Source: Williamsia limnetica
GTDB taxonomy: Bacteria > Actinomycetota > Actinomycetes > Mycobacteriales > Mycobacteriaceae
NCBI RefSeq assembly: GCF_003217475.1
Contig: NZ_QJSP01000009.1
Coordinates: 1 to 64,000 of the forward strand
Length of the DNA stretch: 64,000 bases
Direction of reading: 5' to 3'
Shown here: piece after piece, positions 1 to 64,000 of the stretch
Layout: every line of letters begins with the position of its first letter
How positions within the stretch are numbered: the stretch's first letter is position 1
Notes under the pieces: model-generated
Databases searched by the model: none
The model's input: the letters and a program-made list of their open reading frames with translations, nothing else
What the model was told of the DNA's origin: nothing
Program-made: the position numbers and the translations under genes

Positions 1-42
1 GATCAGCATGGATGTACGACTTGGCCACACCAGAATTCTTGC

Positions 43-159
43 ATCAAACCCGCCGAATCGCGGGCGTTACCGCCCGCGATTCGGCAACAGCCTCTCCAGC
101 CGGAGGATGTGGCCACAGTCGGAGGAATTATGACTTCCTCCGACTTCGGCGGTTTGATG
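43..159. repeat. Nested inverted repeats directly after the SDR stop codon
   Basis: An outer pair of arms (43-51 and 151-159, catcaaacc/ggtttgatg) encloses a perfect 15-bp stem with a 4-nt loop (52-85), a weak stem near 89-105, and a perfect 10-bp stem with a 7-nt loop (118-144). The outer arms extend to about 15 bp if one extra C is bulged, but that extension competes with the first hairpin. The block starts at the base next to the stop codon of the minus-strand SDR gene, so one or more hairpins probably terminate its transcript. There is no T-tract, so the terminator role is inferred. A four-way-junction RNA or a cruciform is also possible. Confidence 0.6.
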
Positions 160-942
160 TCAGTCCTTTACGAGGCCACCGTCTACGACCAAGTTCTGGC
201 CCGTGACGGCGCGTGACCACGGTGACGCGAAGAACAAGACAGCATCCGCGAACTCCTGCGGCGTGGTGACGCGTCGTAGCGGGGTGCTCTCGGCGATCAG
301 ATCGAAGACGGCTTCCGGGGTCGCCGAACTCGCGTCGGTGGTGCGGAGCAACCCTCCGGACACCATGTTGACGGTGATGCCCTGCGGCCCGAGATCTGCG
401 GACAGGGTGCGCGTCAGCGCGAGCAGTGCAGCCTTGGCCGCGGTGTAGTCGTGGTACGGAACCACCGGGTTCTGGACCAGGTTGGTGCCGATGGTGATGA
501 TGCGGCCGAAACCCGCCTCGCGCATGCCCGGCAACGCCGCCTGAGTGGTGTGCAAGGCGGCAGCGACGCTGCCCTTCAGTTGCGCGTCGAAGTCAGGCCA
601 GGTGATCGTGTCGGCTTTCGGACGGCCGTCGCCGTTGAACGAGAAATCAACGAGTGCATTGTTGACCACGGTGGTGATCGGTGAGCTGAAATGCGCTCGC
701 GCAGTGTCGAACAGGGCGGCCACCGACTCCGGCTCGGTGACGTCTGCGGCGACGGCGAGCGCGCGCTCGGGGCCGATCTCTGCGACGAGTGCGTCCGCGG
801 AGTCCTTGCTCCGCAGATAGTTGATGACCACCTTCGCGCCCTGGGTCGCGAACGCCCTCGTGATCGACTGGCCGAGTCCGCGGGCCCCGCCGGTGATCAG
901 CACGATCTGCTGCTCGATGGATTGCGCATTGTTCGACGACAT
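160..942 (-). CDS. SDR-family oxidoreductase controlled by a TPP riboswitch
   Basis: This is a classical short-chain dehydrogenase/reductase of 260 residues, the usual length, resembling FabG-type 3-oxoacyl reductases. The Rossmann motif TGGARGLG is at about residues 17-24, NNA is at 94-96, and the active-site pair Y166-x3-K170 is present. The catalytic Ser expected 13 residues before the Tyr is Thr (T153, IGT instead of IGS), so activity may be altered. The C-terminus VDGGLVKD is typical. I place the start at the ATG at 942, nine bases after GGAGGGA; an ATG at 951 overlaps that ribosome-binding site. The TPP riboswitch upstream includes this site, so translation should fall when thiamine diphosphate is abundant. 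That suggests a role in thiamine-related metabolism, but the substrate cannot be read from the sequence. Confidence 0.88.
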   Translation of the reverse strand: MSSNNAQSIEQQIVLITGGARGLGQSITRAFATQGAKVVINYLRSKDSADALVAEIGPERALAVAADVTEPESVAALFDTARAHFSSPITTVVNNALVDFSFNGDGRPKADTITWPDFDAQLKGSVAAALHTTQAALPGMREAGFGRIITIGTNLVQNPVVPYHDYTAAKAALLALTRTLSADLGPQGITVNMVSGGLLRTTDASSATPEAVFDLIAESTPLRRVTTPQEFADAVLFFASPWSRAVTGQNLVVDGGLVKD

Positions 943-950
943 GATGGACA

Positions 951-1023
951 TCCCTCCGCCAGTGCTAACTGGTCAGGTTCAGCGGGTCTTATCTCAGCCG
1001 AGAGTTCGGCACCCCGTGTCGCC
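951..1023 (-). promoter_or_regulatory. TPP (THI-box) riboswitch
   Basis: Read on the minus strand, the leader contains the conserved THI elements in order: ACGGGGTGC, then GGCTGAGAT, then CCGCTGAACCTGA, then a variable stem, then GGAGGGA. These are the pyrimidine- and pyrophosphate-sensing cores of the TPP aptamer. The last element doubles as the Shine-Dalgarno sequence of the SDR gene, with nine bases to the ATG at 942. This arrangement implies control by sequestering the ribosome-binding site when TPP is bound. The aptamer fold was judged by eye and not computed. Confidence 0.9.
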
Positions 1024-1086
1024 CATAATCAGATCACAGCGACGGGCCGGCGCGGAGGTCGGGCACCCGGTCGAATTCTCGCCAAC

Positions 1087-3315
1087 CTAGGGGATTGAGG
1101 TGATGTCGACGGTGGTGCCCTGCTTGATGCGGGTTCCCCCAGATGGACTCTGGCTGACGACGATCGAGATGTTGGAACCTGTCAGGCCTCGGCTGTTGAC
1201 CTTCAAACCGGCATCGCCGAGTTTACGTTTGGCTGTGCCGACGGTGTCTCCGGTGACGTTGGGGACACTGACGGCGTCGGAAACGAAGATACGTACCACG
1301 GGATTTCGCGGGTCCACCCGAGCGCCGAAAGCGGGGCTGGCCGACGTGATCTCGCCGGCCTTGGCGGTGCCATCGGTGGACGTGCCGCCGTCCTGGGCGA
1401 TCAGACCGGCATCCTGCAAGGTCCGCCGCGCTTCATCGGGGGTTTTACCCGACAGATCCGGAACCGAAATGGCGTCCGAGACGATGAGGTCGACGGTGCT
1501 TCCGGGCTCGGCCATCTCTCCGGCGCCGGGACTGGTGCCGATCACCTTGCCGCCGTCGATGTCCGGACTGAACTCTCTGCGCACATTCCCGGTCTTGAGT
1601 TTGGCGGTCTGCAGCAGTGCGGCGGCGTCGTCCTCTTCACGTCCCGACACATCGGGGACGGAGATGGGCTCGGGGCCGCGGCTGGTGGTGATCTGTATTT
1701 CGCTGCCGACGGGCACCGTGGTCCCGGAGTTGGGCGTCAGCGAGACCACCGAGCCCTTGGGGGCGGTATTGCTGTACTGCTGGCGGGTCACCTTCGGTGC
1801 GAGGGTGCGTTCTCGCAGCCGCTGCTCGACTTCGGGCAGGGGGTCACCGGCACTGAGGTCGGGCACCTTGGGCTGACCGACCGAGTAGGCCAGCGTGACG
1901 TCGGAGAATCGGCTGACACGGGTCCCGGGGACCGGTTGCGCTGACATCACCTGATCGACGGGGAGGTCGTTGTCGTAGGTCGGGTCGTCGACGACGTCGA
2001 GTCCGGCGTCTTCGATGGCTTCGGTCGCGGCGACCCGGTCCATACCGGTCAATTCCGGGACGGTGGTGAATCTGCCCGATCCGAGCCACCAGCCGCCGAC
2101 CCCGAGCAGTGTTGCGACGAGCATCACGACCAGCACCCAGATGAGCGCCGTACGTCGGGACTTACGGCGTTGTTCGGCGTAGGCGGAGGCCTGCGACATC
2201 ATGGCCGCTGACGGGGGCGGTGGGCCGGGTGGGCCCTGCGGGCGTGGCGGCCCGGGTGGCGGCTGTTGATGGCGGGTGTCGGGCGGAAGTGTCTGGATTC
2301 TGGTCGGGTTTCGGCCGCCCGGCTGCGGCGAAACGGGCTGCGCCGAGATCGGATCGGTGCCGTCCGGATCACCGGGTGGACCCGCTGGCGGCCGTTGCTG
2401 GCGGTCTCGGAAGGCGACCATGGTCTCGCGTTCCGCCGAACGAGTCGGGGCCGGCACGGTGAACGCGGGCAAGTCGAGGTCGGTGGCGATCTCGGTGAGC
2501 ACCTCCCGCATGTGATATCCGTCGCGATACCGGTTCTCGGGGTTGCGGGCGGTCGAGGTCAGGACGAACTCGTCGAACTCGGGCGGCACGCCCGGTATCA
2601 GCGAACTCGGTGCGGGCACATCGTTGTTCAATCGCTGGTAGGCCAGGCCCAGTGCGGTGTCGCCGGTGAACGGGGTTCTGCCGGTGAGCATCTCGAACAC
2701 CAGGATGCCGGTTGAGTAGACATCTGAGCGGGCGTCGGCTGACGCGGACTCGACCTGCTCGGGGGACAGGTATGCGGCGGTGCCCAGGATCACGCTGTTC
2801 GACGTGATGCCGGCGGCGGCAATGGCTCGCACCAGGCCGAAGTCGACAACCTTCACTTCGCCGTCGTCCGAGATGAGCACGTTCTCAGGTTTGACGTCGC
2901 GATGCACGAGTCCCGCACGGTGGGCGGAGCCGAGGGCGCCGAGGACCGGGGCGGTCACTGCGGTCACCGCGTGCGGAGGCATCGGACCGCGCTCGCGCAG
3001 CAATTCACGCAGAGTGCCACCCTGCACCAGCTCCATGACGAGGAACGCATAGTCGCCGTCTGCGCCCTGGTCGTAGACGGCGACGAGCCCGGGGTCCTTG
3101 AGCCTGGCGACGGATCGGGCCTCGAACTCGAGGCGGGCCAGGAACTGGGGATCCGCAGAGAACCGCGGATCCATCACCTTGACCGCGACCGGTCGGTCGA
3201 GGCGCAGGTCCATCCCGAGGTAGACGCTGGACATGCCGCCGCGGGCGATGAGCGCATCAATCCGGTAGCGGCGCTCCAGCAGCATGCCGATCAGCATGTC
3301 GGAGGGAGCGTTCAC
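1087..3315 (-). CDS. pknL: PASTA-domain Ser/Thr protein kinase, PknL type
   Basis: A membrane-spanning eukaryotic-type kinase of 742 residues. The catalytic domain covers about 12-275: glycine loop ARGGMSSVY at 24-32, lysine K46, HRD aspartate D140 (HRDVKPENV) and DFG at 158-160. A Pro/Gln-rich juxtamembrane linker (about 300-385) leads to one membrane helix (about 389-407). Outside the membrane are about five PASTA repeats (starting near 417, 483, 552, 617 and 683), which in this family bind muropeptide or lipid II. As I recall, M. tuberculosis PknL is shorter and lacks this PASTA tail, while corynebacterial PknL has it. The GTG start at 3315 follows AAAGGA. The gene diverges from the Rv2175c homologue, a known PknL substrate in mycobacteria, which supports the assignment. 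Confidence 0.93.
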   Translation of the reverse strand: MNAPSDMLIGMLLERRYRIDALIARGGMSSVYLGMDLRLDRPVAVKVMDPRFSADPQFLARLEFEARSVARLKDPGLVAVYDQGADGDYAFLVMELVQGGTLRELLRERGPMPPHAVTAVTAPVLGALGSAHRAGLVHRDVKPENVLISDDGEVKVVDFGLVRAIAAAGITSNSVILGTAAYLSPEQVESASADARSDVYSTGILVFEMLTGRTPFTGDTALGLAYQRLNNDVPAPSSLIPGVPPEFDEFVLTSTARNPENRYRDGYHMREVLTEIATDLDLPAFTVPAPTRSAERETMVAFRDRQQRPPAGPPGDPDGTDPISAQPVSPQPGGRNPTRIQTLPPDTRHQQPPPGPPRPQGPPGPPPPSAAMMSQASAYAEQRRKSRRTALIWVLVVMLVATLLGVGGWWLGSGRFTTVPELTGMDRVAATEAIEDAGLDVVDDPTYDNDLPVDQVMSAQPVPGTRVSRFSDVTLAYSVGQPKVPDLSAGDPLPEVEQRLRERTLAPKVTRQQYSNTAPKGSVVSLTPNSGTTVPVGSEIQITTSRGPEPISVPDVSGREEDDAAALLQTAKLKTGNVRREFSPDIDGGKVIGTSPGAGEMAEPGSTVDLIVSDAISVPDLSGKTPDEARRTLQDAGLIAQDGGTSTDGTAKAGEITSASPAFGARVDPRNPVVRIFVSDAVSVPNVTGDTVGTAKRKLGDAGLKVNSRGLTGSNISIVVSQSPSGGTRIKQGTTVDITSIP

Positions 3316-3464
3316 AGGCGTCAGATCCTTTCGCGGCCGGGCAGATGGCAGATTTACGAGTCCACAGTAGCGACGACCGGTCTAGAAACGATCACGAGCG
3401 CTGGTGTGTTCGGGTCGAGTGACCGACGAGCTCGACCTTCCGGCGGGCCAACAGGGGTAGCGAC

Positions 3465-3500
3465 TCGACTGCGCGCCCGGCCGCTCGGTAGTCTCATCTC
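3465..3500 (+). promoter_or_regulatory. Probable leaderless promoter of the Rv2175c-like gene
   Basis: TCGACT (3465-3470) and TAGTCT (3489-3494) are separated by 18 bases and look like -35 and -10 elements. The -10 ends six bases before the GTG at 3501, so transcription would start on or next to the start codon. No ribosome-binding site precedes the GTG. Leaderless mRNAs are common in mycolic-acid actinobacteria. This is a by-eye call. Confidence 0.45.
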
Positions 3501-3866
3501 GTGGGTTCCGTACCGCTTTCAGAAGACACGCTGCCTGCTGACACAGAGGTTTTGTCCGTGTCCCAGGTCTCTTCCCGAATGGGCTTTTCCAACAGCAAGG
3601 TCCTCAATCTGATCACCGACGAGCGCCTGCTCGCGGTGCGTCGTGACGGGCAGGTTGCCATCCCGGCGCTGTTCTTCGACGGCCCGGAGATCACCAAGCA
3701 CCTCGTCGGCCTGATCAAAGTGCTGTTCGACGGCGGTTTCAGCCGTGACGAGGCCATGAAATGGCTGTTCGAGGTCCAGGATGACCTGGGCATCTGCCCG
3801 GCGGAGGCGCTGCACGGGCATCAGGCGCGCGAGATGGTGCGACGCGCCCAGGCGCAAGCCTTCTAG
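3501..3866 (+). CDS. Rv2175c-family DNA-binding protein, likely PknL substrate
   Basis: A 121-residue protein matching the Rv2175c family: an N-terminal winged-helix-like part (about 15-60, with SVSQVSSRMGFSNSKVLNLI) and a helical C-terminal domain (about 62-121). In M. tuberculosis the homologue binds DNA weakly, and phosphorylation by PknL near its N-terminus reduces binding. Here the N-terminal tail keeps threonines at positions 10 and 15 that could serve the same role. The gene is head-to-head with pknL. It ends tail-to-tail with crtB, sharing the TTCTAGAA stop palindrome, a four-base overlap. The direct regulatory target is unknown. Confidence 0.88.
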   Translation: MGSVPLSEDTLPADTEVLSVSQVSSRMGFSNSKVLNLITDERLLAVRRDGQVAIPALFFDGPEITKHLVGLIKVLFDGGFSRDEAMKWLFEVQDDLGICPAEALHGHQAREMVRRAQAQAF

Positions 3867-4765
3867 AAGCGTCCGCGGTGCACGAGCGCCGCGACGATGT
3901 GCCCAGCCCGGGCCGGTGTCGGGACTCGGGCACGTTCGGTCAGGACTCGGTACCCGCCATTCTCGACGTGATCGAGTATGGCCCGGTACATCGTGAATGC
4001 TGCCCTGATCCCCGGCCTGCTGGCGGGGGCCAACAGTTCGATGCCGGGCTCCGCGAGCCGGTATTCGGCGCGGGTGATGGCGATCAGATGGGCCAGCGCC
4101 CGACGCAGTTGCGGCGGTACCTGGCCGTTTCGCCGACAGCGGCGGAGCATGGCTTCATCGACCCCGAACACGGCGAGTTCATCGGTCGGCAGGTAGACGC
4201 GGCCGCGGTCCAGGTCTTCCCCGGCGTCCCGGATGAAGTTGGTGAGCTGGAAAGCGTCGCCCAGTGCCCGGGCTGCCGTTGTCGCTGTCGCGACGTCGCC
4301 GACCGTCCCCAGGATGGGGAGCATCTGCAGTCCGATGACACTCGCCGACCCGTACATGTAGCCGCGTAGTTGCGTCATCGAGCGGTAGGTGGCCACGTAG
4401 TGGTCGCTGTCGGGCAGGTCCATCCGCATCGACCGCAGGAAAGCGTCGAAGTACTCGTGGGGGATCCCGAACACAGCCGCGGTGTCGGCGACGGCAAGCA
4501 CCTCGAGGTGCCGCGGTCGATGGTCGGGACGCGCCAACGCGGCGTGCAGGTCTGCCTCGATGTCGTCGAGTTGCTGCAGCCGATCCGGCCCGGTCGTCGT
4601 ATCGACGATGTCGTCGACCATCCGGGCGAACCCATACAGTGCGTAGACACCGCTGCGCCGGGCGGGAGAAAGCAATTGGGTTCCGCGGTAGTAGGTCCGC
4701 CCGTGCGTCGCGGTGAGCTGCTTGCAGTGCGCGTAGGCGGCGGCGAGACGCACGCTCATCGTCAT
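3863..4765 (-). CDS. crtB: Phytoene synthase
   Basis: A squalene/phytoene synthase-family enzyme of 300 residues, the usual length. It should condense two geranylgeranyl diphosphates to phytoene, the first committed carotenoid step. The two aspartate-rich motifs are present: DDIVD near residue 51 and the second in NFIRDAGEDLDRGRVYLP near 199-216. The YMYGSASVIG segment is also typical. It is the last gene of the crtE-crtI-mptA-crtB run and overlaps the end of mptA by four bases (ATGA), which implies translational coupling. Family context, with crtE and crtI in the same operon, favours phytoene synthase over squalene synthase. Confidence 0.93.
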   Translation of the reverse strand: MTMSVRLAAAYAHCKQLTATHGRTYYRGTQLLSPARRSGVYALYGFARMVDDIVDTTTGPDRLQQLDDIEADLHAALARPDHRPRHLEVLAVADTAAVFGIPHEYFDAFLRSMRMDLPDSDHYVATYRSMTQLRGYMYGSASVIGLQMLPILGTVGDVATATTAARALGDAFQLTNFIRDAGEDLDRGRVYLPTDELAVFGVDEAMLRRCRRNGQVPPQLRRALAHLIAITRAEYRLAEPGIELLAPASRPGIRAAFTMYRAILDHVENGGYRVLTERARVPTPARAGHIVAALVHRGRF

Positions 4766-6357
4766 GTGGGCCGATCTGCGGCCTCAGCGGACCCACCGCG
4801 GGTCAGCCGTCGTATCCGCAGGGGGTCGCGCCGCACCAGGGACCACCCGGCGAGTGCCGACAAGACAACCGCGACAAGTACATCGGTGATCTCGTACATG
4901 AAGATGTCGTCACTCGGACCGAATACCTGGAGCAGGAACACGCTGAAGGCGACGATGGCGACCAGACCCCGGCGATCGATGGTGAAGACTGCCGCGATCA
5001 CAAGGGCCCAGGTGTAATACCAGGGGAGAGTGGACGGCTCGAGCAGCAGCACCGCGAACATCGCCCACGCCATACCTTTGACCGCATCGCGTTCGCTGCG
5101 CCGGAACCTCACCCAGAGTCCGACCAGGGTCAGGGCCAGCACAACCGAACCGATCGAACGCGCAATCTCGAGAACGGGCAGGAGCGGCAGGCTGACGAAC
5201 GGCGACGAGACGAAGGTCGTCAGGTGTGCCATCGCGGTGGGAATTGTCAGCCAGTTGATGATCTTGGCGGCCCAGGTCAATCCGAGCAGCCAGCCGAACC
5301 CGTGCCCGACGAGCAGGGTCAGCACACCGAAGATGGCGGCGCTGAGTCCGATGATCCACGCCAGCACCCCGGCGACGTCGGCAGGTCGGATGCGTGCGGC
5401 AGTCCCGTCGGTCTCGCCGCGAGTGCTTCGGTCTTCCCTGATGTGTACCAACCAGATCCACAGGACGAACGGGATCGCGATACCGGCGGTGATCTTGATC
5501 GAGGCGGCCAGTGCCAGCACGCTCACCCCGGCCACATGATGGCGCTGGACCACGAGCGTGATGCCGGCGATGAGCACACCCATCATCAGCAATTCGACAT
5601 GCGGGCCACCGACGAGGTGGATCAGCACGAGTGGATTGAGGGCGATCACCCAGATGGCCACAGCGGGGTCGGTCCCGAAGTGCCGCGCGAGCCGCGGCAG
5701 CGCCCAGAGGGTCAGCAACAATCCGGGTATGAGGACGACTCGCATCACCAGCACTCCGATGATCGCCTGGTCGCCGGTGACCGTGGTCACTGCGCGGGTC
5801 AGGGACATGAACGCCGGGCCATACGGCGCGGTGGTCGTGGCCCAGACCTGTGCCATGGAATCCAGGAGAGGCCCCGGTCTCACCACAGGCCCGTCGGAGT
5901 AGGGATTGAACCCGTCGCGGAGCAGAGCGCCCTGCGCCAGGTATGCGTAGACGTCGCGGCTGTAGAGCGGTACGGCGATCATCAGGGGCGCGGATTGGAT
6001 CAGGGACGCCCAGCCGAGTGCGCGCGTGGGGCGATCGGATGATGTGTCGGCGTGCAGGGTGCGGCCCACCTGAACCCAGGAAATCACCATGAGGGCCACC
6101 CCGAGCCAGAACGCAATGCTGCTCAACGTCTTACCGTGTCCGAAATACAGCCACGTCAGATGCATCGTCTGCACCGTCGTCTCGTTGCGGGGGACGTCCC
6201 CGACGCCGAAGCTTCCTGCGGTGACGAGCAGAGAGCCGGCGATCCCCAGCAACACCTGACGACCGAGGTCGGTGCGGCAGAAGGTGCTCACCGACGCCCT
6301 GGTGCGGGTCAGTCGCGCTCGTACATCGGTGCTCTGTGTCGACGTGGCTGTGGACAT
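4762..6357 (-). CDS. mptA: Alpha-1,6-mannosyltransferase MptA, GT-C family
   Basis: A polytopic membrane protein of 531 residues with about a dozen hydrophobic helices. It belongs to the polyprenyl-phosphate-mannose-dependent mannosyltransferases that extend the alpha-1,6-mannan core of lipomannan and lipoarabinomannan. The extracytoplasmic loop SRDVYAYLAQGALL near residue 129 carries the acidic catalytic residue typical of GT-C enzymes. The assignment to MptA rather than MptB rests on synteny: in M. tuberculosis mptA (Rv2174) lies between idsA2 (Rv2173) and Rv2175c, and the same neighbours are found here. Unusually, crtI and crtB flank it in the operon. It starts 13 bases after crtI and overlaps crtB by four. 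Confidence 0.88.
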   Translation of the reverse strand: MSTATSTQSTDVRARLTRTRASVSTFCRTDLGRQVLLGIAGSLLVTAGSFGVGDVPRNETTVQTMHLTWLYFGHGKTLSSIAFWLGVALMVISWVQVGRTLHADTSSDRPTRALGWASLIQSAPLMIAVPLYSRDVYAYLAQGALLRDGFNPYSDGPVVRPGPLLDSMAQVWATTTAPYGPAFMSLTRAVTTVTGDQAIIGVLVMRVVLIPGLLLTLWALPRLARHFGTDPAVAIWVIALNPLVLIHLVGGPHVELLMMGVLIAGITLVVQRHHVAGVSVLALAASIKITAGIAIPFVLWIWLVHIREDRSTRGETDGTAARIRPADVAGVLAWIIGLSAAIFGVLTLLVGHGFGWLLGLTWAAKIINWLTIPTAMAHLTTFVSSPFVSLPLLPVLEIARSIGSVVLALTLVGLWVRFRRSERDAVKGMAWAMFAVLLLEPSTLPWYYTWALVIAAVFTIDRRGLVAIVAFSVFLLQVFGPSDDIFMYEITDVLVAVVLSALAGWSLVRRDPLRIRRLTRGGSAEAADRPT

Positions 6358-6370
6358 CGCCTCGACCTAC

Positions 6371-7900
6371 CTATCGGCCCGTGATGCGCTGGGACGCAAG
6401 TCGCCCGGACACCAGCACGGGCGGGATCCCCACACCGGGCACGGTGGAACTACCCGCCAGCACGACGTTGTCGGTGCCCGGTACGAGATTGCGCGTACGC
6501 AGGGGACCGGTCTGAGAGACGGTGTGGGCCGCGGCGAACGGTGTTCCTGCCGCCATGCCGGCGGCGGCCCATGTGCCCGGATGGTCGACGCGCGCAAGTG
6601 AGAAAGACTCCCGAATGCCGGTGTAACCACGGCGTTCCAGGACAGAAAGCACTTCCTGCACGTAGGGGCCCGCAAGCTTTTCCCACGGCAGGGACGCCGA
6701 GTCGAGATTGGGGCAGGGCGCGAGGACCGTGACCGATTCGCCTGCCGCGCTGATGCCGTGAGCGGGGTCGGAGAGGCCGGGCCGGTTGATCAGCAGCGAG
6801 GGGTCGCTCATCAGTGCGCCGCGGCCGCGGCGAGCCGTCAGCTCACGGAATGTCTGAGACCAGGCCGCGCCGAAGTCGAGAGTGTGATGACCGCCCGGCC
6901 ACTCGGCGGTCACCGATGTGGGCACCACGCCGTGGGCCACGACGGCGCTCGGCGAGTAGGTGATCCGGCGGGAGCGTCTGGATTGCCGGTGGCCCAGAAG
7001 TCGCTCGGTGACGGGGGAGTCCGTGGTGAGAATTGCTGCGTCGCAATCCCAGACGCGGCCGTCGGTGCTCGTCACCGAGGTGACCCGGTTGCCGTCCCAC
7101 TGCATGCTCGACGCTGCGGTGTCGAGTTCGACGCGTCCGCCCGCGTCGCGTAGTGCTCCGGTCATCACCTCTGCGACGCGACCCATCCCGCCGCGCGGGT
7201 AGAAGACGCCCATGCTGATGTCCATGTGCGCGATCACCGCGTACACCGCGCGTGCACGCTCGGGTGGCACGCCGGCGTATAGAGCCTGAAAGGTGAAGGC
7301 GCGCAACAAACGCTCGTCGGTGACGAACTTCCCCACGCGCGCGGACAAACGACCGAGAGCGCCGAGTCGCATCAATTCCGCGGCGCCGGTGCGCGTCGCC
7401 GGATCCCGGGCGAGTGAGAGCGGCGAATCGAAATTCCGATCGATGAAGGTGTCCATCTCCACGGCATACAGCCGCGTCAGCCACTCGGCCAGATCGCGAT
7501 AGCCGCGAGCCTGGTGCACCCCGAACACGTCGGTGATGGCGGCGGCGAACCGATCCCGGTCGCGGTGGACGGCGAGCTCGGCGCCATCGGCGTAGCGCAT
7601 GTGGTACGTGGGGTCGACGTCGATGAGATCGAGGCGACGCGCTGCTTCCTCGCCCTGCACCCCGACCGCCGCCAGCGGAGCGTGCACCAGCTCGGGCATC
7701 GTCAAAATGGTTGCCCCGGTGTCGAAGTGGTTGTCGGCGATGGTTTCGGTGGCCACCCGCCCGCCCGCGTGCGGGGCCGCTTCGAGGACTGTGACCTCGC
7801 GGCCCGCGCCGCGCAGATAGAGGGCCGCGGTCAGACCCGAGAGTCCGGCGCCGATCACCACGATCCGATCGGTGGGGCCTGAGACTGTTCGCACCATCAC
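6371..7900 (-). CDS. crtI: Phytoene desaturase
   Basis: A 509-residue FAD-dependent CrtI-type desaturase that should convert phytoene through several dehydrogenations toward lycopene. The N-terminal dinucleotide-binding motif IGAGLSGLTAALYL is at about 16-29, followed by the acidic ribose-binding residue in VLEAA. The C-terminal FAD signature, around NVVLAGSSTVPGVGIPPVLVSG, is intact near residues 478-499. It overlaps the upstream crtE by four bases and is 13 bases from mptA. The number of desaturation steps cannot be deduced from the sequence. Confidence 0.93.
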   Translation of the reverse strand: MMVRTVSGPTDRIVVIGAGLSGLTAALYLRGAGREVTVLEAAPHAGGRVATETIADNHFDTGATILTMPELVHAPLAAVGVQGEEAARRLDLIDVDPTYHMRYADGAELAVHRDRDRFAAAITDVFGVHQARGYRDLAEWLTRLYAVEMDTFIDRNFDSPLSLARDPATRTGAAELMRLGALGRLSARVGKFVTDERLLRAFTFQALYAGVPPERARAVYAVIAHMDISMGVFYPRGGMGRVAEVMTGALRDAGGRVELDTAASSMQWDGNRVTSVTSTDGRVWDCDAAILTTDSPVTERLLGHRQSRRSRRITYSPSAVVAHGVVPTSVTAEWPGGHHTLDFGAAWSQTFRELTARRGRGALMSDPSLLINRPGLSDPAHGISAAGESVTVLAPCPNLDSASLPWEKLAGPYVQEVLSVLERRGYTGIRESFSLARVDHPGTWAAAGMAAGTPFAAAHTVSQTGPLRTRNLVPGTDNVVLAGSSTVPGVGIPPVLVSGRLASQRITGR

Positions 7901-8973
7901 GCGCGCCGTTGGGTCATCGACGTGGCCAGGTCGGCCAGGTCCGCCTTGGCGGTGGCATCGGCGCTGCTTGCGGTCAGGGTGATCATCGCCGATTCGACGA
8001 GTTCACCGATCTGGGTCTCGACCCTGGCGACCGCGCCGCTGTCGAGGATGATCTGGGTGGTCTCGGCCAGCTCGGCAGGGCCGAGTTTCTTACCGATGCG
8101 CTCACGCAGTACCCGCGCCGCGGCCGGGTCGTTGATGTCGCTGAGGTTCAGGGCCGCTGCGAGCAGCGCCGTCCGTTTGCCCGCGATGATGTCGTCGCCT
8201 GCAGGTTTGCCGGTCACCTCGGGATCGCCGAATACGCCCAACACATCGTCTCGGAGCTGAAAAGCGACGCCTACGTCGGTTCCGAACGATCGCAGGGCCT
8301 CGATCAGGTCTGCGTCGGCGCCGCCGATCGCGGCGCCGAGCTGCAGCGGTCGCTCCACGGTGTAGGCGGCAGTCTTGAAGCGCATCACCCGATGAGCCGC
8401 TACAGGTGACTCGTCGCCTGCGGCCTCGGCCGTGATGTCCAGGTACTGACCGGCGAGGACCTCGGTACGCATCCCCGCCCAGATGTCGGCGACCGCGGCT
8501 ACGACATCGGGGGTGAACCCGGCGGCGCGGAAGAGGTCGTCGGCCCAGGCCAAGGCGAGGTCACCCAGCAGGATCGCGACCCCTTCGCCGTATGACTCCG
8601 GGGATCCCAGCCATCCGGAGTCTCGGTGGAGCTGTTCGAACTCCCGGTGTACCGTCGGGTGTCCGCGACGGGTATCGGACCGGTCGATGATGTCGTCGTG
8701 GATCAAGGCGCAGGCCTGGACGAACTCGAGGGCCGCGCAGACGGTCAACATCTCATCGGGGAGTGCCCGAGCGGGCCCTGCGGCCTGGTATCCGGCCCAG
8801 GCGAAGGTGGGACGGACCCGCTTGCCGCCCCGCAACACGAATCCACCCATCGCGTCGACGGCGTCCGCGAAGCCGGGGGCGATGTCTGAAGCTGCAGGTC
8901 GGCGCTCCGCGAAAATCTTTTGCAGTAGCTCCGAGGTCGCCGCTGGTACGTCGCGCAGGGACTCGATGGGCAC
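7897..8973 (-). CDS. crtE: Polyprenyl (geranylgeranyl) diphosphate synthase, CrtE/IdsA2 type
   Basis: A trans-isoprenyl diphosphate synthase of 358 residues with both aspartate-rich motifs: DDIIDRSD near 117-124 (HDDIID) and LRDDVLGVFGD near 242-252. It elongates IPP and an allylic diphosphate; in this operon the expected product is geranylgeranyl diphosphate for phytoene synthase. The M. tuberculosis syntenic gene is idsA2, next to mptA, so this gene may also serve general prenyl metabolism. Translation likely begins at the GTG at 8973. It is the first gene of the crtE-crtI-mptA-crtB run and diverges from metF across an 85-bp gap that contains a palindrome. Confidence 0.9.
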   Translation of the reverse strand: MPIESLRDVPAATSELLQKIFAERRPAASDIAPGFADAVDAMGGFVLRGGKRVRPTFAWAGYQAAGPARALPDEMLTVCAALEFVQACALIHDDIIDRSDTRRGHPTVHREFEQLHRDSGWLGSPESYGEGVAILLGDLALAWADDLFRAAGFTPDVVAAVADIWAGMRTEVLAGQYLDITAEAAGDESPVAAHRVMRFKTAAYTVERPLQLGAAIGGADADLIEALRSFGTDVGVAFQLRDDVLGVFGDPEVTGKPAGDDIIAGKRTALLAAALNLSDINDPAAARVLRERIGKKLGPAELAETTQIILDSGAVARVETQIGELVESAMITLTASSADATAKADLADLATSMTQRRA

Positions 8974-9038
8974 CTGGACACCTTAGCTGCGGGCGGCAGC
9001 GGACTCTGCGGACCGGGCGACGTGGTCCGGCGCGCCTG

Positions 9039-9059
9039 GGCAATCGTATGATTGCCAGG
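9039..9059 (+). promoter_or_regulatory. Palindrome over a leaderless metF promoter
   Basis: GGCAATC-gtat-GATTGCC (9039-9056) is a perfect inverted repeat. It extends to CCTGG/CCAGG (9035-9060) with one bulged G. A -10-like TATGAT (9047-9052) lies inside it and ends six bases before the metF GTG at 9059, so the transcript would be leaderless. A dimeric regulator bound here would block metF, and possibly crtE on the other side. The regulator is unknown. Confidence 0.55.
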
Positions 9060-9994
9060 TGAGTTCCCAGCTACCCCAGACATCGATCGTGCAGCGGCTG
9101 GCCGAGCCACATCCGGGGCCGGTTCCGTTTTCAGTCGAGTTCTACCCGCCCCGCGATGAGCAGGCCGAGGCGCGACTGTGGCGAGCAGTGCGCATCTTCG
9201 AGCGTATGGGACCAGCGTTCGTCTCCATGACCTACGGAGCCGGTGGGTCCACCCGCGACCGCACCCTGCGGATCGTCGGCCAACTGGCCCGCGAGACCAC
9301 CTTGCTGCCGGTTGCTCACCTGACCGCGGTCGGACACAGTGTGGACGAGTTGCGTGCGATGGTCGGCGGCTTCGCCGATCAGGGGATCACCAACATCTTG
9401 GCCTTGCGCGGCGATCCCCCCGGCGACCCGCTGGGCGAGTGGATCAAGCACCCCGACGGGCTCGAGTACGCCGAGCAACTCGTGCGACTGGTGCAGGAGC
9501 TGGGCGACTTCAATGTGGGTGTCGCATCCTTCCCCGAAGGACACCACAGAGCTCCCGACCTCGATCACGATACGAGGTATCTGGTGTCGAAACTTCGCGC
9601 CGGAGCCCAGTATTCGATCACCCAGATGTTCTTCGACGTCGACGACTTCCTCCGGTTGCGTGACCGGGTGGTCGCAGCCGATCCCGAACAGGGCGCCAAG
9701 CCCCTCATTCCGGGAATCATGCCGATCACCTCGTTGGCGTCGGTCCGTCGCATGGTCGAACTCTCGGGGTCGGTGCTCCCGGCGAACATCGACAAGCGGC
9801 TGGCCGCGGCCGCCGGTGGCGGCCCTGACGAGGACCGCGAGGCTGTCCGCGCCGTCGGCATCGACCTCGCCACGCAGATGGCCCAACGGCTCATCGCCGA
9901 GGGCGTGCCGTGTCTGCACTTCTGCAGTCTGAACTTCGCGAAGGCGACCAGCGAGGTGCTCGAGCGCCTCGGCATGAATGTCATGGCTGCCTGA
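9059..9994 (+). CDS. metF: 5,10-methylenetetrahydrofolate reductase
   Basis: A 311-residue MetF-type FAD enzyme that should reduce methylene-THF to 5-methyl-THF for methionine synthesis. Family motifs in order are EFYPPRDE near 27, TYGAGGSTRDRT near 57-68, ALRGDPP near 118, GVASFPEGH near 155-163, ITQMFFD near 188 and PGIMPI near 219. Length and order are normal for a bacterial single-domain MTHFR. In M. tuberculosis the equivalent position holds Rv2172c, an MTHFR-like protein, between lppM and idsA2. The start is the GTG at 9059, with no ribosome-binding site and a -10 element just upstream. Confidence 0.92.
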   Translation: MSSQLPQTSIVQRLAEPHPGPVPFSVEFYPPRDEQAEARLWRAVRIFERMGPAFVSMTYGAGGSTRDRTLRIVGQLARETTLLPVAHLTAVGHSVDELRAMVGGFADQGITNILALRGDPPGDPLGEWIKHPDGLEYAEQLVRLVQELGDFNVGVASFPEGHHRAPDLDHDTRYLVSKLRAGAQYSITQMFFDVDDFLRLRDRVVAADPEQGAKPLIPGIMPITSLASVRRMVELSGSVLPANIDKRLAAAAGGGPDEDREAVRAVGIDLATQMAQRLIAEGVPCLHFCSLNFAKATSEVLERLGMNVMAA

Positions 9995-10021
9995 CGCTGC
10001 GAGAGATCACCTCTCGGTTCG

Positions 10022-11110
10022 TCAGGGCGTCAGCGTTCGGCCCTTCCAGGTCAGCCGTCCGGAGACCCTCGCCCGTAGCGAGTCGGCGACGGCCACTGCA
10101 CTGATGACCATAGACAGCGGGTGGGCCAGTGCAGACGCCGCGTCGACGACGCTCACGTTGCCCGCCTCCGCGCGGCGCGCGATCAGGCGAGACGCGACCC
10201 CGCAGGCGAGGGCCGCCGCAGCACGACCGCGGTGTCGACCGGAGACGAGGTCGGCAAGCGGGAGCAGGTTCGCGGAGCCGAACACGATCGCGACCGCGAC
10301 GGCCCCGGCCGGACCACCGAACTCCGTCCCCAGCCAGCGCCGATATCCTTGCCAGGTCTCGGCGGGACCGTCGTACATGCGGCAGGACGCCACGGCTTTT
10401 CCGCTGCGGACGATCGAACCCAGTCCGATGTCCCGGTACTCCCGGGCCAGCGCGAGGTCGTCGGTGATCTTCCCTCGGACGGACGCATGACCACCGGCCC
10501 GCCGGTAGTCGGCGCTCGAGGTGATCAAGAACTGTCCGTTCGCGACTGCCATCGAGCGCCATTGCAATCGTTCGGAGATGACCAAGGGCACCGAGCCCAG
10601 CCACGACCAGCAGAGCAGGGGTTGAACGAGGTGTTCGAACACGGATCCGGCTCGTTGGGCGGGCCATACCGACAGCAGGCCGCCCGCGTTGGCGCACGTG
10701 CGCACGCCGCGCGCGAGGGCGGCCGGCTCCAGTCGCACGTCGGCGTCGACGAAGGCGACCATCCCGTCGCCGACATCGCCGGCGAGCAAGGTGAGAGCGT
10801 GGATCTTTCCGGTCCAGCCCGGGGGTGGGGGAATGTGGTTGACGCGCAATTCGAAGCGCGGGTCCCCGGCGATCGCGGTGGTCGCTACCTCGGCCGTGCC
10901 GTCTGTCGAATCGTCGTCACAAATAAGCACCCGCAGATCCGGGATGCCGGTTTGGGCTTTGAGATCGGCGATCAGAGACGCGATTCGCGGTGCCTCATCG
11001 CGTGCCGGAATACACACCCAGACAGGCTCGTCGATCGATTCGCCCGGTTCGGCCAGCGATCCGACTCGCTGAGAATTGATCAGTGCCACAGACACATTGA
11101 CTGCGGACAA
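10022..11110 (-). CDS. Family 2 glycosyltransferase, probable carotenoid glycosyltransferase
   Basis: A GT2-fold membrane-associated transferase of 362 residues. The nucleotide-sugar domain has CIPARDEA near residue 33, the DDDSTDGT loop near 64-71 and the metal-binding VDADV near 119. A KITDDLAL segment (near 214) supplies the likely catalytic acidic residues, and YRRW follows near 257. Hydrophobic segments after about residue 270 suggest C-terminal membrane association. It clusters with cruF and crtO, and cyanobacterial CruG, which glycosylates myxol-type carotenoids, is also a GT2 enzyme. A carotenoid-glucosylating role is therefore likely but inferred. The start is probably the TTG at 11110; the 20-bp gap after lppM suggests cotranscription. 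Confidence 0.75.
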   Translation of the reverse strand: MSAVNVSVALINSQRVGSLAEPGESIDEPVWVCIPARDEAPRIASLIADLKAQTGIPDLRVLICDDDSTDGTAEVATTAIAGDPRFELRVNHIPPPPGWTGKIHALTLLAGDVGDGMVAFVDADVRLEPAALARGVRTCANAGGLLSVWPAQRAGSVFEHLVQPLLCWSWLGSVPLVISERLQWRSMAVANGQFLITSSADYRRAGGHASVRGKITDDLALAREYRDIGLGSIVRSGKAVASCRMYDGPAETWQGYRRWLGTEFGGPAGAVAVAIVFGSANLLPLADLVSGRHRGRAAAALACGVASRLIARRAEAGNVSVVDAASALAHPLSMVISAVAVADSLRARVSGRLTWKGRTLTP

Positions 11111-11130
11111 TCCCAGCGGTATCCAGCCGA

Positions 11131-11889
11131 TCAGAGCGTCGACCGGTCGTCGTCAGACGCCCCGACGCGTCGCTGAGCGTCCGCCGGACGCCTGCTCGGT
11201 GCCCCGGGCCGCGGTGATTGATCACGGTTGACCCATGCCAGCGCCACCACGATCACCGTGACGGCCAACGCGATTCCCGCCATCAGACCCGTCCATCCGG
11301 TGAATGCGGCCGTTCCGGGTTCTTCGTAGTTGGCCTCGGCGGTCATGGGGGAGGCCTTGCCGATCTCGGGCTTCCACGACACCGCGTCCTCGCCGTCCTG
11401 CTGACCGTTGGTGGCGCTGACCGGACCGGCGAACTGCACAGAGAACTCGACGTAGTCCCTGCCGGGCGCGAGGCCCTGCAGATCCGCGGTACCACGGAAA
11501 GCGACGACCTCGCCGCGTCGTTGCGCGCTGAGGTCCATCGTGACCGACGTGTCGGGATATGCGTCGTCGACGAGTTCTCCGAGTTGGGTGAACTGCCCGA
11601 GGGTGGCCTCGGTGAAGGTCGCGCGGGTCCCGATCAACCCGTCGCGTTTGAACTCGGTCGCGCTGACCACCGCCTCGAGCGACTGCGGGACGATGATCTG
11701 CGGGCCCTTGTCCTGGCCGACGTCCTTTTCGGCCAGCACCATGGCTCCCCAGAGGCGGTCGCCGAACTCGGTGGGCGAGTTGGAGCACGCCGCCAGCGCG
11801 GGACCGCAGACCAGCACCAGCAGGAGAAGAACCAGGCTCACGGGGCCGCGGCGCTGCCGGCCGCGGGGATGTGGGGTGATCTGAGGCAC
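11131..11889 (-). CDS. lppM: LppM-like lipoprotein
   Basis: A 252-residue envelope protein with an N-terminal lipoprotein signal: a basic region, a leucine-rich core at about 18-33 and the lipobox LAAC, giving lipidated Cys35. A second hydrophobic helix (about 197-218) is followed by a basic and acidic cytoplasmic tail. It corresponds to LppM (Rv2171) by this architecture and by its position next to metF and the GNAT gene. Mycobacterial LppM affects lipoglycan metabolism and phagosome responses. It sits between two carotenoid genes, cruF and the GT2 gene, as mptA does in the other operon. Confidence 0.8.
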   Translation of the reverse strand: MPQITPHPRGRQRRGPVSLVLLLLVLVCGPALAACSNSPTEFGDRLWGAMVLAEKDVGQDKGPQIIVPQSLEAVVSATEFKRDGLIGTRATFTEATLGQFTQLGELVDDAYPDTSVTMDLSAQRRGEVVAFRGTADLQGLAPGRDYVEFSVQFAGPVSATNGQQDGEDAVSWKPEIGKASPMTAEANYEEPGTAAFTGWTGLMAGIALAVTVIVVALAWVNRDQSPRPGAPSRRPADAQRRVGASDDDRSTL

Positions 11890-11947
11890 GCAGCTATCGT
11901 GCCATTAGCTGCGCACTCAGGTGGCAGGGGCGCGCGCAGTACTCGAT

Positions 11948-12757
11948 TCAGCGAGAGGTCGCGCGCTGTTTGCCGAGCACGCCGACCAGGCAGACCGCTG
12001 CCGGGACACCGATGATGCCCATCCCCACCAGCCCGTAAGGCACCGCGCCCGGGAGCACGGGATCATCGAGGAACACCAGGAACGCCAGTGCCGAACCGAG
12101 CCAGGTCCAGGTGAACCAGCCGATCGGGGTGATCGCCGAGCGCCAGGTGAAGACGATGGCTTCTCGGTCGATGAGCGACAACAGCGTGAACATGACCGCG
12201 GCCACTGCCGCCCAGCCCAGGAAGTTGGTGATCGGGATCTGCTCGATGCCCGGCAGACCCGCATCCCGGGCCTCCCAGGTCCACAGGCCGGCGCTGACCA
12301 TCTGTGGATCGAGGTACAGGTCCCAACCGACCATGCCGGCGGTGGCCAGCGGGATCCGGAACCACGGTGTTGTCGTGATGAAGGAGCTGATCCACCAGAT
12401 GCAGTAGCCGCCTGCGGTCCAGGCGAGGCCGATGACGATGGGCACGTCGGCGACCGACGGACCGATCCTGTCGGCGGCGTATTCGTAGCTGCCGAACGGG
12501 AAGGACGTCGCCGTACCGATGATTTCGGCGGTCCAGCCGACACCCGCCGTTGCCGCCACCATCGCCACCGTCCGGGGGATGCCGAGGCGCGCTGCCGAAT
12601 GCAGCACCATCGCCGTCGCCGAGGCCAGCACCACGATGACGGTCACCCGGTCACGGGTGGTGCCCTCCACCAGCGGGTAGGTGATCTGTGCGGCAATGGA
12701 TACGACGAGGAGTGCGGCCGACAAGGCAAACCGGGTGTCCGGCGCGCTCATCCCCAT
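11948..12757 (-). CDS. cruF: CruF-type carotenoid 1,2-hydratase (DUF422 membrane protein)
   Basis: A very hydrophobic 269-residue protein with about seven or eight membrane helices, matching the CruF/DUF422 carotenoid hydratase family. Characteristic segments include AEIIGTATSFPFGSYEY near 77-93 and GWDLYLDPQMV near 143-153; the acidic residues are candidates for water addition across a terminal carotenoid double bond. CruF hydrates gamma-carotene or related psi ends, making the hydroxyl that a CruG-like transferase can glycosylate. It overlaps crtO by ten bases. The start may be the ATG at 12757 or the one two codons later. Confidence 0.8.
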   Translation of the reverse strand: MGMSAPDTRFALSAALLVVSIAAQITYPLVEGTTRDRVTVIVVLASATAMVLHSAARLGIPRTVAMVAATAGVGWTAEIIGTATSFPFGSYEYAADRIGPSVADVPIVIGLAWTAGGYCIWWISSFITTTPWFRIPLATAGMVGWDLYLDPQMVSAGLWTWEARDAGLPGIEQIPITNFLGWAAVAAVMFTLLSLIDREAIVFTWRSAITPIGWFTWTWLGSALAFLVFLDDPVLPGAVPYGLVGMGIIGVPAAVCLVGVLGKQRATSR

Positions 12758-14343
12758 CTGCCGCGGGTGAACTTTGACAGTGCCGAACGCCGATCGCTCA
12801 GCACAGCGGTGGCAGCGATCCGGCCACTCGCTCCGCAGACTCCGCCGCCCGGATGGGTCGACGCCCCCGCCAACACGAGACCCGGGGCGCCGGGGACGCG
12901 GTGCTGGGCCATTTCCGGGTGAGGCCGCCAGATCATCATCTGATCCAGTGACATCTCGACATGCATGATATTGCCGCCGGTGAGCCCCAGTTCGGTTTCG
13001 AGGTCGGCGGGGGTCTGGATGCGGGTGTGCTCGATGGACTCGGAGAATCCCGGGGCGTGTCGGTCGAGTTCGGCGACGATACCCGCGGCCGCCTCGTTCG
13101 CGAGGTCGCTCCAGCTACGACCGCCGGACAGACGGTAGGGGTGCCACTGCGCCCAGAGGCTTGTCGAGTGGTGCCCGGCAGGTGTCAGTGTCGAGTCGAT
13201 CGCGGAATAGCTCATCGCCACCAGGGCCGGACGGCGCGGCAGGTCACCTGCAGAGGCGTCGGCGTAGGCACGGGCGAGTTGACCGCGGTCCGTCACGAGG
13301 AGCCCGAGTGCGGAGTGGACGCCGGCGTCGTCGGCGATGCCGCGGTAGCTGGGCAGCGCCGTACCGCCGAGGCGTACCGCCATCCCGATGCCGTTTCCGA
13401 CCCGGATCTGTGCCGCCCACCGATCAGCGGTGGCGGAATCGAACCCTCCGGAACGCAACAGCTGCAGCGTGGTGAGGATGTGACAGGCGCTGACGACCGA
13501 CCGTGCGCGGTGCTCGCTGCCGTCCTCGCATCGCACCAGCCAGTCGTCGCCGCGCTTCTCGAGGGCGGTCGCGGCGGCGGAGAGGCGTACCTCGCCACCG
13601 TCTGCCTCCAGCTTGCTGACCAGGGCTGTGGTCAGCGCCCCGCTGCCGCCGATCGCGCGGCCGGGCGGGATGGTGTGCATGGCGGCGGCGAAACCGACCA
13701 TGGGAGCGGTACCCGGCTCGTTCATGGGTGGTCCGGACTGGGCGCCGAACCAGGCGAGCGCTGCCTTGAGCTGTTCGGACTCGAACCAGTAGTCCAGCAG
13801 GGAGTCGCCCGACATCAGGAACTCCTGTGACAGGCCGAGGCCCGACGAGGCACCCTTGCCGGGTATGCGGCCCTGCAGGCCCCAGAACGCCTTCCCGAGT
13901 GCGAGGGGCGAAGGTGAGGACGTGAACGCGGACATCATCGCGGCCGATCGCTCGGACCAGACGGCCACGAACGCCCGATAGGCGTCGGCATCGGGTGTTC
14001 CGCACGCCTTCTCGATGGACGCACACGTCCGATCGAGGTCCTTGTAGAAGATGATCGGCTCGTGGGTGTCGCTGCCCGGACTGAAGGCCCAGGGGTCGCA
14101 GTCGAGGTAGCGAAGGCCGTGGTCGGCCAATGACAGTTCTTCCAGGATCGGCGTGTGCCTGATCATCAGGTGCGCCGACGAACCGCGGTCCACCCGGTAG
14201 CCGGGGAACCGTTCGACCGTCGACACGGCGCCGCCGGGGATGCTGTCGCGTTCGACCACCACGACCCGCTGTCCTGCGGCGGCCAGGTACGCGGCGGCGA
14301 CGAGACCGTTGTGGCCCGCTCCGATGACGACGGTGTCGATCAT
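12748..14343 (-). CDS. crtO: CrtO-type carotenoid ketolase
   Basis: A 531-residue FAD protein of the phytoene-dehydrogenase superfamily. The N-terminal motif VVIGAGHNGLVAAAYLAAAG at 5-24 and the ERDSIPGGAV segment are typical of the CrtO branch, as is the C-terminal GASTHPGGGVCGASG near 494-508. CrtO ketolases in Rhodococcus have almost the same length and add a 4-keto group to beta- or gamma-carotene rings. A desaturase role is possible but less likely because crtI is already nearby. The ATG at 14343 follows AGGAGA with a seven-base gap. It heads the crtO-cruF-lppM-GT2 run. Confidence 0.82.
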   Translation of the reverse strand: MIDTVVIGAGHNGLVAAAYLAAAGQRVVVVERDSIPGGAVSTVERFPGYRVDRGSSAHLMIRHTPILEELSLADHGLRYLDCDPWAFSPGSDTHEPIIFYKDLDRTCASIEKACGTPDADAYRAFVAVWSERSAAMMSAFTSSPSPLALGKAFWGLQGRIPGKGASSGLGLSQEFLMSGDSLLDYWFESEQLKAALAWFGAQSGPPMNEPGTAPMVGFAAAMHTIPPGRAIGGSGALTTALVSKLEADGGEVRLSAAATALEKRGDDWLVRCEDGSEHRARSVVSACHILTTLQLLRSGGFDSATADRWAAQIRVGNGIGMAVRLGGTALPSYRGIADDAGVHSALGLLVTDRGQLARAYADASAGDLPRRPALVAMSYSAIDSTLTPAGHHSTSLWAQWHPYRLSGGRSWSDLANEAAAGIVAELDRHAPGFSESIEHTRIQTPADLETELGLTGGNIMHVEMSLDQMMIWRPHPEMAQHRVPGAPGLVLAGASTHPGGGVCGASGRIAATAVLSDRRSALSKFTRGRWG

Positions 14344-14370
14344 TGTGTTTCTCCTACAGAGGGGAAGTGG

Positions 14371-14946
14371 TCACAGGGGGAGTGTCCGACCAAGTACAGC
14401 AAACGGTCGCGGGTCCCCCGAGAAAGTGAAGCGCCGCAAGACGTCGGCGAACCCCAGCCGGCGATAGAGCCGCCACGCGCGGTTGTCCTCCTCGCTGATC
14501 TCAGGGGTCGAGAGCAGGACCTGCGGTTCACTTCTGTCGGCGAGCAGTCGTACCAGCAGGGCTTCGCCGATCTGCCTGCCCTGAGCGGTGGGGTGCACGT
14601 GCAGTTCGGTCAGCTCGAAATAGTCTTCGGTGATCGCCCGGATGCGCTCTGGATCGGCCCCGGCGCGGGTGAGCCCGGAGCGAACCTGCTGGTTCCACCA
14701 CTGGTCGCCTGCGCCGCGGTAGCCGTATGCGATCCCCACGATGGTTTCGTGCGAAGAGGCGGCGCCCGGTGACTCCACGGCCGCGACGGCCTGCCAGCCG
14801 GGCCGGTGGACGTGCTCCTGCCACAGGGGAGCACGCTGCACCTCGGTGCCTTCTGGATAGTTCATCGCGGTCACGTAAACGGTCAGGGCGTCGGGCAACC
14901 AGGTCCGTGCGTCTTGGGCCGCAAGGTCCACGAGCCGGATGGGCAC
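14371..14946 (-). CDS. GNAT-family N-acetyltransferase (Rv2170-like) with an SOS promoter
   Basis: A GCN5-related acetyltransferase. The core acetyl-CoA motif is at ELHVHPTAQGRQIGEALL, with the QxxGxA-like loop, and a C-terminal RLYRRLGFADV strand-helix is typical. I start it at the GTG at 14946 (191 residues), which follows GAAGGCGG; a longer frame to 15120 would run through the promoter and SOS box. In M. tuberculosis the syntenic gene is Rv2170, which I recall being described as an acetyltransferase acting on isocitrate dehydrogenase. The substrate here is not known. The LexA-type box in its promoter suggests induction by DNA damage. Confidence 0.82.
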   Translation of the reverse strand: MPIRLVDLAAQDARTWLPDALTVYVTAMNYPEGTEVQRAPLWQEHVHRPGWQAVAAVESPGAASSHETIVGIAYGYRGAGDQWWNQQVRSGLTRAGADPERIRAITEDYFELTELHVHPTAQGRQIGEALLVRLLADRSEPQVLLSTPEISEEDNRAWRLYRRLGFADVLRRFTFSGDPRPFAVLGRTLPL

Positions 14947-14997
14947 AGAAGTTTCCGCCTTCTTCGCTTGAGGGTTTCCGCCGTCGTAGGTATATTG

Positions 14998-15027
14998 AAT
15001 ATGTCGAACGGGTGTTCGAGGCTTCAA
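14998..15027 (-). promoter_or_regulatory. LexA (SOS) box inside the GNAT promoter
   Basis: TCGAAC-gggt-GTTCGA (15004-15019) is an exact match to the actinobacterial SOS-box consensus TCGAAC-N4-GTTCGA. Read on the minus strand it fills the 18-base spacer between TTGAAG (-35; 15022-15027) and CATATT (-10; 14998-15003), a classic repressor site. The predicted transcript would start about 45 bases before the GNAT start at 14946. The HEPN gene begins 135 bases away on the other side and could also be affected. Confidence 0.8.
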
Positions 15028-15153
15028 CCTCCGCAAAGGCCAAGCCACATCGTTGCCCGCACGACGTGAGGGCGGTCCGGTGGTCGACGAGGGAAGCGTG
15101 GGCCACCGGGCCTGACCCACACGTACACGCTGCCGACGGAAGGATCACAGCAG

Positions 15154-15636
15154 ATGCCGACAACAGCCTCGCATCAGCCGCGTGGGTCCGCCGCCGCGCG
15201 CAGCCTCAAATCTGACCCGCGGCCGGAGCCGGCCCAGATAATCTCGGCCCGCGATCTGCTGGATCGAGCCGAGTCGCGGCTCCGGGAATCCGACGTTGTG
15301 ACCGATCCCACCGAGGAGTTCAGCGCGCTGTATCAAGCGGCGCTTCGGGCTGCGGGCGCGGTGCTCGCGGTGACAGAAAAGCCGAAGCGCCGACGGGGCT
15401 CTCTCAGCGCCTGGTCCCGGTTGCCGCAAGCGGTTCCCGAATTGACCGGCTGGGCCACCTACTTCGCAGGTCTGTCGCGTCTGCGGGCTGACGCTGAAGT
15501 CGGGCTCCGACCGGTCCTGGAGGAGCAGATCGCGGCTTTGCGACCCCGCGTCGATGAGTTCTTGCATGTCGTCGAAACCGAAATCATTCGACGGGAGCAG
15601 GGGAAGGGGTCGAAAATGCCCGCTGGAGCGGCCTGA
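15154..15636 (+). CDS. SAV_6107-family HEPN protein
   Basis: A 160-residue mostly helical protein of the SAV_6107-type HEPN family found beside the dcw region in actinobacteria. The first 25 residues look disordered; helices follow (about 29-75, 85-150). Near the end is R132-VDEFL-H138, which fits the R-x(4-6)-H pattern of HEPN ribonucleases, so an RNase activity is possible but not shown. No antitoxin-like partner (MNT or other) adjoins it. The start ATG is preceded by GGAAGGAT. It diverges from the SOS-controlled GNAT gene. Its biological role is unknown. Confidence 0.72.
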   Translation: MPTTASHQPRGSAAARSLKSDPRPEPAQIISARDLLDRAESRLRESDVVTDPTEEFSALYQAALRAAGAVLAVTEKPKRRRGSLSAWSRLPQAVPELTGWATYFAGLSRLRADAEVGLRPVLEEQIAALRPRVDEFLHVVETEIIRREQGKGSKMPAGAA

Positions 15637-15807
15637 ACCCGGGAATTTCGCTCAGATGGACCAATATCGACGAACTTGTGGCGGGGAATGGTGGTCGGGA
15701 CTTCCAACACCTCGTATCATTTCAAGTGGGCCCACCACAGTGGGCCCGGGCAACCGGAATCGTCCCCCGCGAGCCCTACGGAAACCACGTGCTGAAGGAG
15801 GGGGCGG

Positions 15808-16215
15808 GTGCCACTCTCAGAGCACGAGCAGCGCATGCTCGAACAGATCGAAAACGCTCTGTACGCAGAAGACCCCAAGTTTGCGTCCAACGTCCGATCG
15901 CGTCGCTTCGGCGGCTCCACTGCTCGTCGTCGCCTCCAGGCGGCGGTCATGTTCATCGTTGGTCTGGTCCTTCTCATCGGAGGGTTGGTCGTAGATGTGA
16001 TGATCGGTGGGTTCCCCATCATCAGTCTGGTCGGCTTCCTGGTGATGTTCGGTGCCGGCCTGATGGCTTTGTGGGGTTCACGAAGCGGTCCGGCCACCGG
16101 CGCTGCCGCTGCCGGCTCGACCCCCCGTGGATCCTCGGGTCGTGAGCCGCGCCAGGGCCGTAAGTTCTCCGAACGGATGGAAGAGCGGTTCAACCGCAGG
16201 TTCGAAGAGGAGTAA
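15808..16215 (+). CDS. DUF3040 membrane protein (Rv2169c-like)
   Basis: A small membrane protein of 135 residues. An N-terminal SEHEQRMLEQIE helix near 4-15 is the DUF3040 signature; two membrane helices follow (about 46-64 and 69-90). The cytoplasmic tail is rich in Gly/Ala/Pro and then becomes strongly charged. The GTG at 15808 follows GGAGGGGGCGG. It lies between the acetyltransferase and mraZ, as Rv2169c does in M. tuberculosis. The function is unknown. A strong terminator follows it. Confidence 0.8.
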   Translation: MPLSEHEQRMLEQIENALYAEDPKFASNVRSRRFGGSTARRRLQAAVMFIVGLVLLIGGLVVDVMIGGFPIISLVGFLVMFGAGLMALWGSRSGPATGAAAAGSTPRGSSGREPRQGRKFSERMEERFNRRFEEE

Positions 16216-16239
16216 CCCCAGGCTCGAATAGATCGTAAG

Positions 16240-16275
16240 AACCGCGTATCGCTACTGCGATACGCGGTTTTTTTG
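16240..16275 (+). terminator. Rho-independent terminator after the DUF3040 gene
   Basis: A perfect 13-bp stem (16240-16252 with 16257-16269, loop tact) runs directly into a T tract (16268-16274). It insulates the dcw operon from the upstream gene. Confidence 0.92.
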
Positions 16276-16492
16276 TGTTCTGAGCCGTTGGGTGCCCGTT
16301 CACCCCCACATTCCCCACTCTCGCCCACAGCTGGTCGATCGAGCGGGTTCTGTGATTGCAGTGACCCATGTTGCGCCAGAATGCGGCCATCGCCGGCCGC
16401 AAACGCGGCGACTCAGGAGTTGCGCCCCACCGGCGATACTGCCGACTACCTGCATTGATGCTTCGACATCCCTGAAATCGACGATCAAAGGG

Positions 16493-16536
16493 GTGGAAAG
16501 TGGAGAGTTGTGGGGTATGGTGGTGCTTGTTGGTGG
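16493..16536 (+). promoter_or_regulatory. MraZ-box direct repeats upstream of mraZ
   Basis: GTGG occurs at 16500, 16510 and 16520, exactly ten bases apart on one face of the helix, with further copies at 16493 and 16533. MraZ in other bacteria binds tandem TGGG- or GTGG-type repeats at this spacing to repress its own operon. The array lies 44-87 bases upstream of the mraZ start, so autoregulation of the dcw cluster is likely. The rest of 16276-16492 shows no gene. Confidence 0.75.
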
Positions 16537-16579
16537 GAGAGCCCGGAATCTTCCAACAACTTGGGTTGGAGGTGTCGAC

Positions 16580-17029
16580 GTGGCTGACGCTATGTTCTTC
16601 GGCACCTACACGCCCAAGCTCGACGACAAGGGGCGGCTGACACTGCCCGCCAAGTTCCGAGATGCACTAGCGGGAGGCGTGATGATCACAAAAGGTCAAG
16701 ATCGCAGCCTTGCGGTGTACCTACGGGACGACTTCTACGAGTTGGCGCGAAAAGTGCTCAGTTCGCCGAAGAACGATCCGGCGGCCCGTGCATTTCAACG
16801 CCAGTTGAGTTCGGGCACAGATGAGCAGAGGCCCGATGGGCAAGGCCGGATAAGTCTGGCCCTGGACCATCGTCGCTACGCGGGTCTGGCCAAAGAGTGT
16901 GTGGTGATTGGCAACATGAGCCACCTGGAGATCTGGGACGCGCAGACCTGGCGCGATTACCAGGACGAGCACGAGGAGAACTTCTCGAGCGTGGGCTTCG
17001 ACGCGCTGGATGCGGTCGAAGGACCGTAA
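16580..17029 (+). CDS. mraZ: Transcriptional regulator MraZ
   Basis: An AbrB/SpoVT-fold DNA-binding protein with the two family repeats: [22 protein letters not shown] near 7-28 and [18 protein letters not shown] near 85-102. It forms a ring that binds the repeats in its own promoter and, in other species, represses the dcw operon. I use the GTG at 16580, which has GGAGG seven bases upstream and gives 149 residues. The ATG at 16592 (MFFGTYTPK) matches the usual family N-terminus but has a poorer ribosome site. It is the first gene of the dcw run. Confidence 0.92.
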
Positions 17030-17210
17030 CGCCAGGCCGACTCACGTGGGTGAATCGAGGCCTCTGCCCGATCCGACCCTGACGCACTTCCCCAGCGCCA
17101 GGTTCGGTCGGGCAGGGACCAGGATCCATCCGCGAGTCGCCGCACCGGTGGTTTGAATGACGTTGCCAACCTCTTTTTGTTTCCAGACACACGCGAAGGG
17201 GCCCAGCATC

Positions 17211-18194
17211 GTGGAACACGCCGAGAATGTCTTCGGACACGTCCCGGTGATGGCAGAGCGCATGACGGAGCTGCTGGCCCCCGCGATCACCAGACACGAC
17301 GAGCTCGGCACCGGTGCGGTGTACGTCGATGGAACACTCGGAGCCGGCGGACACACCGAGTTGATCGCCCGGACATTTCCCGGAGTGTCGATCATCGGGA
17401 TCGACCGTGACGAAAACGCACTCGCACTCGCCAAAGATCGACTTTCTCCCTTCGGCACACGGATCACGTTCGTGCACCTGCGATACGACGACATCGCCGA
17501 AGCACTCCGGCTGGCCGGAGTGCCGACTTACGACGCAGGACTCTTCGACCTCGGTGTCTCGTCGATGCAACTCGATCAGGCCGACCGGGGGTTCGCCTAC
17601 TCGGTCGACGCCCCGCTCGACATGCGGATGAACGCGGACGACCCACTGACCGCGGCAGATGTGCTCAACACCTATTCACACGGCGAATTGGCCCGTGTGC
17701 TCTCGGAATACGGCGATGAGCGATTCGCGGGCAAGATTGCGTCCGCAGTGCTTCGCGAGCGCGAGACCGAACCGTTCACCACGAGCGCCAGGCTTGTCGA
17801 GTTGCTGTACCGGTCGATTCCGGCCGCGACGCGGCGAACCGGTGGACACCCGGCCAAGCGCACATTCCAGGCGTTGCGAATCGAGGTCAACGGCGAGCTG
17901 ACGTCTCTGCGCGCGGCGTTGCCTGCCGCACTCGAGTCCCTTGCCGTGGGCGGCAGGCTCGCGGTCATGTCCTACCAGTCGCTCGAGGACCGGATCGTGA
18001 AGCGGGAGTTCACCACCCGGACGACGTCGACCACGCCGCCCGGTCTTCCTGTCGACCTGCCCGGTACGGCGCCGGAGTTCAGGCTCCTGACCCGTGGTGC
18101 CGAGCGCGCACCTGAAGCAGAAATCGAGCTCAACCCACGATCGGCGTCTGTCCGGGTGCGGGCTGTCGAACGGATCGCCAGGAGGAATCAGTGA
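17211..18194 (+). CDS. rsmH: 16S rRNA (cytosine-N4)-methyltransferase RsmH
   Basis: An AdoMet-dependent enzyme that methylates N4 of C1402 (E. coli numbering) in 16S rRNA. The AdoMet motif [12 protein letters not shown] near 38-49, the GIDRDENAL loop and the C-terminal [14 protein letters not shown] segment are typical. I start it at the GTG at 17211 (327 residues), after AAGGGG; an upstream ATG at 17157 would add 18 residues without family similarity. It overlaps the next gene, ftsL, by four bases. It keeps the usual position between mraZ and ftsL. Confidence 0.93.
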
Positions 18195-19039
18195 CCATCA
18201 CCGACGACCAGGCGAGTACTCGCGAGCGCAGGGCCCCGGCAGCGCGGAACGCAGACGGCACCAGGGTGCGCTCGGCGGCGGCCCAGCGTGCACTCGACAA
18301 GCGGCGTAAGCGGCTCGGGGGCGAAACGGTTGCCGCACGCTCCGCACGCGGCGCCCGGGTTCGTCCTGCCCCGATCGTCGACAAGCAGGCAAATCAGCGG
18401 TCCTTCGTCGGTGTCGCCCTCACGCCTTTACGCGCTGCGATGCGGGTGCCATTCGTGGTCGTGGTGGTGGTGTTGCTCCTCGCCGGCCTTGCCCTGACCC
18501 TGTGGCTCTCGACCAAGTCTGCCCAGGACTCGTATCAACTCGGAGTCGCGCGCGAACAGAACGAACAGTTGTCCGATCGTCGCGATGCACTCAAGAAAGC
18601 CTACGAATCCGGTGATTCGGCACCTGAACTCTCTGACAAGGCAGGGGCGTTGGGGATGATCCCGGCCACCGATGTTCCTCGTCTTGTGATCGGACCCGAC
18701 GGCAAGGAAACCGTTGTCGGAGAGATAAAGCCGGCCGACGGCCCCAAAGCGCCGTCGATGAACGATGCGCCGGCACCCTCGCCTCGCACCCCGGCCGCGG
18801 GGAATCGCACGAGCACACCGGTGCCGGGTGTCCAGGGAACCCCGATAGGTCCCGACACCGGTACGGAGGCGACGACCACCGAGCCTGCACTTCCGACGAC
18901 CCCAGGTGAACAGATACCTCCGGGTCAGTCGACGCCGAATGGGCAGACTCCGGCAAATCCGGCAGCGCCACCGAACTTTTCGAACGTTCTGCCATCAACT
19001 GGCGGCGCGCCGGGCTCAAATTCGGGTCAAACACGTTAG
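18191..19039 (+). CDS. ftsL: FtsL-like division protein (Rv2164c-like)
   Basis: A bitopic membrane protein of 282 residues at the ftsL position. A basic cytoplasmic region (about 1-85, Arg/Ala-rich) precedes one membrane helix (about 88-108). A short coiled-coil stretch (about 118-140), as expected for FtsL pairing with FtsB, follows. The long C-terminal tail (about 180-282) is rich in Pro, Thr, Gly and Asn and is probably disordered in the periplasm. In other bacteria FtsL recruits and activates FtsW/FtsI. The assignment rests mostly on topology and synteny. The GTG start overlaps the rsmH stop. Confidence 0.8.
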
Positions 19040-19122
19040 CGCACCGGAGAATTGACAACCATGAAGTCCGAATGTGCGAAGAGCGCAGCTGACCGGTGCG
19101 CTGAGCGCAAAGGATACGGCCG

Positions 19123-21135
19123 GTGACCCGGCCGACCCGTGGTGACCGGCGGACCGGCCGCCGCGGCACCGGACGTGAGCGGATGGGACCATCGCGGCGG
19201 CCGCGAGGCAGGCAGGGCAATGGTGGCGCAGGTGCGCGGGATACCGAAAATCCTGCCGGCGCACCGCGATCCAATGGTGTTCGTGGCGGCTTCCCGGTCG
19301 GCGGTTCGATGCACGGCAGTTCAGAGGCGGTCAGAGCGGGGCGACAGTTCCTCGTGCGGCACCGCTTTGCCACCGCACTGATCTTGCTCGTGGTCGCGGT
19401 CGTCGCGATCAAGATGGTGATGCTCCAGATCGTGGATGCGCCCGGATTGTCGGCGGAGGCCGCAAGCCAACGGGCGGTCACCGAGGTACTGCCCGCCAAA
19501 CGCGGAGCGATCGAGGACCGTAACGGAAAGGCGATCGCGTACACCGACGATGCGCGAGCGCTGACCTTCCAGCCGGTGAAGGTGCGCAAGGAGATCGAGG
19601 ACGCCCACAAGAAGAACTCGGCTCTCCCGGACCTGTCCACCAGGATCAGTCAGATCGCAGCGGGTATCAGTGCCGAACTAGGGGGTGAGTTCGAGGAGTC
19701 ATCCCTGAAGGAGTTGCTCGAGAGCAACGAGACCTTCGTGTATCTCGCCCGCGCCGTCAGCCCGGAAGCCGCGAACAAGATCATCGATGAGTTCCCGGAG
19801 GTCGGCTCTGAACGGCAGGACATCCGCCTCTATCCGGGTGGCCCGTTGGCAGCCAACATCGTTGGCGACGTCGACTTCGACGGTAATGGACTGATCGGAC
19901 TCGAATCGTCCATGGACTCCGTCCTTTCGGGTACGGACGGCTCTCGGACCTACGACCGCGGTTCCGACGGCGCTGTGATTCCCGGCAGTTCGCGCAACCT
20001 GCATCCATCGGTCGACGGCGGCACCGTAGAACTCACCATCGATTCAGATGTGCAGTGGTATGTGCAGAACCAGGTGCAGCGGGCCAAAGAGTTGTCCAAG
20101 GCCGAGAACGCTTCTGCAGTGGTGCTCGACGTCAAAACAGGCGAGGTACTCGCCATGGCCAACGACGGCACCTTCAATCCTGCCAAGCCTCTTGACGAAC
20201 AGGGTGATGCACAACTCGGCGACCTGCCTGTCACATCGCCATTCGAGCCGGGCTCGGTGAACAAGATCATCACCGCAGCGGCCGCGATCGAGTACGGGAT
20301 CACCACGGCCGATCAGGTTCATCAGGTACCGGGCAGCATCGACATGTCGGACGTCACTGTGAAAGATGCCTGGGCACACGGCGTCGAGCCGTACACCACG
20401 ACCGGCATATTCGGTAAGTCCTCGAATGTCGGCACCCTGATGCTGGCGGACAAGGTGGGTGAAGACCGGTTCGCCGACATGGTCAAACGCTTCGGACTCG
20501 GTCAGCGTGCCAACGTCGGTCTACCGGCCGAGAGCGCCGGTGTCGTACCGGCGCGCAGTCAGTGGTCCGGCGGTACGTTCGCCAACCTCCCGATCGGGCA
20601 GGGTCTGACGATGACGTTGCTGCAGATGACCGCGATGTATCAGGCCATCGCCAACGACGGCGTCCGCATCGAGCCGCGAATCATCAGGTCCATCAACGGC
20701 GAGGGTCAAGAGGGTGAACTAGCACCGCCTGATGGCGTGCGGGTGGTCAGCCCGCAGACCGCGAAGACTGTGCGAGACATGTTCCGCGCGGTGATCCAAG
20801 ACGACCCGATGGGTGTGCAGATGGGTACCGGGGCGAAGGCAGGGGTGCCCGGCTATCAGATCAGCGGTAAGACCGGCACCGCACAGCAGGTCGATCCGGA
20901 CTGCGGCTGCTACTCGCAATCGAGCTACAACATCACTTTCGCCGGCATCGCACCCGCCGACAACCCGCGCTACGTGATCGGGATCATGCTCGACAATCCC
21001 TCACGGAGCAGCGATGGCAGCGGTGGACAGAGTGCGGCGCCGCTGTTCCAGACCATCGCGTCCTGGATGCTGCAGCGTGAGCAGGTACCACTCTCGGCCG
21101 AGCCGACCCCACCACTGGTGTTGCGGGCGAACTGA
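19123..21135 (+). CDS. pbpB: Septal transpeptidase PbpB (FtsI, class B PBP)
   Basis: A monofunctional peptidoglycan transpeptidase of 670 residues that cross-links septal wall with FtsW. An Arg/Gly-rich cytoplasmic tail (1-80) leads to one membrane helix (about 83-102) and a PBP dimerisation domain (about 120-300). The transpeptidase domain has all three active-site motifs: S378-VNK (nucleophile), S433-S-N and K583-T-G. The GTG at 19123 follows AAAGGA by about eight bases. Length is close to mycobacterial PbpB. It is separated from ftsL by 83 bases and from murE by 17. Confidence 0.94.
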   Translation: MTRPTRGDRRTGRRGTGRERMGPSRRPRGRQGNGGAGARDTENPAGAPRSNGVRGGFPVGGSMHGSSEAVRAGRQFLVRHRFATALILLVVAVVAIKMVMLQIVDAPGLSAEAASQRAVTEVLPAKRGAIEDRNGKAIAYTDDARALTFQPVKVRKEIEDAHKKNSALPDLSTRISQIAAGISAELGGEFEESSLKELLESNETFVYLARAVSPEAANKIIDEFPEVGSERQDIRLYPGGPLAANIVGDVDFDGNGLIGLESSMDSVLSGTDGSRTYDRGSDGAVIPGSSRNLHPSVDGGTVELTIDSDVQWYVQNQVQRAKELSKAENASAVVLDVKTGEVLAMANDGTFNPAKPLDEQGDAQLGDLPVTSPFEPGSVNKIITAAAAIEYGITTADQVHQVPGSIDMSDVTVKDAWAHGVEPYTTTGIFGKSSNVGTLMLADKVGEDRFADMVKRFGLGQRANVGLPAESAGVVPARSQWSGGTFANLPIGQGLTMTLLQMTAMYQAIANDGVRIEPRIIRSINGEGQEGELAPPDGVRVVSPQTAKTVRDMFRAVIQDDPMGVQMGTGAKAGVPGYQISGKTGTAQQVDPDCGCYSQSSYNITFAGIAPADNPRYVIGIMLDNPSRSSDGSGGQSAAPLFQTIASWMLQREQVPLSAEPTPPLVLRAN

Positions 21136-21152
21136 TCCGTCGGCGGTATGTT

Positions 21153-22766
21153 GTGGAAATGTCTGCTCCCGAGAACTCGGTGCTGCGCCCAGCAGTGGTG
21201 ACACCGACCCAAATCGCGGTGCTGTCGGCGGCCAGTGGTGCGCGGATCGATCTGGTCGGCGCGGTCACCGAGAAGACCGAGGTCACCGGCGTCACCCTGC
21301 GCGCGCAGCACGTACGTCCTGGCGATCTCTTCGCCGCTCTGCCCGGTAGTCAGGTGCACGGCGCCCAGTTCGCCGCCGATGCGCTGGCCGCCGGGGCCGT
21401 CGCCGTACTCACCGACCGCGCGGGCCGTGACATCGTCGAGGCGATCGAGAGCCCCGTCGATTGCGCAGTGCTGGTACATCCCCGGCCACGGCAGGTGCTG
21501 GGGGAGCTGAGTTCGCGGATCTACGGTCAACCCTCGCGTCGGATGACGCTCGTAGGCATCACCGGTACGTCGGGCAAGACCACCACCAGCTACCTGACCG
21601 AGGCGGCCCTGATGGCCGACGGTCATTCGGTGGGGCTGATCGGCACGGTCGAGACCCGCATCGCGGGAATCCGGCAGCCGAGCGCACTGACCACGCCGGA
21701 GGCCCCGGAATTGCAGGGTCTCCTCGCCGCGATGCTCGAGCAGGGCGTGGATGCGGTCGTGATGGAGGTGTCGAGCCACGCCCTCGAGCTCGGGCGCGTG
21801 GACGGCAGTGTCTTCGGGATCGGGGCGTTCACCAATCTCTCGCAGGACCACCTCGACTTCCATCCCACAATGCGCGATTACTTCAATGCCAAAGCTCTAC
21901 TGTTTCAGCCGGATTCGTCGGTGCATGCGCTGCGAACCGTCATCTGTGTCGATGATGCCTGGGGCCGGGAGATGGCCCGGATCGCCGGGGCGAACGCGAT
22001 CACCCTGTCGACCGGTGACACTGCGGCGCACTGGCACGCCGGCCCGTCGGACGTCGCGGTCGACGGTAGTCAGACCGTGACGCTGACCGATCCCACCGGC
22101 GACACCTTCACGATGACCGTCCCCATGCCCGGGCGATTCAATGTCGCCAACGCGCTGACCGCTGTGGTGATCGCCTCGGTGGCGGGCGTGGCCACCACCG
22201 TCGCCATCGATTCGATCAGCGATGTGGCAGTGCCGGGCCGAGTCGAACGGGTGAGCAGAGGGCAAGACTTCTTGGCAGTGGTCGATTACGCGCACAAGCC
22301 CGCCGCCCTCGAGGCCGTGATCGAGACGCTGCGAGGCCAGGTGAGTGGCCGGATCGCGGTGGTGGTGGGAGCAGGTGGCAACAGGGACACGGGCAAACGT
22401 CCGCTCATGGGCGAGGCTGCGGCACAAGGAGCGGAGCTGGTGGTGATCACCGATGACAACCCTCGGACCGAGGTGCCCGCCGAGATCCGAGCGCAGGTAC
22501 TGGCCGGCGCGCACGCCGTACCGGCCTCCGCGCGGCCGCGGGGCGCCGAACCGGTGCGCGAGATCGGCGACCGAGCCGAGGCGATTCGGTCCGCAGTGGC
22601 GTGGGCACAGTCCGGCGATGTGGTTCTCGTCGCAGGCAAGGGTCACGAGGCAGGCCAGGAGATCCACGGCGTCAAGCACCGGTTCGATGATCGGGTGGTG
22701 CTTGCCGAGGCGATCGACGAACGTTTGACCGCGCGCACCGCTCCCGCAGGCGATGAGTCGGCGTGA
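21153..22766 (+). CDS. murE: UDP-MurNAc-tripeptide ligase MurE (meso-DAP adding)
   Basis: A full-length Mur ligase of 537 residues that adds the third stem-peptide residue in the cytoplasm. The ATP-binding loop GTSGKTTT is near 137-144, and the D435-N-P-R438 motif indicates meso-diaminopimelate, not lysine, as substrate, matching a mycolata wall. The start may be the GTG at 21153 or the ATG two codons later. The stop overlaps the next frame (murF remnant) by four bases, so the operon junction is intact. Confidence 0.95.
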   Translation: MEMSAPENSVLRPAVVTPTQIAVLSAASGARIDLVGAVTEKTEVTGVTLRAQHVRPGDLFAALPGSQVHGAQFAADALAAGAVAVLTDRAGRDIVEAIESPVDCAVLVHPRPRQVLGELSSRIYGQPSRRMTLVGITGTSGKTTTSYLTEAALMADGHSVGLIGTVETRIAGIRQPSALTTPEAPELQGLLAAMLEQGVDAVVMEVSSHALELGRVDGSVFGIGAFTNLSQDHLDFHPTMRDYFNAKALLFQPDSSVHALRTVICVDDAWGREMARIAGANAITLSTGDTAAHWHAGPSDVAVDGSQTVTLTDPTGDTFTMTVPMPGRFNVANALTAVVIASVAGVATTVAIDSISDVAVPGRVERVSRGQDFLAVVDYAHKPAALEAVIETLRGQVSGRIAVVVGAGGNRDTGKRPLMGEAAAQGAELVVITDDNPRTEVPAEIRAQVLAGAHAVPASARPRGAEPVREIGDRAEAIRSAVAWAQSGDVVLVAGKGHEAGQEIHGVKHRFDDRVVLAEAIDERLTARTAPAGDESA

Positions 22767-23266
22767 TCCCGGAAACACGTCTTACGTTGACGGACGGCCG
22801 CACGGCAGGTCATCTGCTGTCCCACCCGCCCGGACCGGTCGACCAGCGTTCCGTGCGGTCGGCGCTGCGTGAACTCGCCGAAGCGGTCCATGCGCAGCCT
22901 CAGCGACGCAGCTGGGCCATACTCGGTGAGCTCGATGCGCCTGACGATCTCGACACGGGCGACCCGCTCGCGATGACGCGATGGGTGATCTCACACGATG
23001 AACTCGGACGGCTCGCAGTGAGGCTCGACATCGGTCAGGTGATCTGTGTCGGGACCTCACGGGCAATGCACGGTCTGCACCAGGGGGCGGTCATGGAAGG
23101 GTCATGGGGTTCGGAGGCGGTGCTGGTGTCGAGCCCGAAGGAGGCGCTGGACATACTGGACGCGCAACTGGGCCACAGCGACGTGGTGCTGGTCATGGGT
23201 GGACGTGAGCTGGGACTGCCCGGATCATTCGGGGCCGGCGGGGTATCGAAAGGTGAGGACTTCTAG
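22763..23266 (+). CDS. murF: Truncated MurF: C-terminal domain only
   Basis: This frame occupies the murF position but has 167 residues instead of about 480-510. Residues about 33-158 resemble only the MurF C-terminal domain: RRSWAILGEL near 48-57, then ELGRLAVRLDIGQVICVGTSR and LHQGAVMEGSWGS (near 75-117), then SDVVLVMGGRELGL near 139-152. These segments align by eye with the remembered mycobacterial MurF. The N-terminal UDP-substrate domain and the central ATPase domain, including the GKT/S loop, are absent. The 500 bp between murE and mraY cannot hold them in any frame. The GTG start overlaps the murE stop (GTGA), and mraY starts at the next base, so translation coupling is kept. By itself it cannot ligate D-Ala-D-Ala; a complete MurF must be elsewhere, or the assembly or strain has an in-frame deletion. 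Confidence 0.85.
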   Translation: MIPETRLTLTDGRTAGHLLSHPPGPVDQRSVRSALRELAEAVHAQPQRRSWAILGELDAPDDLDTGDPLAMTRWVISHDELGRLAVRLDIGQVICVGTSRAMHGLHQGAVMEGSWGSEAVLVSSPKEALDILDAQLGHSDVVLVMGGRELGLPGSFGAGGVSKGEDF

Positions 23267-24355
23267 GTGAGACAGATCCTGATAGCGGGGGTGATCTCGC
23301 TGGCTGTCGCGATCCTGCTGACCCCGGTGCTGATCAAGGTCTTTTCACGGCAGGGCTTCGGCCAAGAGATCCGGGTCGAAGGACCCAAGAGCCATCAGAC
23401 CAAACGTGGTACGCCTTCGATGGGTGGCGTCGCCATCGTCGCGGCTCTGTGGGCCGGATACTGGGGTGCGCATCTGGTCGGACTGGCAACCGACGGAGAA
23501 GGTCCGACCGCGTCGGGCATCTTGGTGCTCTCGCTGGCGACGACGCTGGCGGTGGTCGGGTTCCTCGACGACTTCATCAAGATTCGCAAACAGCGCAACC
23601 TCGGGCTGAACAAGACCGCGAAATCCGTCGGGCAGCTGATCGCGGCCGTGTTGTTCGGTGTACTGGCCCTGCAATTCCGGAACGAGGCGGGGTACGCGCC
23701 TGCCAGCAAGCAGCTGTCGTACGTCCGCGACATCGACGCCATCACCATGGGATCGGTCGCCTTCGTCGTATTCGTGTGGCTGGTGGTCTCGGCCTGGTCC
23801 AACGCCGTCAACTTCACCGACGGACTCGATGGTCTCGCCGCCGGCTCGATGGCGATGGTGCTGGGCTCATACGTCCTGATCACGTTCTGGCAGTACCGGA
23901 ACGCCTGCGTCGGTGGTCCGAAGACCGCCGAACCGGGTTGCTACACCGTGCGCGATCCACTCGACCTCGCGCTCATCGCGGTCGCGGGTGGCGGTGCGTG
24001 CCTGGGATTCCTGTGGTGGAACGCCGCGCCTGCCAAGATCTTCATGGGCGACACCGGGTCGCTCGCACTCGGCGGCATGCTGGCCGGTCTGTCCATCACG
24101 ACCAGCACCGAACTGCTGATGGTGGTCGTGGGGGCACTGTTCGTCGCGGAGATCATCTCGGTGGTCATCCAGATCGCGGTGTTCCGCACCACCGGCCGAA
24201 GAGTCTTCCGGATGGCACCCTTCCATCACCACTTCGAACTGTCCGGGTGGGCAGAGACCACGGTGATCATCAGGTTCTGGTTACTCACGGCCATCGCCTG
24301 CGCGCTGGGACTGTCGCTGTTCTACAGCGAGTTCCTCACCGCCAGCGGGGGATAG
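23267..24355 (+). CDS. mraY: Phospho-MurNAc-pentapeptide translocase MraY
   Basis: A polytopic enzyme of 362 residues with about ten helices that transfers phospho-MurNAc-pentapeptide to undecaprenyl phosphate, making lipid I. Active-site signatures are present: [14 protein letters not shown] near 104-117, [15 protein letters not shown] near 180-194, [10 protein letters not shown] near 260-269 and the [11 protein letters not shown] loop near 319-329. Its GTG start immediately follows the stop of the truncated murF. It needs UDP-MurNAc-pentapeptide, the MurF product, so a functional MurF must exist in the cell. Confidence 0.95.
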
Positions 24356-24357
24356 GC

Positions 24358-25857
24358 ATGACAGCAGAACCCTGGGACGGCGGCCGCGAGTGGGCAGCAC
24401 CCGAACTCTGGTCGGGTCGGGTCCTGGTCGCCGGCGCCAGGGTCGCCGGTGCCTCCGCTGCGCGCTTCCTGCTCGAGCAGGGCGCCGAGGTGACGGTCTG
24501 CGACGACAACACCGAGATCACCGCCCCGCTCGTGAACGCAGGGGCGACCGCGGTCCGGATGGATGAGCTCCTCGAGCGCCCCGACTGGGCCGCTGACTAC
24601 GACCTGCTGGTCGTCTCACCGGGTTTCCGGCCGGATGGTCCACTGCCGACGGGAGCACGCGCGGCCGGACTGCCGGTCTGGGGTGAGGTCGAATTGGCTT
24701 GGCACGTCGACCGATCCGGATTGCTCGGGACGCCGAGGCAGTGGCTGGTGGTCACCGGCACGAACGGCAAGACCACCACGACCGGGATGATCGAGTCGAT
24801 CGTCACCGCTGCCGGGGTGCTGGTCGCGGCGTGCGGCAACATCGGTCTGCCGATCCTCGACGTCCTCGTCGCGGAACCTCGCATCGAGGTCCTCGCGGTC
24901 GAATTGTCGTCCTTCCAGCTCTACTGGGCACCGTCGGTTCAGCCCACTGCGGGGGTCGTTCTCAACATCGCCGAGGACCACCTCGACTGGCATGGATCGA
25001 TGGCTGCCTACGTCGCGGCCAAGAGGGTGGCCTTGTCGGGGCCGATCGCGGTGATCGGACTCGATGACCCGGTGGCGGGGTCGCTCACGGCCGGCTCGCC
25101 CGGCGCCCGCACGATCGGCTTCCGGCTGGGCGCCCCGCACGATGGTGAGCTCGGTATCGCCAATGGACAGCTCGTGGACCATGTCGACTGGGACGGCAGC
25201 GGTGATCACTCGGTGGTGCCTCTGATCATGGTCGACAAGGTTCGCCCGACCGGACCCTCCGGCCAGCTCGATGCATTGGCTGCCGCCGCGCTGTGCCGGG
25301 CGATCGGTATCTCGCCGCAGGCTGTCGAGCGTGGTCTGGAGACGTTCACGGTCGGCGGTCATCGCAGCCAGCCTGTCGCCGTCATCGGCGCGACCACGTT
25401 CATCGACGACTCCAAGGCCACCAACCCGCACGCGGCGCTGGCGTCGATCCTGGGGCATCGCCGGGTGGTGTGGGTCGCCGGGGGACAACTGAAGGGGGCA
25501 GCGGTCGACGAACTCGTCGTCGCGGTGCGCGATCGGCTCGCCGGGGTGGTGATCATCGGAGTCGATCGCGACGTCATTGCAGACGCATTGGCACGACACG
25601 CCCCTTTGGTCCCAACAGTCACAGTGGTAACAGGGGAAGATGGCGGGGTGAAGACAGCTGCCCCCACTGCGATCATGGCCGGCGCGGTGCGGGCCGCCTG
25701 GGACCTGTGCACCGCCGATCCCGATACCCCGGACGCGGTTCTGCTCGCGCCTGCGGCCGCCTCGCTCGACATGTTCGCCGGGTACGGCGCTCGCGGCGAC
25801 AGCTTCGCTGCCGCTGCCCGAGCACTTCCGGGAGCCTCGACCGCAGGGGTCTCCTGA
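24358..25857 (+). CDS. murD: UDP-MurNAc-L-Ala:D-Glu ligase MurD
   Basis: A Mur ligase of 499 residues. An N-terminal Rossmann-like domain (VLVAGARVAGASAARFLLEQG near 22-42) binds the UDP-sugar. The central ATPase has VTGTNGKTTTTGM near 132-144 and an IAEDHLDWHG metal site near 204-213. The C-terminal domain has the FIDDSKATNPHAALASI motif near 346-362. I chose the ATG at 24358 because it lies three bases after the mraY stop and matches the family start; the open frame extends far upstream inside mraY. It overlaps ftsW through TGATG. Confidence 0.94.
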   Translation: MTAEPWDGGREWAAPELWSGRVLVAGARVAGASAARFLLEQGAEVTVCDDNTEITAPLVNAGATAVRMDELLERPDWAADYDLLVVSPGFRPDGPLPTGARAAGLPVWGEVELAWHVDRSGLLGTPRQWLVVTGTNGKTTTTGMIESIVTAAGVLVAACGNIGLPILDVLVAEPRIEVLAVELSSFQLYWAPSVQPTAGVVLNIAEDHLDWHGSMAAYVAAKRVALSGPIAVIGLDDPVAGSLTAGSPGARTIGFRLGAPHDGELGIANGQLVDHVDWDGSGDHSVVPLIMVDKVRPTGPSGQLDALAAAALCRAIGISPQAVERGLETFTVGGHRSQPVAVIGATTFIDDSKATNPHAALASILGHRRVVWVAGGQLKGAAVDELVVAVRDRLAGVVIIGVDRDVIADALARHAPLVPTVTVVTGEDGGVKTAAPTAIMAGAVRAAWDLCTADPDTPDAVLLAPAAASLDMFAGYGARGDSFAAAARALPGASTAGVS

Positions 25858-27632
25858 TGCGGAGGCGTTCGGACGTCGGCGACCCGGACGAGCTGGACCT
25901 CATCGAGTCGCCGGACACCGGCGACGATGCTTCCTCCGACTCGGACCCTGCGCCGGGTCGCGATGCGACCGACGAGTCCGAAAAAAGTGAAACATCAACG
26001 CCTCGTACACCTCCTGCTCGCGACCGTAAGGTCGTCTCACTCGGTGAGGGAATCGGATCGGTCATCTCGGCGGTTGCCGGAGTGCTCAGCAGGCCGCTCG
26101 CTTCCTTCCATCTCATCGTCACGCTCACCGTGCTGCTCACCACGTTCGGTCTCGTCATGGTGTTGTCGGCCTCGTCGGTGGAAGGCTATTCAAAGACCGG
26201 ATCCTCATACGGACTGTTCACCACCCAGTTGGTGTTCGCCGCACTGGGGATCGTGCTGTTCTACTTCGCGGTCAGGATGCCTGTCCGTTTGATGCGCAGG
26301 CTCGCTGCGCCCGCGATCATCATGACGACGATCATGTTGATCTTGGTGCTCATCCCGGGTATCGGAACCCTCAGCCAGGGCGCACGTCGCTGGTTTGTCG
26401 TCGGCGGACTCTCCGTCCAGCCGTCCGAACTGGTCAAGGTCGCGCTCTGCGTCTGGGGCGCACACCTGCTGGCCTCGCGCCGCCGCGACAACGCCTCGCT
26501 CCGTGAGCTGTTGATCCCGCTCATCCCCGTCACGTTCCTGATCTGTGTACTGATCGTGCTCGAGCCGAACCTGAGCACCACGGTCACGATCGCGATCATC
26601 GTGGGCGCACTGCTGTGGTTCGCGGGACTACCGATGAAGGTCTTCGGATTCTTCGCCATATCGGGTGTGCTGCTCGCGGGCCTGCTCGCGATGACGGCCG
26701 GATACCGCAGCGAGCGGGTGCGAAGCTTCTTCGGGCACATCGACGATCCGCAGGGCGCCGGGTATCAGGCCAGGCAAGCGCGGTACGCGCTCGCGAACGG
26801 AGGTCCGTTCGGCGAGGGCCTCGGTCAGAGTCGCGCCAAATGGAACTACCTGCCCAACGCGCACAACGACTTCATCTTCGCGATCATCGGCGAGGAGCTT
26901 GGTCTCATCGGTGGACTCATCGTGCTGATGCTCTTCGGATTGCTCGCTTTCGTCGGGCTGCGCATCGCGATGCGATCGGTGGACCCCTTCCTCCGGCTGC
27001 TGACGGCCACGATCACGGTCCTGGTGACCGCGCAGGCGCTGATCAACATCGGCTACGTCGTCGGCCTGCTCCCGGTGACGGGTATTCAGCTCCCGCTGCT
27101 CTCGGCCGGTGGCACGTCCACCTTCACCACGCTGGTGATGTTCGGCTTGCTGGCCAACGCCGCGCGCCACGAACCCGAAGCGGTCGCCGCGCTCGCCGCC
27201 GGTGGAGATGGCCGGTTCGGCCGGATTCTGCGGCTACCCAACCCCGTGCCGTATTCGCAGACCCGCGCCGAAGCCCTGCGTGATCGACTCGACCGCCGAC
27301 GCGGACAACGGCCGGGGCCGGCCGTTCGGGCTCGCCGTGCGGTGGCCACCGAACCCACCCGCCGCGCCGCCAGGGGTGCACAACCGGCGAGAAGTCATCC
27401 GCCACACGATCGCATGCAGCGTGGCCGAGTCCAGTCTCCGCGGCCTCAGGACTGGGGGTTCGACCGTACAGCGAGCCCACCCCGGACGAGGCAGGGGCCA
27501 TTGCGCAACAATGACCCCTATGCCCGAGACCGTCAGCCACGCGAGAACCGACGAGGCCATGATCCCTATGCTCGAGGAGTGCCGCGCGGTGAGCCGCGCG
27601 GGAGATATCGCGATCCGGACAGGCGCCGGTGA
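25857..27632 (+). CDS. ftsW: Septal peptidoglycan polymerase FtsW (SEDS family)
   Basis: A SEDS-family glycosyltransferase of about 591 residues, with roughly ten membrane helices between about 85 and 450. It polymerises lipid II at the septum with PbpB. Family segments include the PSELVKVALCVWGAHLLA stretch near 188-205 and NYLPNAHNDFIFAIIGEELG near 329-348. An acidic N-terminal extension of about 80 residues and an Arg/Pro-rich C-terminal tail (about 470-591) are cytoplasmic. The tail repeats the DPYAR motif twice. Tails like this in mycobacteria contact FtsZ or PbpB, so an interaction role is plausible. The ATG shares TGATG with the murD stop. Confidence 0.92.
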   Translation: MRRRSDVGDPDELDLIESPDTGDDASSDSDPAPGRDATDESEKSETSTPRTPPARDRKVVSLGEGIGSVISAVAGVLSRPLASFHLIVTLTVLLTTFGLVMVLSASSVEGYSKTGSSYGLFTTQLVFAALGIVLFYFAVRMPVRLMRRLAAPAIIMTTIMLILVLIPGIGTLSQGARRWFVVGGLSVQPSELVKVALCVWGAHLLASRRRDNASLRELLIPLIPVTFLICVLIVLEPNLSTTVTIAIIVGALLWFAGLPMKVFGFFAISGVLLAGLLAMTAGYRSERVRSFFGHIDDPQGAGYQARQARYALANGGPFGEGLGQSRAKWNYLPNAHNDFIFAIIGEELGLIGGLIVLMLFGLLAFVGLRIAMRSVDPFLRLLTATITVLVTAQALINIGYVVGLLPVTGIQLPLLSAGGTSTFTTLVMFGLLANAARHEPEAVAALAAGGDGRFGRILRLPNPVPYSQTRAEALRDRLDRRRGQRPGPAVRARRAVATEPTRRAARGAQPARSHPPHDRMQRGRVQSPRPQDWGFDRTASPPRTRQGPLRNNDPYARDRQPRENRRGHDPYARGVPRGEPRGRYRDPDRRR

Positions 27633-27671
27633 CAGATCTGCCCCGTCCGGCCGGGATCGGAGTTCGAGGAT

Positions 27672-28802
27672 ATGAGTGAGCCGACCGCTCCGCTGTCGAT
27701 CGTGGTGGCCGGTGGAGGTACGGCGGGTCATATCGAGCCTGCCATGGCAGTGGCCGACGCGCTGGTGGACATCGACTCGACGATCCGGGTGACCGCACTC
27801 GGTACCGCTCGCGGGCTCGAGACCACCCTCGTGCCCGAGCGTGGTTACCGCCTCGAACTCATCCCGCCGGTTCCGTTGCCCCGCAAGCCCAATGCCGATC
27901 TGGCCAAGCTGCCGCTACGACTTCGCAAGTCGGTCGCTGCCACGCGCCGGGTGCTCGCGGCGGTCGAGGCCGACGTGGTGATCGGATTCGGAGGCTACGT
28001 CGCACTGCCCGCCTACCTGGCCGCTCGCATGCATGTGAAAGCCCACAATCGGGTGCCTGTGGTGATCCATGAGGCGAATGCGCGTGCCGGAATCGCGAAC
28101 AAGGTGGGAGCCCGGCTGGCACAGAAGATTCTGGTCGCGGTCCCCGGCTCCGGGCTCGAGTCCGCCGACGTGGTGGGCATCCCGGTTCGCGCCGCGATCT
28201 CTGATCTGGACCGCGCTGCACTGCGAGCCGAGGCCCGCGCGTACTTCGGCCTCGATCCGCAGGCACCGACCTTGCTGGTGTTCGGCGGTTCGCAGGGCGC
28301 CCGAAGCCTCAACGACGCCGTTCGCGGCGCCGCGCAGGTGTTGGCGGACAACAACATCGGCGTCCTGCATGCGTATGGGAAAAAGAACACCATCGAGCCC
28401 TTCGACGGGTCCCCGCCGTATGTGGGAGTGCCCTATGTCTCCAGGATGGATCTGGCGTATGCAGCCGCCGACCTCGCCATCTGCCGGGCGGGCGCCATGA
28501 CGGTGGCCGAGGTGTCGGCCACCGGGTTACCTGCTGTCTACGTACCCCTGCCGCACGGTAACGGTGAGCAGCGACTCAACGCCGCGCCACTCGTGGCAGC
28601 GGGCGGTGGACTCCTGGTCGACGATGCCGAGCTCACGCCGGAGTATGTGGCGCAGACCATTCCGCCGCTGCTGACCGACCCCGCCAGACTGTCGGCCATG
28701 TCACTCGCCGCGGCAGGCGCCGGTGCGCGCGGTGCGGCCCATGCGGTTGCCGCTGCCGGCATCGAGCTCGCGCGTTCGCGCCGCGACAGGGGGCAGCGAT
28801 GA
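27672..28802 (+). CDS. murG: Lipid II-forming GlcNAc transferase MurG
   Basis: A GT28 glycosyltransferase of 376 residues that adds GlcNAc to lipid I at the inner face of the membrane. The three glycine-rich signatures are present: [12 protein letters not shown] near 14-25, the [11 protein letters not shown] loop near 201-211 and [15 protein letters not shown] near 273-287, followed by HGNGEQ, which binds UDP-GlcNAc. It starts 39 bases after ftsW and overlaps murC by four bases. Confidence 0.95.
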
Positions 28803-30334
28803 TCAACCCGGTCACCGGTCTCCCGGACAAGGCCCTGCCGCAAGCCCTTTCGCGAGTGCACATGGTGGGAATCGGCGGCGCAGGCATGTCGGGGCTGGCC
28901 AGGATTCTGCTCGCCCGTGGAGGTCAGGTGTCCGGGAGCGACGCCAAAGAGTCACGTGGCGTGATCGACCTGCGGACCAGAGGCGCGAAAATTCACATCG
29001 GGCACGACCCGGCAGCCCTCGAACTGCTCGACGGCGGACCGACCGTCGTGGTGACAACTCTGGCCGCGATCCCGAAGACCAATCCCGAACTGGTGGCAGC
29101 CCGAGAACGGGGTATCCCGGTGCTGCTGCGGCCGGCGGTGCTCGCGACGTTGATGGAGGGGTACACGAACCTGTTGATCGCGGGCACCCACGGAAAGACG
29201 TCGACGACGTCGATGACGGTGGTCGCTCTGCAGCATTGCGGGTTCAACCCGTCGTTCGCGGTGGGCGGCGAGCTCAACGAATCCGGCACGAATGCCCATC
29301 ACGGGTCGGGCGGGGTCTTTGTCGCGGAGGCGGACGAGAGCGACGGTTCGCTGCTGCAGTACTCGCCGACCGTCGCCGTGGTGACAAACGTCGAGTCCGA
29401 TCACCTCGATTACTTCGGGACCACGGATGCCTACGTTCAGGTCTTCGACGATTTCGCCGATCGCATCCGGCCGGGTGGCAGCCTGATCGTGTGCCTGGAC
29501 GATCCGGGCTCCGCCGCGTTGGCGGCCAGGGTGGCGCCGCGACTGGCCGAACGCGCAGTCGCGGTGCTCGGTTACGGCGAAGGTGTGCACACCGATCTCG
29601 CCGGCGGACTCGAGCCGATCGCACGGTTGCTGAGTTGGCGCAGCACGGGTGGTGGCGGCCTCGCCCGGGTCCGGTTCGCCGATCCGGCCGGTGACGGCAC
29701 CGAATCCACCGAGTACTCGATTGCCCTGACCGTGCCAGGAAAGCATATGGCGCTCAACGCTGTTGCGGCATTGGTGGCAGGCGTCTGCGTCGGTGCGCCC
29801 GTGACCGACGTCATCGAGGGACTCGAAGGTTTCGCCGGTGTGCACCGCAGATTTCAGCTGCGCGGGCGGATCGGCAGGATTCGGGTCTACGACGACTACG
29901 CGCATCATCCGACCGAGGTGCGGGCGGTTCTGACGGCTGCGCGCGACATGGTCGACGCCGACGGTGGACGCGTGGTCGCGGTGTTCCAACCCCACCTGTA
30001 CTCGCGGACCGAGACCTTCTCGACCGAGTTCGCCGCGGCGCTCGACCTGGCCGATCAGGTGATCGTCCTGGATGTCTATGGCGCCCGCGAGCAGCCGATC
30101 CCAGGGATCAGTGGCTTCACCATCGCCGAGAAGGTGACCAGACCGGTGGCCTTCCAACCGGATGTGTCGGCGCTGCCGGGTCAGGTCGCGCGGCTCGTCG
30201 AACCCGACGACGTCGTCCTGACCATCGGTGCAGGCGATGTCACGATGCAGGCACCCGAGATCGTCGATGCGCTGCGCGCGGCGTCCCACCCACCGCGGGG
30301 TGACACCGATCTGTCCTCCGGGGGACCCAGATGA
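28799..30334 (+). CDS. murC: UDP-MurNAc:L-Ala ligase MurC
   Basis: A Mur ligase of 511 residues that starts the stem peptide by adding L-alanine. The N-terminal [17 protein letters not shown] motif near 21-37, the ATP loop [13 protein letters not shown] near 126-138, the [11 protein letters not shown] segment near 177-187 and the C-terminal [10 protein letters not shown] near 365-374 are all typical. It overlaps murG and ftsQ by four bases each, so the three are probably translated as a coupled unit. Confidence 0.95.
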
Positions 30335-31272
30335 GCGATCGTCGCCGCCCTCGTGGTGGTGACGACGAGCGCCGCCGCCACCGGTCCGGGCGCGATCTCG
30401 AGCCGCAGGATCGCGACGACGACGATCTCACGGTGCTCGCAGATCTGACCATCCCCGCGCGCGGCGACCATCCATTTGTGGAAGGCGTTGACCCGGACGA
30501 CTTCGATGACGACAGCGACGCCGTCGACGACGACGCGGAAAACGACGACGAGGCGGCGGGCACCCGGACGCGGCAACGGCGTCGGGACCGCGGCCGCCGC
30601 AGGCCCGCTGTGAGTGGGATGCGATTGCTGGTGACGACAATCGCGGTGATCCTGGTGGTGATCGCAGGATTCGTCGTCGCGTACTTCACGCCGTTGATGT
30701 CGGTGCGGACCATCGACGTGGCGGGTGACTCCGTGGTGTCTGCGGAAGAGATCCTCGCCGCAGCAGCCCTTTCCGAGGGGCAGCCGCTCATGCAGGTCGA
30801 CACTGCCGCAGCTGCGCGGCGGGTGTCGATGATTCCGCGGATCGCCACGGTCAGGGTCAAGCGTGAGTACCCCTCCACGATCACGATCTCGGTGGTCGAA
30901 AGGGTCGCTGTGGTCTTCACCCAGCGCGATGGACAGAAATACCTGATGGACAACCTGGGATTCGAGTTCGCTCAACAGGATCCGCCGCCGGGTCTTGCCG
31001 AGCTGCAGACGGCGAATCCCGGGTCGGGCGATCCGTCGACCCGGGCGGCCTTGACGGTGATGGGCGAGGTGCCCCCCTACGTGCGCGATCAGATCGCGGC
31101 CATCGAGGTGGATTCCCCGGTCGATATCGCCTTGCGGCTCAAGGACAACCGCACTGTCATCTGGGGCGACGATGAACGAAATGTCGAGAAAGCAGAGACT
31201 CTGCGGCACGTGCTGACGCAGGAGGGGACCGAGTACAACGTGTCCAGTCCGCAGAATCCGACCTTCAAATAG
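30331..31272 (+). CDS. ftsQ: Cell division protein FtsQ
   Basis: A bitopic divisome protein of 313 residues. The long cytoplasmic region (1-95) is rich in Asp and Arg; one membrane helix is at about 98-120. A POTRA domain follows (about 124-195, starting [18 protein letters not shown]), then the FtsQ/DivIB beta domain. FtsQ scaffolds FtsL/FtsB in the periplasm. It overlaps murC by four bases. About 207 bp separate it from ftsZ. Confidence 0.92.
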
Positions 31273-31372
31273 CGGTTTCGAGCTCAATTCCCAGAGTTTG
31301 TGGCGACACGCCGCAGCGCTTGCTGGCTCCACCCACCAAAGATGCCTAGCGTTTCCATCAGCACGCGACTAC

Positions 31373-31403
31373 TTGACATAACTCTAAGCCTGTGGTTTAG
31401 GTT
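31373..31403 (+). promoter_or_regulatory. Probable ftsZ promoter
   Basis: TTGACA (31373-31378) and TAGGTT (31398-31403) form a housekeeping-like -35/-10 pair with a 19-base spacer in the ftsQ-ftsZ gap. The expected start is about 70 bases before the ftsZ ATG. This allows ftsZ to be made independently of the upstream operon. The long spacer makes the exact -10 uncertain. Confidence 0.5.
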
Positions 31404-31479
31404 GAGGGTTTTCCGTTCCGGCAGTCGTGCGCAGCAGAGCCAGCTGGTTCGGAACTAGACCAAAAGGAAGGCGAGCGCT

Positions 31480-32679
31480 ATGACGCCCCCGCACAACTAC
31501 CTTGCCGTGATCAAGGTCGTCGGTATTGGCGGCGGCGGAGTCAATGCCGTCAACCGCATGATCGAACAGGGACTCAAAGGTGTTGAGTTCATCGCCATCA
31601 ACACCGACGCCCAGGCCCTGCTGATGAGCGACGCCGACGTCAAACTCGACGTCGGCCGCGATTCCACCCGTGGACTCGGCGCAGGTGCCGATCCCGAGGT
31701 CGGTCGCCGCGCCGCCGAAGATGCCAAAGACGAGATCGAGGAGCTCATCAAGGGCGCCGACATGGTCTTTGTCACAGCCGGCGAAGGTGGCGGAACCGGC
31801 ACCGGTGGCGCGCCCGTGGTGGCGAGCATCGCCCGCAAACTCGGTGCATTGACCGTCGGTGTCGTCACCAGGCCGTTCTCGTTCGAAGGCAAACGGCGCG
31901 GGGGACAGGCAGAAGTCGGGATCACATCGCTGCGCGAGTCCTGCGACACGCTGATCGTGATCCCCAACGACCGCCTCCTGCAGATGGGTGACGCGGCCGT
32001 CAGCCTCATGGATGCCTTCCGCAGTGCGGACGAGGTCTTGCTCAACGGCGTCCAGGGCATCACCGACCTGATCACCACACCCGGACTGATCAACGTCGAC
32101 TTCGCAGACGTCAAGGGTGTGATGAGCAACGCCGGCAGCGCATTGATGGGCATCGGCTCGTCCCGCGGCGAGAACCGTGCCACGAAGGCTGCGGAGTCCG
32201 CCATCAACTCGCCGCTGCTCGAAGCATCGATGGAAGGCGCCCACGGCGTGCTGATCTCCATCGCCGGTGGTAGCGATCTCGGACTGTTCGAGATCAACGA
32301 GGCCGCGACCCTGGTCCAGGAAGCCGCCCACGTCGACGCCAACATCATCTTCGGAACGGTCATCGACGACAACCTCGGAGACGAGGTCCGCGTGACCGTC
32401 ATCGCCGCCGGTTTCGACAGCGGCGCCCCGGCCCGCAAGCCGGTGGAGTCCGCGGCCACCGCAGCCGCCCGGACCAGTGCCGCAGCCGGATCGGGACGTG
32501 TCGCAAACGGCAGCGCGAACGGCAAGAGCGATGCCGATCGTCGCGACCCGCTGTTCGCCCAGGTTCCCGCCGGTGACCCCTTCGCCGACGACAGGCCTTC
32601 GCGGACCTCGTCGCGTCCCGCGCATGGAATGGACGAGGCCGATGACGAGGTGGACGTTCCGCCGTTCATGAAGCGCTGA
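31480..32679 (+). CDS. ftsZ: Tubulin-like division GTPase FtsZ
   Basis: FtsZ of 399 residues, which polymerises into the Z ring. The GTP-binding tubulin signature GGGTGTG is at 103-109, the N-terminal [11 protein letters not shown] loop near 13-23 and the T7-loop region near 200-210 (EINEAATL follows later). A variable Ala/Ser/Gly linker (about 310-380) ends in the conserved tail DVPPFMKR that binds partners such as SepF and FtsW. The ATG follows GGAAGG. pgeF begins nine bases after the stop. Confidence 0.96.
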
Positions 32680-32687
32680 GCGCTCCC

Positions 32688-33407
32688 GTGGGTTTCCGGA
32701 CCAGGCGGGTGGTCACCGCGCGGGCAGGCGGCTTCTCGGTCGGGCCGTACGCATCGTTCAATCTCGGCGATCATGTCGGTGACGACCCGGAAGCGGTGCG
32801 CAAGAACCGCGATCGACTCGCCGAGAAGATCGGCGTCGACCCGGCACGTGTGGTGTGGATGGAACAGATCCACAGCCGCAACGTCACAAGGGTCGACGGG
32901 CCCGTCACCGAACCGGTTCCCGCCACCGACGCCCTGGTGACGACAACCAAGGACCTCGCGCTGGCCGTCCTGAGTGCAGACTGCGTCCCACTGCTGCTCA
33001 GCGATGAGGAGGCCGGAGTCGTCGCCGCCGTTCATGCCGGCCGTGTCGGAGCCCGTATCGGCATCGTGCCCCGCGTGCTCGAAGAGATGGAGCGGGCGGG
33101 CGCCAAGGTCAGCAGGATCGGCGGTTTCCTCGGGCCGGCAGCAGGCGGGGCACAGTATGAGGTGCCCGCCGACATGCAGGCGGACGTCGAGCGACATCTG
33201 CCGGGCAGTGCCACCCGGACCGTCAAAGGCACGCCCGGGCTGGACCTGCGGGCCGGTATCAGGCGCCAACTCCTTACCGCGGGGGTCTCGGCGGTTGCGC
33301 AGGACCCACGCTGCACGATCACCGACCCTGCCCTCTTCAGTCATCGGCGCGACGCACCGACCGGCCGCATTGCTTCTGTCATCTGGATGGACACGGGCAG
33401 TGCCTGA
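32688..33407 (+). CDS. pgeF: PgeF/YfiH-family protein (laccase-domain, peptidoglycan editing)
   Basis: A 239-residue protein of the YfiH/LACC1 family. Members cleave or deaminate purine nucleosides, and in E. coli PgeF removes wrongly built UDP-MurNAc-L-Ser. Metal- or substrate-binding residues in WMEQIHSRNVTRV near 57-69, SADCVPLLL near 99-107 and the His of VHAGRVGARIG near 117 are present. The usual HAGWRG loop reads HAGRVG here. The GTG start is at 32688. It overlaps yggS by eight bases and keeps the Rv2149c position after ftsZ. Confidence 0.85.
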   Translation: MGFRTRRVVTARAGGFSVGPYASFNLGDHVGDDPEAVRKNRDRLAEKIGVDPARVVWMEQIHSRNVTRVDGPVTEPVPATDALVTTTKDLALAVLSADCVPLLLSDEEAGVVAAVHAGRVGARIGIVPRVLEEMERAGAKVSRIGGFLGPAAGGAQYEVPADMQADVERHLPGSATRTVKGTPGLDLRAGIRRQLLTAGVSAVAQDPRCTITDPALFSHRRDAPTGRIASVIWMDTGSA

Positions 33408-34158
33408 TCCTGGAGACGGTGAGTCCGCCGATCGCCGTGCCGAGCTAGCGTCGAGGCTGCAGGCTGTCCGGGCAAGGGTCGACGCTGCCTGCGCTGCCGC
33501 CGGCCGCGATCCGTCCGCCGTGCAACTGCTCCCGGTCACCAAGTTCTTCCCGGCGTCGGATGTACTCGCGCTCGTCGAGTCGGGGGCAGTCGAGTTCGGG
33601 GAATCACGCGAACCCGAGGCCGGCCGCAAGGCGGACGAGGTCCGGGCGGTCAGCGGCCGCAGCGACCTACGGTTCCACATGATCGGACAGCTACAGCGGA
33701 ACAAGGCAAAGACGGTTGCGCGCTGGGCAGATCGCGTGCATTCGGTGGACAGTCCGAAACTGGCGCACGCCCTCGATCGTGCTGTCGGAACAGCCCGTGA
33801 GAGCGGGGATCGCGATGGCGCACTGGAGGTATTGATCCAGATCGGCCTGGACGACGACGAGGCCAAGGGTCGCGGTGGAGTCGTCGAGGACGAACTGCTC
33901 ACGTTGGCCAATGGCATCGAGCAGAGTGCCAACCTGCGGTTGTGTGGACTGATGGTCATCACCCCACTGCACGGATCGGCGGAGGCCTGGATGGCCAAGG
34001 CCGCAGGCATTGCGCAGCGATTCATCGCCGAACACCCCGGTGCGGCCGAATTGTCCGCCGGGATGTCCGGCGACCTGGAGATCGCTGTCAAGTATGGATC
34101 GACATGCGTGCGTGTCGGTACCGCGATCATGGGCGATCGACCAGTAATCTCGCCCTAA
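33400..34158 (+). CDS. yggS: PLP-homeostasis protein YggS (PLPBP)
   Basis: A pyridoxal-phosphate-binding barrel protein of 252 residues that controls free PLP and amino-acid pools but has no known catalytic reaction. The PLP lysine is K48 in [12 protein letters not shown] (the common form is VSKT). [12 protein letters not shown] near 87-98 and the C-terminal [23 protein letters not shown] are typical. I start it at the GTG at 33400, eight bases inside pgeF. The open frame runs further upstream without similarity. It corresponds to Rv2148c. Confidence 0.9.
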
Positions 34159-34238
34159 CGGTTAGTCACATGAGTAACACGAGCACCATGACTAACAGGG
34201 ATTGTCGAGTACCGGCCGCGGCTGAAAGAGGAAATGCG

Positions 34239-35006
34239 ATGAGCACCATCCACAAGTTCAAGGCGTACTTCGGCATGGTCCCGCCCGGTGACTACGAAGA
34301 CGACTACCTCGACGACCCCGCCCCGGCGCGGCCGCGTCGCAGCTACGAGCGCGACTACCGGGACGAGGCGGACTACCGCGATGTCGAATATCGCGACGAC
34401 GAAGCCGGAGGCGGAGCTCGACCCGTCTATCGAGACGTGGATGAGCGGGATTTCCGTGAGGCGGACTTCCGTGAGGCGGATTTCCGCGAGGGCGAGTACG
34501 AACGCGTTCCCGAGTACGCATACGCCGGCGCCCGCCGTCCGCAATTCGAGTCCATCGACCGCTACGCCGCTGCACCTGCCCGCGTCGCAGGACGACTCGA
34601 GCCGCTGTCATCGGTCCGCACCACCGCTTCTGCGCGGCCGGGCCCGTCCGCCGGGCCGAGCACCCGCGGAGCCCTCGCGCTTGATTCCCGCGCCGAAGTC
34701 GACCGCGTCTTCGAAGAGGGCAGCCCGCTGGGCAAGATCACCACGTTGCGGCCCAGCAGCTACGCCGAGGCACGCACCATCGGTGAGCGCTTCCGCGACG
34801 GCAGCCCCGTCATCATGGATCTGGTCGAGATGACCAACGCCGACGCCAAGCGGCTGGTCGACTTCGCCGCCGGTCTGGCCTTCGCCCTCCACGGCTCCTT
34901 CGACAAGGTCGCCACCAAGGTGTTCCTACTCGCGCCGTCCGACATCGACGTCTCGCCCGAGGATCGTCGCAAGATCGCCGAGACCGGTTTCTACAACCAT
35001 CAGTAA
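34239..35006 (+). CDS. sepF: Z-ring anchor SepF
   Basis: SepF of 255 residues. The N-terminal amphipathic stretch [13 protein letters not shown] should bind the membrane. A charged linker follows (about 16-95), very rich in Asp, Arg, Tyr and Glu, with three exact DFRE repeats (34449-34493). The C-terminal SepF dimer domain (about 160-245) has [21 protein letters not shown] and the [11 protein letters not shown] core. It tethers FtsZ to the membrane; FtsA is not seen here, as expected in actinobacteria. The ATG follows AAAGAGGAAA. The frame is open far upstream, but similarity starts here. Confidence 0.93.
34449..34493 (+). repeat. Three tandem 15-bp repeats in sepF
   Basis: Three 15-bp units (34449, 34464, 34479) encode [10 protein letters not shown] and DFREG in the SepF linker. 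They differ at a few third positions. The array can change linker length in 5-residue steps by slippage. Confidence 0.85.
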
Positions 35007-35072
35007 CCCGCTTCCGGGTCGGCGCGTCCTGCCGTTTTCCCATTCGCGTCCGATTTCGGGCAGAGTTGTGTC

Positions 35073-35354
35073 GTGACGATCGCGCGAGAAGTTATCTACT
35101 ACATCCTCTTCATCTACTGGCTGCTGCTCCTGGGGCGGCTGGTGATCGAGTTGGTGCGAACCTTCGCCAGAGAATGGCGACCCACCGGAGCGTCGGTTGT
35201 GGTGATCGAAAGCGTGTTCACGACCACCGATCCACCCATCAAGGCGCTGCGCAAGATCCTGCCGCCGATCCCACTCGGCCCGGTCCGGCTCGACCTGTCC
35301 CTGATGATCACGATGATCGTGGTCTTGATCGCGATGTCGTTGGTCGCGGCGTAG
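35073..35354 (+). CDS. YggT-family membrane protein (Rv2146c-like)
   Basis: A 93-residue membrane protein of the YggT family, with two hydrophobic helices (about 4-25 and 72-92) flanking the conserved TDPPIKALRKILPPI loop near 51-65. It sits between sepF and wag31 as in mycobacteria. Members are linked to cell-shape and division regions, and in some species to osmotic tolerance; the mechanism is unknown. The GTG start is at 35073. Confidence 0.88.
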   Translation: MTIAREVIYYILFIYWLLLLGRLVIELVRTFAREWRPTGASVVVIESVFTTTDPPIKALRKILPPIPLGPVRLDLSLMITMIVVLIAMSLVAA

Positions 35355-35743
35355 GCCCTGCGGCTCTTCCTCCAGCGGTCCATCGCTGCCGGTGAGCGCG
35401 TGCGACTCGCCGAGAGGCCGTCCCGGTCGTCGGCTTCGGATTCGGCACACTAGTATCGAGTAGGTTGATAACAAACGGGTCACAGATCACCGGCGCGCCG
35501 GAGTAAATGGTTCTTTTAGACCTCTGTTTGATTTCGACATAGCAACCACAGGGTGCGACGAACGGTTCTAGTGTGACAGGATGGACGCCAGTTACAGCCT
35601 GGATGTTGATCGTGAATAATATGGTTGACCGACCCACGTTCTGGGTCAGTCAGAACAAGGATTCATGGATCGGCGCGCAGCTGAGCCAGCACCTACACAA
35701 GTAGAAGACCAATGCTCGACACAAGGTATAAGGGGACCGACCA
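35355..35743 (+). promoter_or_regulatory. wag31 upstream region with candidate promoters
   Basis: This 389-bp gap holds no convincing gene. Two -10-like elements are visible: TAGTAT (35451-35456) and TAATAT (35617-35622, with TTACAG 19 bases upstream). The second would start a transcript about 115 bases before wag31. The region from about 35460 to 35640 is more AT-rich than its surroundings. The strong expression expected of wag31 fits a dedicated promoter here. Confidence 0.4.
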
Positions 35744-36562
35744 ATGCGGCTGACACCAGCTGATGTGCACAACGTCGCGTTCAGCAAACCGCCGATCGGC
35801 AAACGCGGCTACAACGAGGACGAGGTAGACCAGTTCCTCGACTTCGTCGAAGCCGAGTTGGCGCGTCTGATCGAAGAGAACTCCGACCTGAAACAGCGGG
35901 TCGAAGAACTCGAGGGTGAGGTCGATCAGGCCAAGAAAGCACCCGCACCGGCGGCAGAGCCTGCAACGCAGACATTCGCGAAACCCGCAGCCCCGGCTCC
36001 GGAACCTGCTGCGCAGGCCGCGCCCCAGGGCGAGGACCACAGCATCCGGGCAGCGCGCGTCCTCGGCTTGGCCCAGGAGACCGCTGATCGCCTCACGAAC
36101 AACGCGCGCAGCGAGTCCGAGGCGATGGTTGCCGATGCCCGTGCTCGCGCCGATGCTCTGGTCGGCGACGCCCGATCCAAGTCCGAAGCCATGCTGAGCG
36201 ACGCTCGGCAGCGTTCCGAGGCGATCTTGGCCGACTCGCAGACCCGTGCCGAGACGCAAACGCGTCAGGCTCAGGAGAAGGCCGACGCCCTGCAGGCCGA
36301 CGCCGAGCGCAAGCACACCGAGATCATGGGCACGATCAACCAGCAGCGCTCTGTGCTCGAAGGCCGGATCGAACAGCTCAAGACCTTCGAACGTGAGTAC
36401 CGGACCCGCCTCAAGACGTACCTGGAGTCGCAGCTCGAAGAGCTGCAGCAGCGGGGAAGCGCGGCGCCGGTCGACAACGCACGTGGCGGAGACGCCTTCT
36501 CGTCCGATCCGGGTAATGGTGGATTCACCAACTCGGGCGGATTCAGCAAGCCTGGCAACTGA
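35744..36562 (+). CDS. wag31: Polar growth protein Wag31/DivIVA
   Basis: A DivIVA-family coiled-coil protein of 272 residues that marks cell poles and recruits wall synthesis. The N-terminal lipid-binding domain has [31 protein letters not shown] (about 3-33). A Pro/Ala-rich linker (about 66-95) follows, where mycobacterial Wag31 is phosphorylated near T73; here T79 and nearby residues are candidates. A long coiled coil (about 100-235) with SEA/ADAR repeats follows. The tail is Gly-rich. The ATG follows AAGGGGACC. Confidence 0.95.
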
Positions 36563-36608
36563 TCGCCGGCTGAGCATCGCCGACGTACTCGACCACTAGG
36601 ACACTGCT

Positions 36609-37028
36609 GTGCTTGTGCTGGCGCTGGGGGCCACCCTGGTGGGATTCGTCCTGCTGGTGGGGGCCCTCTTCAGCGGCCTGCTGTGGCTCGCGATCGCCTG
36701 CATCGTCGTCTGTGTGATCGGTGTCGGATTCTTGATCGCCGATCTGCTCGGGATCGGCCGCCCCACCGGTGAGACAAGTCACCTGGCGGCGGGCGATGAC
36801 GGTCGGTCGCAGGAGCACGTCGGCGAGGTTCGGGATCGGTCCGGGGAATCGGACCTTGAGGAAGATTCCGAACCCGAGTCCGGCCTGCAACCCGAATCCG
36901 GCCCAAAACCAGGCCCCGGCTCGCAACCGGAGTCCGACAATGAGGTGACCCGGCGGATTCCGCGGATCTCGCGCCACGGCGGCGACGATCCGCCGACCGA
37001 AGAAATACGGTTCGACAAACCGAGTTAG
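36609..37028 (+). CDS. Small membrane protein (Rv2144c-like)
   Basis: A 139-residue protein with two hydrophobic helices (about 2-22 and 26-48) and a long hydrophilic tail rich in Glu, Ser, Pro and Gly, with repeated PESG-like motifs around 88-108. It holds the Rv2144c position next to wag31. The start is probably the GTG at 36609. The function is unknown; proximity suggests a role at the envelope or poles. Confidence 0.75.
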   Translation: MLVLALGATLVGFVLLVGALFSGLLWLAIACIVVCVIGVGFLIADLLGIGRPTGETSHLAAGDDGRSQEHVGEVRDRSGESDLEEDSEPESGLQPESGPKPGPGSQPESDNEVTRRIPRISRHGGDDPPTEEIRFDKPS

Positions 37029-37034
37029 ACTTGT

Positions 37035-37262
37035 ATTCGCGTTGATCCGGCCATCACCGGGGAGCACCTGGAAGAACGGGGCCGCGAGACCCTCAGTAGA
37101 ACCAGGCGGGTGAGGCCCGTCAACGCCTCGGACGATGTGCCGGTCAGCCGGTTGATCGAGTGAGTGGCGCCATTGCGGCGCAAGCGGGGTGGTACCGCGG
37201 CCGATGGAGAAATCGGATCGTCCCCGTGCCCAGGCAGCAACGCCAGCGCACGAGGAGACGGC
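37035..37262 (+). promoter_or_regulatory. Isoleucine T-box riboswitch of ileS
   Basis: The leader before ileS contains the T-box core GGGTGGTACCGCGG (37187-37200), which pairs with the tRNA acceptor end. The upstream Stem I segment GTTGATCCGGCCATCACCGGGGAG matches actinobacterial ileS leaders, with an ATC (Ile) specifier likely at 37053-37055. There is no terminator with a T tract before ileS, so control is probably at translation initiation, as known for mycobacterial and nocardial ileS leaders. Uncharged tRNA-Ile should turn ileS on. Confidence 0.9.
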
Positions 37263-37263
37263 A

Positions 37264-40200
37264 ATGAACCCACAAGATCCGACAGTCACAACAGCAGGCC
37301 CGGCCTCAGAAGGCGAGTCCACGCCGGCCGCATCGCAGCCCGGCCGGGTCTATCCCATCGTCGATCTGACCGACGGATCGAAGTCGGGCGCCCCCTCGTT
37401 TCCCGAGGTGGAGGAGCGGGTCCTTCAGTATTGGCAGTCAGACGACACGTTCCGCGCCTCGATCGAGAATCGCAGCGACGCCCCCGAGTTCGTGTTCTAT
37501 GACGGGCCCCCGTTCGCCAACGGACTGCCGCACTACGGCCACCTGCTGACCGGGTACGTCAAAGACCTGGTGCCCCGTTTCCAGACCATGCGCGGGAAAA
37601 AGGTCGACCGTCGTTTCGGTTGGGACACCCACGGTCTGCCCGCCGAGCTCGAGGCGGAACGGCAGCTGGGTATCACCGACAAGTCGCAGATCGAGACGAT
37701 GGGTGTGGCCAAGTTCAACGATTACTGCCGCGCTTCGGTGATGAGATACGCCGACGAGTGGCGGGAGTACGTCACCCGTCAGGCGCGCTGGGTCGACTTC
37801 GACAACGACTACAAGACACTGGACATCGATTTCATGGAGTCGGTGATGTGGGCCTTCAAGGCCCTCCATGACAAGGGGCTGGTCTATCAGGGATATCGGG
37901 TCCTGCCGTACTCGTGGTACGAGCAGACCCCGCTGTCCAATCAGGAGAGCAAGCTCGACGACGCCTACAAGATGCGCCAGGATCCCGCCGTGACCGTGCG
38001 GATGACGTTGGACACCAGCGTTTCCGGGCCTGCTGAGCTCGATGGCGTCGAGGCACTGATCTGGACGACCACTCCGTGGACCCTTCCGTCCAACCTCGCG
38101 ATCGCCGTCAATCCCGGCACCGAGTACAGCCACGTCCGCGCCGACGACGGGAAGCAGTACCTGCTGGCAGCCGCACTGGTCGGGGCCTACGGGCGCGAGT
38201 TGGGCGACGAACCGGAGGTTCTCGGGACGTACACCGGCGCACAGCTGGAAAATCTGCACTACCGGCCGCCGTTCGACTTCTTCCTCGGTCATGAGGGAGC
38301 TCATCGGGTACTGCTCGGTGACTATGTCACCACCGAGAGCGGCACCGGAATCGTGCACCTGGCACCGGCTTTCGGTGAGGAAGACATGGAGCTCGCGACG
38401 GCGTACGGCATCGAGGTGGTCCAGCCGCTGGATCCAGGCGGCCGGTTCACCGCACTGGTGCCTCCGTATGAGGGGCTGATGGTCTTCGACGCCAACCCGG
38501 TGATCATCAAAGACCTCAAGGCCGCGGGCAAGATCCTTCGCCACGAGACGATCGAGCACTCCTACCCACATTCATGGCGGTCCGGGAAGCCGTTGATCTA
38601 CATGGCCGTTCCGTCCTGGTTTGTCGCTGTCACCACGTTCCGCGATCGGATGGTGGAGTTGAACAAGCAGATCGAGTGGTCACCCGAGCACATCCGCGAT
38701 GGTCAATTCGGCAAGTGGCTCGAAGGTGCTCGCGACTGGAACATCAGCCGCAACCGCTACTGGGGTGCACCCATCCCGGTCTGGGTCTCTGATGATCCCG
38801 AGTACCCGCGCGTGGACGTGTACGGCAGCCTCGACGAACTCGAGCGCGACTTCGGTGTGCGCCCGGACAATCTCCACCGGCCCTACATCGACGAGCTCAC
38901 GCGCGCCAACCCCGATGACCCCAGCGGTGAGTCGACCATGCGGCGGGTCCCCGAGGTCCTCGACTGCTGGTTCGAGTCGGGATCGATGCCTTTCGCACAG
39001 GTGCACTATCCCTTCGAGAACACTGATTGGTTCGAGGGCACGGACACCATGCCCGGACACAGTCCGGGAGATTTCATCGTCGAGTACAACGGTCAGACGC
39101 GCGGCTGGTTCTACAACCTGCACGTGCTCTCCACCGCTTTGTTCGACCGGCCGGCATTCCGGACGGTCGCGGCTCACGGCATCGTCCTGGGCGACGACGG
39201 CCAGAAGATGTCGAAGTCGAAGCGGAACTATCCGGACGTGAACGAGGTGTTCGACCGCGACGGCAGCGATGCCATGCGGTGGTTCCTGATGGCGTCGCCG
39301 ATCCTGCGCGGCGGCAATCTGGTCGTCACAGAGCGCGGTATCCGTGAGGGTGTTCGGCAGGCGTTGCTACCGCTGTGGAACGCCTACAGCTTCTTGCAGC
39401 TGTACGCGGAGCGGCCCGCGCAGTGGAGTACCGGCTCGACCAACGTGCTTGATCGGTACATCTTGGCCAAGGCGGCTGCGACTCGTGACGCCATGACCGG
39501 GCAGATGGAAACCTACGATGTCGCAGGTGCCTGCGAAGAGTTCCGGCACTTCTGTGACGCGCTCACCAATTGGTATGTGCGCCGCTCACGGTCGCGATTC
39601 TGGGCCGGCCAGGACGAGGCACCGGAAGCGTTCGACACGCTGTACACGGTGCTCGAGGTCGCCTGCCGTCTCGCTGCGCCGCTGCTGCCGCTCGCCACCG
39701 AGGCGATCTGGCGTGGACTGACCGGCGAGCGGTCGGTCCACCTGGCCGACTGGCCGACCGACGACGAACTCCCCGCGGATTCCGAGCTCGTCGCGGCGAT
39801 GGACGACGTACAGGCGGTGTGCTCGGTCGCGTCGAGTTTGCGCAAGGCCAACAAGCTGCGCGTTCGACTTCCGTTGCCGTCGTTGACGATTGCCTCTGCC
39901 GACGCTGCGCGACTGGCCCCGTACACAGATCTCATCGCCGACGAGATGAATGTGAAGTCGGTGCAGTTGACCGATGACGCCGATCAGTACGGGCAGGTGG
40001 AGTTGGCAGTGAATGCCCGGGTCGCCGGACCGCGGCTGGGTAAGGACGTGCAGCGGGTGATCAAGGCGGTCAAGTCCGGGAATGTCAGCATCACTGAGCG
40101 CGACGGCGTCGAAGTGGTGAGCGCCGACGGCATCGAACTGCTGGACGGCGAGTTCACCCGCAAACTCGTTGCGGTGAAGCCGGAATCGACCGCGGAATTG

Positions 40201-40512
40201 CCTGCTGCGGCGGGACTTGTTGTGCTCGACACCACCGTCACCGAGGAACTCGAGGCCGAGGGCTGGTCCAAGGACAGGATCCGCGAGCTCCAGGAGGCAC
40301 GCCGATCAGCTGGTTTCGACGTGTCCGACCGGATCAAGGTTCAACTCGCGGTCCCCGCTGACCATCACGAGTGGGCGCAGCGCCATCGCGACCTCATCGC
40401 CGGTGAGGTGCTGGCCGTCGAACTCGATCTCGTCGACACACGGACGGATGAACCCTTGGGGGACTGGGTCGCCCTCGGTGATGGCGTCCAAGCCACGCTC
40501 ACCAAGGCCTGA
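37264..40512 (+). CDS. ileS: Isoleucyl-tRNA synthetase, eukaryote-like type
   Basis: A class I synthetase of 1082 residues. The HIGH motif reads HYGH at 90-93 ([10 protein letters not shown]), and KMSKSKRN begins at K648. The CP1 editing domain lies between them (about 200-400), with [10 protein letters not shown] near 273 as the editing-site threonine-rich motif. Length and the HYGH form point to the eukaryote-like IleRS2 group, which tends to be less sensitive to mupirocin; sensitivity here is untested. I chose the ATG at 37264, after GAGGAGA, because earlier in-frame codons fall inside the T-box. Confidence 0.95.
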
Positions 40513-40572
40513 CCCCGATAGTGTGCCCCTTTGGCGGACCTGACCTGGTCTTTTGTTCGCCACAAGGCCACA

Positions 40573-41301
40573 TCATCGGGAGTCGGGGAGGCCGATTCGA
40601 TCGAGTAGCCCGTCGATCTGCAGGGTGAAGAGCGCTGTCAGGTCGAAGGGTGGCTCGGTGCCGTACTGGCCGAACACCTCGAGGCTGGTGAGGCCGACTG
40701 TGGTGGACCACAGTGCTATGGCCGCGTGCATGGCGTCGTCGCTCATCTGCGCGCCGAATTCGGTTGTGATGGAGCTGAAATCCACCACGGCCGCGGTGGC
40801 CTCCCGAGGTGGGAAGACGATCTGTTCACCGGCCGCGGCGACAGTCCTGACGAGCAGGCCGACCACCCGGGTACCGGGCTCGGTCGTTTGTTCGGCAGGC
40901 GCCTGATAACCGGGGACCGGGCTGCCGTAGAGCAATGCGTAGCGGGATGGTTCGGCCACGGCCCAGTCACGAAAGGCGCGGCAGCTCAGTGTCAGCTGCC
41001 GGCGGGCATCGCCGGCGGGCGCGGTGTCGTGTGCTGCGACGACCCGGTCGGCGAGTTCGACGTATGCGTCGACAACCAGCAAGGTCAGCAGGTCGTCCCG
41101 AGAGGCGACGTAGCGGTATACAGCCGAGGAGACCAGATCGAGGTCGCGGGCTATCGCGCGTAGCGACAGTCCTGCCGCGCCGTAGGTGGCGAGATGTGTC
41201 CGGCCGAGTTCGAGTATCCGTTGCTGCGTGCGCTCCCTGGCCTGGGCCCTGGAGGTCGGTCGGCGGGGCGTCGGTTGTTCGGATGTCGAGGAATCGCTCA
41301 T
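40573..41301 (-). CDS. TetR-family repressor
   Basis: A one-component regulator of about 242 residues. An N-terminal helix-turn-helix lies at about 20-70 (RAQARERTQQRILELG, then LSLRAIARDLDLVSSAVYRYVASRDDLLTLL). The C-terminal domain matches the TetR_C group with WAVAEPSRYALLYGSPVPGY near 115-134. I use the ATG at 41301; a longer frame to 41361 would cover an operator. The divergent promoter region contains two matching palindromes, which are probable operators for autoregulation and for the F420-type reductase. The inducer is unknown. Confidence 0.88.
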   Translation of the reverse strand: MSDSSTSEQPTPRRPTSRAQARERTQQRILELGRTHLATYGAAGLSLRAIARDLDLVSSAVYRYVASRDDLLTLLVVDAYVELADRVVAAHDTAPAGDARRQLTLSCRAFRDWAVAEPSRYALLYGSPVPGYQAPAEQTTEPGTRVVGLLVRTVAAAGEQIVFPPREATAAVVDFSSITTEFGAQMSDDAMHAAIALWSTTVGLTSLEVFGQYGTEPPFDLTALFTLQIDGLLDRIGLPDSR

Positions 41302-41319
41302 CAGGTGAGGATGCCACAA

Positions 41320-41336
41320 AGAGAGCGGTGCTCTTG
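41320..41336. promoter_or_regulatory. TetR operator 1 (AGAGAGC-ggt-GCTCTTG)
   Basis: An imperfect palindrome with the half-site GAGC/GCTC sits 19 bases upstream of the TetR start at 41301. It shares its half-sites and three-base spacer with operator 2, 51 bases away centre to centre. Confidence 0.65.
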
Positions 41337-41370
41337 CTTTATGGACCGAAAGGGCGCACACTCAGAAAAT

Positions 41371-41387
41371 AGAGAGCAGCGCTCTCT
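41371..41387. promoter_or_regulatory. TetR operator 2 (AGAGAGC-agc-GCTCTCT)
   Basis: A perfect 7+7 palindrome with a three-base spacer, about 28 bases before the reductase start at 41415. A dimer of the divergent TetR protein is the likely ligand, which would repress the reductase and, with operator 1, its own gene. Confidence 0.72.
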
Positions 41388-41414
41388 AAGTTGTTTTCCG
41401 ATCGAGGAGCCATG

Positions 41415-41888
41415 ATGACCCCAGCACCGCACCCGGTAACCCACTACAACCGCCCCGGCAAGGGCGTGCACTTCTTCAACGGCATCGTTGCCTGGTTGGC
41501 CGACCGGGGCATCACGCTCGCCGGTGCCAGGACACTCGAGGTGCGAGGCCGCAAGTCCGGTAATCTGCAACGTATTCCGGTCAATCCGCTGCGGATCGAC
41601 AATCGTACCTACTTGATCGGCGCCCGCGGCGACACCCAGTGGTCGCGCAACGTGCGAGCAGCCGGAAGCTGTACCTTGCGCGGCGGCAGGAAGGCAGTCA
41701 CCTACCGTGTCGTCGAGGTAGCGACCGTGGACAAGCCGACTGTGCTGAGGCCGTATCTCAAGCGGTGGGGGTGGGAGGTCGGCGCGTTGATGCCGGTCAG
41801 GATCACGGCCACGTCGACCGACGCCGAGTTGCTGTCCGCGGGCCCGGCGATACCGGTCTTCGAACTGATCGTGCAGCCACACACCTGA
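41415..41888 (+). CDS. Deazaflavin (F420)-dependent oxidoreductase, DDN/DUF385 family
   Basis: A split-beta-barrel protein of 157 residues related to the mycobacterial DDN nitroreductases, which use reduced F420 to reduce quinones and nitro compounds. Typical elements are [20 protein letters not shown] near 40-59, [19 protein letters not shown] near 66-84 and [15 protein letters not shown] near 87-101. The ATG at 41415 has GAGGAG five bases upstream; an ATG three bases earlier is too close. It is probably repressed by the divergent TetR regulator. The substrate is unknown. Confidence 0.85.
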
Positions 41889-41917
41889 GAGAGCTGAGGA
41901 GGCATACCATCGATCTT

Positions 41918-43318
41918 GTGCGGCAGCAAGACGGGAACAGAAGTTCCCGATGGGTGATGCACATCGACATGGATGCGTTCTTCGCGTCCGTCGAGCAGCT
42001 CACGCGGCCGACACTGCGCGGCCGCCCAGTGCTGGTCGGGGGACTGGGCGGCCGCGGGGTCGTGGCCGGATGCAGCTACGAGGCACGAGTCTTCGGAGCC
42101 CGTTCGGCGATGCCGATGCACCAGGCGCGACGACTCGTCGGACCCGGCGCCGTGGTGCTGCCGCCACGCGGATCGGTCTACCGGGCGGTGAGTGTCCGCG
42201 TATTCGGTCTCATCAGGGAACTGGTGCCCGTGATCGAGATGCTCTCGTTCGACGAAGCGTTCGGTGAACCCGTCGAGTTGGCCGGAGCGGATGCCGACGA
42301 CGCCCGTGAGTTCGCGGAGCGGGTGCGCAGACGGATCAGTGATGAACTCGGTCTGGCAGCGTCGGTGGGCTTCGGGAGCGGAAAGCAGATCGCGAAGATC
42401 GCGTCCGGCATGGCCAAGCCTGATGGTGTTGTCGTCGTCACCCCCGCGCAGCAGCAGGAGTTTCTCGCGCGACTGCCGGTACGCAAACTGTGGGGCATCG
42501 GTCCGGTTGCAGGAGAACGACTGCAGCGGTTGGGAATCGATACCATCGGCGATCTCGCCCGGATGTCACCTGTCGAGGTGTCGTCGGTCCTCGGCGCCAC
42601 TGTCGGACCGGGTCTGCACCTGCTCGCACAGGGGGTCGATGACCGACCGGTCGCCGAGCGGGCCTCGGCCAAACAGATCAGCGCCGAGTCGACGTTCGCC
42701 GAGGACATCACCGATCTGGTCCGACTCCGGAAGGCGGTGGAGCGCGCCGCGGCGTCGGCGCACCGGCGGTTGCTGAGTGACGGACGTGGATCGCGGACGG
42801 TCGTCGTCAAGCTGAAGAAATCCGACATGTCGGTACTGACCCGCTCGAGCACACTACCGGCGGCCACCACCGAGCTACCGGTCCTCGCGGCGGCCGCGCA
42901 GCGGCTGGCGATCGATCCACAAGAGATCGGACCCATCCGTCTCGTCGGAGTCGGGTACTCGGGGTTGACTGCAGTGCAACAATTCTCGATGTTCCCGGAG
43001 CTGGACGAGTTCGAGGGGGCAGAATCGGCCACCGCGCAGTCGCCGACCCAGGAGGCGTTTCATCCCGTCGGCCGCAATCCCGAGGCCGATCGGCTGCGAT
43101 GGTCCACCGGCAACGACGTACGGCACCAGACGCATGGGCTGGGCTGGGTACAAGGCAGCGGCCATGGGCGGGTGACCGTGCGATTCGAGACCCGCAGCAG
43201 TGGGCCCGGGTTCGCGAAAACCTTCGCGCTGGATGATCCAGCACTCGAAGAAGCCGATTCGCTGGACACCCTGGACTGGCCCGACGAGTTTTTGAGGGCG
43301 GCGGCTGAGCCCGAATGA
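41918..43318 (+). CDS. dinB: DNA polymerase IV (DinB/DinX, Y family)
   Basis: A translesion polymerase of about 466 residues. Catalytic acids are D17 ([12 protein letters not shown]) and D112/E113 (SFDEAF). A little-finger domain spans about 240-355. QFSMF near 358 fits the beta-clamp-binding pattern. A C-terminal extension (about 370-466), with a beta-rich [16 protein letters not shown] part, is similar in length to mycobacterial DinX (Rv1537), which keeps the same neighbours ileS and ansA. I chose the GTG at 41918; the ribosome site GAGGAGG is 15 bases away, so the start is uncertain. No SOS box is visible upstream. Confidence 0.93.
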
Positions 43319-43335
43319 TGTCGGCGGTGCGGGGG

Positions 43336-44268
43336 TCAGGCGGTCCCGAAGAACGCGTCGGCCTCGGGTCGTCCACCGCCGCCGGCGAGTATGACCTGCA
43401 ACGCTATTCGAGATTGGGATGCGCGTAGCCACGGCGAGATGATCGCGCCCTCGTGCACCAGGTCGACGGCGCCGCCGCCACCGCCGTAGTGCGCGATGAC
43501 ATGGCCGCGCGGGACCCTTGAGCAGAGAACCACCACCACGCCGCGGTCGATGGCCCGTGTCACGGCGGCCACCACCTCGGGATGCGTGTTACCTGAACCC
43601 GTTGCCGACAGCACCATCCCGTCGGCGCCCCTGCTCACGCTCCAGTCGAGCAGCTCGGGGTCCACGCCGGGGTACAGCGACAGTAGATCAACCCGGGCGC
43701 GGGCGATGCAGGTGCGCGGCAACACCGGCCGGGCCAGACCCGGATGGATCTCGGCGAACGGGGCGAGGGCCCCACTGTCGAGTTTCGTGGCACCGCGTGC
43801 GGGCGTCAGGGAGCCGCCCATGGCGATGAGCACGCCCGAGCCCCGGCTGCGGTCGTCGGCTGCCGCTGCGATCGCCGCGGACAGATTGGTCGGACCGTCG
43901 GCGTCGGGGGAGTCGGCCGGGCGCTGGGCGCCGGTCATGATCAGCGGGCGCGGGTCGTCGTGCATCAGATCGAGCAACATCGCCGTTTCTTCCATGGTGT
44001 CGGTGCCATGGGTCACCACCACACCGCAGACGTCCGGATCGGCGAACTCGGCGTCCACCGCCAGACGGATGGCGTCCTGGTCTGCAGGCAGGATCGCCGA
44101 TGAGTCGACGTGCAGGATCTCGCGCACCCGGAGCACGAGATCCGTGGGTGCGATGGTCGCGACGAGATCGTCGCCGCGGACGTCGGGACGGGCGCCGCCG
44201 GCGAATCCGCGACTGGCGATGGTTCCGCCCGTGGTGAGAATCGACACCACTGCACCCGTGTTGACCAT
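43336..44268 (-). CDS. ansA: L-asparaginase
   Basis: A type I/II asparaginase of 310 residues that converts asparagine to aspartate and ammonia. Both catalytic threonine motifs are present: TTGGTIAS with T16 near 12-19, and the THGTDTMEET motif with T89-D90. No signal peptide is visible, so it is probably cytoplasmic. The ATG at 44268 matches the family start; the open frame extends far upstream antisense to the next lipoprotein gene and is not used. It corresponds to Rv1538c, between dinX and lspA. Confidence 0.93.
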   Translation of the reverse strand: MVNTGAVVSILTTGGTIASRGFAGGARPDVRGDDLVATIAPTDLVLRVREILHVDSSAILPADQDAIRLAVDAEFADPDVCGVVVTHGTDTMEETAMLLDLMHDDPRPLIMTGAQRPADSPDADGPTNLSAAIAAAADDRSRGSGVLIAMGGSLTPARGATKLDSGALAPFAEIHPGLARPVLPRTCIARARVDLLSLYPGVDPELLDWSVSRGADGMVLSATGSGNTHPEVVAAVTRAIDRGVVVVLCSRVPRGHVIAHYGGGGGAVDLVHEGAIISPWLRASQSRIALQVILAGGGGRPEADAFFGTA

Positions 44269-44412
44269 GCCCGATAGCTTCGGCCGAGGGTAGGCGTGCG
44301 TCAAATCCACATGTTTTTGGCATAGTGGGTCCAGACCGATGGCCCCAGCGGCCTCAAAACCAGTTTCGCCTGCCCACTTCGCGGTGGCGGGATTCAAGGA
44401 GAAGGACGGATT

Positions 44413-44949
44413 TTGAAGTTTCGCAAGTTCGTGACCGCCGGCGTCGCCGTGTGCGCCTTTCTGTCCATCGCTGCCTGTTCCGACGACGGTGGTGGTAGCA
44501 GCGACCCGACCACAACGACCAGCACCACTACGTCCACCGGGAGTAGCACCGGCAACGGTGGCGATACCGGATTGACCGACCCCAAGAAGCCCCCGACGGC
44601 CGCTGCCCTCAACGAGATGCTGGAAAAGGCTCTCGATCCGAACGTCCCGGCGACGGAGAAGACCGAACTCGTCGAGGGTTCGGAGAAGGATCCGGCGCTC
44701 TTCGACAAGCTGGTCGCAGGTCGCGAAGCGAACCCTGACCTGACCTACGAGATCGTCGCACCGGTGCGTCCGGCCGGGACGAACCAGGCCAAGGCCAACG
44801 TCAAGGTCCAGTTGCCGGACGCTCCGCAGCAGCAGGTCGAAGCTCTCATCGTCTTCGACAACGGCACGTGGAAGCTTTCCTCGACAACTGTGTGCCTGCT
44901 CCTGAGCGGTGCCAACGTCCAGAGCCCGATGTGCCCGGCGAGTAGCTAG
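44413..44949 (+). CDS. MTB12/CFP2-like secreted lipoprotein
   Basis: A 178-residue lipoprotein. The signal peptide (1-21) ends in the lipobox AAC with Cys22. A Thr/Ser/Gly-rich linker (about 25-55) and a small alpha/beta domain (about 58-178) resemble the low-molecular-weight antigen MTB12 (Rv2376c). Two cysteines in the C-terminal part (C161 and C174) could form a disulfide. The start is probably a TTG at 44413 with AAGGAGAAGGA just upstream. The function is unknown. A strong terminator follows. Confidence 0.82.
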   Translation: MKFRKFVTAGVAVCAFLSIAACSDDGGGSSDPTTTTSTTTSTGSSTGNGGDTGLTDPKKPPTAAALNEMLEKALDPNVPATEKTELVEGSEKDPALFDKLVAGREANPDLTYEIVAPVRPAGTNQAKANVKVQLPDAPQQQVEALIVFDNGTWKLSSTTVCLLLSGANVQSPMCPASS

Positions 44950-44973
44950 TCCTTCTCGCACGACATTGCGAAA

Positions 44974-45012
44974 CGGCGTCCCCGCGATCTGATCGCGGGG
45001 ACGCCGCTTTTC
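44974..45012 (+). terminator. Rho-independent terminator after the MTB12-like gene
   Basis: A perfect 15-bp GC-rich stem (44974-44988 with 44992-45006, three-base loop) is followed by CTTTTCT. It may also stop the convergent transcript at 45053. Confidence 0.88.
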
Positions 45013-45052
45013 TGTGTCCCGGGCGACCCGTCTGTGTCCCCGGGCGACTCCG

Positions 45053-46039
45053 TCACGGTCCCGGTGACCACGTCGAGTCGAAGCCGAGCAGCTGACTGAA
45101 CGGCTTGCCGGCGTCCGCTCCGACCAGCGTCCTTCCGCCGGAGATCGTGGACTGCCCCGAGACCGGGACGCCGCGGGCCAGGTCGACGACCACGGTCCCG
45201 GTACCCGTCATCGAATAGCTCTCGATGGTCAGCACACCGCCGTCCGGGAGCCGGAACGTGGAATCGACCGGGGATTCGTCCACGCTGTAGTCGACGGTCA
45301 GCACGTCACCTTCGCGCTTGGTGAGGGTCGCCGCGATCGTCTGCCGAACAGTGGCGCCGGCGTTGACCGTACGGACCGCTTCCCAGCGGGCTCCCACGCC
45401 GATCGGTTCGGTGGGGAGCGTCACCGATCGCTGGAATGTCGCGAACAACGATTCCTCGACCGCCTGCCGCGCGGTGTCATCGGCGTCTTCGCCCGGCAGG
45501 ATCCTCAGTGAGATCGGGACCACGCCGGGGCCGATGCTCATGCCCGCGCGCGACCCGTTCTGGGCCTTGAGTGCTTGGTTGAGGGCGGTGTCGGGTGACC
45601 CTGCAGCTCCGATGCGGAGATCGATGTCGGTGGCGTCCGAGCAGTTCACCCGAGCGGTCAACGGCAGATCCACAGTGGTCGCCGTCGTGGCCGGGCCCTG
45701 GTCGGTGGCGGTCGACGACGACGTGGATGTGGTGACGAGCTGTGCCGACTGGGCGTTTGCGCGATCGAAACCGCTCAGCGGGACGGACCGCGGTTCGACG
45801 CCCGGATCGGTGATGGTGACCTTGGCCGGGGGAACCGGGAGCAGTGCCGCGGCGCTCTGCCCGGCCGTGGAGTCCGTGGCGCAACCGGTAGGCGGCGGCG
45901 GCGCCGGCTGGTCGTCGTCCGAGCCGCATCCCGCGATTCCGATGGTCAGCAGCGTCACCGCGGCGGCGACCACGGGTGGGGTCAGCAGCCGGGAGATCCG
46001 GGGACGATGGGGGATGCGCGTGGTAGCTGGAGAGGACAC
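45053..46039 (-). CDS. Lipoprotein with a DUF6263-like domain
   Basis: An envelope protein of about 328 residues. A basic N-terminus and hydrophobic core (about 20-36) lead to the lipobox AGC at C38. A Pro/Thr/Ser-rich linker precedes a domain (about 120-328) whose glycine, proline and beta-strand pattern resembles DUF6263 proteins. I use the GTG at 46039; the longer frame to 46099 would pass through the promoter. The transcript may be leaderless: TACGCT lies six bases upstream. It diverges from lspA, the peptidase that would process it. The function is unknown. Confidence 0.7.
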
Positions 46040-46062
46040 GAAGCCAGCGTATCGAGCCGATC

Positions 46063-46746
46063 GTGGATGATGGACAGGTGACGACCGACCCCACCCCACC
46101 CGCCGCGGACGATTCCGCCGAACCGACCGGTGTCAGACCACGGCCCAGAATGTGGCTGGTACTGCTGATCGTCGCCGCGGTTGTCCTGACCGCGGACCTC
46201 ATCACCAAGATCATCGCCGTCGCCTTCATCGAACCCGGCGACCCCGTCGAGATCATCGGTGACACCGTCACCTTCAAACTCGTCCGCAACAGTGGCGCAG
46301 CCTTCTCGATGGCCACCGGCTACACCTGGATTTTGACGATCGTGGCGTTGGCCGTGGTCGCGGGCATCATCCGATACAGCAATCGACTCGGATCGGTGTG
46401 GTGGGCGCTGGGCCTGGGCTTGGTGCTCGGCGGCGCGTTGGGCAACCTGGTCGACCGCATCTTTCGTGCGCCCGGCCCCCTGCGCGGGCACGTCGTCGAT
46501 TTCATGTCGGTCGGCTGGTGGCCGGTGTTCAACATCGCCGACTCGGCGGTTGTCTGCGGTGCGGTGCTGCTGGTCGGTCTGACGTTGTTCGGGTTCGAGT
46601 TCGACGGCACCCGCACCGGTGAGCACGCAGAACCTGAGTCGAAATCCGATGTACCTGCGGTGCAGGAGTATTCGGATCCGCCGGCGAAGTCATCGGCAGA
46701 AGATCGGTCCGAGGCCTCGGACACCGGCAAGCGAGGCGAACTCTGA
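46063..46746 (+). CDS. lspA: Lipoprotein signal peptidase LspA
   Basis: An aspartic membrane protease of 227 residues with four helices that cleaves prolipoproteins before the lipid-modified Cys. The catalytic aspartates are D131 in GNLVDRIFR and D160 in NIADSAVV. A hydrophilic C-terminal tail (about 185-227), rich in Glu and Ser, is longer than in E. coli. The start may be the GTG at 46063 or the one at 46078. It corresponds to Rv1539 and shares TGATG with rluD. Confidence 0.94.
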
Positions 46747-47672
46747 TGCGCGAAGCACGATCCATGCCCATCCCGGAGGGGCTCGAGGGTATGCGGCTGG
46801 ACGCCGGGGTGGCACGCCTGCTCGGTCTCTCCCGCACGGTGGCGGCGACGCTGGCCGACGACGGGGACATCAGCGTCGACGGTGTCGCGGTGGGGAAGTC
46901 GCACAAACTGGTCGGCGGACAGTGGCTCGACGTCCTGTTGCCCGCGCCCGCCCGGGTCCTCACCATCGAGGCCCAGCCGGTCGAGGGCATGGAGATCATC
47001 TACTCCGACGATGACATCGTGGTCGTCGACAAACCAGTCGGCGTGGCTGCGCACGCGTCGGTGGGCTGGACGGGGCCGACCGTGATCGGTGGCCTGGCCG
47101 CAGCCGGCTTCCGGATCTCCACGTCGGGTTCCCAGGAACGCCAGGGCATCGTCCACCGCCTCGACGTCGGAACGTCCGGTGTGATGGTCGTGGCCGTCTC
47201 CGAGCGGGCCTACACCCTGCTCAAGCGGGCATTCAAGCAGCGGACCGTCGACAAGCGGTACCACGCGATCGTGCAGGGTCATCCCGATCCGCCCAGTGGG
47301 ACCATCGACGCACCGATCGGGCGCAGCCGCGGCAACGACTGGAAGTTCACCGTCTCTGCCACGGGCAAACCGAGTATCACTCATTACGACACGGTCGAGA
47401 TGTTCCGGTCCGCGAGCCTGCTCGACGTCCACCTCGAGACCGGCCGCACCCACCAGATCAGAGTGCACTTCTCCGCGCTGCATCATCCTTGCTGCGGCGA
47501 TCTGACCTACGGCGCCGATCCGGTACTCGCCAAGCGGCTTGGACTCGAGCGGCAGTGGCTGCACGCCCGGGCGCTGTCGTTCGCTCATCCGTCCGACGGT
47601 CGGTTGGTGGAGTTCACCAGTCCGTACCCCGCCGATCTCCAGCACGCCCTGGACGAATTGCGGGCCGGTTAG
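46746..47672 (+). CDS. rluD: RluD-type 23S rRNA pseudouridine synthase
   Basis: A 308-residue RluA-family enzyme. An S4 RNA-binding domain (about 16-70) precedes the catalytic domain, whose aspartate is D140 in [27 protein letters not shown] near 227-238 is also typical. The position after lspA matches Rv1540. The exact rRNA positions modified cannot be read from the sequence. Confidence 0.92.
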
Positions 47673-47677
47673 CACCG

Positions 47678-48343
47678 GTGAACTCAGTCGCCCGTAGGGC
47701 TCTGGTCGCGGTACTGGCCGCGGGATTGCTCGTCGCGGGCCTCTATGTGGTCGGTCGCCTCAATCCGGTACCCGCTCCAGCGATCACCGGGGACGTACTC
47801 GGCCCGGACAACGGTGAGCAGGTGACGGCGTACCTCGACCGTGCCGACGCTTCGTTGGCCGGACCGGGCGGTGAGCGCTGGGCACTGGTGTCGCTGGTCG
47901 AGGCGACCACGCCGAACGCCGTCTGGGCGCTGACCCAGAACGTCCCTACATCACTGTCGCAGAGCATCTTCAACGTGCCGATCGACCGCGTACAGACGCC
48001 GACCGTGGCCGTTCCCAGCGGTAACACCGAAGCGTCCTTCCTCGCTTCGTCGGCGGTCGCAGCCGAATCGGTGCTCCGACGGTCGACCGGCACCGACCGC
48101 GCCCGCGCCGTCGGTGAGGTGGCCTCAGCGAGGCTTCGCGCAGGCTGTGCCTGTGTGGTCGGCGTCGTGGTGCGGGCTCCGCTCGACCGGTTGCGGATAT
48201 TGGCCGAAGCTTCCCAGGTCCGTGCGGTGCAGGCGCTACCCGCAGATGCCTCTGCCGGGCTCTTTTCGGTGGTTCCGTTGCTGCCGACGATGACCACCGT
48301 TGTTGCACCGGCCCCCGACGACGGTCCCATTCCGCCAGCGTAG
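47678..48343 (+). CDS. Membrane-anchored protein of unknown function
   Basis: A 221-residue protein with one N-terminal helix (about 8-24) and an extracytoplasmic domain rich in Val, Ala and Ser. A CAC motif near 159-161 is the only cysteine pair. It starts at a GTG five bases after the rluD stop, so it is likely cotranscribed with rluD. No domain is recognised. The next gene is a kinase whose role might be related, but nothing in the sequence shows this. Confidence 0.65.
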   Translation: MNSVARRALVAVLAAGLLVAGLYVVGRLNPVPAPAITGDVLGPDNGEQVTAYLDRADASLAGPGGERWALVSLVEATTPNAVWALTQNVPTSLSQSIFNVPIDRVQTPTVAVPSGNTEASFLASSAVAAESVLRRSTGTDRARAVGEVASARLRAGCACVVGVVVRAPLDRLRILAEASQVRAVQALPADASAGLFSVVPLLPTMTTVVAPAPDDGPIPPA

Positions 48344-48437
48344 GACGTTATAGGGTGTCGGAGAAGACACAGACGAAGCGGATGGAACAGGTGGTGCGCC
48401 GACCGTCCCGCCGAGTCCGCGGCCGATGGGGGAAATC

Positions 48438-49730
48438 ATGTTGCAGCCGGGATCCTGGATCGCCGGGTACCGGGTGGAGCGTGCGCTCGGAAGCGGCGGT
48501 ATGGGAGCTGTCTACCTGGCGAAGCACCCCGAACTGCCGCGTAGCGACGCGATCAAGGTGCTCGGGGAGCAGGTCGGCGAGGACGAGCAGTTCCGGAAGC
48601 GTTTTCTGCGTGAGGCCGAGGTGGCAGCCGGGCTCGATCACCCGAACATCGTCACCATCTACAACCGCGGGCGCAATGACGGCATGCTGTGGATCTCGAT
48701 GCAGTACGTCGCGGGCACGGACTGCGCGCAGGAACTGCACCGGATGCAGGAGAAAGCCGGCTCGCAGGTGGGTCTGCCGCCGGAACGGGTGGTTCGGATC
48801 GCCTCCGAGATCGCGCGTGGTCTGGACTACGCACATCGCAAGCAGTTGCTGCACCGCGACATCAAGCCCGCCAACATCTTGCTGTCGGAGGTCGACGGAA
48901 GCCTGGATCCGAGCCTGGCCGACGAACAGCGCGTGCTGCTCACCGACTTCGGGGTCGCGAAGGCCGCGAACGAGACCGAGTCGCTGACGGTGGTCGGCAC
49001 AGTGCTGGCGACGCTGTCGTACGCGTCGCCGGAGCAGCTCAAGGGTCAGCAGGTCGATGCCCGGACCGATCAATACTCATTGGCGGCGACAACCTTTCAT
49101 CTCATTGCCGGCAGGGTGCCGTTCAAAGGGGACAGCACCGCGGATGTGATCACCGGGCATCTGAGCAAACCGGTGCCCAAGTTGTCGGAGTTGGTTCCCG
49201 CGGTGCCGCCGGCCGTGGACTCGGTGATCGCCAAGGCGATGGCCAAGGAAGCCGACGATCGGTTCGCGAACTGCAGGCAGTTCACGGACGCCCTGCAATC
49301 GGCGTTTCGGCAGAACGCCGGCCAGGCCGCGACGCGCTATGCGACACCTCCGCCGGTCCAGGCGGCTGGCAGGTCGAACACGCCGGTGCCAGGCTCCCGA
49401 TACGGCCAGAGCCCCCAGCACGGCCGGAGTCCCCAGTACGGTCAGAGCTCCCAATACGGTCCCAGCGCCCAGTACGGTCAGGCCTCCCGTCATGCGCAGG
49501 CGCCCTCGCAGCAGTCAGGGCCGCAGCAGAGTTCGGCGCAGCAGAGTTCGGCGCAGCAGCACCCACTGCATCAGAGCGCGCCGCGCCAGGGCCCGCATGG
49601 CGGTGTCAATGGCGCCGATGGCAGTGGCAAGGGTTCTCAATCGGGCTCGAACGCCGTGATGATCGCGTTGTTCGTCGGGTTGGTCGTGATCGCGATCGCG
49701 ATCTTGGTGGCCATCCTCCTCGTCGCGTGA
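48438..49730 (+). CDS. Membrane Ser/Thr protein kinase with a Gln/Ser/Tyr repeat linker
   Basis: A kinase of 430 residues. The domain (about 10-290) has the glycine loop GSGGMGAVY near 18-26, lysine K40, D141 in HRDIKPAN and D170 in DFG. All catalytic residues are intact. A low-complexity linker (about 305-395) repeats PQYGQS-like units, then QQSSA, and one helix ends the protein (about 406-429), leaving almost no extracellular sensor. A PASTA or other ligand domain is absent, so any signal must be read in the membrane or cytoplasm. The ATG at 48438 follows GGGGGAA; the ATG 12 bases earlier is less likely. No close named homologue is recognised. Confidence 0.88.
   Translation: MLQPGSWIAGYRVERALGSGGMGAVYLAKHPELPRSDAIKVLGEQVGEDEQFRKRFLREAEVAAGLDHPNIVTIYNRGRNDGMLWISMQYVAGTDCAQELHRMQEKAGSQVGLPPERVVRIASEIARGLDYAHRKQLLHRDIKPANILLSEVDGSLDPSLADEQRVLLTDFGVAKAANETESLTVVGTVLATLSYASPEQLKGQQVDARTDQYSLAATTFHLIAGRVPFKGDSTADVITGHLSKPVPKLSELVPAVPPAVDSVIAKAMAKEADDRFANCRQFTDALQSAFRQNAGQAATRYATPPPVQAAGRSNTPVPGSRYGQSPQHGRSPQYGQSSQYGPSAQYGQASRHAQAPSQQSGPQQSSAQQSSAQQHPLHQSAPRQGPHGGVNGADGSGKGSQSGSNAVMIALFVGLVVIAIAILVAILLVA
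49398..49500 (+). repeat. Tandem repeats in the kinase linker
   Basis: Imperfect units of about 18 bp encode variants of S-P-Q-Y-G-Q, followed by short CAGCAG-rich repeats to about 49560. The array can expand or contract in frame. It is coding and is not a CRISPR array. Confidence 0.8.
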
Positions 49731-49908
49731 TTCTTCCCGGAGGCGGAAGGGGCCGAGTCACATCTGACCCACCCTCACCACTTCGGCACGTCTGGGCCGC
49801 GCCTGGCGAACCGCGTCGGTGGCCCCGCCTAGACTGAGAGTTCTTGCGGCGTCGGGGTCAGCTCGGACAGACCGCAGGCGTTCGTGGGTTCGAAATGAGA
49901 GGCGACGC

Positions 49909-52900
49909 GTGTCGGATTCGTTTGTCCATCTGCACAACCACACTGAGTACTCGATGCTCGACGGGGCGGCCAAGGTCAACCCGATGATTGCCGAGGCCAA
50001 GCGCCTCGAGATGACCTCGATCGGCATGACCGACCACGGAAACATGTTCGGCGGCAGTGAGTTCTACAACGTCGCCACCAAGATGGGCATCAAGCCGATC
50101 ATCGGTATCGAGGCGTATATCGCGCCTGAGTCCCGCTTCAACACCAAGCGGGTGCTGTGGGGTAACCGGGATCAAAAGGGTGATGACGTCTCCGGTAGCG
50201 GCGCGTACACCCACATGACGATGGTCGCGGAGAACGCGACCGGTCTGAAGAACCTGTTCAAGCTGTCGTCGCTCGCCTCGATCGAGGGGCAGCTCGGCAA
50301 ATGGTCGCGCATGGACGCGGAGATCATCGCCACCCACGCCGAAGGCATCATCGCAACCACCGGGTGTCCGTCCGGCGAGGTGCAGACGCGCCTGAGGCTC
50401 GGCCACGATCAAGAGGCCCTCGAAGCTGCAGCCAAGTGGCAGGACATCTTCGGCAAAGAGAACTTCTTCCTCGAGTTGATGGAACACGGCCTCGAGATCG
50501 AGAGCCGGGTGCGTGAGGGACTGCTGGAGATCGGCCGCAAACTCGGTATCCCACCGCTGGTGACCAACGACTGCCACTACGTCACCAAGGGCCATGCCGC
50601 GAGTCACGAGGCGTTGCTGTGTGTCCAGACCGGTAAGACGCTGTCCGACCCGACCCGCTTCAAGTTCGACGGTGACGGTTACTACCTCAAGTCGGCCGCC
50701 GAGATGCGCGAACTCTGGGACTCCGAGGTCCCGGGTGGTTGCGACAACACCCTGCTCATCGGCGAGCGGGTGCAGAGTTACGCCGAGGTCTTCGAGCACC
50801 GTGACCGGATGCCGGTGTTCCCGGTGCCGGAAGGTCAGACGCAGCAGACCTGGCTGCGTAAAGAGGTCGCCGAAGGTCTCAAGAACCGGCGGTTCCCCGG
50901 TCGCGAGGTGCCGCAGGAGTATCTCGAACGCGCCAACTACGAACTTGACGTCATCATCCAGATGGGTTTCCCTGCTTACTTCCTCGTGGTCGGAGACCTC
51001 ATCCGCCACGCGAACGAGGTCGGGATCCGGGTGGGTCCCGGTCGCGGATCGGCCGCCGGGTCACTGGTGGCCTGGGCCCTGGGCATCACCAACATCGACC
51101 CCATTCCGTATGGACTGCTCTTCGAGCGATTCCTCAACCCGGAACGTGTGTCGATGCCCGACATCGACATCGACTTCGATGATCGGCGCCGTGGTGACAT
51201 GGTGCGGTACGCGACCGAACGCTGGGGCAGCGACAAGGTCGCCCAGGTCATCACGTTCGGCACCATCAAGACCAAGGCCGCCATCAAGGACTCGGCTCGT
51301 GTCCAGTTCGGTCAGCCCGGTTACGCGATCGCCGACCGGATCGCGAAGGCGCTGCCGCCGCCGATCATGGCCAAGGACATCACGATCGCCGGCATCACCG
51401 ACAGCTCACACGAGCGGTACAAAGAGGCCAGCGAGGTCCGGCAGCTGATCGAGACCGATCCGGACGTCAAGAAGATCTACGACACCGCGCTGGGTCTGGA
51501 AGGCCTGATCCGCAACGCGGGTGTGCACGCCTGTGCCGTGATCATGTCGTCCGAACCGCTGACCGAGGCCATCCCCGTCTGGAAGCGTGCGCAGGACGGC
51601 GCCATCATCACCGGTTGGGATTACCCGTCCTGTGAGGCCATCGGGCTGCTGAAGATGGACTTCCTGGGGCTTCGGAACCTCACGGTCATCGGCGATGCGA
51701 TCGACAACCTCAAGCTCAACCGCGACATGGATCTCGACCTGGATTCCCTGCCGCTGGACGATCCGAAGACCTATGAGTTGCTGGCGAGGGGCGACACGCT
51801 GGGTGTCTTCCAGCTCGACGGCGGCCCGATGCGCGAGCTCCTCAAGCGTATGCAGCCCACCGGCTTCGGCGACATCGTCGCCGTGCTCGCGCTGTACCGC
51901 CCGGGCCCGATGGGCATGAACGCGCACAACGACTATGCCGACCGCAAGAACAACCGGCAGCCCGTGTCGCCGATCCATCCCGAACTCGAGGAACCACTCA
52001 AGGAGATCCTCGCCGACACCTACGGTCTGATCGTCTACCAAGAGCAGATCATGCAGATCGCCCAGAAGGTCGCCGGGTACTCGCTCGGTCAGGCCGACCT
52101 GCTGCGTCGCGCCATGGGTAAGAAGAAGTTGTCCGAACTGGAGAAGGCGTACGCCGGCTTCCGCCAGGGCATGTTGGACAACGGATTCTCCGAGGCCGCC
52201 ATCAAGGCGCTGTGGGACACCATCCTCCCGTTCGCCGGATACGCCTTCAACAAATCGCACGCGGCCGGCTACGGGCTGGTGTCGTTCTGGACGGCGTACC
52301 TCAAGGCGAACTATCCGGCCGAGTACATGGCCGGCCTGCTCACATCTGTGGCCGACGACAAGGACAAGGCCGCGATCTATCTGGCCGACTGTCGTCGGCT
52401 GGGCATCACGGTGCTACCGCCCGACGTCAACGAGTCGCAGCAGAACTTCGCGGCCGTCGGTGGCGACATCCGCTTCGGTCTGGCCGCGGTGCGCAACGTC
52501 GGTACCGGTGTGGTCGCATCGATTCTCGCGGCGCGCGAGGAGAAGTCGAACTTCACGAGCTTCTCGGACTACCTGGGGAAGATCAGTGTGACGGCCTGCA
52601 ACAAGAAGGTCACCGAATCGTTGATCAAGGCCGGGGCGTTCGATTCACTCGGTCACGCCCGCAAGGGGTTGTTCCTGGTGCATGCCGACGCGGTCGACGC
52701 CGTGCTCGGTACCAAGAAAGCCGAGGCGGTCGGTCAATTCGACCTGTTCGGTGATGCCGGTGGCGGGGAAGGTGTCACCGACGACGCCTTCGCGGTCAAG
52801 GTGCCCGAAGAAGAGTGGGACACCAAACACAAACTCGCGCTGGAACGGGAGATGCTGGGTCTCTACGTCTCCGGGCACCCGCTCAACGGCGTCGAGCATG

Positions 52901-53454
52901 TCATCTCTGCGCAGACCGACACCTCGATCAGCTCCCTGCTCGAGGGCAACGTCAAGGACGGCGCCCAGATCGTCATCGGTGGGATCATCTCGGCGGTCAC
53001 CAGGCGGGTGAACAAAAAGGGCGAATCCTATGCCGTGGTCCAGATCGAGGACATGGTCGGTGGTGTGGAGGTGTACTTCTTCCCGCGCGCCTACCAGGCC
53101 TACGGCATGGACATCGCCTCCGATGCCGTCGTCCTTGTCAAGGCGCGGGTGAATCTGCGTGACGACAGCATGATGATCTCGGCCAACGACCTGGCGGTCC
53201 CAGATCTCTCGCACGTGGGTGTCGACAAGCCGCTCTCGCTGATCATGCCGACCAGGTTGTGCACCGCGGATCGGGTCAGTGCGCTCAAGCAGGTGCTCGT
53301 GCGTCATCCGGGGACGGCGGACGTGCATGTGCGGCTGGTCAGCGGCAACAAACAGACCACACTCAAACTCGATGATCAGTTGCGCGTGAACCCGACATCG
53401 GCGCTGATGGGAGACCTGAAAGCGCTGCTCGGTCCGGCCTGCATGGCCAGTTGA
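49909..53454 (+). CDS. dnaE1: Replicative DNA polymerase III alpha subunit DnaE1
   Basis: The main chromosomal replicase, 1181 residues. The N-terminal PHP domain keeps its metal-binding histidines ([13 protein letters not shown] at 7-19), matching the proofreading PHP activity known in mycobacterial DnaE1. The C-family catalytic aspartates are D418, D420 (PDIDIDFDD) and D584 (KMDFLGL). A helix-hairpin-helix and an OB domain (about 990-1080) follow. I chose the GTG at 49909 after GAGAGG; 30 codons upstream in frame lack similarity. The clamp-binding motif was looked for: QFDLF near 944 fits. It corresponds to Rv1547. Confidence 0.96.
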
Positions 53455-53564
53455 CCGGCGTGCGACCTGGAATAGTGGACGAATATGTGTGGTTGACGGG
53501 AAACGACGCTGTGCGTGCTCGGCGGGACGTCGGGTGCGTGTGAGAACAACATGGAGGTTGAGCG

Positions 53565-54002
53565 ATGCCACTTGAGGGCGAGTACGAGCCGAGCACCAGC
53601 GATTGGGCGCGGGAGCAGGCCGAAAAGTACGAGAAGTCGGGTGGCACCGAGGGCACCGAGCTCAACGGAATGCCGGTCGTGGTCCTCACCACCGTCGGCA
53701 ACAAGTCGGGCAAGCTCCGCAAGTCCCCGCTGATGCGCGTCGAGCATGACGGCAACTACGCGGTGGTCGCCTCGCTGGGTGGTGCCCCGAAGAACCCGGT
53801 CTGGTACTACAACGTGGTGGCGCACCCACACGTCGAACTGCAGGACGGCCCGACTGTTCAGGACATGGTCGCCCGCGAGATCACCGGCGACGAGAAGGCG
53901 GTGTGGTGGGAGCGGGCAGTCGCTGCGTTCCCGCCTTACGCCGACTATCAGGAGAAGACCGACCGGGAGATCCCGGTGTTCGTCCTCGAACCCGCGAAGT
54001 AG
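53565..54002 (+). CDS. Deazaflavin-dependent nitroreductase family protein (Rv1558-like)
   Basis: A 145-residue DDN-family protein, probably F420H2-dependent. Typical segments are [28 protein letters not shown] near 38-65, [16 protein letters not shown] near 69-84 and [16 protein letters not shown] near 113-128. It keeps the Rv1558 position between dnaE1 and ilvA. It differs enough from the family member at 41415 to be a separate subgroup. The substrate is unknown. Confidence 0.88.
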
Positions 54003-54069
54003 TTTCTGTTTGGATAGGTGAGACGAAGCCGGAGGCGGAGCTCGACCATCGTCTGAGACGATTGGTGGC

Positions 54070-55437
54070 GTGACCATAGGACAGCCTGTCGACTCGACCA
54101 CGACACCACCCGCCCGCATCGCCTTGGATGCCGCCGCTATCGATGCTGCGGCCGAGCGGATCGGTGGTGTGGTGGCGCTGTCTCCGCTGCAGATTTCGGA
54201 GCGGCTGTCGGCCGCCACCGGCGCGCAGGTGTACCTCAAGCGTGAGGACCTGCAGTCGGTGCGTTCGTACAAGATCCGCGGCGCTTACAACGTGATGTCG
54301 ATGCTGACCGACGCCGAGCGTGCGGCCGGGGTGGTGGCGGCGAGCGCAGGCAACCATGCGCAGGGCGTCGCATACGCCGCACGTACCATGCAGATCCGCA
54401 GCCGGATCTACGTGCCGACCAGTACCCCCAAGCAGAAGCGTGATCGAATCCGTTGGCACGGTGGTGATTTCGTCGAGCTGATCTCGGTGGGCGACACCTA
54501 CGACGCTGCAGCCGCGGCCGCGCAGGCCGACGTCCTCGAGACCGGCGCCACCTGGATTCACGCGTTCGACGACACTCGTACCGCCGCAGGTCAGGGAACG
54601 ATGTCGAAGGAGATCGTCGAGCAGCTCGGAAGGATGCCGGATCTGGTCGTCGTCCCCGTCGGGGGCGGTGGCGCCATCGCCGGAATGACCACTTATCTGC
54701 GCTCGCTGAGCGATCAGGTCCGCATCGTCGGTGTCGAACCAACGGGTGCAGTATCGCTGTCGGCCGCTTTGGTCGACGGGGGACCGGTCACGCTCAGCGG
54801 TATCGATCCGTTCGTCGATGGTGCGGCAGTCAAACGGATCGGGGGACTCGGGCATCGGGTGATGTCGGAGGCGGGCGCCACAGTGGCCCATCATCCGGAT
54901 CTGCCGCAGTCGGGCACCGTGCATCGCGGTCACGAGAAGCTGCCTGCCGGGGCCGTGCACATCACGCACGTCGATGAGGGTGCGATCTGTTCGGCGATGC
55001 TCGAGCTGTACCAAAACGAGGGCATCATCTCTGAGCCGGCCGGTGCACTTGCCGTCACGGCCCTCGAGGACCTGCCCATCGAGCCGGGGTGGACGGTTGT
55101 CTGCCTGTTGTCAGGTGGGAACAACGATGTTTCCCGCTACGGCGAGGTCATCGAGCGGTCGCTCGTCCACCGTGGCCTCAAACACTATTTCTTGGTGGAC
55201 TTCCCGCAGGAACCCGGCGCGTTGCGGGGGTTCCTCAATGAGGTACTCGGTCCCGACGACGACATCACGCTGTTCGAGTACGTCAAACGCAACAACCGCG
55301 AAACCGGCGCCGCACTGGTGGGTGTCGAACTCGGCGCTCCCGGCGGACTCAGTCCGCTCCTGGATCGGATGAACAGTTCGCGGTTGATCTGCGAGCGGCT
55401 CGAGCCGGGATCGCCGGCGTATCGCTATCTGACCTGA
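54070..55437 (+). CDS. ilvA: Threonine dehydratase, biosynthetic
   Basis: A PLP enzyme of 455 residues that deaminates threonine to 2-oxobutyrate for isoleucine synthesis. The PLP lysine is K68 in SVRSYKIRGAYN; the SAGNHAQGVA loop near 95-104 and VGGGGAIAGM near 197-206 bind the cofactor. A C-terminal ACT-like domain (about 370-455) suggests feedback by isoleucine. The GTG start is at 54070. It corresponds to Rv1559. No leader or T-box is seen, unlike ileS. Confidence 0.93.
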   Translation: MTIGQPVDSTTTPPARIALDAAAIDAAAERIGGVVALSPLQISERLSAATGAQVYLKREDLQSVRSYKIRGAYNVMSMLTDAERAAGVVAASAGNHAQGVAYAARTMQIRSRIYVPTSTPKQKRDRIRWHGGDFVELISVGDTYDAAAAAAQADVLETGATWIHAFDDTRTAAGQGTMSKEIVEQLGRMPDLVVVPVGGGGAIAGMTTYLRSLSDQVRIVGVEPTGAVSLSAALVDGGPVTLSGIDPFVDGAAVKRIGGLGHRVMSEAGATVAHHPDLPQSGTVHRGHEKLPAGAVHITHVDEGAICSAMLELYQNEGIISEPAGALAVTALEDLPIEPGWTVVCLLSGGNNDVSRYGEVIERSLVHRGLKHYFLVDFPQEPGALRGFLNEVLGPDDDITLFEYVKRNNRETGAALVGVELGAPGGLSPLLDRMNSSRLICERLEPGSPAYRYLT

Positions 55438-55448
55438 CCGGGTCACAC

Positions 55449-55510
55449 ACGCTCCACAAATACGAAGACGCGCCACATATATGTGGCGCGTCTTCGTATT
55501 AGTGGAGCGT
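55449..55510. terminator. 62-nt palindrome: bidirectional terminator between ilvA and treZ
   Basis: The sequence is self-complementary over 31 bp per arm with one A/A mismatch, centred at 55479.5. It lies 12 bases after the ilvA stop and six before the treZ end, so it probably ends both convergent transcripts. The inner core acatatatgt and the outer gctccac/gtggagc arms are perfect. There are no T tracts beyond TATT. Confidence 0.85.
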
Positions 55511-55515
55511 TTGGG

Positions 55516-57231
55516 TCAGGTGCGGCGGAGCACCACCGCGTTGTGTCCGCTGAGGATGCCGTCGTCCGAGGGTGGCTCCCACGCCACCAACACCTCACCG
55601 GAAAAGGGAGTTGCCACGGAGGTCTCGGTCAGGGTCACGATCGTGGTGAGTGCACCGCGGTGCATCGCAAACCAGGTGTTGTCGGCGTCGAAATCGATCG
55701 CCACAGAGGCGAAGTCGTCGTCGGACAACTCCGGTACCTCTTTCCGGAGGGTGATCAGTGCGCGGTAGAAATCGAGAACCCTAGCGTGGCCTGCCTCCTC
55801 GATCTCAGCCCACCGGAGTTTCGAGCGCTCGAATGTCTCGGGGTCCTGAGGATCGGGGATTTCCGCTGCATCCCACCCATGTTCGGCGAACTCGGCTTTG
55901 CGACCGTTGGCGGTGGCCTCGCCCAACTCGGGCTCGGGGTGTGAGGTGAAGAACTGAAACGGTGACGTCGCAGCCCATTCCTCACCCATGAACAGCATCG
56001 GTGTGAAGGGAGAGGTCAGCACCAGTGCCGCCTTGGCCGCCAACTGTCCCGGGGTGAGGTACGCGCTGGGGCGGTCACCGACCGCGCGGTTACCGATCTG
56101 ATCGTGATTGCACGTGTAGACGACGAGGGACGTGGTCGTGACATGTTGTGGATCAATCGGACGACCGTGCCGCCTGCGCCGGAACGACGAATACGTCAGT
56201 GCGTGAAAGAACCCTTCACGCAACACTTTCGACAGACACTCCAGGCTGCCGAAGTCTGCGTAGTAACCCTGCCGTTCCCCGGAGATGGTGGTGTGGATGG
56301 CATGGTGGCCGTCGTCGCTCCACTGGGCGGCAAGGCCGTATCCACCCTCCGACCGCGCGGTGATCAACTTCGGATCGTTGAGATCACTCTCCGCGATCAA
56401 CGACAGCGGCCTACCGACACGGCGGGAGAGTTCGTCGGTGCGGATCTGCAATTCCTCGAGCAGATGGAGTGCGGTCCTGTCGACGAGCGCGTGTACCGCG
56501 TCGAGCCGCAGGCCGTCGACATGGAACACCTCCAGCCAGCGGAGCGCGGATCCCAGAATGTACTTGCGGACCTCGTCGGAGTCGGCCTCGTCGAGGTTCA
56601 CCGACTGTCCCCACGACGTGGCACCCGTGGTCAGGTACGGCCCGAACTCCGGAAGGTAGTTGCCGGAGGGTCCGAGATGGTTGTAGACGGCGTCGATGAT
56701 GACTCCGAGACCTCGCAAGTGACATGCGTTGACGAACCGCGCCAGTGCGTCGGGTCCGCCGTACGTCTCCTGGACCGCGTACCAGCCGACGCCGTCGTAC
56801 CCCCAGTTGTGGGTGCCGTTGAAAGCGTTCACCGGCATCAATTCGACGAAATCGACGCCCAGTCCGACGAGATGATCGAGGCGGTCGATGGCGCCGTCGA
56901 GTGTGCCGGCGGGTGTGAAGGTGCCGACGTGCAGTTCGTAGATGATCGCGCCCGCGATGGGTTTTCCCGTCCAGGCGGAGTCGGACCAGATCTCGGGATC
57001 GATGTCGTGCACCTGGGACAGTCCGTGCACCCCGTCTGGTTGTCGCGGAGACCGGGGGTCAGGCCGCGGATCCGCCGAGTCATCGATGAGGTAGCCGTAC
57101 CTGGCGCCCGCAGCGACGGAAATCGACGATTCCCACCAGCCCCCGCCCGTCGGATGCATCTCGTGGATGTCGTCGTCGATCACTACTCGCATTTGTTGGG
57201 CCGCGGGGGCCCATACCGGAAGAAAGGTCAT
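55516..57231 (-). CDS. treZ: Maltooligosyltrehalose trehalohydrolase TreZ
   Basis: A GH13 enzyme of 571 residues that releases trehalose from maltooligosyl trehalose made by TreY. Motifs are present: DAVYNHLGPSGNY near 202-214, GLRLDAVHAL near 254 with the nucleophile aspartate, LIAESD near 286 with the acid glutamate, and CNHDQIGN near 382 with the transition-state aspartate. An N-terminal carbohydrate-binding domain (1-90) precedes the barrel. I use the ATG at 57231, which matches the family N-terminus (MTFLPVWAP); a TTG at 57306 would extend it by 25 residues. In M. tuberculosis treX and treY are next to it, but neither is here. Confidence 0.92.
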   Translation of the reverse strand: MTFLPVWAPAAQQMRVVIDDDIHEMHPTGGGWWESSISVAAGARYGYLIDDSADPRPDPRSPRQPDGVHGLSQVHDIDPEIWSDSAWTGKPIAGAIIYELHVGTFTPAGTLDGAIDRLDHLVGLGVDFVELMPVNAFNGTHNWGYDGVGWYAVQETYGGPDALARFVNACHLRGLGVIIDAVYNHLGPSGNYLPEFGPYLTTGATSWGQSVNLDEADSDEVRKYILGSALRWLEVFHVDGLRLDAVHALVDRTALHLLEELQIRTDELSRRVGRPLSLIAESDLNDPKLITARSEGGYGLAAQWSDDGHHAIHTTISGERQGYYADFGSLECLSKVLREGFFHALTYSSFRRRRHGRPIDPQHVTTTSLVVYTCNHDQIGNRAVGDRPSAYLTPGQLAAKAALVLTSPFTPMLFMGEEWAATSPFQFFTSHPEPELGEATANGRKAEFAEHGWDAAEIPDPQDPETFERSKLRWAEIEEAGHARVLDFYRALITLRKEVPELSDDDFASVAIDFDADNTWFAMHRGALTTIVTLTETSVATPFSGEVLVAWEPPSDDGILSGHNAVVLRRT

Positions 57232-57548
57232 CTCTTCAACGGTAGTTGGTACCACTGCTGCATGCCGAGCAGAGTGTGCGGCCGGGTGTTGCTGGGCCGT
57301 CGTCAAAAGCGATAAGTTAACCGGGAATCGCGGAGATGTCAGGAAACGGGCGGGCCATGAGCTAATGTGACAACGCCTGATTCAGATGTAGGTGAACACC
57401 GTCTCCGCTGTACAGCGCGTAACTTTCGTTATGGTGACGAGTTCTTCGGTTAAATAACGCGTTAGTCGGATGTACCGATTAGCTATGTGACACTATGAGC
57501 GAACTCATACGCACCGGGTGTGTATGACGGGGACAACGAAGGCAGGGT
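57232..57548. promoter_or_regulatory. treZ-mce intergenic region with TAAC/GTTA palindromes
   Basis: This 317-bp gap holds the divergent promoters of treZ and the mce operon; there is no gene. It contains GTTAAC (57316-57321), TAAC-tttc-GTTA (57420-57431) and the perfect palindrome TAACGCGTTA (57455-57464). The AT content from about 57420 to 57520 is high. The repeated TAAC half-site suggests one regulator. No -10/-35 pair stands out. Confidence 0.45.
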
Positions 57549-58412
57549 GTGAGTACAGCAACCGTGGCGGCAGGTGCAGGGGGCACTTCCCGGAAGCGTG
57601 GTGGATTCGGTCCGTTACGTCGGTGGTTCCGCGAGCATGTGATCGCGTCGTTCGAGACATTCGGCCGGCAGATGACGCTTTTCCTCGAAGTGTTCAAGGT
57701 GCTGTTCGTCGACATCGCCAAACGGCGCTTCCCCTTCGGCGAGTTCATCCGGCAGTGCGCTTTCATGGCCAACACCTCCGTGATGCCGACGCTGCTGGTG
57801 GCCATTCCCGTGGGGGTCATCGTGTCGATCCAGGTCGGCAACATCGCCAATCAGATCGGCGCGACCTCGTTCTCGGGGGCCGCTACCGGGCTCGGCGTGA
57901 TCAGGCAGGGTGCGCCACTGGTCACGTCGCTACTCCTTGCGGGGGCCGTCGGCTCGGCGATCGCCGCAGATCTCGGATCACGCACCATCCGCGACGAGAT
58001 CGATGCGATGAAGGTCATGGGCGTCAATCCGGTCCAGCGGCTGATCTCTCCACGGCTCCTCGCCACCATGGTGGTCAGCTTCCTGCTGTGCGGGTTCGTG
58101 TGCTTCATCGGTTTCGTCACCGGTTACGTGTTCAACGTGTACTTCCAAGGAGGTACGCCGGGTAGTTACACCGGCACCTTCGCGTCGTTTGCGTCACCGG
58201 CCGACCTGGCCTTCGCCATCACGAAAGCCGTCATCTTCGGCGCCATCGTGGCGGTGGTCGCCTGCGACCGAGGGCTGTCGACCAAAGGTGGCCCCTCGGG
58301 CGTGGCCAACTCGGTCAATGCCGCGGTGGTGAACTCTGTGATCCTGCTGTTCACCGTGAACGTGATCCTGACCCAGATCTTTGCCGTGGTCGTCCCGACG
58401 AGGGTGGTCTAG
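57549..58412 (+). CDS. Mce-associated ABC permease YrbEA
   Basis: A membrane permease of 287 residues of the MlaE/YrbE family, with about six hydrophobic helices. MlaE-type signature segments include SFSGAATGLGVIRQGAPLVTSLLLAGAVGSAIAADLGSR near 114-152 and EIDAMKVMGVNPVQRLISPRLLA near 156-178. It pairs with YrbEB to form the permease of a lipid importer in the cytoplasmic membrane. The GTG at 57549 begins the mce operon. The ATPase subunit is not in the window. Confidence 0.9.
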   Translation: MSTATVAAGAGGTSRKRGGFGPLRRWFREHVIASFETFGRQMTLFLEVFKVLFVDIAKRRFPFGEFIRQCAFMANTSVMPTLLVAIPVGVIVSIQVGNIANQIGATSFSGAATGLGVIRQGAPLVTSLLLAGAVGSAIAADLGSRTIRDEIDAMKVMGVNPVQRLISPRLLATMVVSFLLCGFVCFIGFVTGYVFNVYFQGGTPGSYTGTFASFASPADLAFAITKAVIFGAIVAVVACDRGLSTKGGPSGVANSVNAAVVNSVILLFTVNVILTQIFAVVVPTRVV

Positions 58413-59279
58413 ATGGTCGCGTCCAAGTACACGCCGCCGGTACTGCGGCCTCTGGCGTGGAGCAAGAAGCTCTATGAATCGCCGAGGAACTTGCTGGTCC
58501 TCATGGGGCATCAGCTCACATTCCTGGTGCGTTCGGTGGGCGCGGTGCCCATCGCCTTCAAGCACTACAGCAAAGAGATCTGGCGACTCCTGTCCGACGT
58601 GACGTGGGGCAACGGCGCAATCGTGGTCGGCGGCGGCACCATCGGCGTCATCATCCTGCTCGGGGTGATGGGCGGCGCCACAGTCGGTATCGAGGGCTAC
58701 ACCGCTTTGAACCTGCTCGGTATGTCCCCGGTGACCGGCGCGATCTCGGCCTTTGCGACAACTCGCGAACTGGGCCCCCTGCTGGCGGCGGTCGCGTTCA
58801 CGGCGCAGTCGGGATGTCGTTTCACGGCACAGCTCGGTTCGATGCGGATCAGCGAGGAGATCGACGCCCTCGAGTCCATCGCGATCCGGCCGATGCCATA
58901 TCTCGTCACAACCCGCATGATTGCCGCGGTCATCTCGATCATCCCGCTCTACACCGTCTCGCTGGCCGCCAACTACCTTGCGTGCCAGTTCATGTTCCAA
59001 ATCCAGAGCGGTCAGGGGCGGGGCGCGTATCTGTCGTACTTCTACCAGTTCATCTTGTCGCGGGACATGGTGTATTCGGTGATCAAAGTGGTGGTGTTCG
59101 TACTCCTCACCACCTTCATCCAGTGCTACTACGGCTTTTTCGCCTCGGGTGGGCCCGAAGGCGTCGGGGTCGCGGCCGGTCACGCGATCCGGTTGGCGAT
59201 CATCGTTCTGGTCTTCGCGAATCTGTTGCTGACGCTTGTGTTCTGGGGTCTGTCGCCCGGAGTGAGGATTTCGGGGTGA
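58413..59279 (+). CDS. Mce-associated ABC permease YrbEB
   Basis: The second MlaE/YrbE permease of the locus, 288 residues, with about six helices. AFATTRELGPLLAAVAFTAQSGCRFTAQLGSMRISEEIDALESIAI near 112-156 is the family core, containing the EIDAL helix. Its ATG directly follows the yrbEA stop. The pair should feed lipids delivered by the Mce protein tunnel to the cytoplasm. Confidence 0.9.
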   Translation: MVASKYTPPVLRPLAWSKKLYESPRNLLVLMGHQLTFLVRSVGAVPIAFKHYSKEIWRLLSDVTWGNGAIVVGGGTIGVIILLGVMGGATVGIEGYTALNLLGMSPVTGAISAFATTRELGPLLAAVAFTAQSGCRFTAQLGSMRISEEIDALESIAIRPMPYLVTTRMIAAVISIIPLYTVSLAANYLACQFMFQIQSGQGRGAYLSYFYQFILSRDMVYSVIKVVVFVLLTTFIQCYYGFFASGGPEGVGVAAGHAIRLAIIVLVFANLLLTLVFWGLSPGVRISG

Positions 59280-59283
59280 ACGC

Positions 59284-60579
59284 ATGTTCGTAGACACAAC
59301 CGGTCGAAACCCCTCCACGACGCAATACGCGTTGCGTGGGGTCGTGTTCCTCATCGTCGTGGCGTTGATCCTGGTGGCGCTGATGATGCGCTACCAGGGC
59401 ACCTTCGAGACCAAGGTGGAGGTCACCGCAAGCCTCGACGACATCGGCGACGGTTTGGTCAGCCAGGCCGACGTCCGTTACAACGGCTTGATCGTGGGTT
59501 CGGTGACCACCATCGAAGCGACCGAGACCAATCTGTCCGATGTGATCATCGAGATCGTCCCCGAGCAGGCCGAGGGCATTCCGGCGAACGTGACGGCCCG
59601 GACCGTGCCCAGCAATCTGTTCGGAGTCAACTCGGTCGAACTCATCCCACCGGCCGATCCGAAAGGGCATCTGTCGAACGGCAGCAAGGTGGTCGCCGAC
59701 GAATCCAAAGAGACGATCGCGCTGCAGACTGTCCAGAACGATCTGCGTGAACTGTTCACCGCCGTACCCCCGGAGCAGATCGGCCGGGTCTTGGGCACGA
59801 TCGCCGACACCTTGCGCGGGGGCGGAAACGTGTTCAGCGCCTTCGTCGGAACGCTCAATCAATACTGGCAGCAGATCAACGCGCAGTTCCCCGACGGTGC
59901 GCCTCCCGGATTCGACAACTTCAACGACTCCCTCCGCGGGATCGAACAATCGACCCCGCAGCTCCTCGACGCGATGGGGCGCGCGGTGGTTCCCTCGATC
60001 ACGATCATCGAGCGTCAACGTGAACTCGCAGGAACCTTGACCGCAGCACAGGGGATGATCGACCGGATCCAGACCCTGTTCGCACGCAACGGGGATTCCG
60101 GTATTCATATCGTGGAAAATCTCAATGTCATGACAGGCGCGATCGCTGTCGACTCGGAAGCGTTGCCGGGTTCGATTCGCGCGCTCAACAATCTCGCAGG
60201 CAAGGTGCTCACCGTGTTCACGGGCGTCAACGGAAAGCCTCAGCTCAACATCGGCGTCAGCTTCAGTCCGTTTGTGATGTACAACCGGCAGAACTGCCCG
60301 GTGTACGACGGTGGGAAGTATGGGATGACCAGGGGGCCCGGCTGTTCAGGACCGGGCACCGGCACCGGACCGACGAGTTCGGGGCCGCTGGTGGTCACTC
60401 CGAGCAGCGCGCAGAGTGATCTGGAGGTGGGGCCGGCGGAGGGTCCCGTCGCGGTCACCACGGCGAGTGACAACAAAACTCTGGAGGCTGCGCTCGAGCG
60501 TGAGCCCTCAGCCGCGGACACCCTGATGCTCGGTCCACTGGTGCAGTCGGTCCAGGTGGCCGAAGGTGGTGAGAGCTGA
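59284..60579 (+). CDS. Mce-family protein MceA
   Basis: A secreted or membrane-anchored MCE protein of 431 residues. One N-terminal helix (about 18-37) is followed by the MCE domain (about 42-120; VRYNGLIVGSVTTIEA near 65). A helical middle region (about 140-300) forms coiled coils, and a Pro/Ser/Thr-rich tail has Cys pairs near 339 and 356. In mycobacteria six such proteins form a hetero-hexameric tunnel for lipid import across the envelope. The cargo (fatty acids, steroids or others) cannot be told from this sequence. Confidence 0.9.
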   Translation: MFVDTTGRNPSTTQYALRGVVFLIVVALILVALMMRYQGTFETKVEVTASLDDIGDGLVSQADVRYNGLIVGSVTTIEATETNLSDVIIEIVPEQAEGIPANVTARTVPSNLFGVNSVELIPPADPKGHLSNGSKVVADESKETIALQTVQNDLRELFTAVPPEQIGRVLGTIADTLRGGGNVFSAFVGTLNQYWQQINAQFPDGAPPGFDNFNDSLRGIEQSTPQLLDAMGRAVVPSITIIERQRELAGTLTAAQGMIDRIQTLFARNGDSGIHIVENLNVMTGAIAVDSEALPGSIRALNNLAGKVLTVFTGVNGKPQLNIGVSFSPFVMYNRQNCPVYDGGKYGMTRGPGCSGPGTGTGPTSSGPLVVTPSSAQSDLEVGPAEGPVAVTTASDNKTLEAALEREPSAADTLMLGPLVQSVQVAEGGES

Positions 60580-61598
60580 TGGGATACAGCAAGCCGCTCA
60601 TCGGATTCAGCCTGTTCGCAGTGCTCGCGCTCGTGCTGACGTGGACGATCTGGTCGACCCTGCAGCGATCGGTTCCGGGTGAGACCAACAAGTTCACAAC
60701 ATATTTCAATGATGCTTCCGGTCTGCACGAGGGCGATGACGTCCGGATGGCCGGTGTCCGGGTCGGCCGCGTCGACGCCATCGAGCTCGACACCGATCGC
60801 GCCGAGGTCACCTTCGAGGTCCAGAAGGATCAATCGATCTATTCCAACACCAGGGCATCGATCAAGTATCAGAACCTGATCGGGCAGAGGTACGTGGGCC
60901 TTGACCTGGTCGAGGGCCCCGAGCAGATGCGGTTGTCGCCGGGCTCGACGCTGAAGGAGCCATCCCAGGATTCGTTCGACGTCTCCGCGCTGCTCGCCGG
61001 CTTCCAGCCGGTCTTCGACACCCTGGACCCGGACCAGGTGAACGCGTTGTCTGAGAGCCTCGTTCAGACGTTTCAGGGCAATGAGGTCTCACTGAGCTAC
61101 ACCATCGAACAGGTCGGTAAGGTCGCCACCAATTTCGCGGACAACGATCAGGTCATCGGAGCGGTGATCACCAATCTCAGTGCTGTCATGGGTGATCTGA
61201 GCAAACAGGGCGAACAGATGCAGGAGCTCGTCGCCAACCTCGCTGGCCTGATCGAAGGTCTCAACGCCAACTCGCCTGCGCTCGGTTCATCGGTGCAGAG
61301 CATCGGCAGTGCCACCGACAGACTCGGCAACCTACTAGGCACCATTCGTCCCGATGTTCGTGATCTGGGTCAGGATTTGAAGAACACCACCGACCGCATG
61401 ATCGACATCGGTCCGAAGCTCGATCAGCTGGCAATCGATCTGCCGCTGTTCCTGGTGCACTTCCCGATGGTCATGGGCGAGGGTGCCTACCTCAACATCT
61501 ATGCGTGCGAGCTCGATGTGTCGATCGGGGGAGTGTTGTTCCCGCCAGGTCTCATCAGCCAGATCGGTGGCACCAACCACTCGGTGGTGTGTCGATGA
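60579..61598 (+). CDS. Mce-family protein MceB
   Basis: A 339-residue MCE protein: one helix (about 8-27), the MCE domain (about 38-117, with ASIKYQNLIGQRYVGLDLVEG), then a long helical region (about 130-300). The C-terminus has a Cys pair (C313, C338), usual for MceB. It overlaps mceA by one base (TGATG) and mceC by four. It should be the second ring subunit. Confidence 0.9.
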   Translation: MGYSKPLIGFSLFAVLALVLTWTIWSTLQRSVPGETNKFTTYFNDASGLHEGDDVRMAGVRVGRVDAIELDTDRAEVTFEVQKDQSIYSNTRASIKYQNLIGQRYVGLDLVEGPEQMRLSPGSTLKEPSQDSFDVSALLAGFQPVFDTLDPDQVNALSESLVQTFQGNEVSLSYTIEQVGKVATNFADNDQVIGAVITNLSAVMGDLSKQGEQMQELVANLAGLIEGLNANSPALGSSVQSIGSATDRLGNLLGTIRPDVRDLGQDLKNTTDRMIDIGPKLDQLAIDLPLFLVHFPMVMGEGAYLNIYACELDVSIGGVLFPPGLISQIGGTNHSVVCR

Positions 61599-62593
61599 GC
61601 CAGGCAGGGGCGCTGGGCCGCAGCTGGCGAGGCCATCGATTCGTGTGGCTCGGTGTGATCGGGGCGGTGGTGTTGATCGTGATCGTGTTCGCGACGTTCG
61701 CCATCTCGGACTCGGGAATCGGCAAGCGGGAGTACACCGCCGACTTCTCGCAGGCCGGTGGCATCCGGCCGGGCGACAAGGTGCGGGTCGCGGGTATCGA
61801 CGTCGGAGAGGTGTCGAAGACCGAGTTGGCGCGTGACCACGTCAAAGTGACCATGGAAGTCGACAAGAAGGTCGAGGTACGTGACGACGGTTCCGCCGAG
61901 ATCAAGCTGTCGACGCTGCTCGGTCAGCGGTATGTCGACATCAAGATCGGTGACTCCACCGAACCGCTCGAGGGATCACGCATCCCACTCACCCAGGTGC
62001 CCTACGACTTGCAGGAGACCATCGAACGCGGCACCCCCGTGCTCGCCGGTGTCAACGCCGAAGAACTCAGCGACAGTGTCAGCGCATTGAACAGTCAGCT
62101 GAAGGACGCACCGGGGGTCACCCGGACGACGCTGGACGCGCTCACCGAGATGTCGAAAGTGATCAGTAACCGCAGCGACCAGATCAACCTGCTCATCAAG
62201 GACACCGAGACGGTGACCGACGTGCTCAACAGCAGTCAATACCAGCTGTCGGTGATCGTCGGGCAGGGTCAGTTGCTCGCGCAGAAGATCGCCACCCGTC
62301 AGCAATTGGTCGTCCAGATGCTCGACGGGGTCGCCAACCTGGCGCAGCAGATGGAGGCGATGGGCGCGGAGAACAACAATCAGTTCGCACCGCTGATCGG
62401 CAACCTCAACACAGTCTCCGAAGGACTCGAGAAGAACCGGGACAACCTGCGGCACATGCTCGAGGTGCTCCCGCTGACGGTGCGGGCAATCGCCAACACC
62501 ACCGGATCGGGACCGTACGCGATGGGTTATCTACCGTGGGGCATCTTCCCCGACAACTGGCTCTGCGCAGCCCGGGTGGTGAACGGATGCTGA
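61595..62593 (+). CDS. Mce-family protein MceC
   Basis: A 332-residue MCE protein with one helix (about 17-38), the MCE domain (about 44-123; KLSTLLGQRYVDIKIGDS near 104) and a helical extension. The C-terminus NWLCAARVVNGC is typical of MceC. I use the ATG at 61595, which overlaps mceB through ATGA; the frame is open upstream but not similar. It overlaps mceD by seven bases. Confidence 0.9.
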   Translation: MSQAGALGRSWRGHRFVWLGVIGAVVLIVIVFATFAISDSGIGKREYTADFSQAGGIRPGDKVRVAGIDVGEVSKTELARDHVKVTMEVDKKVEVRDDGSAEIKLSTLLGQRYVDIKIGDSTEPLEGSRIPLTQVPYDLQETIERGTPVLAGVNAEELSDSVSALNSQLKDAPGVTRTTLDALTEMSKVISNRSDQINLLIKDTETVTDVLNSSQYQLSVIVGQGQLLAQKIATRQQLVVQMLDGVANLAQQMEAMGAENNNQFAPLIGNLNTVSEGLEKNRDNLRHMLEVLPLTVRAIANTTGSGPYAMGYLPWGIFPDNWLCAARVVNGC

Positions 62594-63696
62594 ACAGATC
62601 AGTCGGACAACTACGCCGGACCATCGTCCTGGTCGCGACGCTGATGAGCACAGCACTGATTGCGGCCGGCTGCACTCTCATACCTGCAGACATCAAATAC
62701 GCTGCGGGACAGACGATCAAGGTGACCGCCTACTTCGAGAGCGTTGCCGGGCTCTACGCCGACAACGACGTCGATGTGCTCGGTATGCCTGTCGGCCGGG
62801 TGCTGTCGATCACGCCGCAGGGTGGCCGCGTCAAGGTCGAGTTCACCATCGACAAGGACATCCCCATCCCTGCCGACGCCACAGCCGCGATCATCAACAC
62901 CTCTTTGGTGACCACCCGTCACATAGAGCTCTCGCCGCCGTATTCCGAGGGGCCCAAACTCGCCGACGGTGACGTGATCAGCGACGCGAAGAGTCCGGTC
63001 GAGATCGGCACACTGTTCGACACCGTCGACAACCTCGTCGAACAATTCGAGGCCGATCCCGACGGGAACGGTCCGCTCAGCGACATGCTCTCGATCAGCT
63101 CAGGGATCTTCGGTGGCAACGGCGCCCGGATGAAGGCTGCGATCGACGAGCTGAGCAAAGCAGCCCAGGTCGGTGTCGACAACGGCGATGCCCTGGTCGA
63201 GGTGATCAAGAACATGGATCAACTCACATCCGTACTCGTCGAGAACTACCCGAAGATGACAGCGTTCTCCTCCTCGATCACCCAGGTGTCGCAGATGCTC
63301 GGTGATCAGGCGCCCGGCCTGCAGGCGACGATGGAGGGTCTGAACCAGACCCTGAACAACACCGCGACGTTCCTCGAAGGAAACACCACCACGCTCGGTG
63401 GCTCGATGGGACGTCTGGCGGCGGTCATCAGCAACCTCAGTGACTACTCCAGGCAGCTCGTGGACACCATCGACGTGGCGCCCCTGGCGTTCGAGAACCT
63501 CGCCAACTCCGTGTCCGTCGAGCAGCGGGCCTGGCGAGCACAGGTGCTGATCGACAAGTCGTTGTTCGACAACGAGTTGCTCTCGACGTTCTGCGAGGCC
63601 ATCAACCTCCAGCAGGACGGGTGCCGGACGGGAAAGCTGACCGGCTTCGGCCCCGATCTCGGTGTGTTCTCGGCTCTTGTGGAGATGACGAAATGA
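62587..63696 (+). CDS. Mce-family protein MceD with a possible lipobox
   Basis: A 369-residue MCE protein. The N-terminal hydrophobic segment (about 14-29) ends in AAGC (C30), which is allowed by the broad lipoprotein pattern but has Ala at -3, so lipidation is uncertain. The MCE domain (about 42-120; IINTSLVTTRHIELSP near 101) and a helical region (about 140-290) follow, with a Cys pair near 337 and 347. It overlaps mceE by four bases. In mycobacterial loci the usual lipoprotein is MceE, not MceD. Confidence 0.85.
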   Translation: MLNRSVGQLRRTIVLVATLMSTALIAAGCTLIPADIKYAAGQTIKVTAYFESVAGLYADNDVDVLGMPVGRVLSITPQGGRVKVEFTIDKDIPIPADATAAIINTSLVTTRHIELSPPYSEGPKLADGDVISDAKSPVEIGTLFDTVDNLVEQFEADPDGNGPLSDMLSISSGIFGGNGARMKAAIDELSKAAQVGVDNGDALVEVIKNMDQLTSVLVENYPKMTAFSSSITQVSQMLGDQAPGLQATMEGLNQTLNNTATFLEGNTTTLGGSMGRLAAVISNLSDYSRQLVDTIDVAPLAFENLANSVSVEQRAWRAQVLIDKSLFDNELLSTFCEAINLQQDGCRTGKLTGFGPDLGVFSALVEMTK

Positions 63697-64000
63697 GCGC
63701 GTTCACGGGTGGCGCCCACCGGGCCAAGGCCTCCGTCGTTGCGGGTGTGGCAGGTGTGATGCTGCTGTCGGGGTGCGGGTCGATCCCCGGTCTGACGATC
63801 GATCAGATCCCCTTGCCCGCGCCGGGCGGTGTCGGTGGTGGATACGAGATCAAGGGTTCCTTCGGGAACGCACTGAACCTGCCGTCGCGGGCGAAGGTGA
63901 AGCTGAACGGTAACGATGTCGGGCTGGTGGACTCGATCACGGCGAACAACTATGCCGCCGACATCACGATGCTGGTCCGCAAGGACATCGAGCTGCCGGT
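63693..64000 (+). CDS. Mce-family lipoprotein MceE, partial
   Basis: The frame begins with ATG at 63693 (ATGA overlap with mceD) and runs off the window. A signal helix (about 12-25) ends in the strong lipobox LSGC (C27), as in LprK/MceE proteins. The start of an MCE domain follows (YEIKGSFGNALNLPSRAKVKLNGNDVGLVDSI near 50-81). MceE and the missing MceF should complete the six-subunit assembly. Confidence 0.88.
   Translation, partial: MSAFTGGAHRAKASVVAGVAGVMLLSGCGSIPGLTIDQIPLPAPGGVGGGYEIKGSFGNALNLPSRAKVKLNGNDVGLVDSITANNYAADITMLVRKDIELP

Follow-up and report, generated by a model that had tools for sequence, protein, structure and literature searches.

A retained MurF C-terminal domain at the murE stop codon in Williamsia and Gordonia: a candidate docking or regulatory domain of MurE

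Within the window, a stretch of 64,000 nucleotides of Williamsia limnetica DNA (contig NZ_QJSP01000009.1, positions 1 to 64,000), there is a dcw cluster in which a single stop-free frame of 167 codons lies between murE and mraY, in the place where murF would be expected (Table 1). The MurF profile TIGR01143 covers this frame only at model positions 313-411 of 418, and the score of 28.7 bits against a curated cut-off of 288.6 bits means that it is not identified as a MurF ligase. Its match to the Mur ligase C-terminal family (Mur_ligase_C, PF02875) reaches 25.5 bits with E = 2.6e-5, just under the gathering score of 28.4, and it is assigned the fold of that domain. Compared with the MurF of TIGR01143 it lacks the N-terminal and ATPase domains and the ligation motifs, and it has a start codon of its own. 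A three-domain MurF with a P-loop ATPase domain is absent, and the 500 bases available are too few to hold one. All this agrees with the sequence-only reading of the locus, which had recognized the C-terminal domain of MurF alone in a gap too small for the full protein, the GTGA overlap with murE, the direct abutment to mraY and the open frame. A sequence-profile search for a solved structure of this orphan domain returned none at E 0.01.

Table 1. Features of the murE-mraY region, in positions of the window
Feature	Position	Strand	Remark
murE, complete, 537 aa	21153..22766	+	
murE stop/orphan start overlap, 4 bases, GTGA	22763..22766	+	
Orphan MurF C-terminal domain, 167 aa	22763..23266	+	without N-terminal or ATPase domain
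Codons 21-28, aligned to native NDxYNANP, motif lost	22823..22846	+	alignment columns 62-79
Codons 77-98, HD..GR.AVRL...VG, retained from native MurF	22991..23056	+	dN/dS 0.11
Codons 99-120, R...LHQGAVMEGSWGSEA, most constrained	23057..23122	+	dN/dS 0.04; DNA pattern unique in genome
Codons 144-147, aligned to native VKAS; here VMGG, lysine lost	23192..23203	+	alignment columns 260-263
mraY, directly 3' of orphan (starts on next base)	23267..24355	+	

We have read the dcw locus in 79 genomes, comprising nine Williamsia, 59 Gordonia, eight of group g18 and one each of g7, g12 and g16, the last four being further genus-level groups that bring the total to six. The orphan is present with an open frame in all 79 loci. 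It is a separate gene of 148-215 codons in 61 loci, 58 of which have a murE overlap of the four-base kind, and 55 of the 79 copies stop more than 50 bases ahead of mraY. A profile search of 401 genomes gave 342 matches, and the loci read cover part of the family; in other genera the matches listed mostly had an open frame at least 500 codons long, like full MurF, with a few shorter. All 59 Gordonia genomes searched have both an orphan-profile match and a full MurF at a different place. Their assignment to Gordonia comes from two members in which the initial 6,000 bases of the second contig are 100% identical to plasmids of G. bronchialis DSM 43247 and G. hongkongensis; the same comparison for a third member found nothing. 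One genome (G021, 66% complete) gave neither a MurF nor an orphan match and was left out. In a tree of MraY and MurE made by a quick method with midpoint rooting, and taking in 25 of the 79 orphan genomes with 27 native ones, the orphan carriers form one clade that requires a single change (SH-aLRT 99).

These data dispose of two origins that the sequence-only reading had allowed for, a recent in-frame deletion and an assembly error in the W. limnetica genome. The same state is found in every locus read, including separately named assemblies, it extends over six genus-level groups, and the 25 copies placed in the tree form one clade, so that the orphan is neither an error nor recent, and we regard this explanation as refuted. 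That reading had also said that its proposal would fall if a near relative had a full murF at this place and the frame were decayed; none of the 79 loci has a full murF there, and in each of them the frame is open.

Some individual records stand apart. The longest unfused orphan, of 215 aa in genome G014, ends in a repetitive low-complexity tail and, like two other unfused copies, does not have the four-base overlap. A record labelled Kitasatospora arboriphila NRRL B-24581 (NZ_JNYV01000005.1) contains a Williamsia dcw locus with an orphan 78% identical to that of the window; what is probably its genome, G008, is placed beside G005-G007 on the MurE tree, and the record is probably mislabelled. 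On a contig from an Acidobacteriaceae metagenome bin (CAJCHX010000862.1) there is a MurF end with 47% identity to the orphan, which is the level of mycobacterial MurFs in the same list, and the contig is perhaps wrongly binned.

A complete MurF had been predicted to be encoded elsewhere, and a search of the genome containing the window (6.35 Mb, 100% complete) finds it on contig 23, with 393.7 bits and as the only match over the cut-off. The protein has 441 aa and both DAYNANP and LVKGSR, and is therefore a complete MurF. Its gene lies head to head with that of the genome's only D-Ala-D-Ala ligase (Ddl) match at E 1e-30. The same head-to-head arrangement of murF and ddl is found in all 14 orphan-bearing genomes checked (G000-G008, G014, G016, G019, G023 and G025), and in ten of them this ddl is the sole match. 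In four Williamsia genomes, G005-G008, another Ddl match of lower score (E about 1e-80 to 1e-82) lies some 130-146 kb away from the ddl-murF pair; no such match was found in G000-G004. According to PMC8698665, vanHAXRS has been reported in W. marianensis, and murF-like genes adjoin vanHAX-like genes in Actinobacteria. The pair described here is like those in that its murF lies away from dcw and close to a gene for a D-Ala ligase, but differs in carrying the complete MurF of the genome. In the same order, genome G045 has a second, divergent MurF (176.8 bits) and a divergent Ddl-like gene (163.5 bits) within about 5 kb of each other (contig C45, 12001-22000) as well as another complete MurF; the divergent genes are possibly a secondary-metabolite or resistance set.

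When the relocated MurF is compared with 396 genomes from across the phylum, its best matches outside the clade lie in another class of Actinomycetota, with 67% identity in G800 and 49-60% in 15 others. MurFs of its own family passing E 1e-70 score weaker, the best at about 50% identity, while two of family f3, which belongs to the same order and lies outside the 396-genome draw, are 66 and 68% identical. Identity alone is not decisive as to origin, but the tree is. In a tree that included 17 of the 43 relocated MurFs, these lie on one side with 16 from the other class and the two from f3 (SH-aLRT 99), and on the opposite side of that branch are 44 other MurFs, 37 of them from the clade's own order. 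The Ddl tree, with nine relocated Ddls, gives the same split with support of 100. Both trees rule out duplication of the native murF as the source of the complete copy. In the other class, which we guess is perhaps Acidimicrobiia, ddl is head to head with murF in 14 of 16 loci; of the remaining two, the contig ends at murF in one, and the stretch read is without ddl in the other. Since the relocated proteins group with the ddl-paired MurF and the Ddl of the other class, a foreign pair seems to have taken over, and by their sequences the complete MurF and Ddl of the orphan clade are of foreign type. Grouping of the relocated MurFs by themselves has a support of only 49, and Ddls of f3 and G800 fall among the relocated Ddls. 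As to donor, direction and number of transfers we can only infer, and a single entry is not settled by the trees. The apparent foreign origin and the pairing with ddl go beyond anything that the earlier reading of the window had foreseen.

The genomes with the foreign-type pair outside the orphan clade provide a natural comparison. In all 16 in which the gap between murE and mraY was read (14 of the other class, including one without a seen ddl, and two of f3) it measures -13 to 88 bases, and there was no match to the orphan domain at E 1. In the two f3 and 13 of the other-class genomes the same MurF-Ddl pair is thus found without an orphan, so that this type of MurF is independent of the domain. 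In these lineages murF has gone from dcw without trace, which indicates that full loss is possible; the orphan clade kept the tail.

What has been kept is seen by aligning the 79 orphans with 20 native dcw MurF ends and six relocated MurF ends. In the orphans NDxYNANP is gone, MAELG is without its M, E and L, and VKAS is without its lysine and serine. Neither YNANP nor the late lysine occurs in any of the 79, and thus none has the NDxYNANP and VKGS/VKAS of a ligase. They retain the motif HD..GR.AVRL..VG..R...HQGAVMEGSWGxE, and EGSWG is found in all 79. Residues at frequencies of 0.85-1.00 in both orphans and natives include R49, W51, H78, D79, G82, R83, V86, R87, L88, V96, G97, R100, H106, G108, A109, V110, E112, G113, S114, W115, G116 and E118, together with M111 (0.80 in natives); Q107 is present in all orphans and in 0.75 of natives. 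A further six are conserved anew in most orphans (V76, A89, D91, V102, L105 and A119), of which W. limnetica has L105 and A119 only. The DNA pattern of the motif occurs once in the genome of the window, at the orphan. As a regular expression the motif occurs in 24 of the 37 native MurFs encoded at dcw in this order and in none of the 42 readable relocated MurFs (G371 being excluded). The orphan keeps a motif that the foreign MurF is missing, a further point that the sequence-only reading had not anticipated.

Could the orphan be a partner of the relocated MurF, binding the foreign enzyme and supplying the surface that it is missing? The lack of the motif from every readable foreign MurF is consistent with this, as is the presence of orphan and relocated murF together in each Gordonia genome searched. 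Against it, MurF of the same type does without the domain in f3 and the other class, and all 18 fusions that we observe (below) join the orphan to MurE while MurF is encoded elsewhere. We consider such a partnership improbable.

The frame is under purifying selection. In 12 pairs of Williamsia genomes dN/dS is 0.04-0.28 for the orphan and 0.06-0.16 for murE, the orphan being the higher in 11, and in two pairs between genera it is 0.24 and 0.62 against 0.23 and 0.29; these are counting estimates from few related genomes and are subject to saturation at the larger distances. Along the frame (21 pairs from six Williamsia genomes and G019) the ratio is 0.73 in the N-terminal tail, 0.34 for codons 26-47, 0.18 for 48-60, 0.54 for 61-76, 0.11 for 77-98, 0.038 for 99-120, 0.63 for 121-137, 0.18 for 138-152 and 0.75 in the C-terminal tail. 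Over codons 99-120 synonymous change is as high as elsewhere in the frame. The combination of free synonymous change with low dN/dS indicates that the constraint acts on the protein, that it is uneven, and that it is sharpest in this segment. An RNA or DNA element beneath the motif is correspondingly unsupported, given a pS of 0.57 there. Separately, codons 121-137 (23123-23173) have a low pS of 0.28, compared with about 0.5 elsewhere, yet their dN/dS is 0.63; this is perhaps a nucleotide element such as an mraY promoter, or chance in 17 codons.

Selection at the level of residues within the domain argues against a passive relic that serves as a spacer or couples translation of murE to that of mraY. 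The four-base overlap in nearly all unfused copies, the abutment of mraY in W. limnetica and a whole-frame constraint weaker than that on murE would fit such a relic. However, most copies end well short of mraY, which makes translational coupling to mraY a weak reason for the orphan, and other lineages join murE to mraY directly or nearly so. A relic of this kind is very unlikely.

We have modelled the orphan from an alignment of 51 orphans and 17 native MurF ends, the latter of which may bias the prediction towards a MurF fold. In the predicted structure the conserved residues come after the strand 92-96 and fill the helix 100-111 and the loop that follows. In Mur ligases this is presumably the place facing the active site, and the motif may be close to the substrate-facing side of the fold. 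If so, it could be a ligand site and not a docking face. The orphan might then be a sensor, in which the GxxR...HQGAVMEGSWG loop binds D-Ala-D-Ala, UDP-MurNAc-peptide or a nucleotide and tunes MurE allosterically. The modelled position is consistent with this, and the kept residues are among the most conserved in native MurF too. Against it, neither of the catalytic motifs, NDxYNANP and VKAS, has survived. We think a sensor unlikely, while taking it seriously.

In 18 of the 59 Gordonia genomes the orphan is in frame with murE with no stop between, and among the 79 loci such fusions are confined to Gordonia. The 18 fused proteins, of about 630-700 aa in the stretch read, consist of MurE and the C-terminal domain of MurF, and are therefore not bifunctional proteins with a complete MurF on MurE. 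With all 79 placed on a MurE tree, fusion has to change state five times, and well-supported branches impose no fewer than four of these steps; the tree was made by a quick method, two of the long branches that it flags are fused rows, and it does not separate gain from loss. Fusion of adjoining, overlapping genes can occur without a functional link. The predicted structure of a MurE-orphan fusion (pTM 0.71, obtained without an error matrix) offered nothing usable on docking. Selection on the frame bears out the earlier suggestion that the domain has been kept, and fusion to MurE in some relatives is what its idea of a binding or regulatory partner would lead one to expect.

In Bordetella pertussis a MurE-MurF fusion binds MurG and has been argued to support a Mur complex with MurG as scaffold, according to PMC6420597. 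There, as in Gordonia, the MurF part is covalently attached to MurE; however, the B. pertussis protein is a single bifunctional one (PMC6420597), whereas the 18 Gordonia fusions have only a dead C-terminal domain on MurE. The existence of a working complex of the cytoplasmic Mur enzymes is an open question that PMC6420597 discusses. The Bordetella fusion makes a role of the orphan in a Mur complex plausible, though it shows nothing about the present proteins.

On the evidence of the lost ligation motifs, the retention at the murE stop, the constraint on the motif and the MurE fusions in several lineages, we propose that the orphan, catalytically dead, serves MurE as a docking or regulatory domain, and we give this about an even chance of being right; its expression, partner and role are what we infer. 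At dcw the native murF has been stripped of the N-terminal domain, the ATPase domain and the catalytic motifs, and its C-terminal domain has remained in place and in frame; catalysis would have been handed to the foreign MurF encoded outside dcw. In native MurF of this order the motif may serve as a contact surface separate from ligation, one that keeps MurF attached to MurE or to the Mur assembly on the membrane side. As the foreign MurF is without the motif, the old domain would have been kept to supply that surface. Whether read from the murE stop as a separate product or joined to MurE, it might help to keep MurE in place or to pass on UDP-MurNAc-tripeptide. Several observations weigh against docking to MurE, among them the following: the orphan frame as a whole evolves faster than murE in all but one Williamsia pair, one pair between genera reaches a dN/dS of 0.62, and the two f3 and 13 other-class genomes have the foreign-type pair without the domain. 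MurT of the MurT/GatD amidotransferase offers a likeness, as a relative of the Mur ligases that has another role beside a partner protein.

More generally, it is tenable, though we would put it slightly short of even, that the HQGAVMEGSWGxE face of the MurF C-terminal domain has a second, non-catalytic function in Mycobacteriales, which Gordonia and Williamsia have separated naturally, the old domain being retained as a control subunit, either on its own or fused to MurE. A limited literature search on murF and dcw found no earlier report of an orphan MurF C-terminal domain. An essential enzyme has here been cut by evolution, with only the presumably non-catalytic part kept, at the murE stop codon. 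The 68 Gordonia and Williamsia genomes searched make their peptidoglycan precursors with a MurF of another class's type, and with such a Ddl too where it was looked at, and work on MurF as a target across the order may therefore not carry over to these genera. Since the selected motif is missing from the replacement enzyme, a non-catalytic role of MurF becomes testable, with the residues named.
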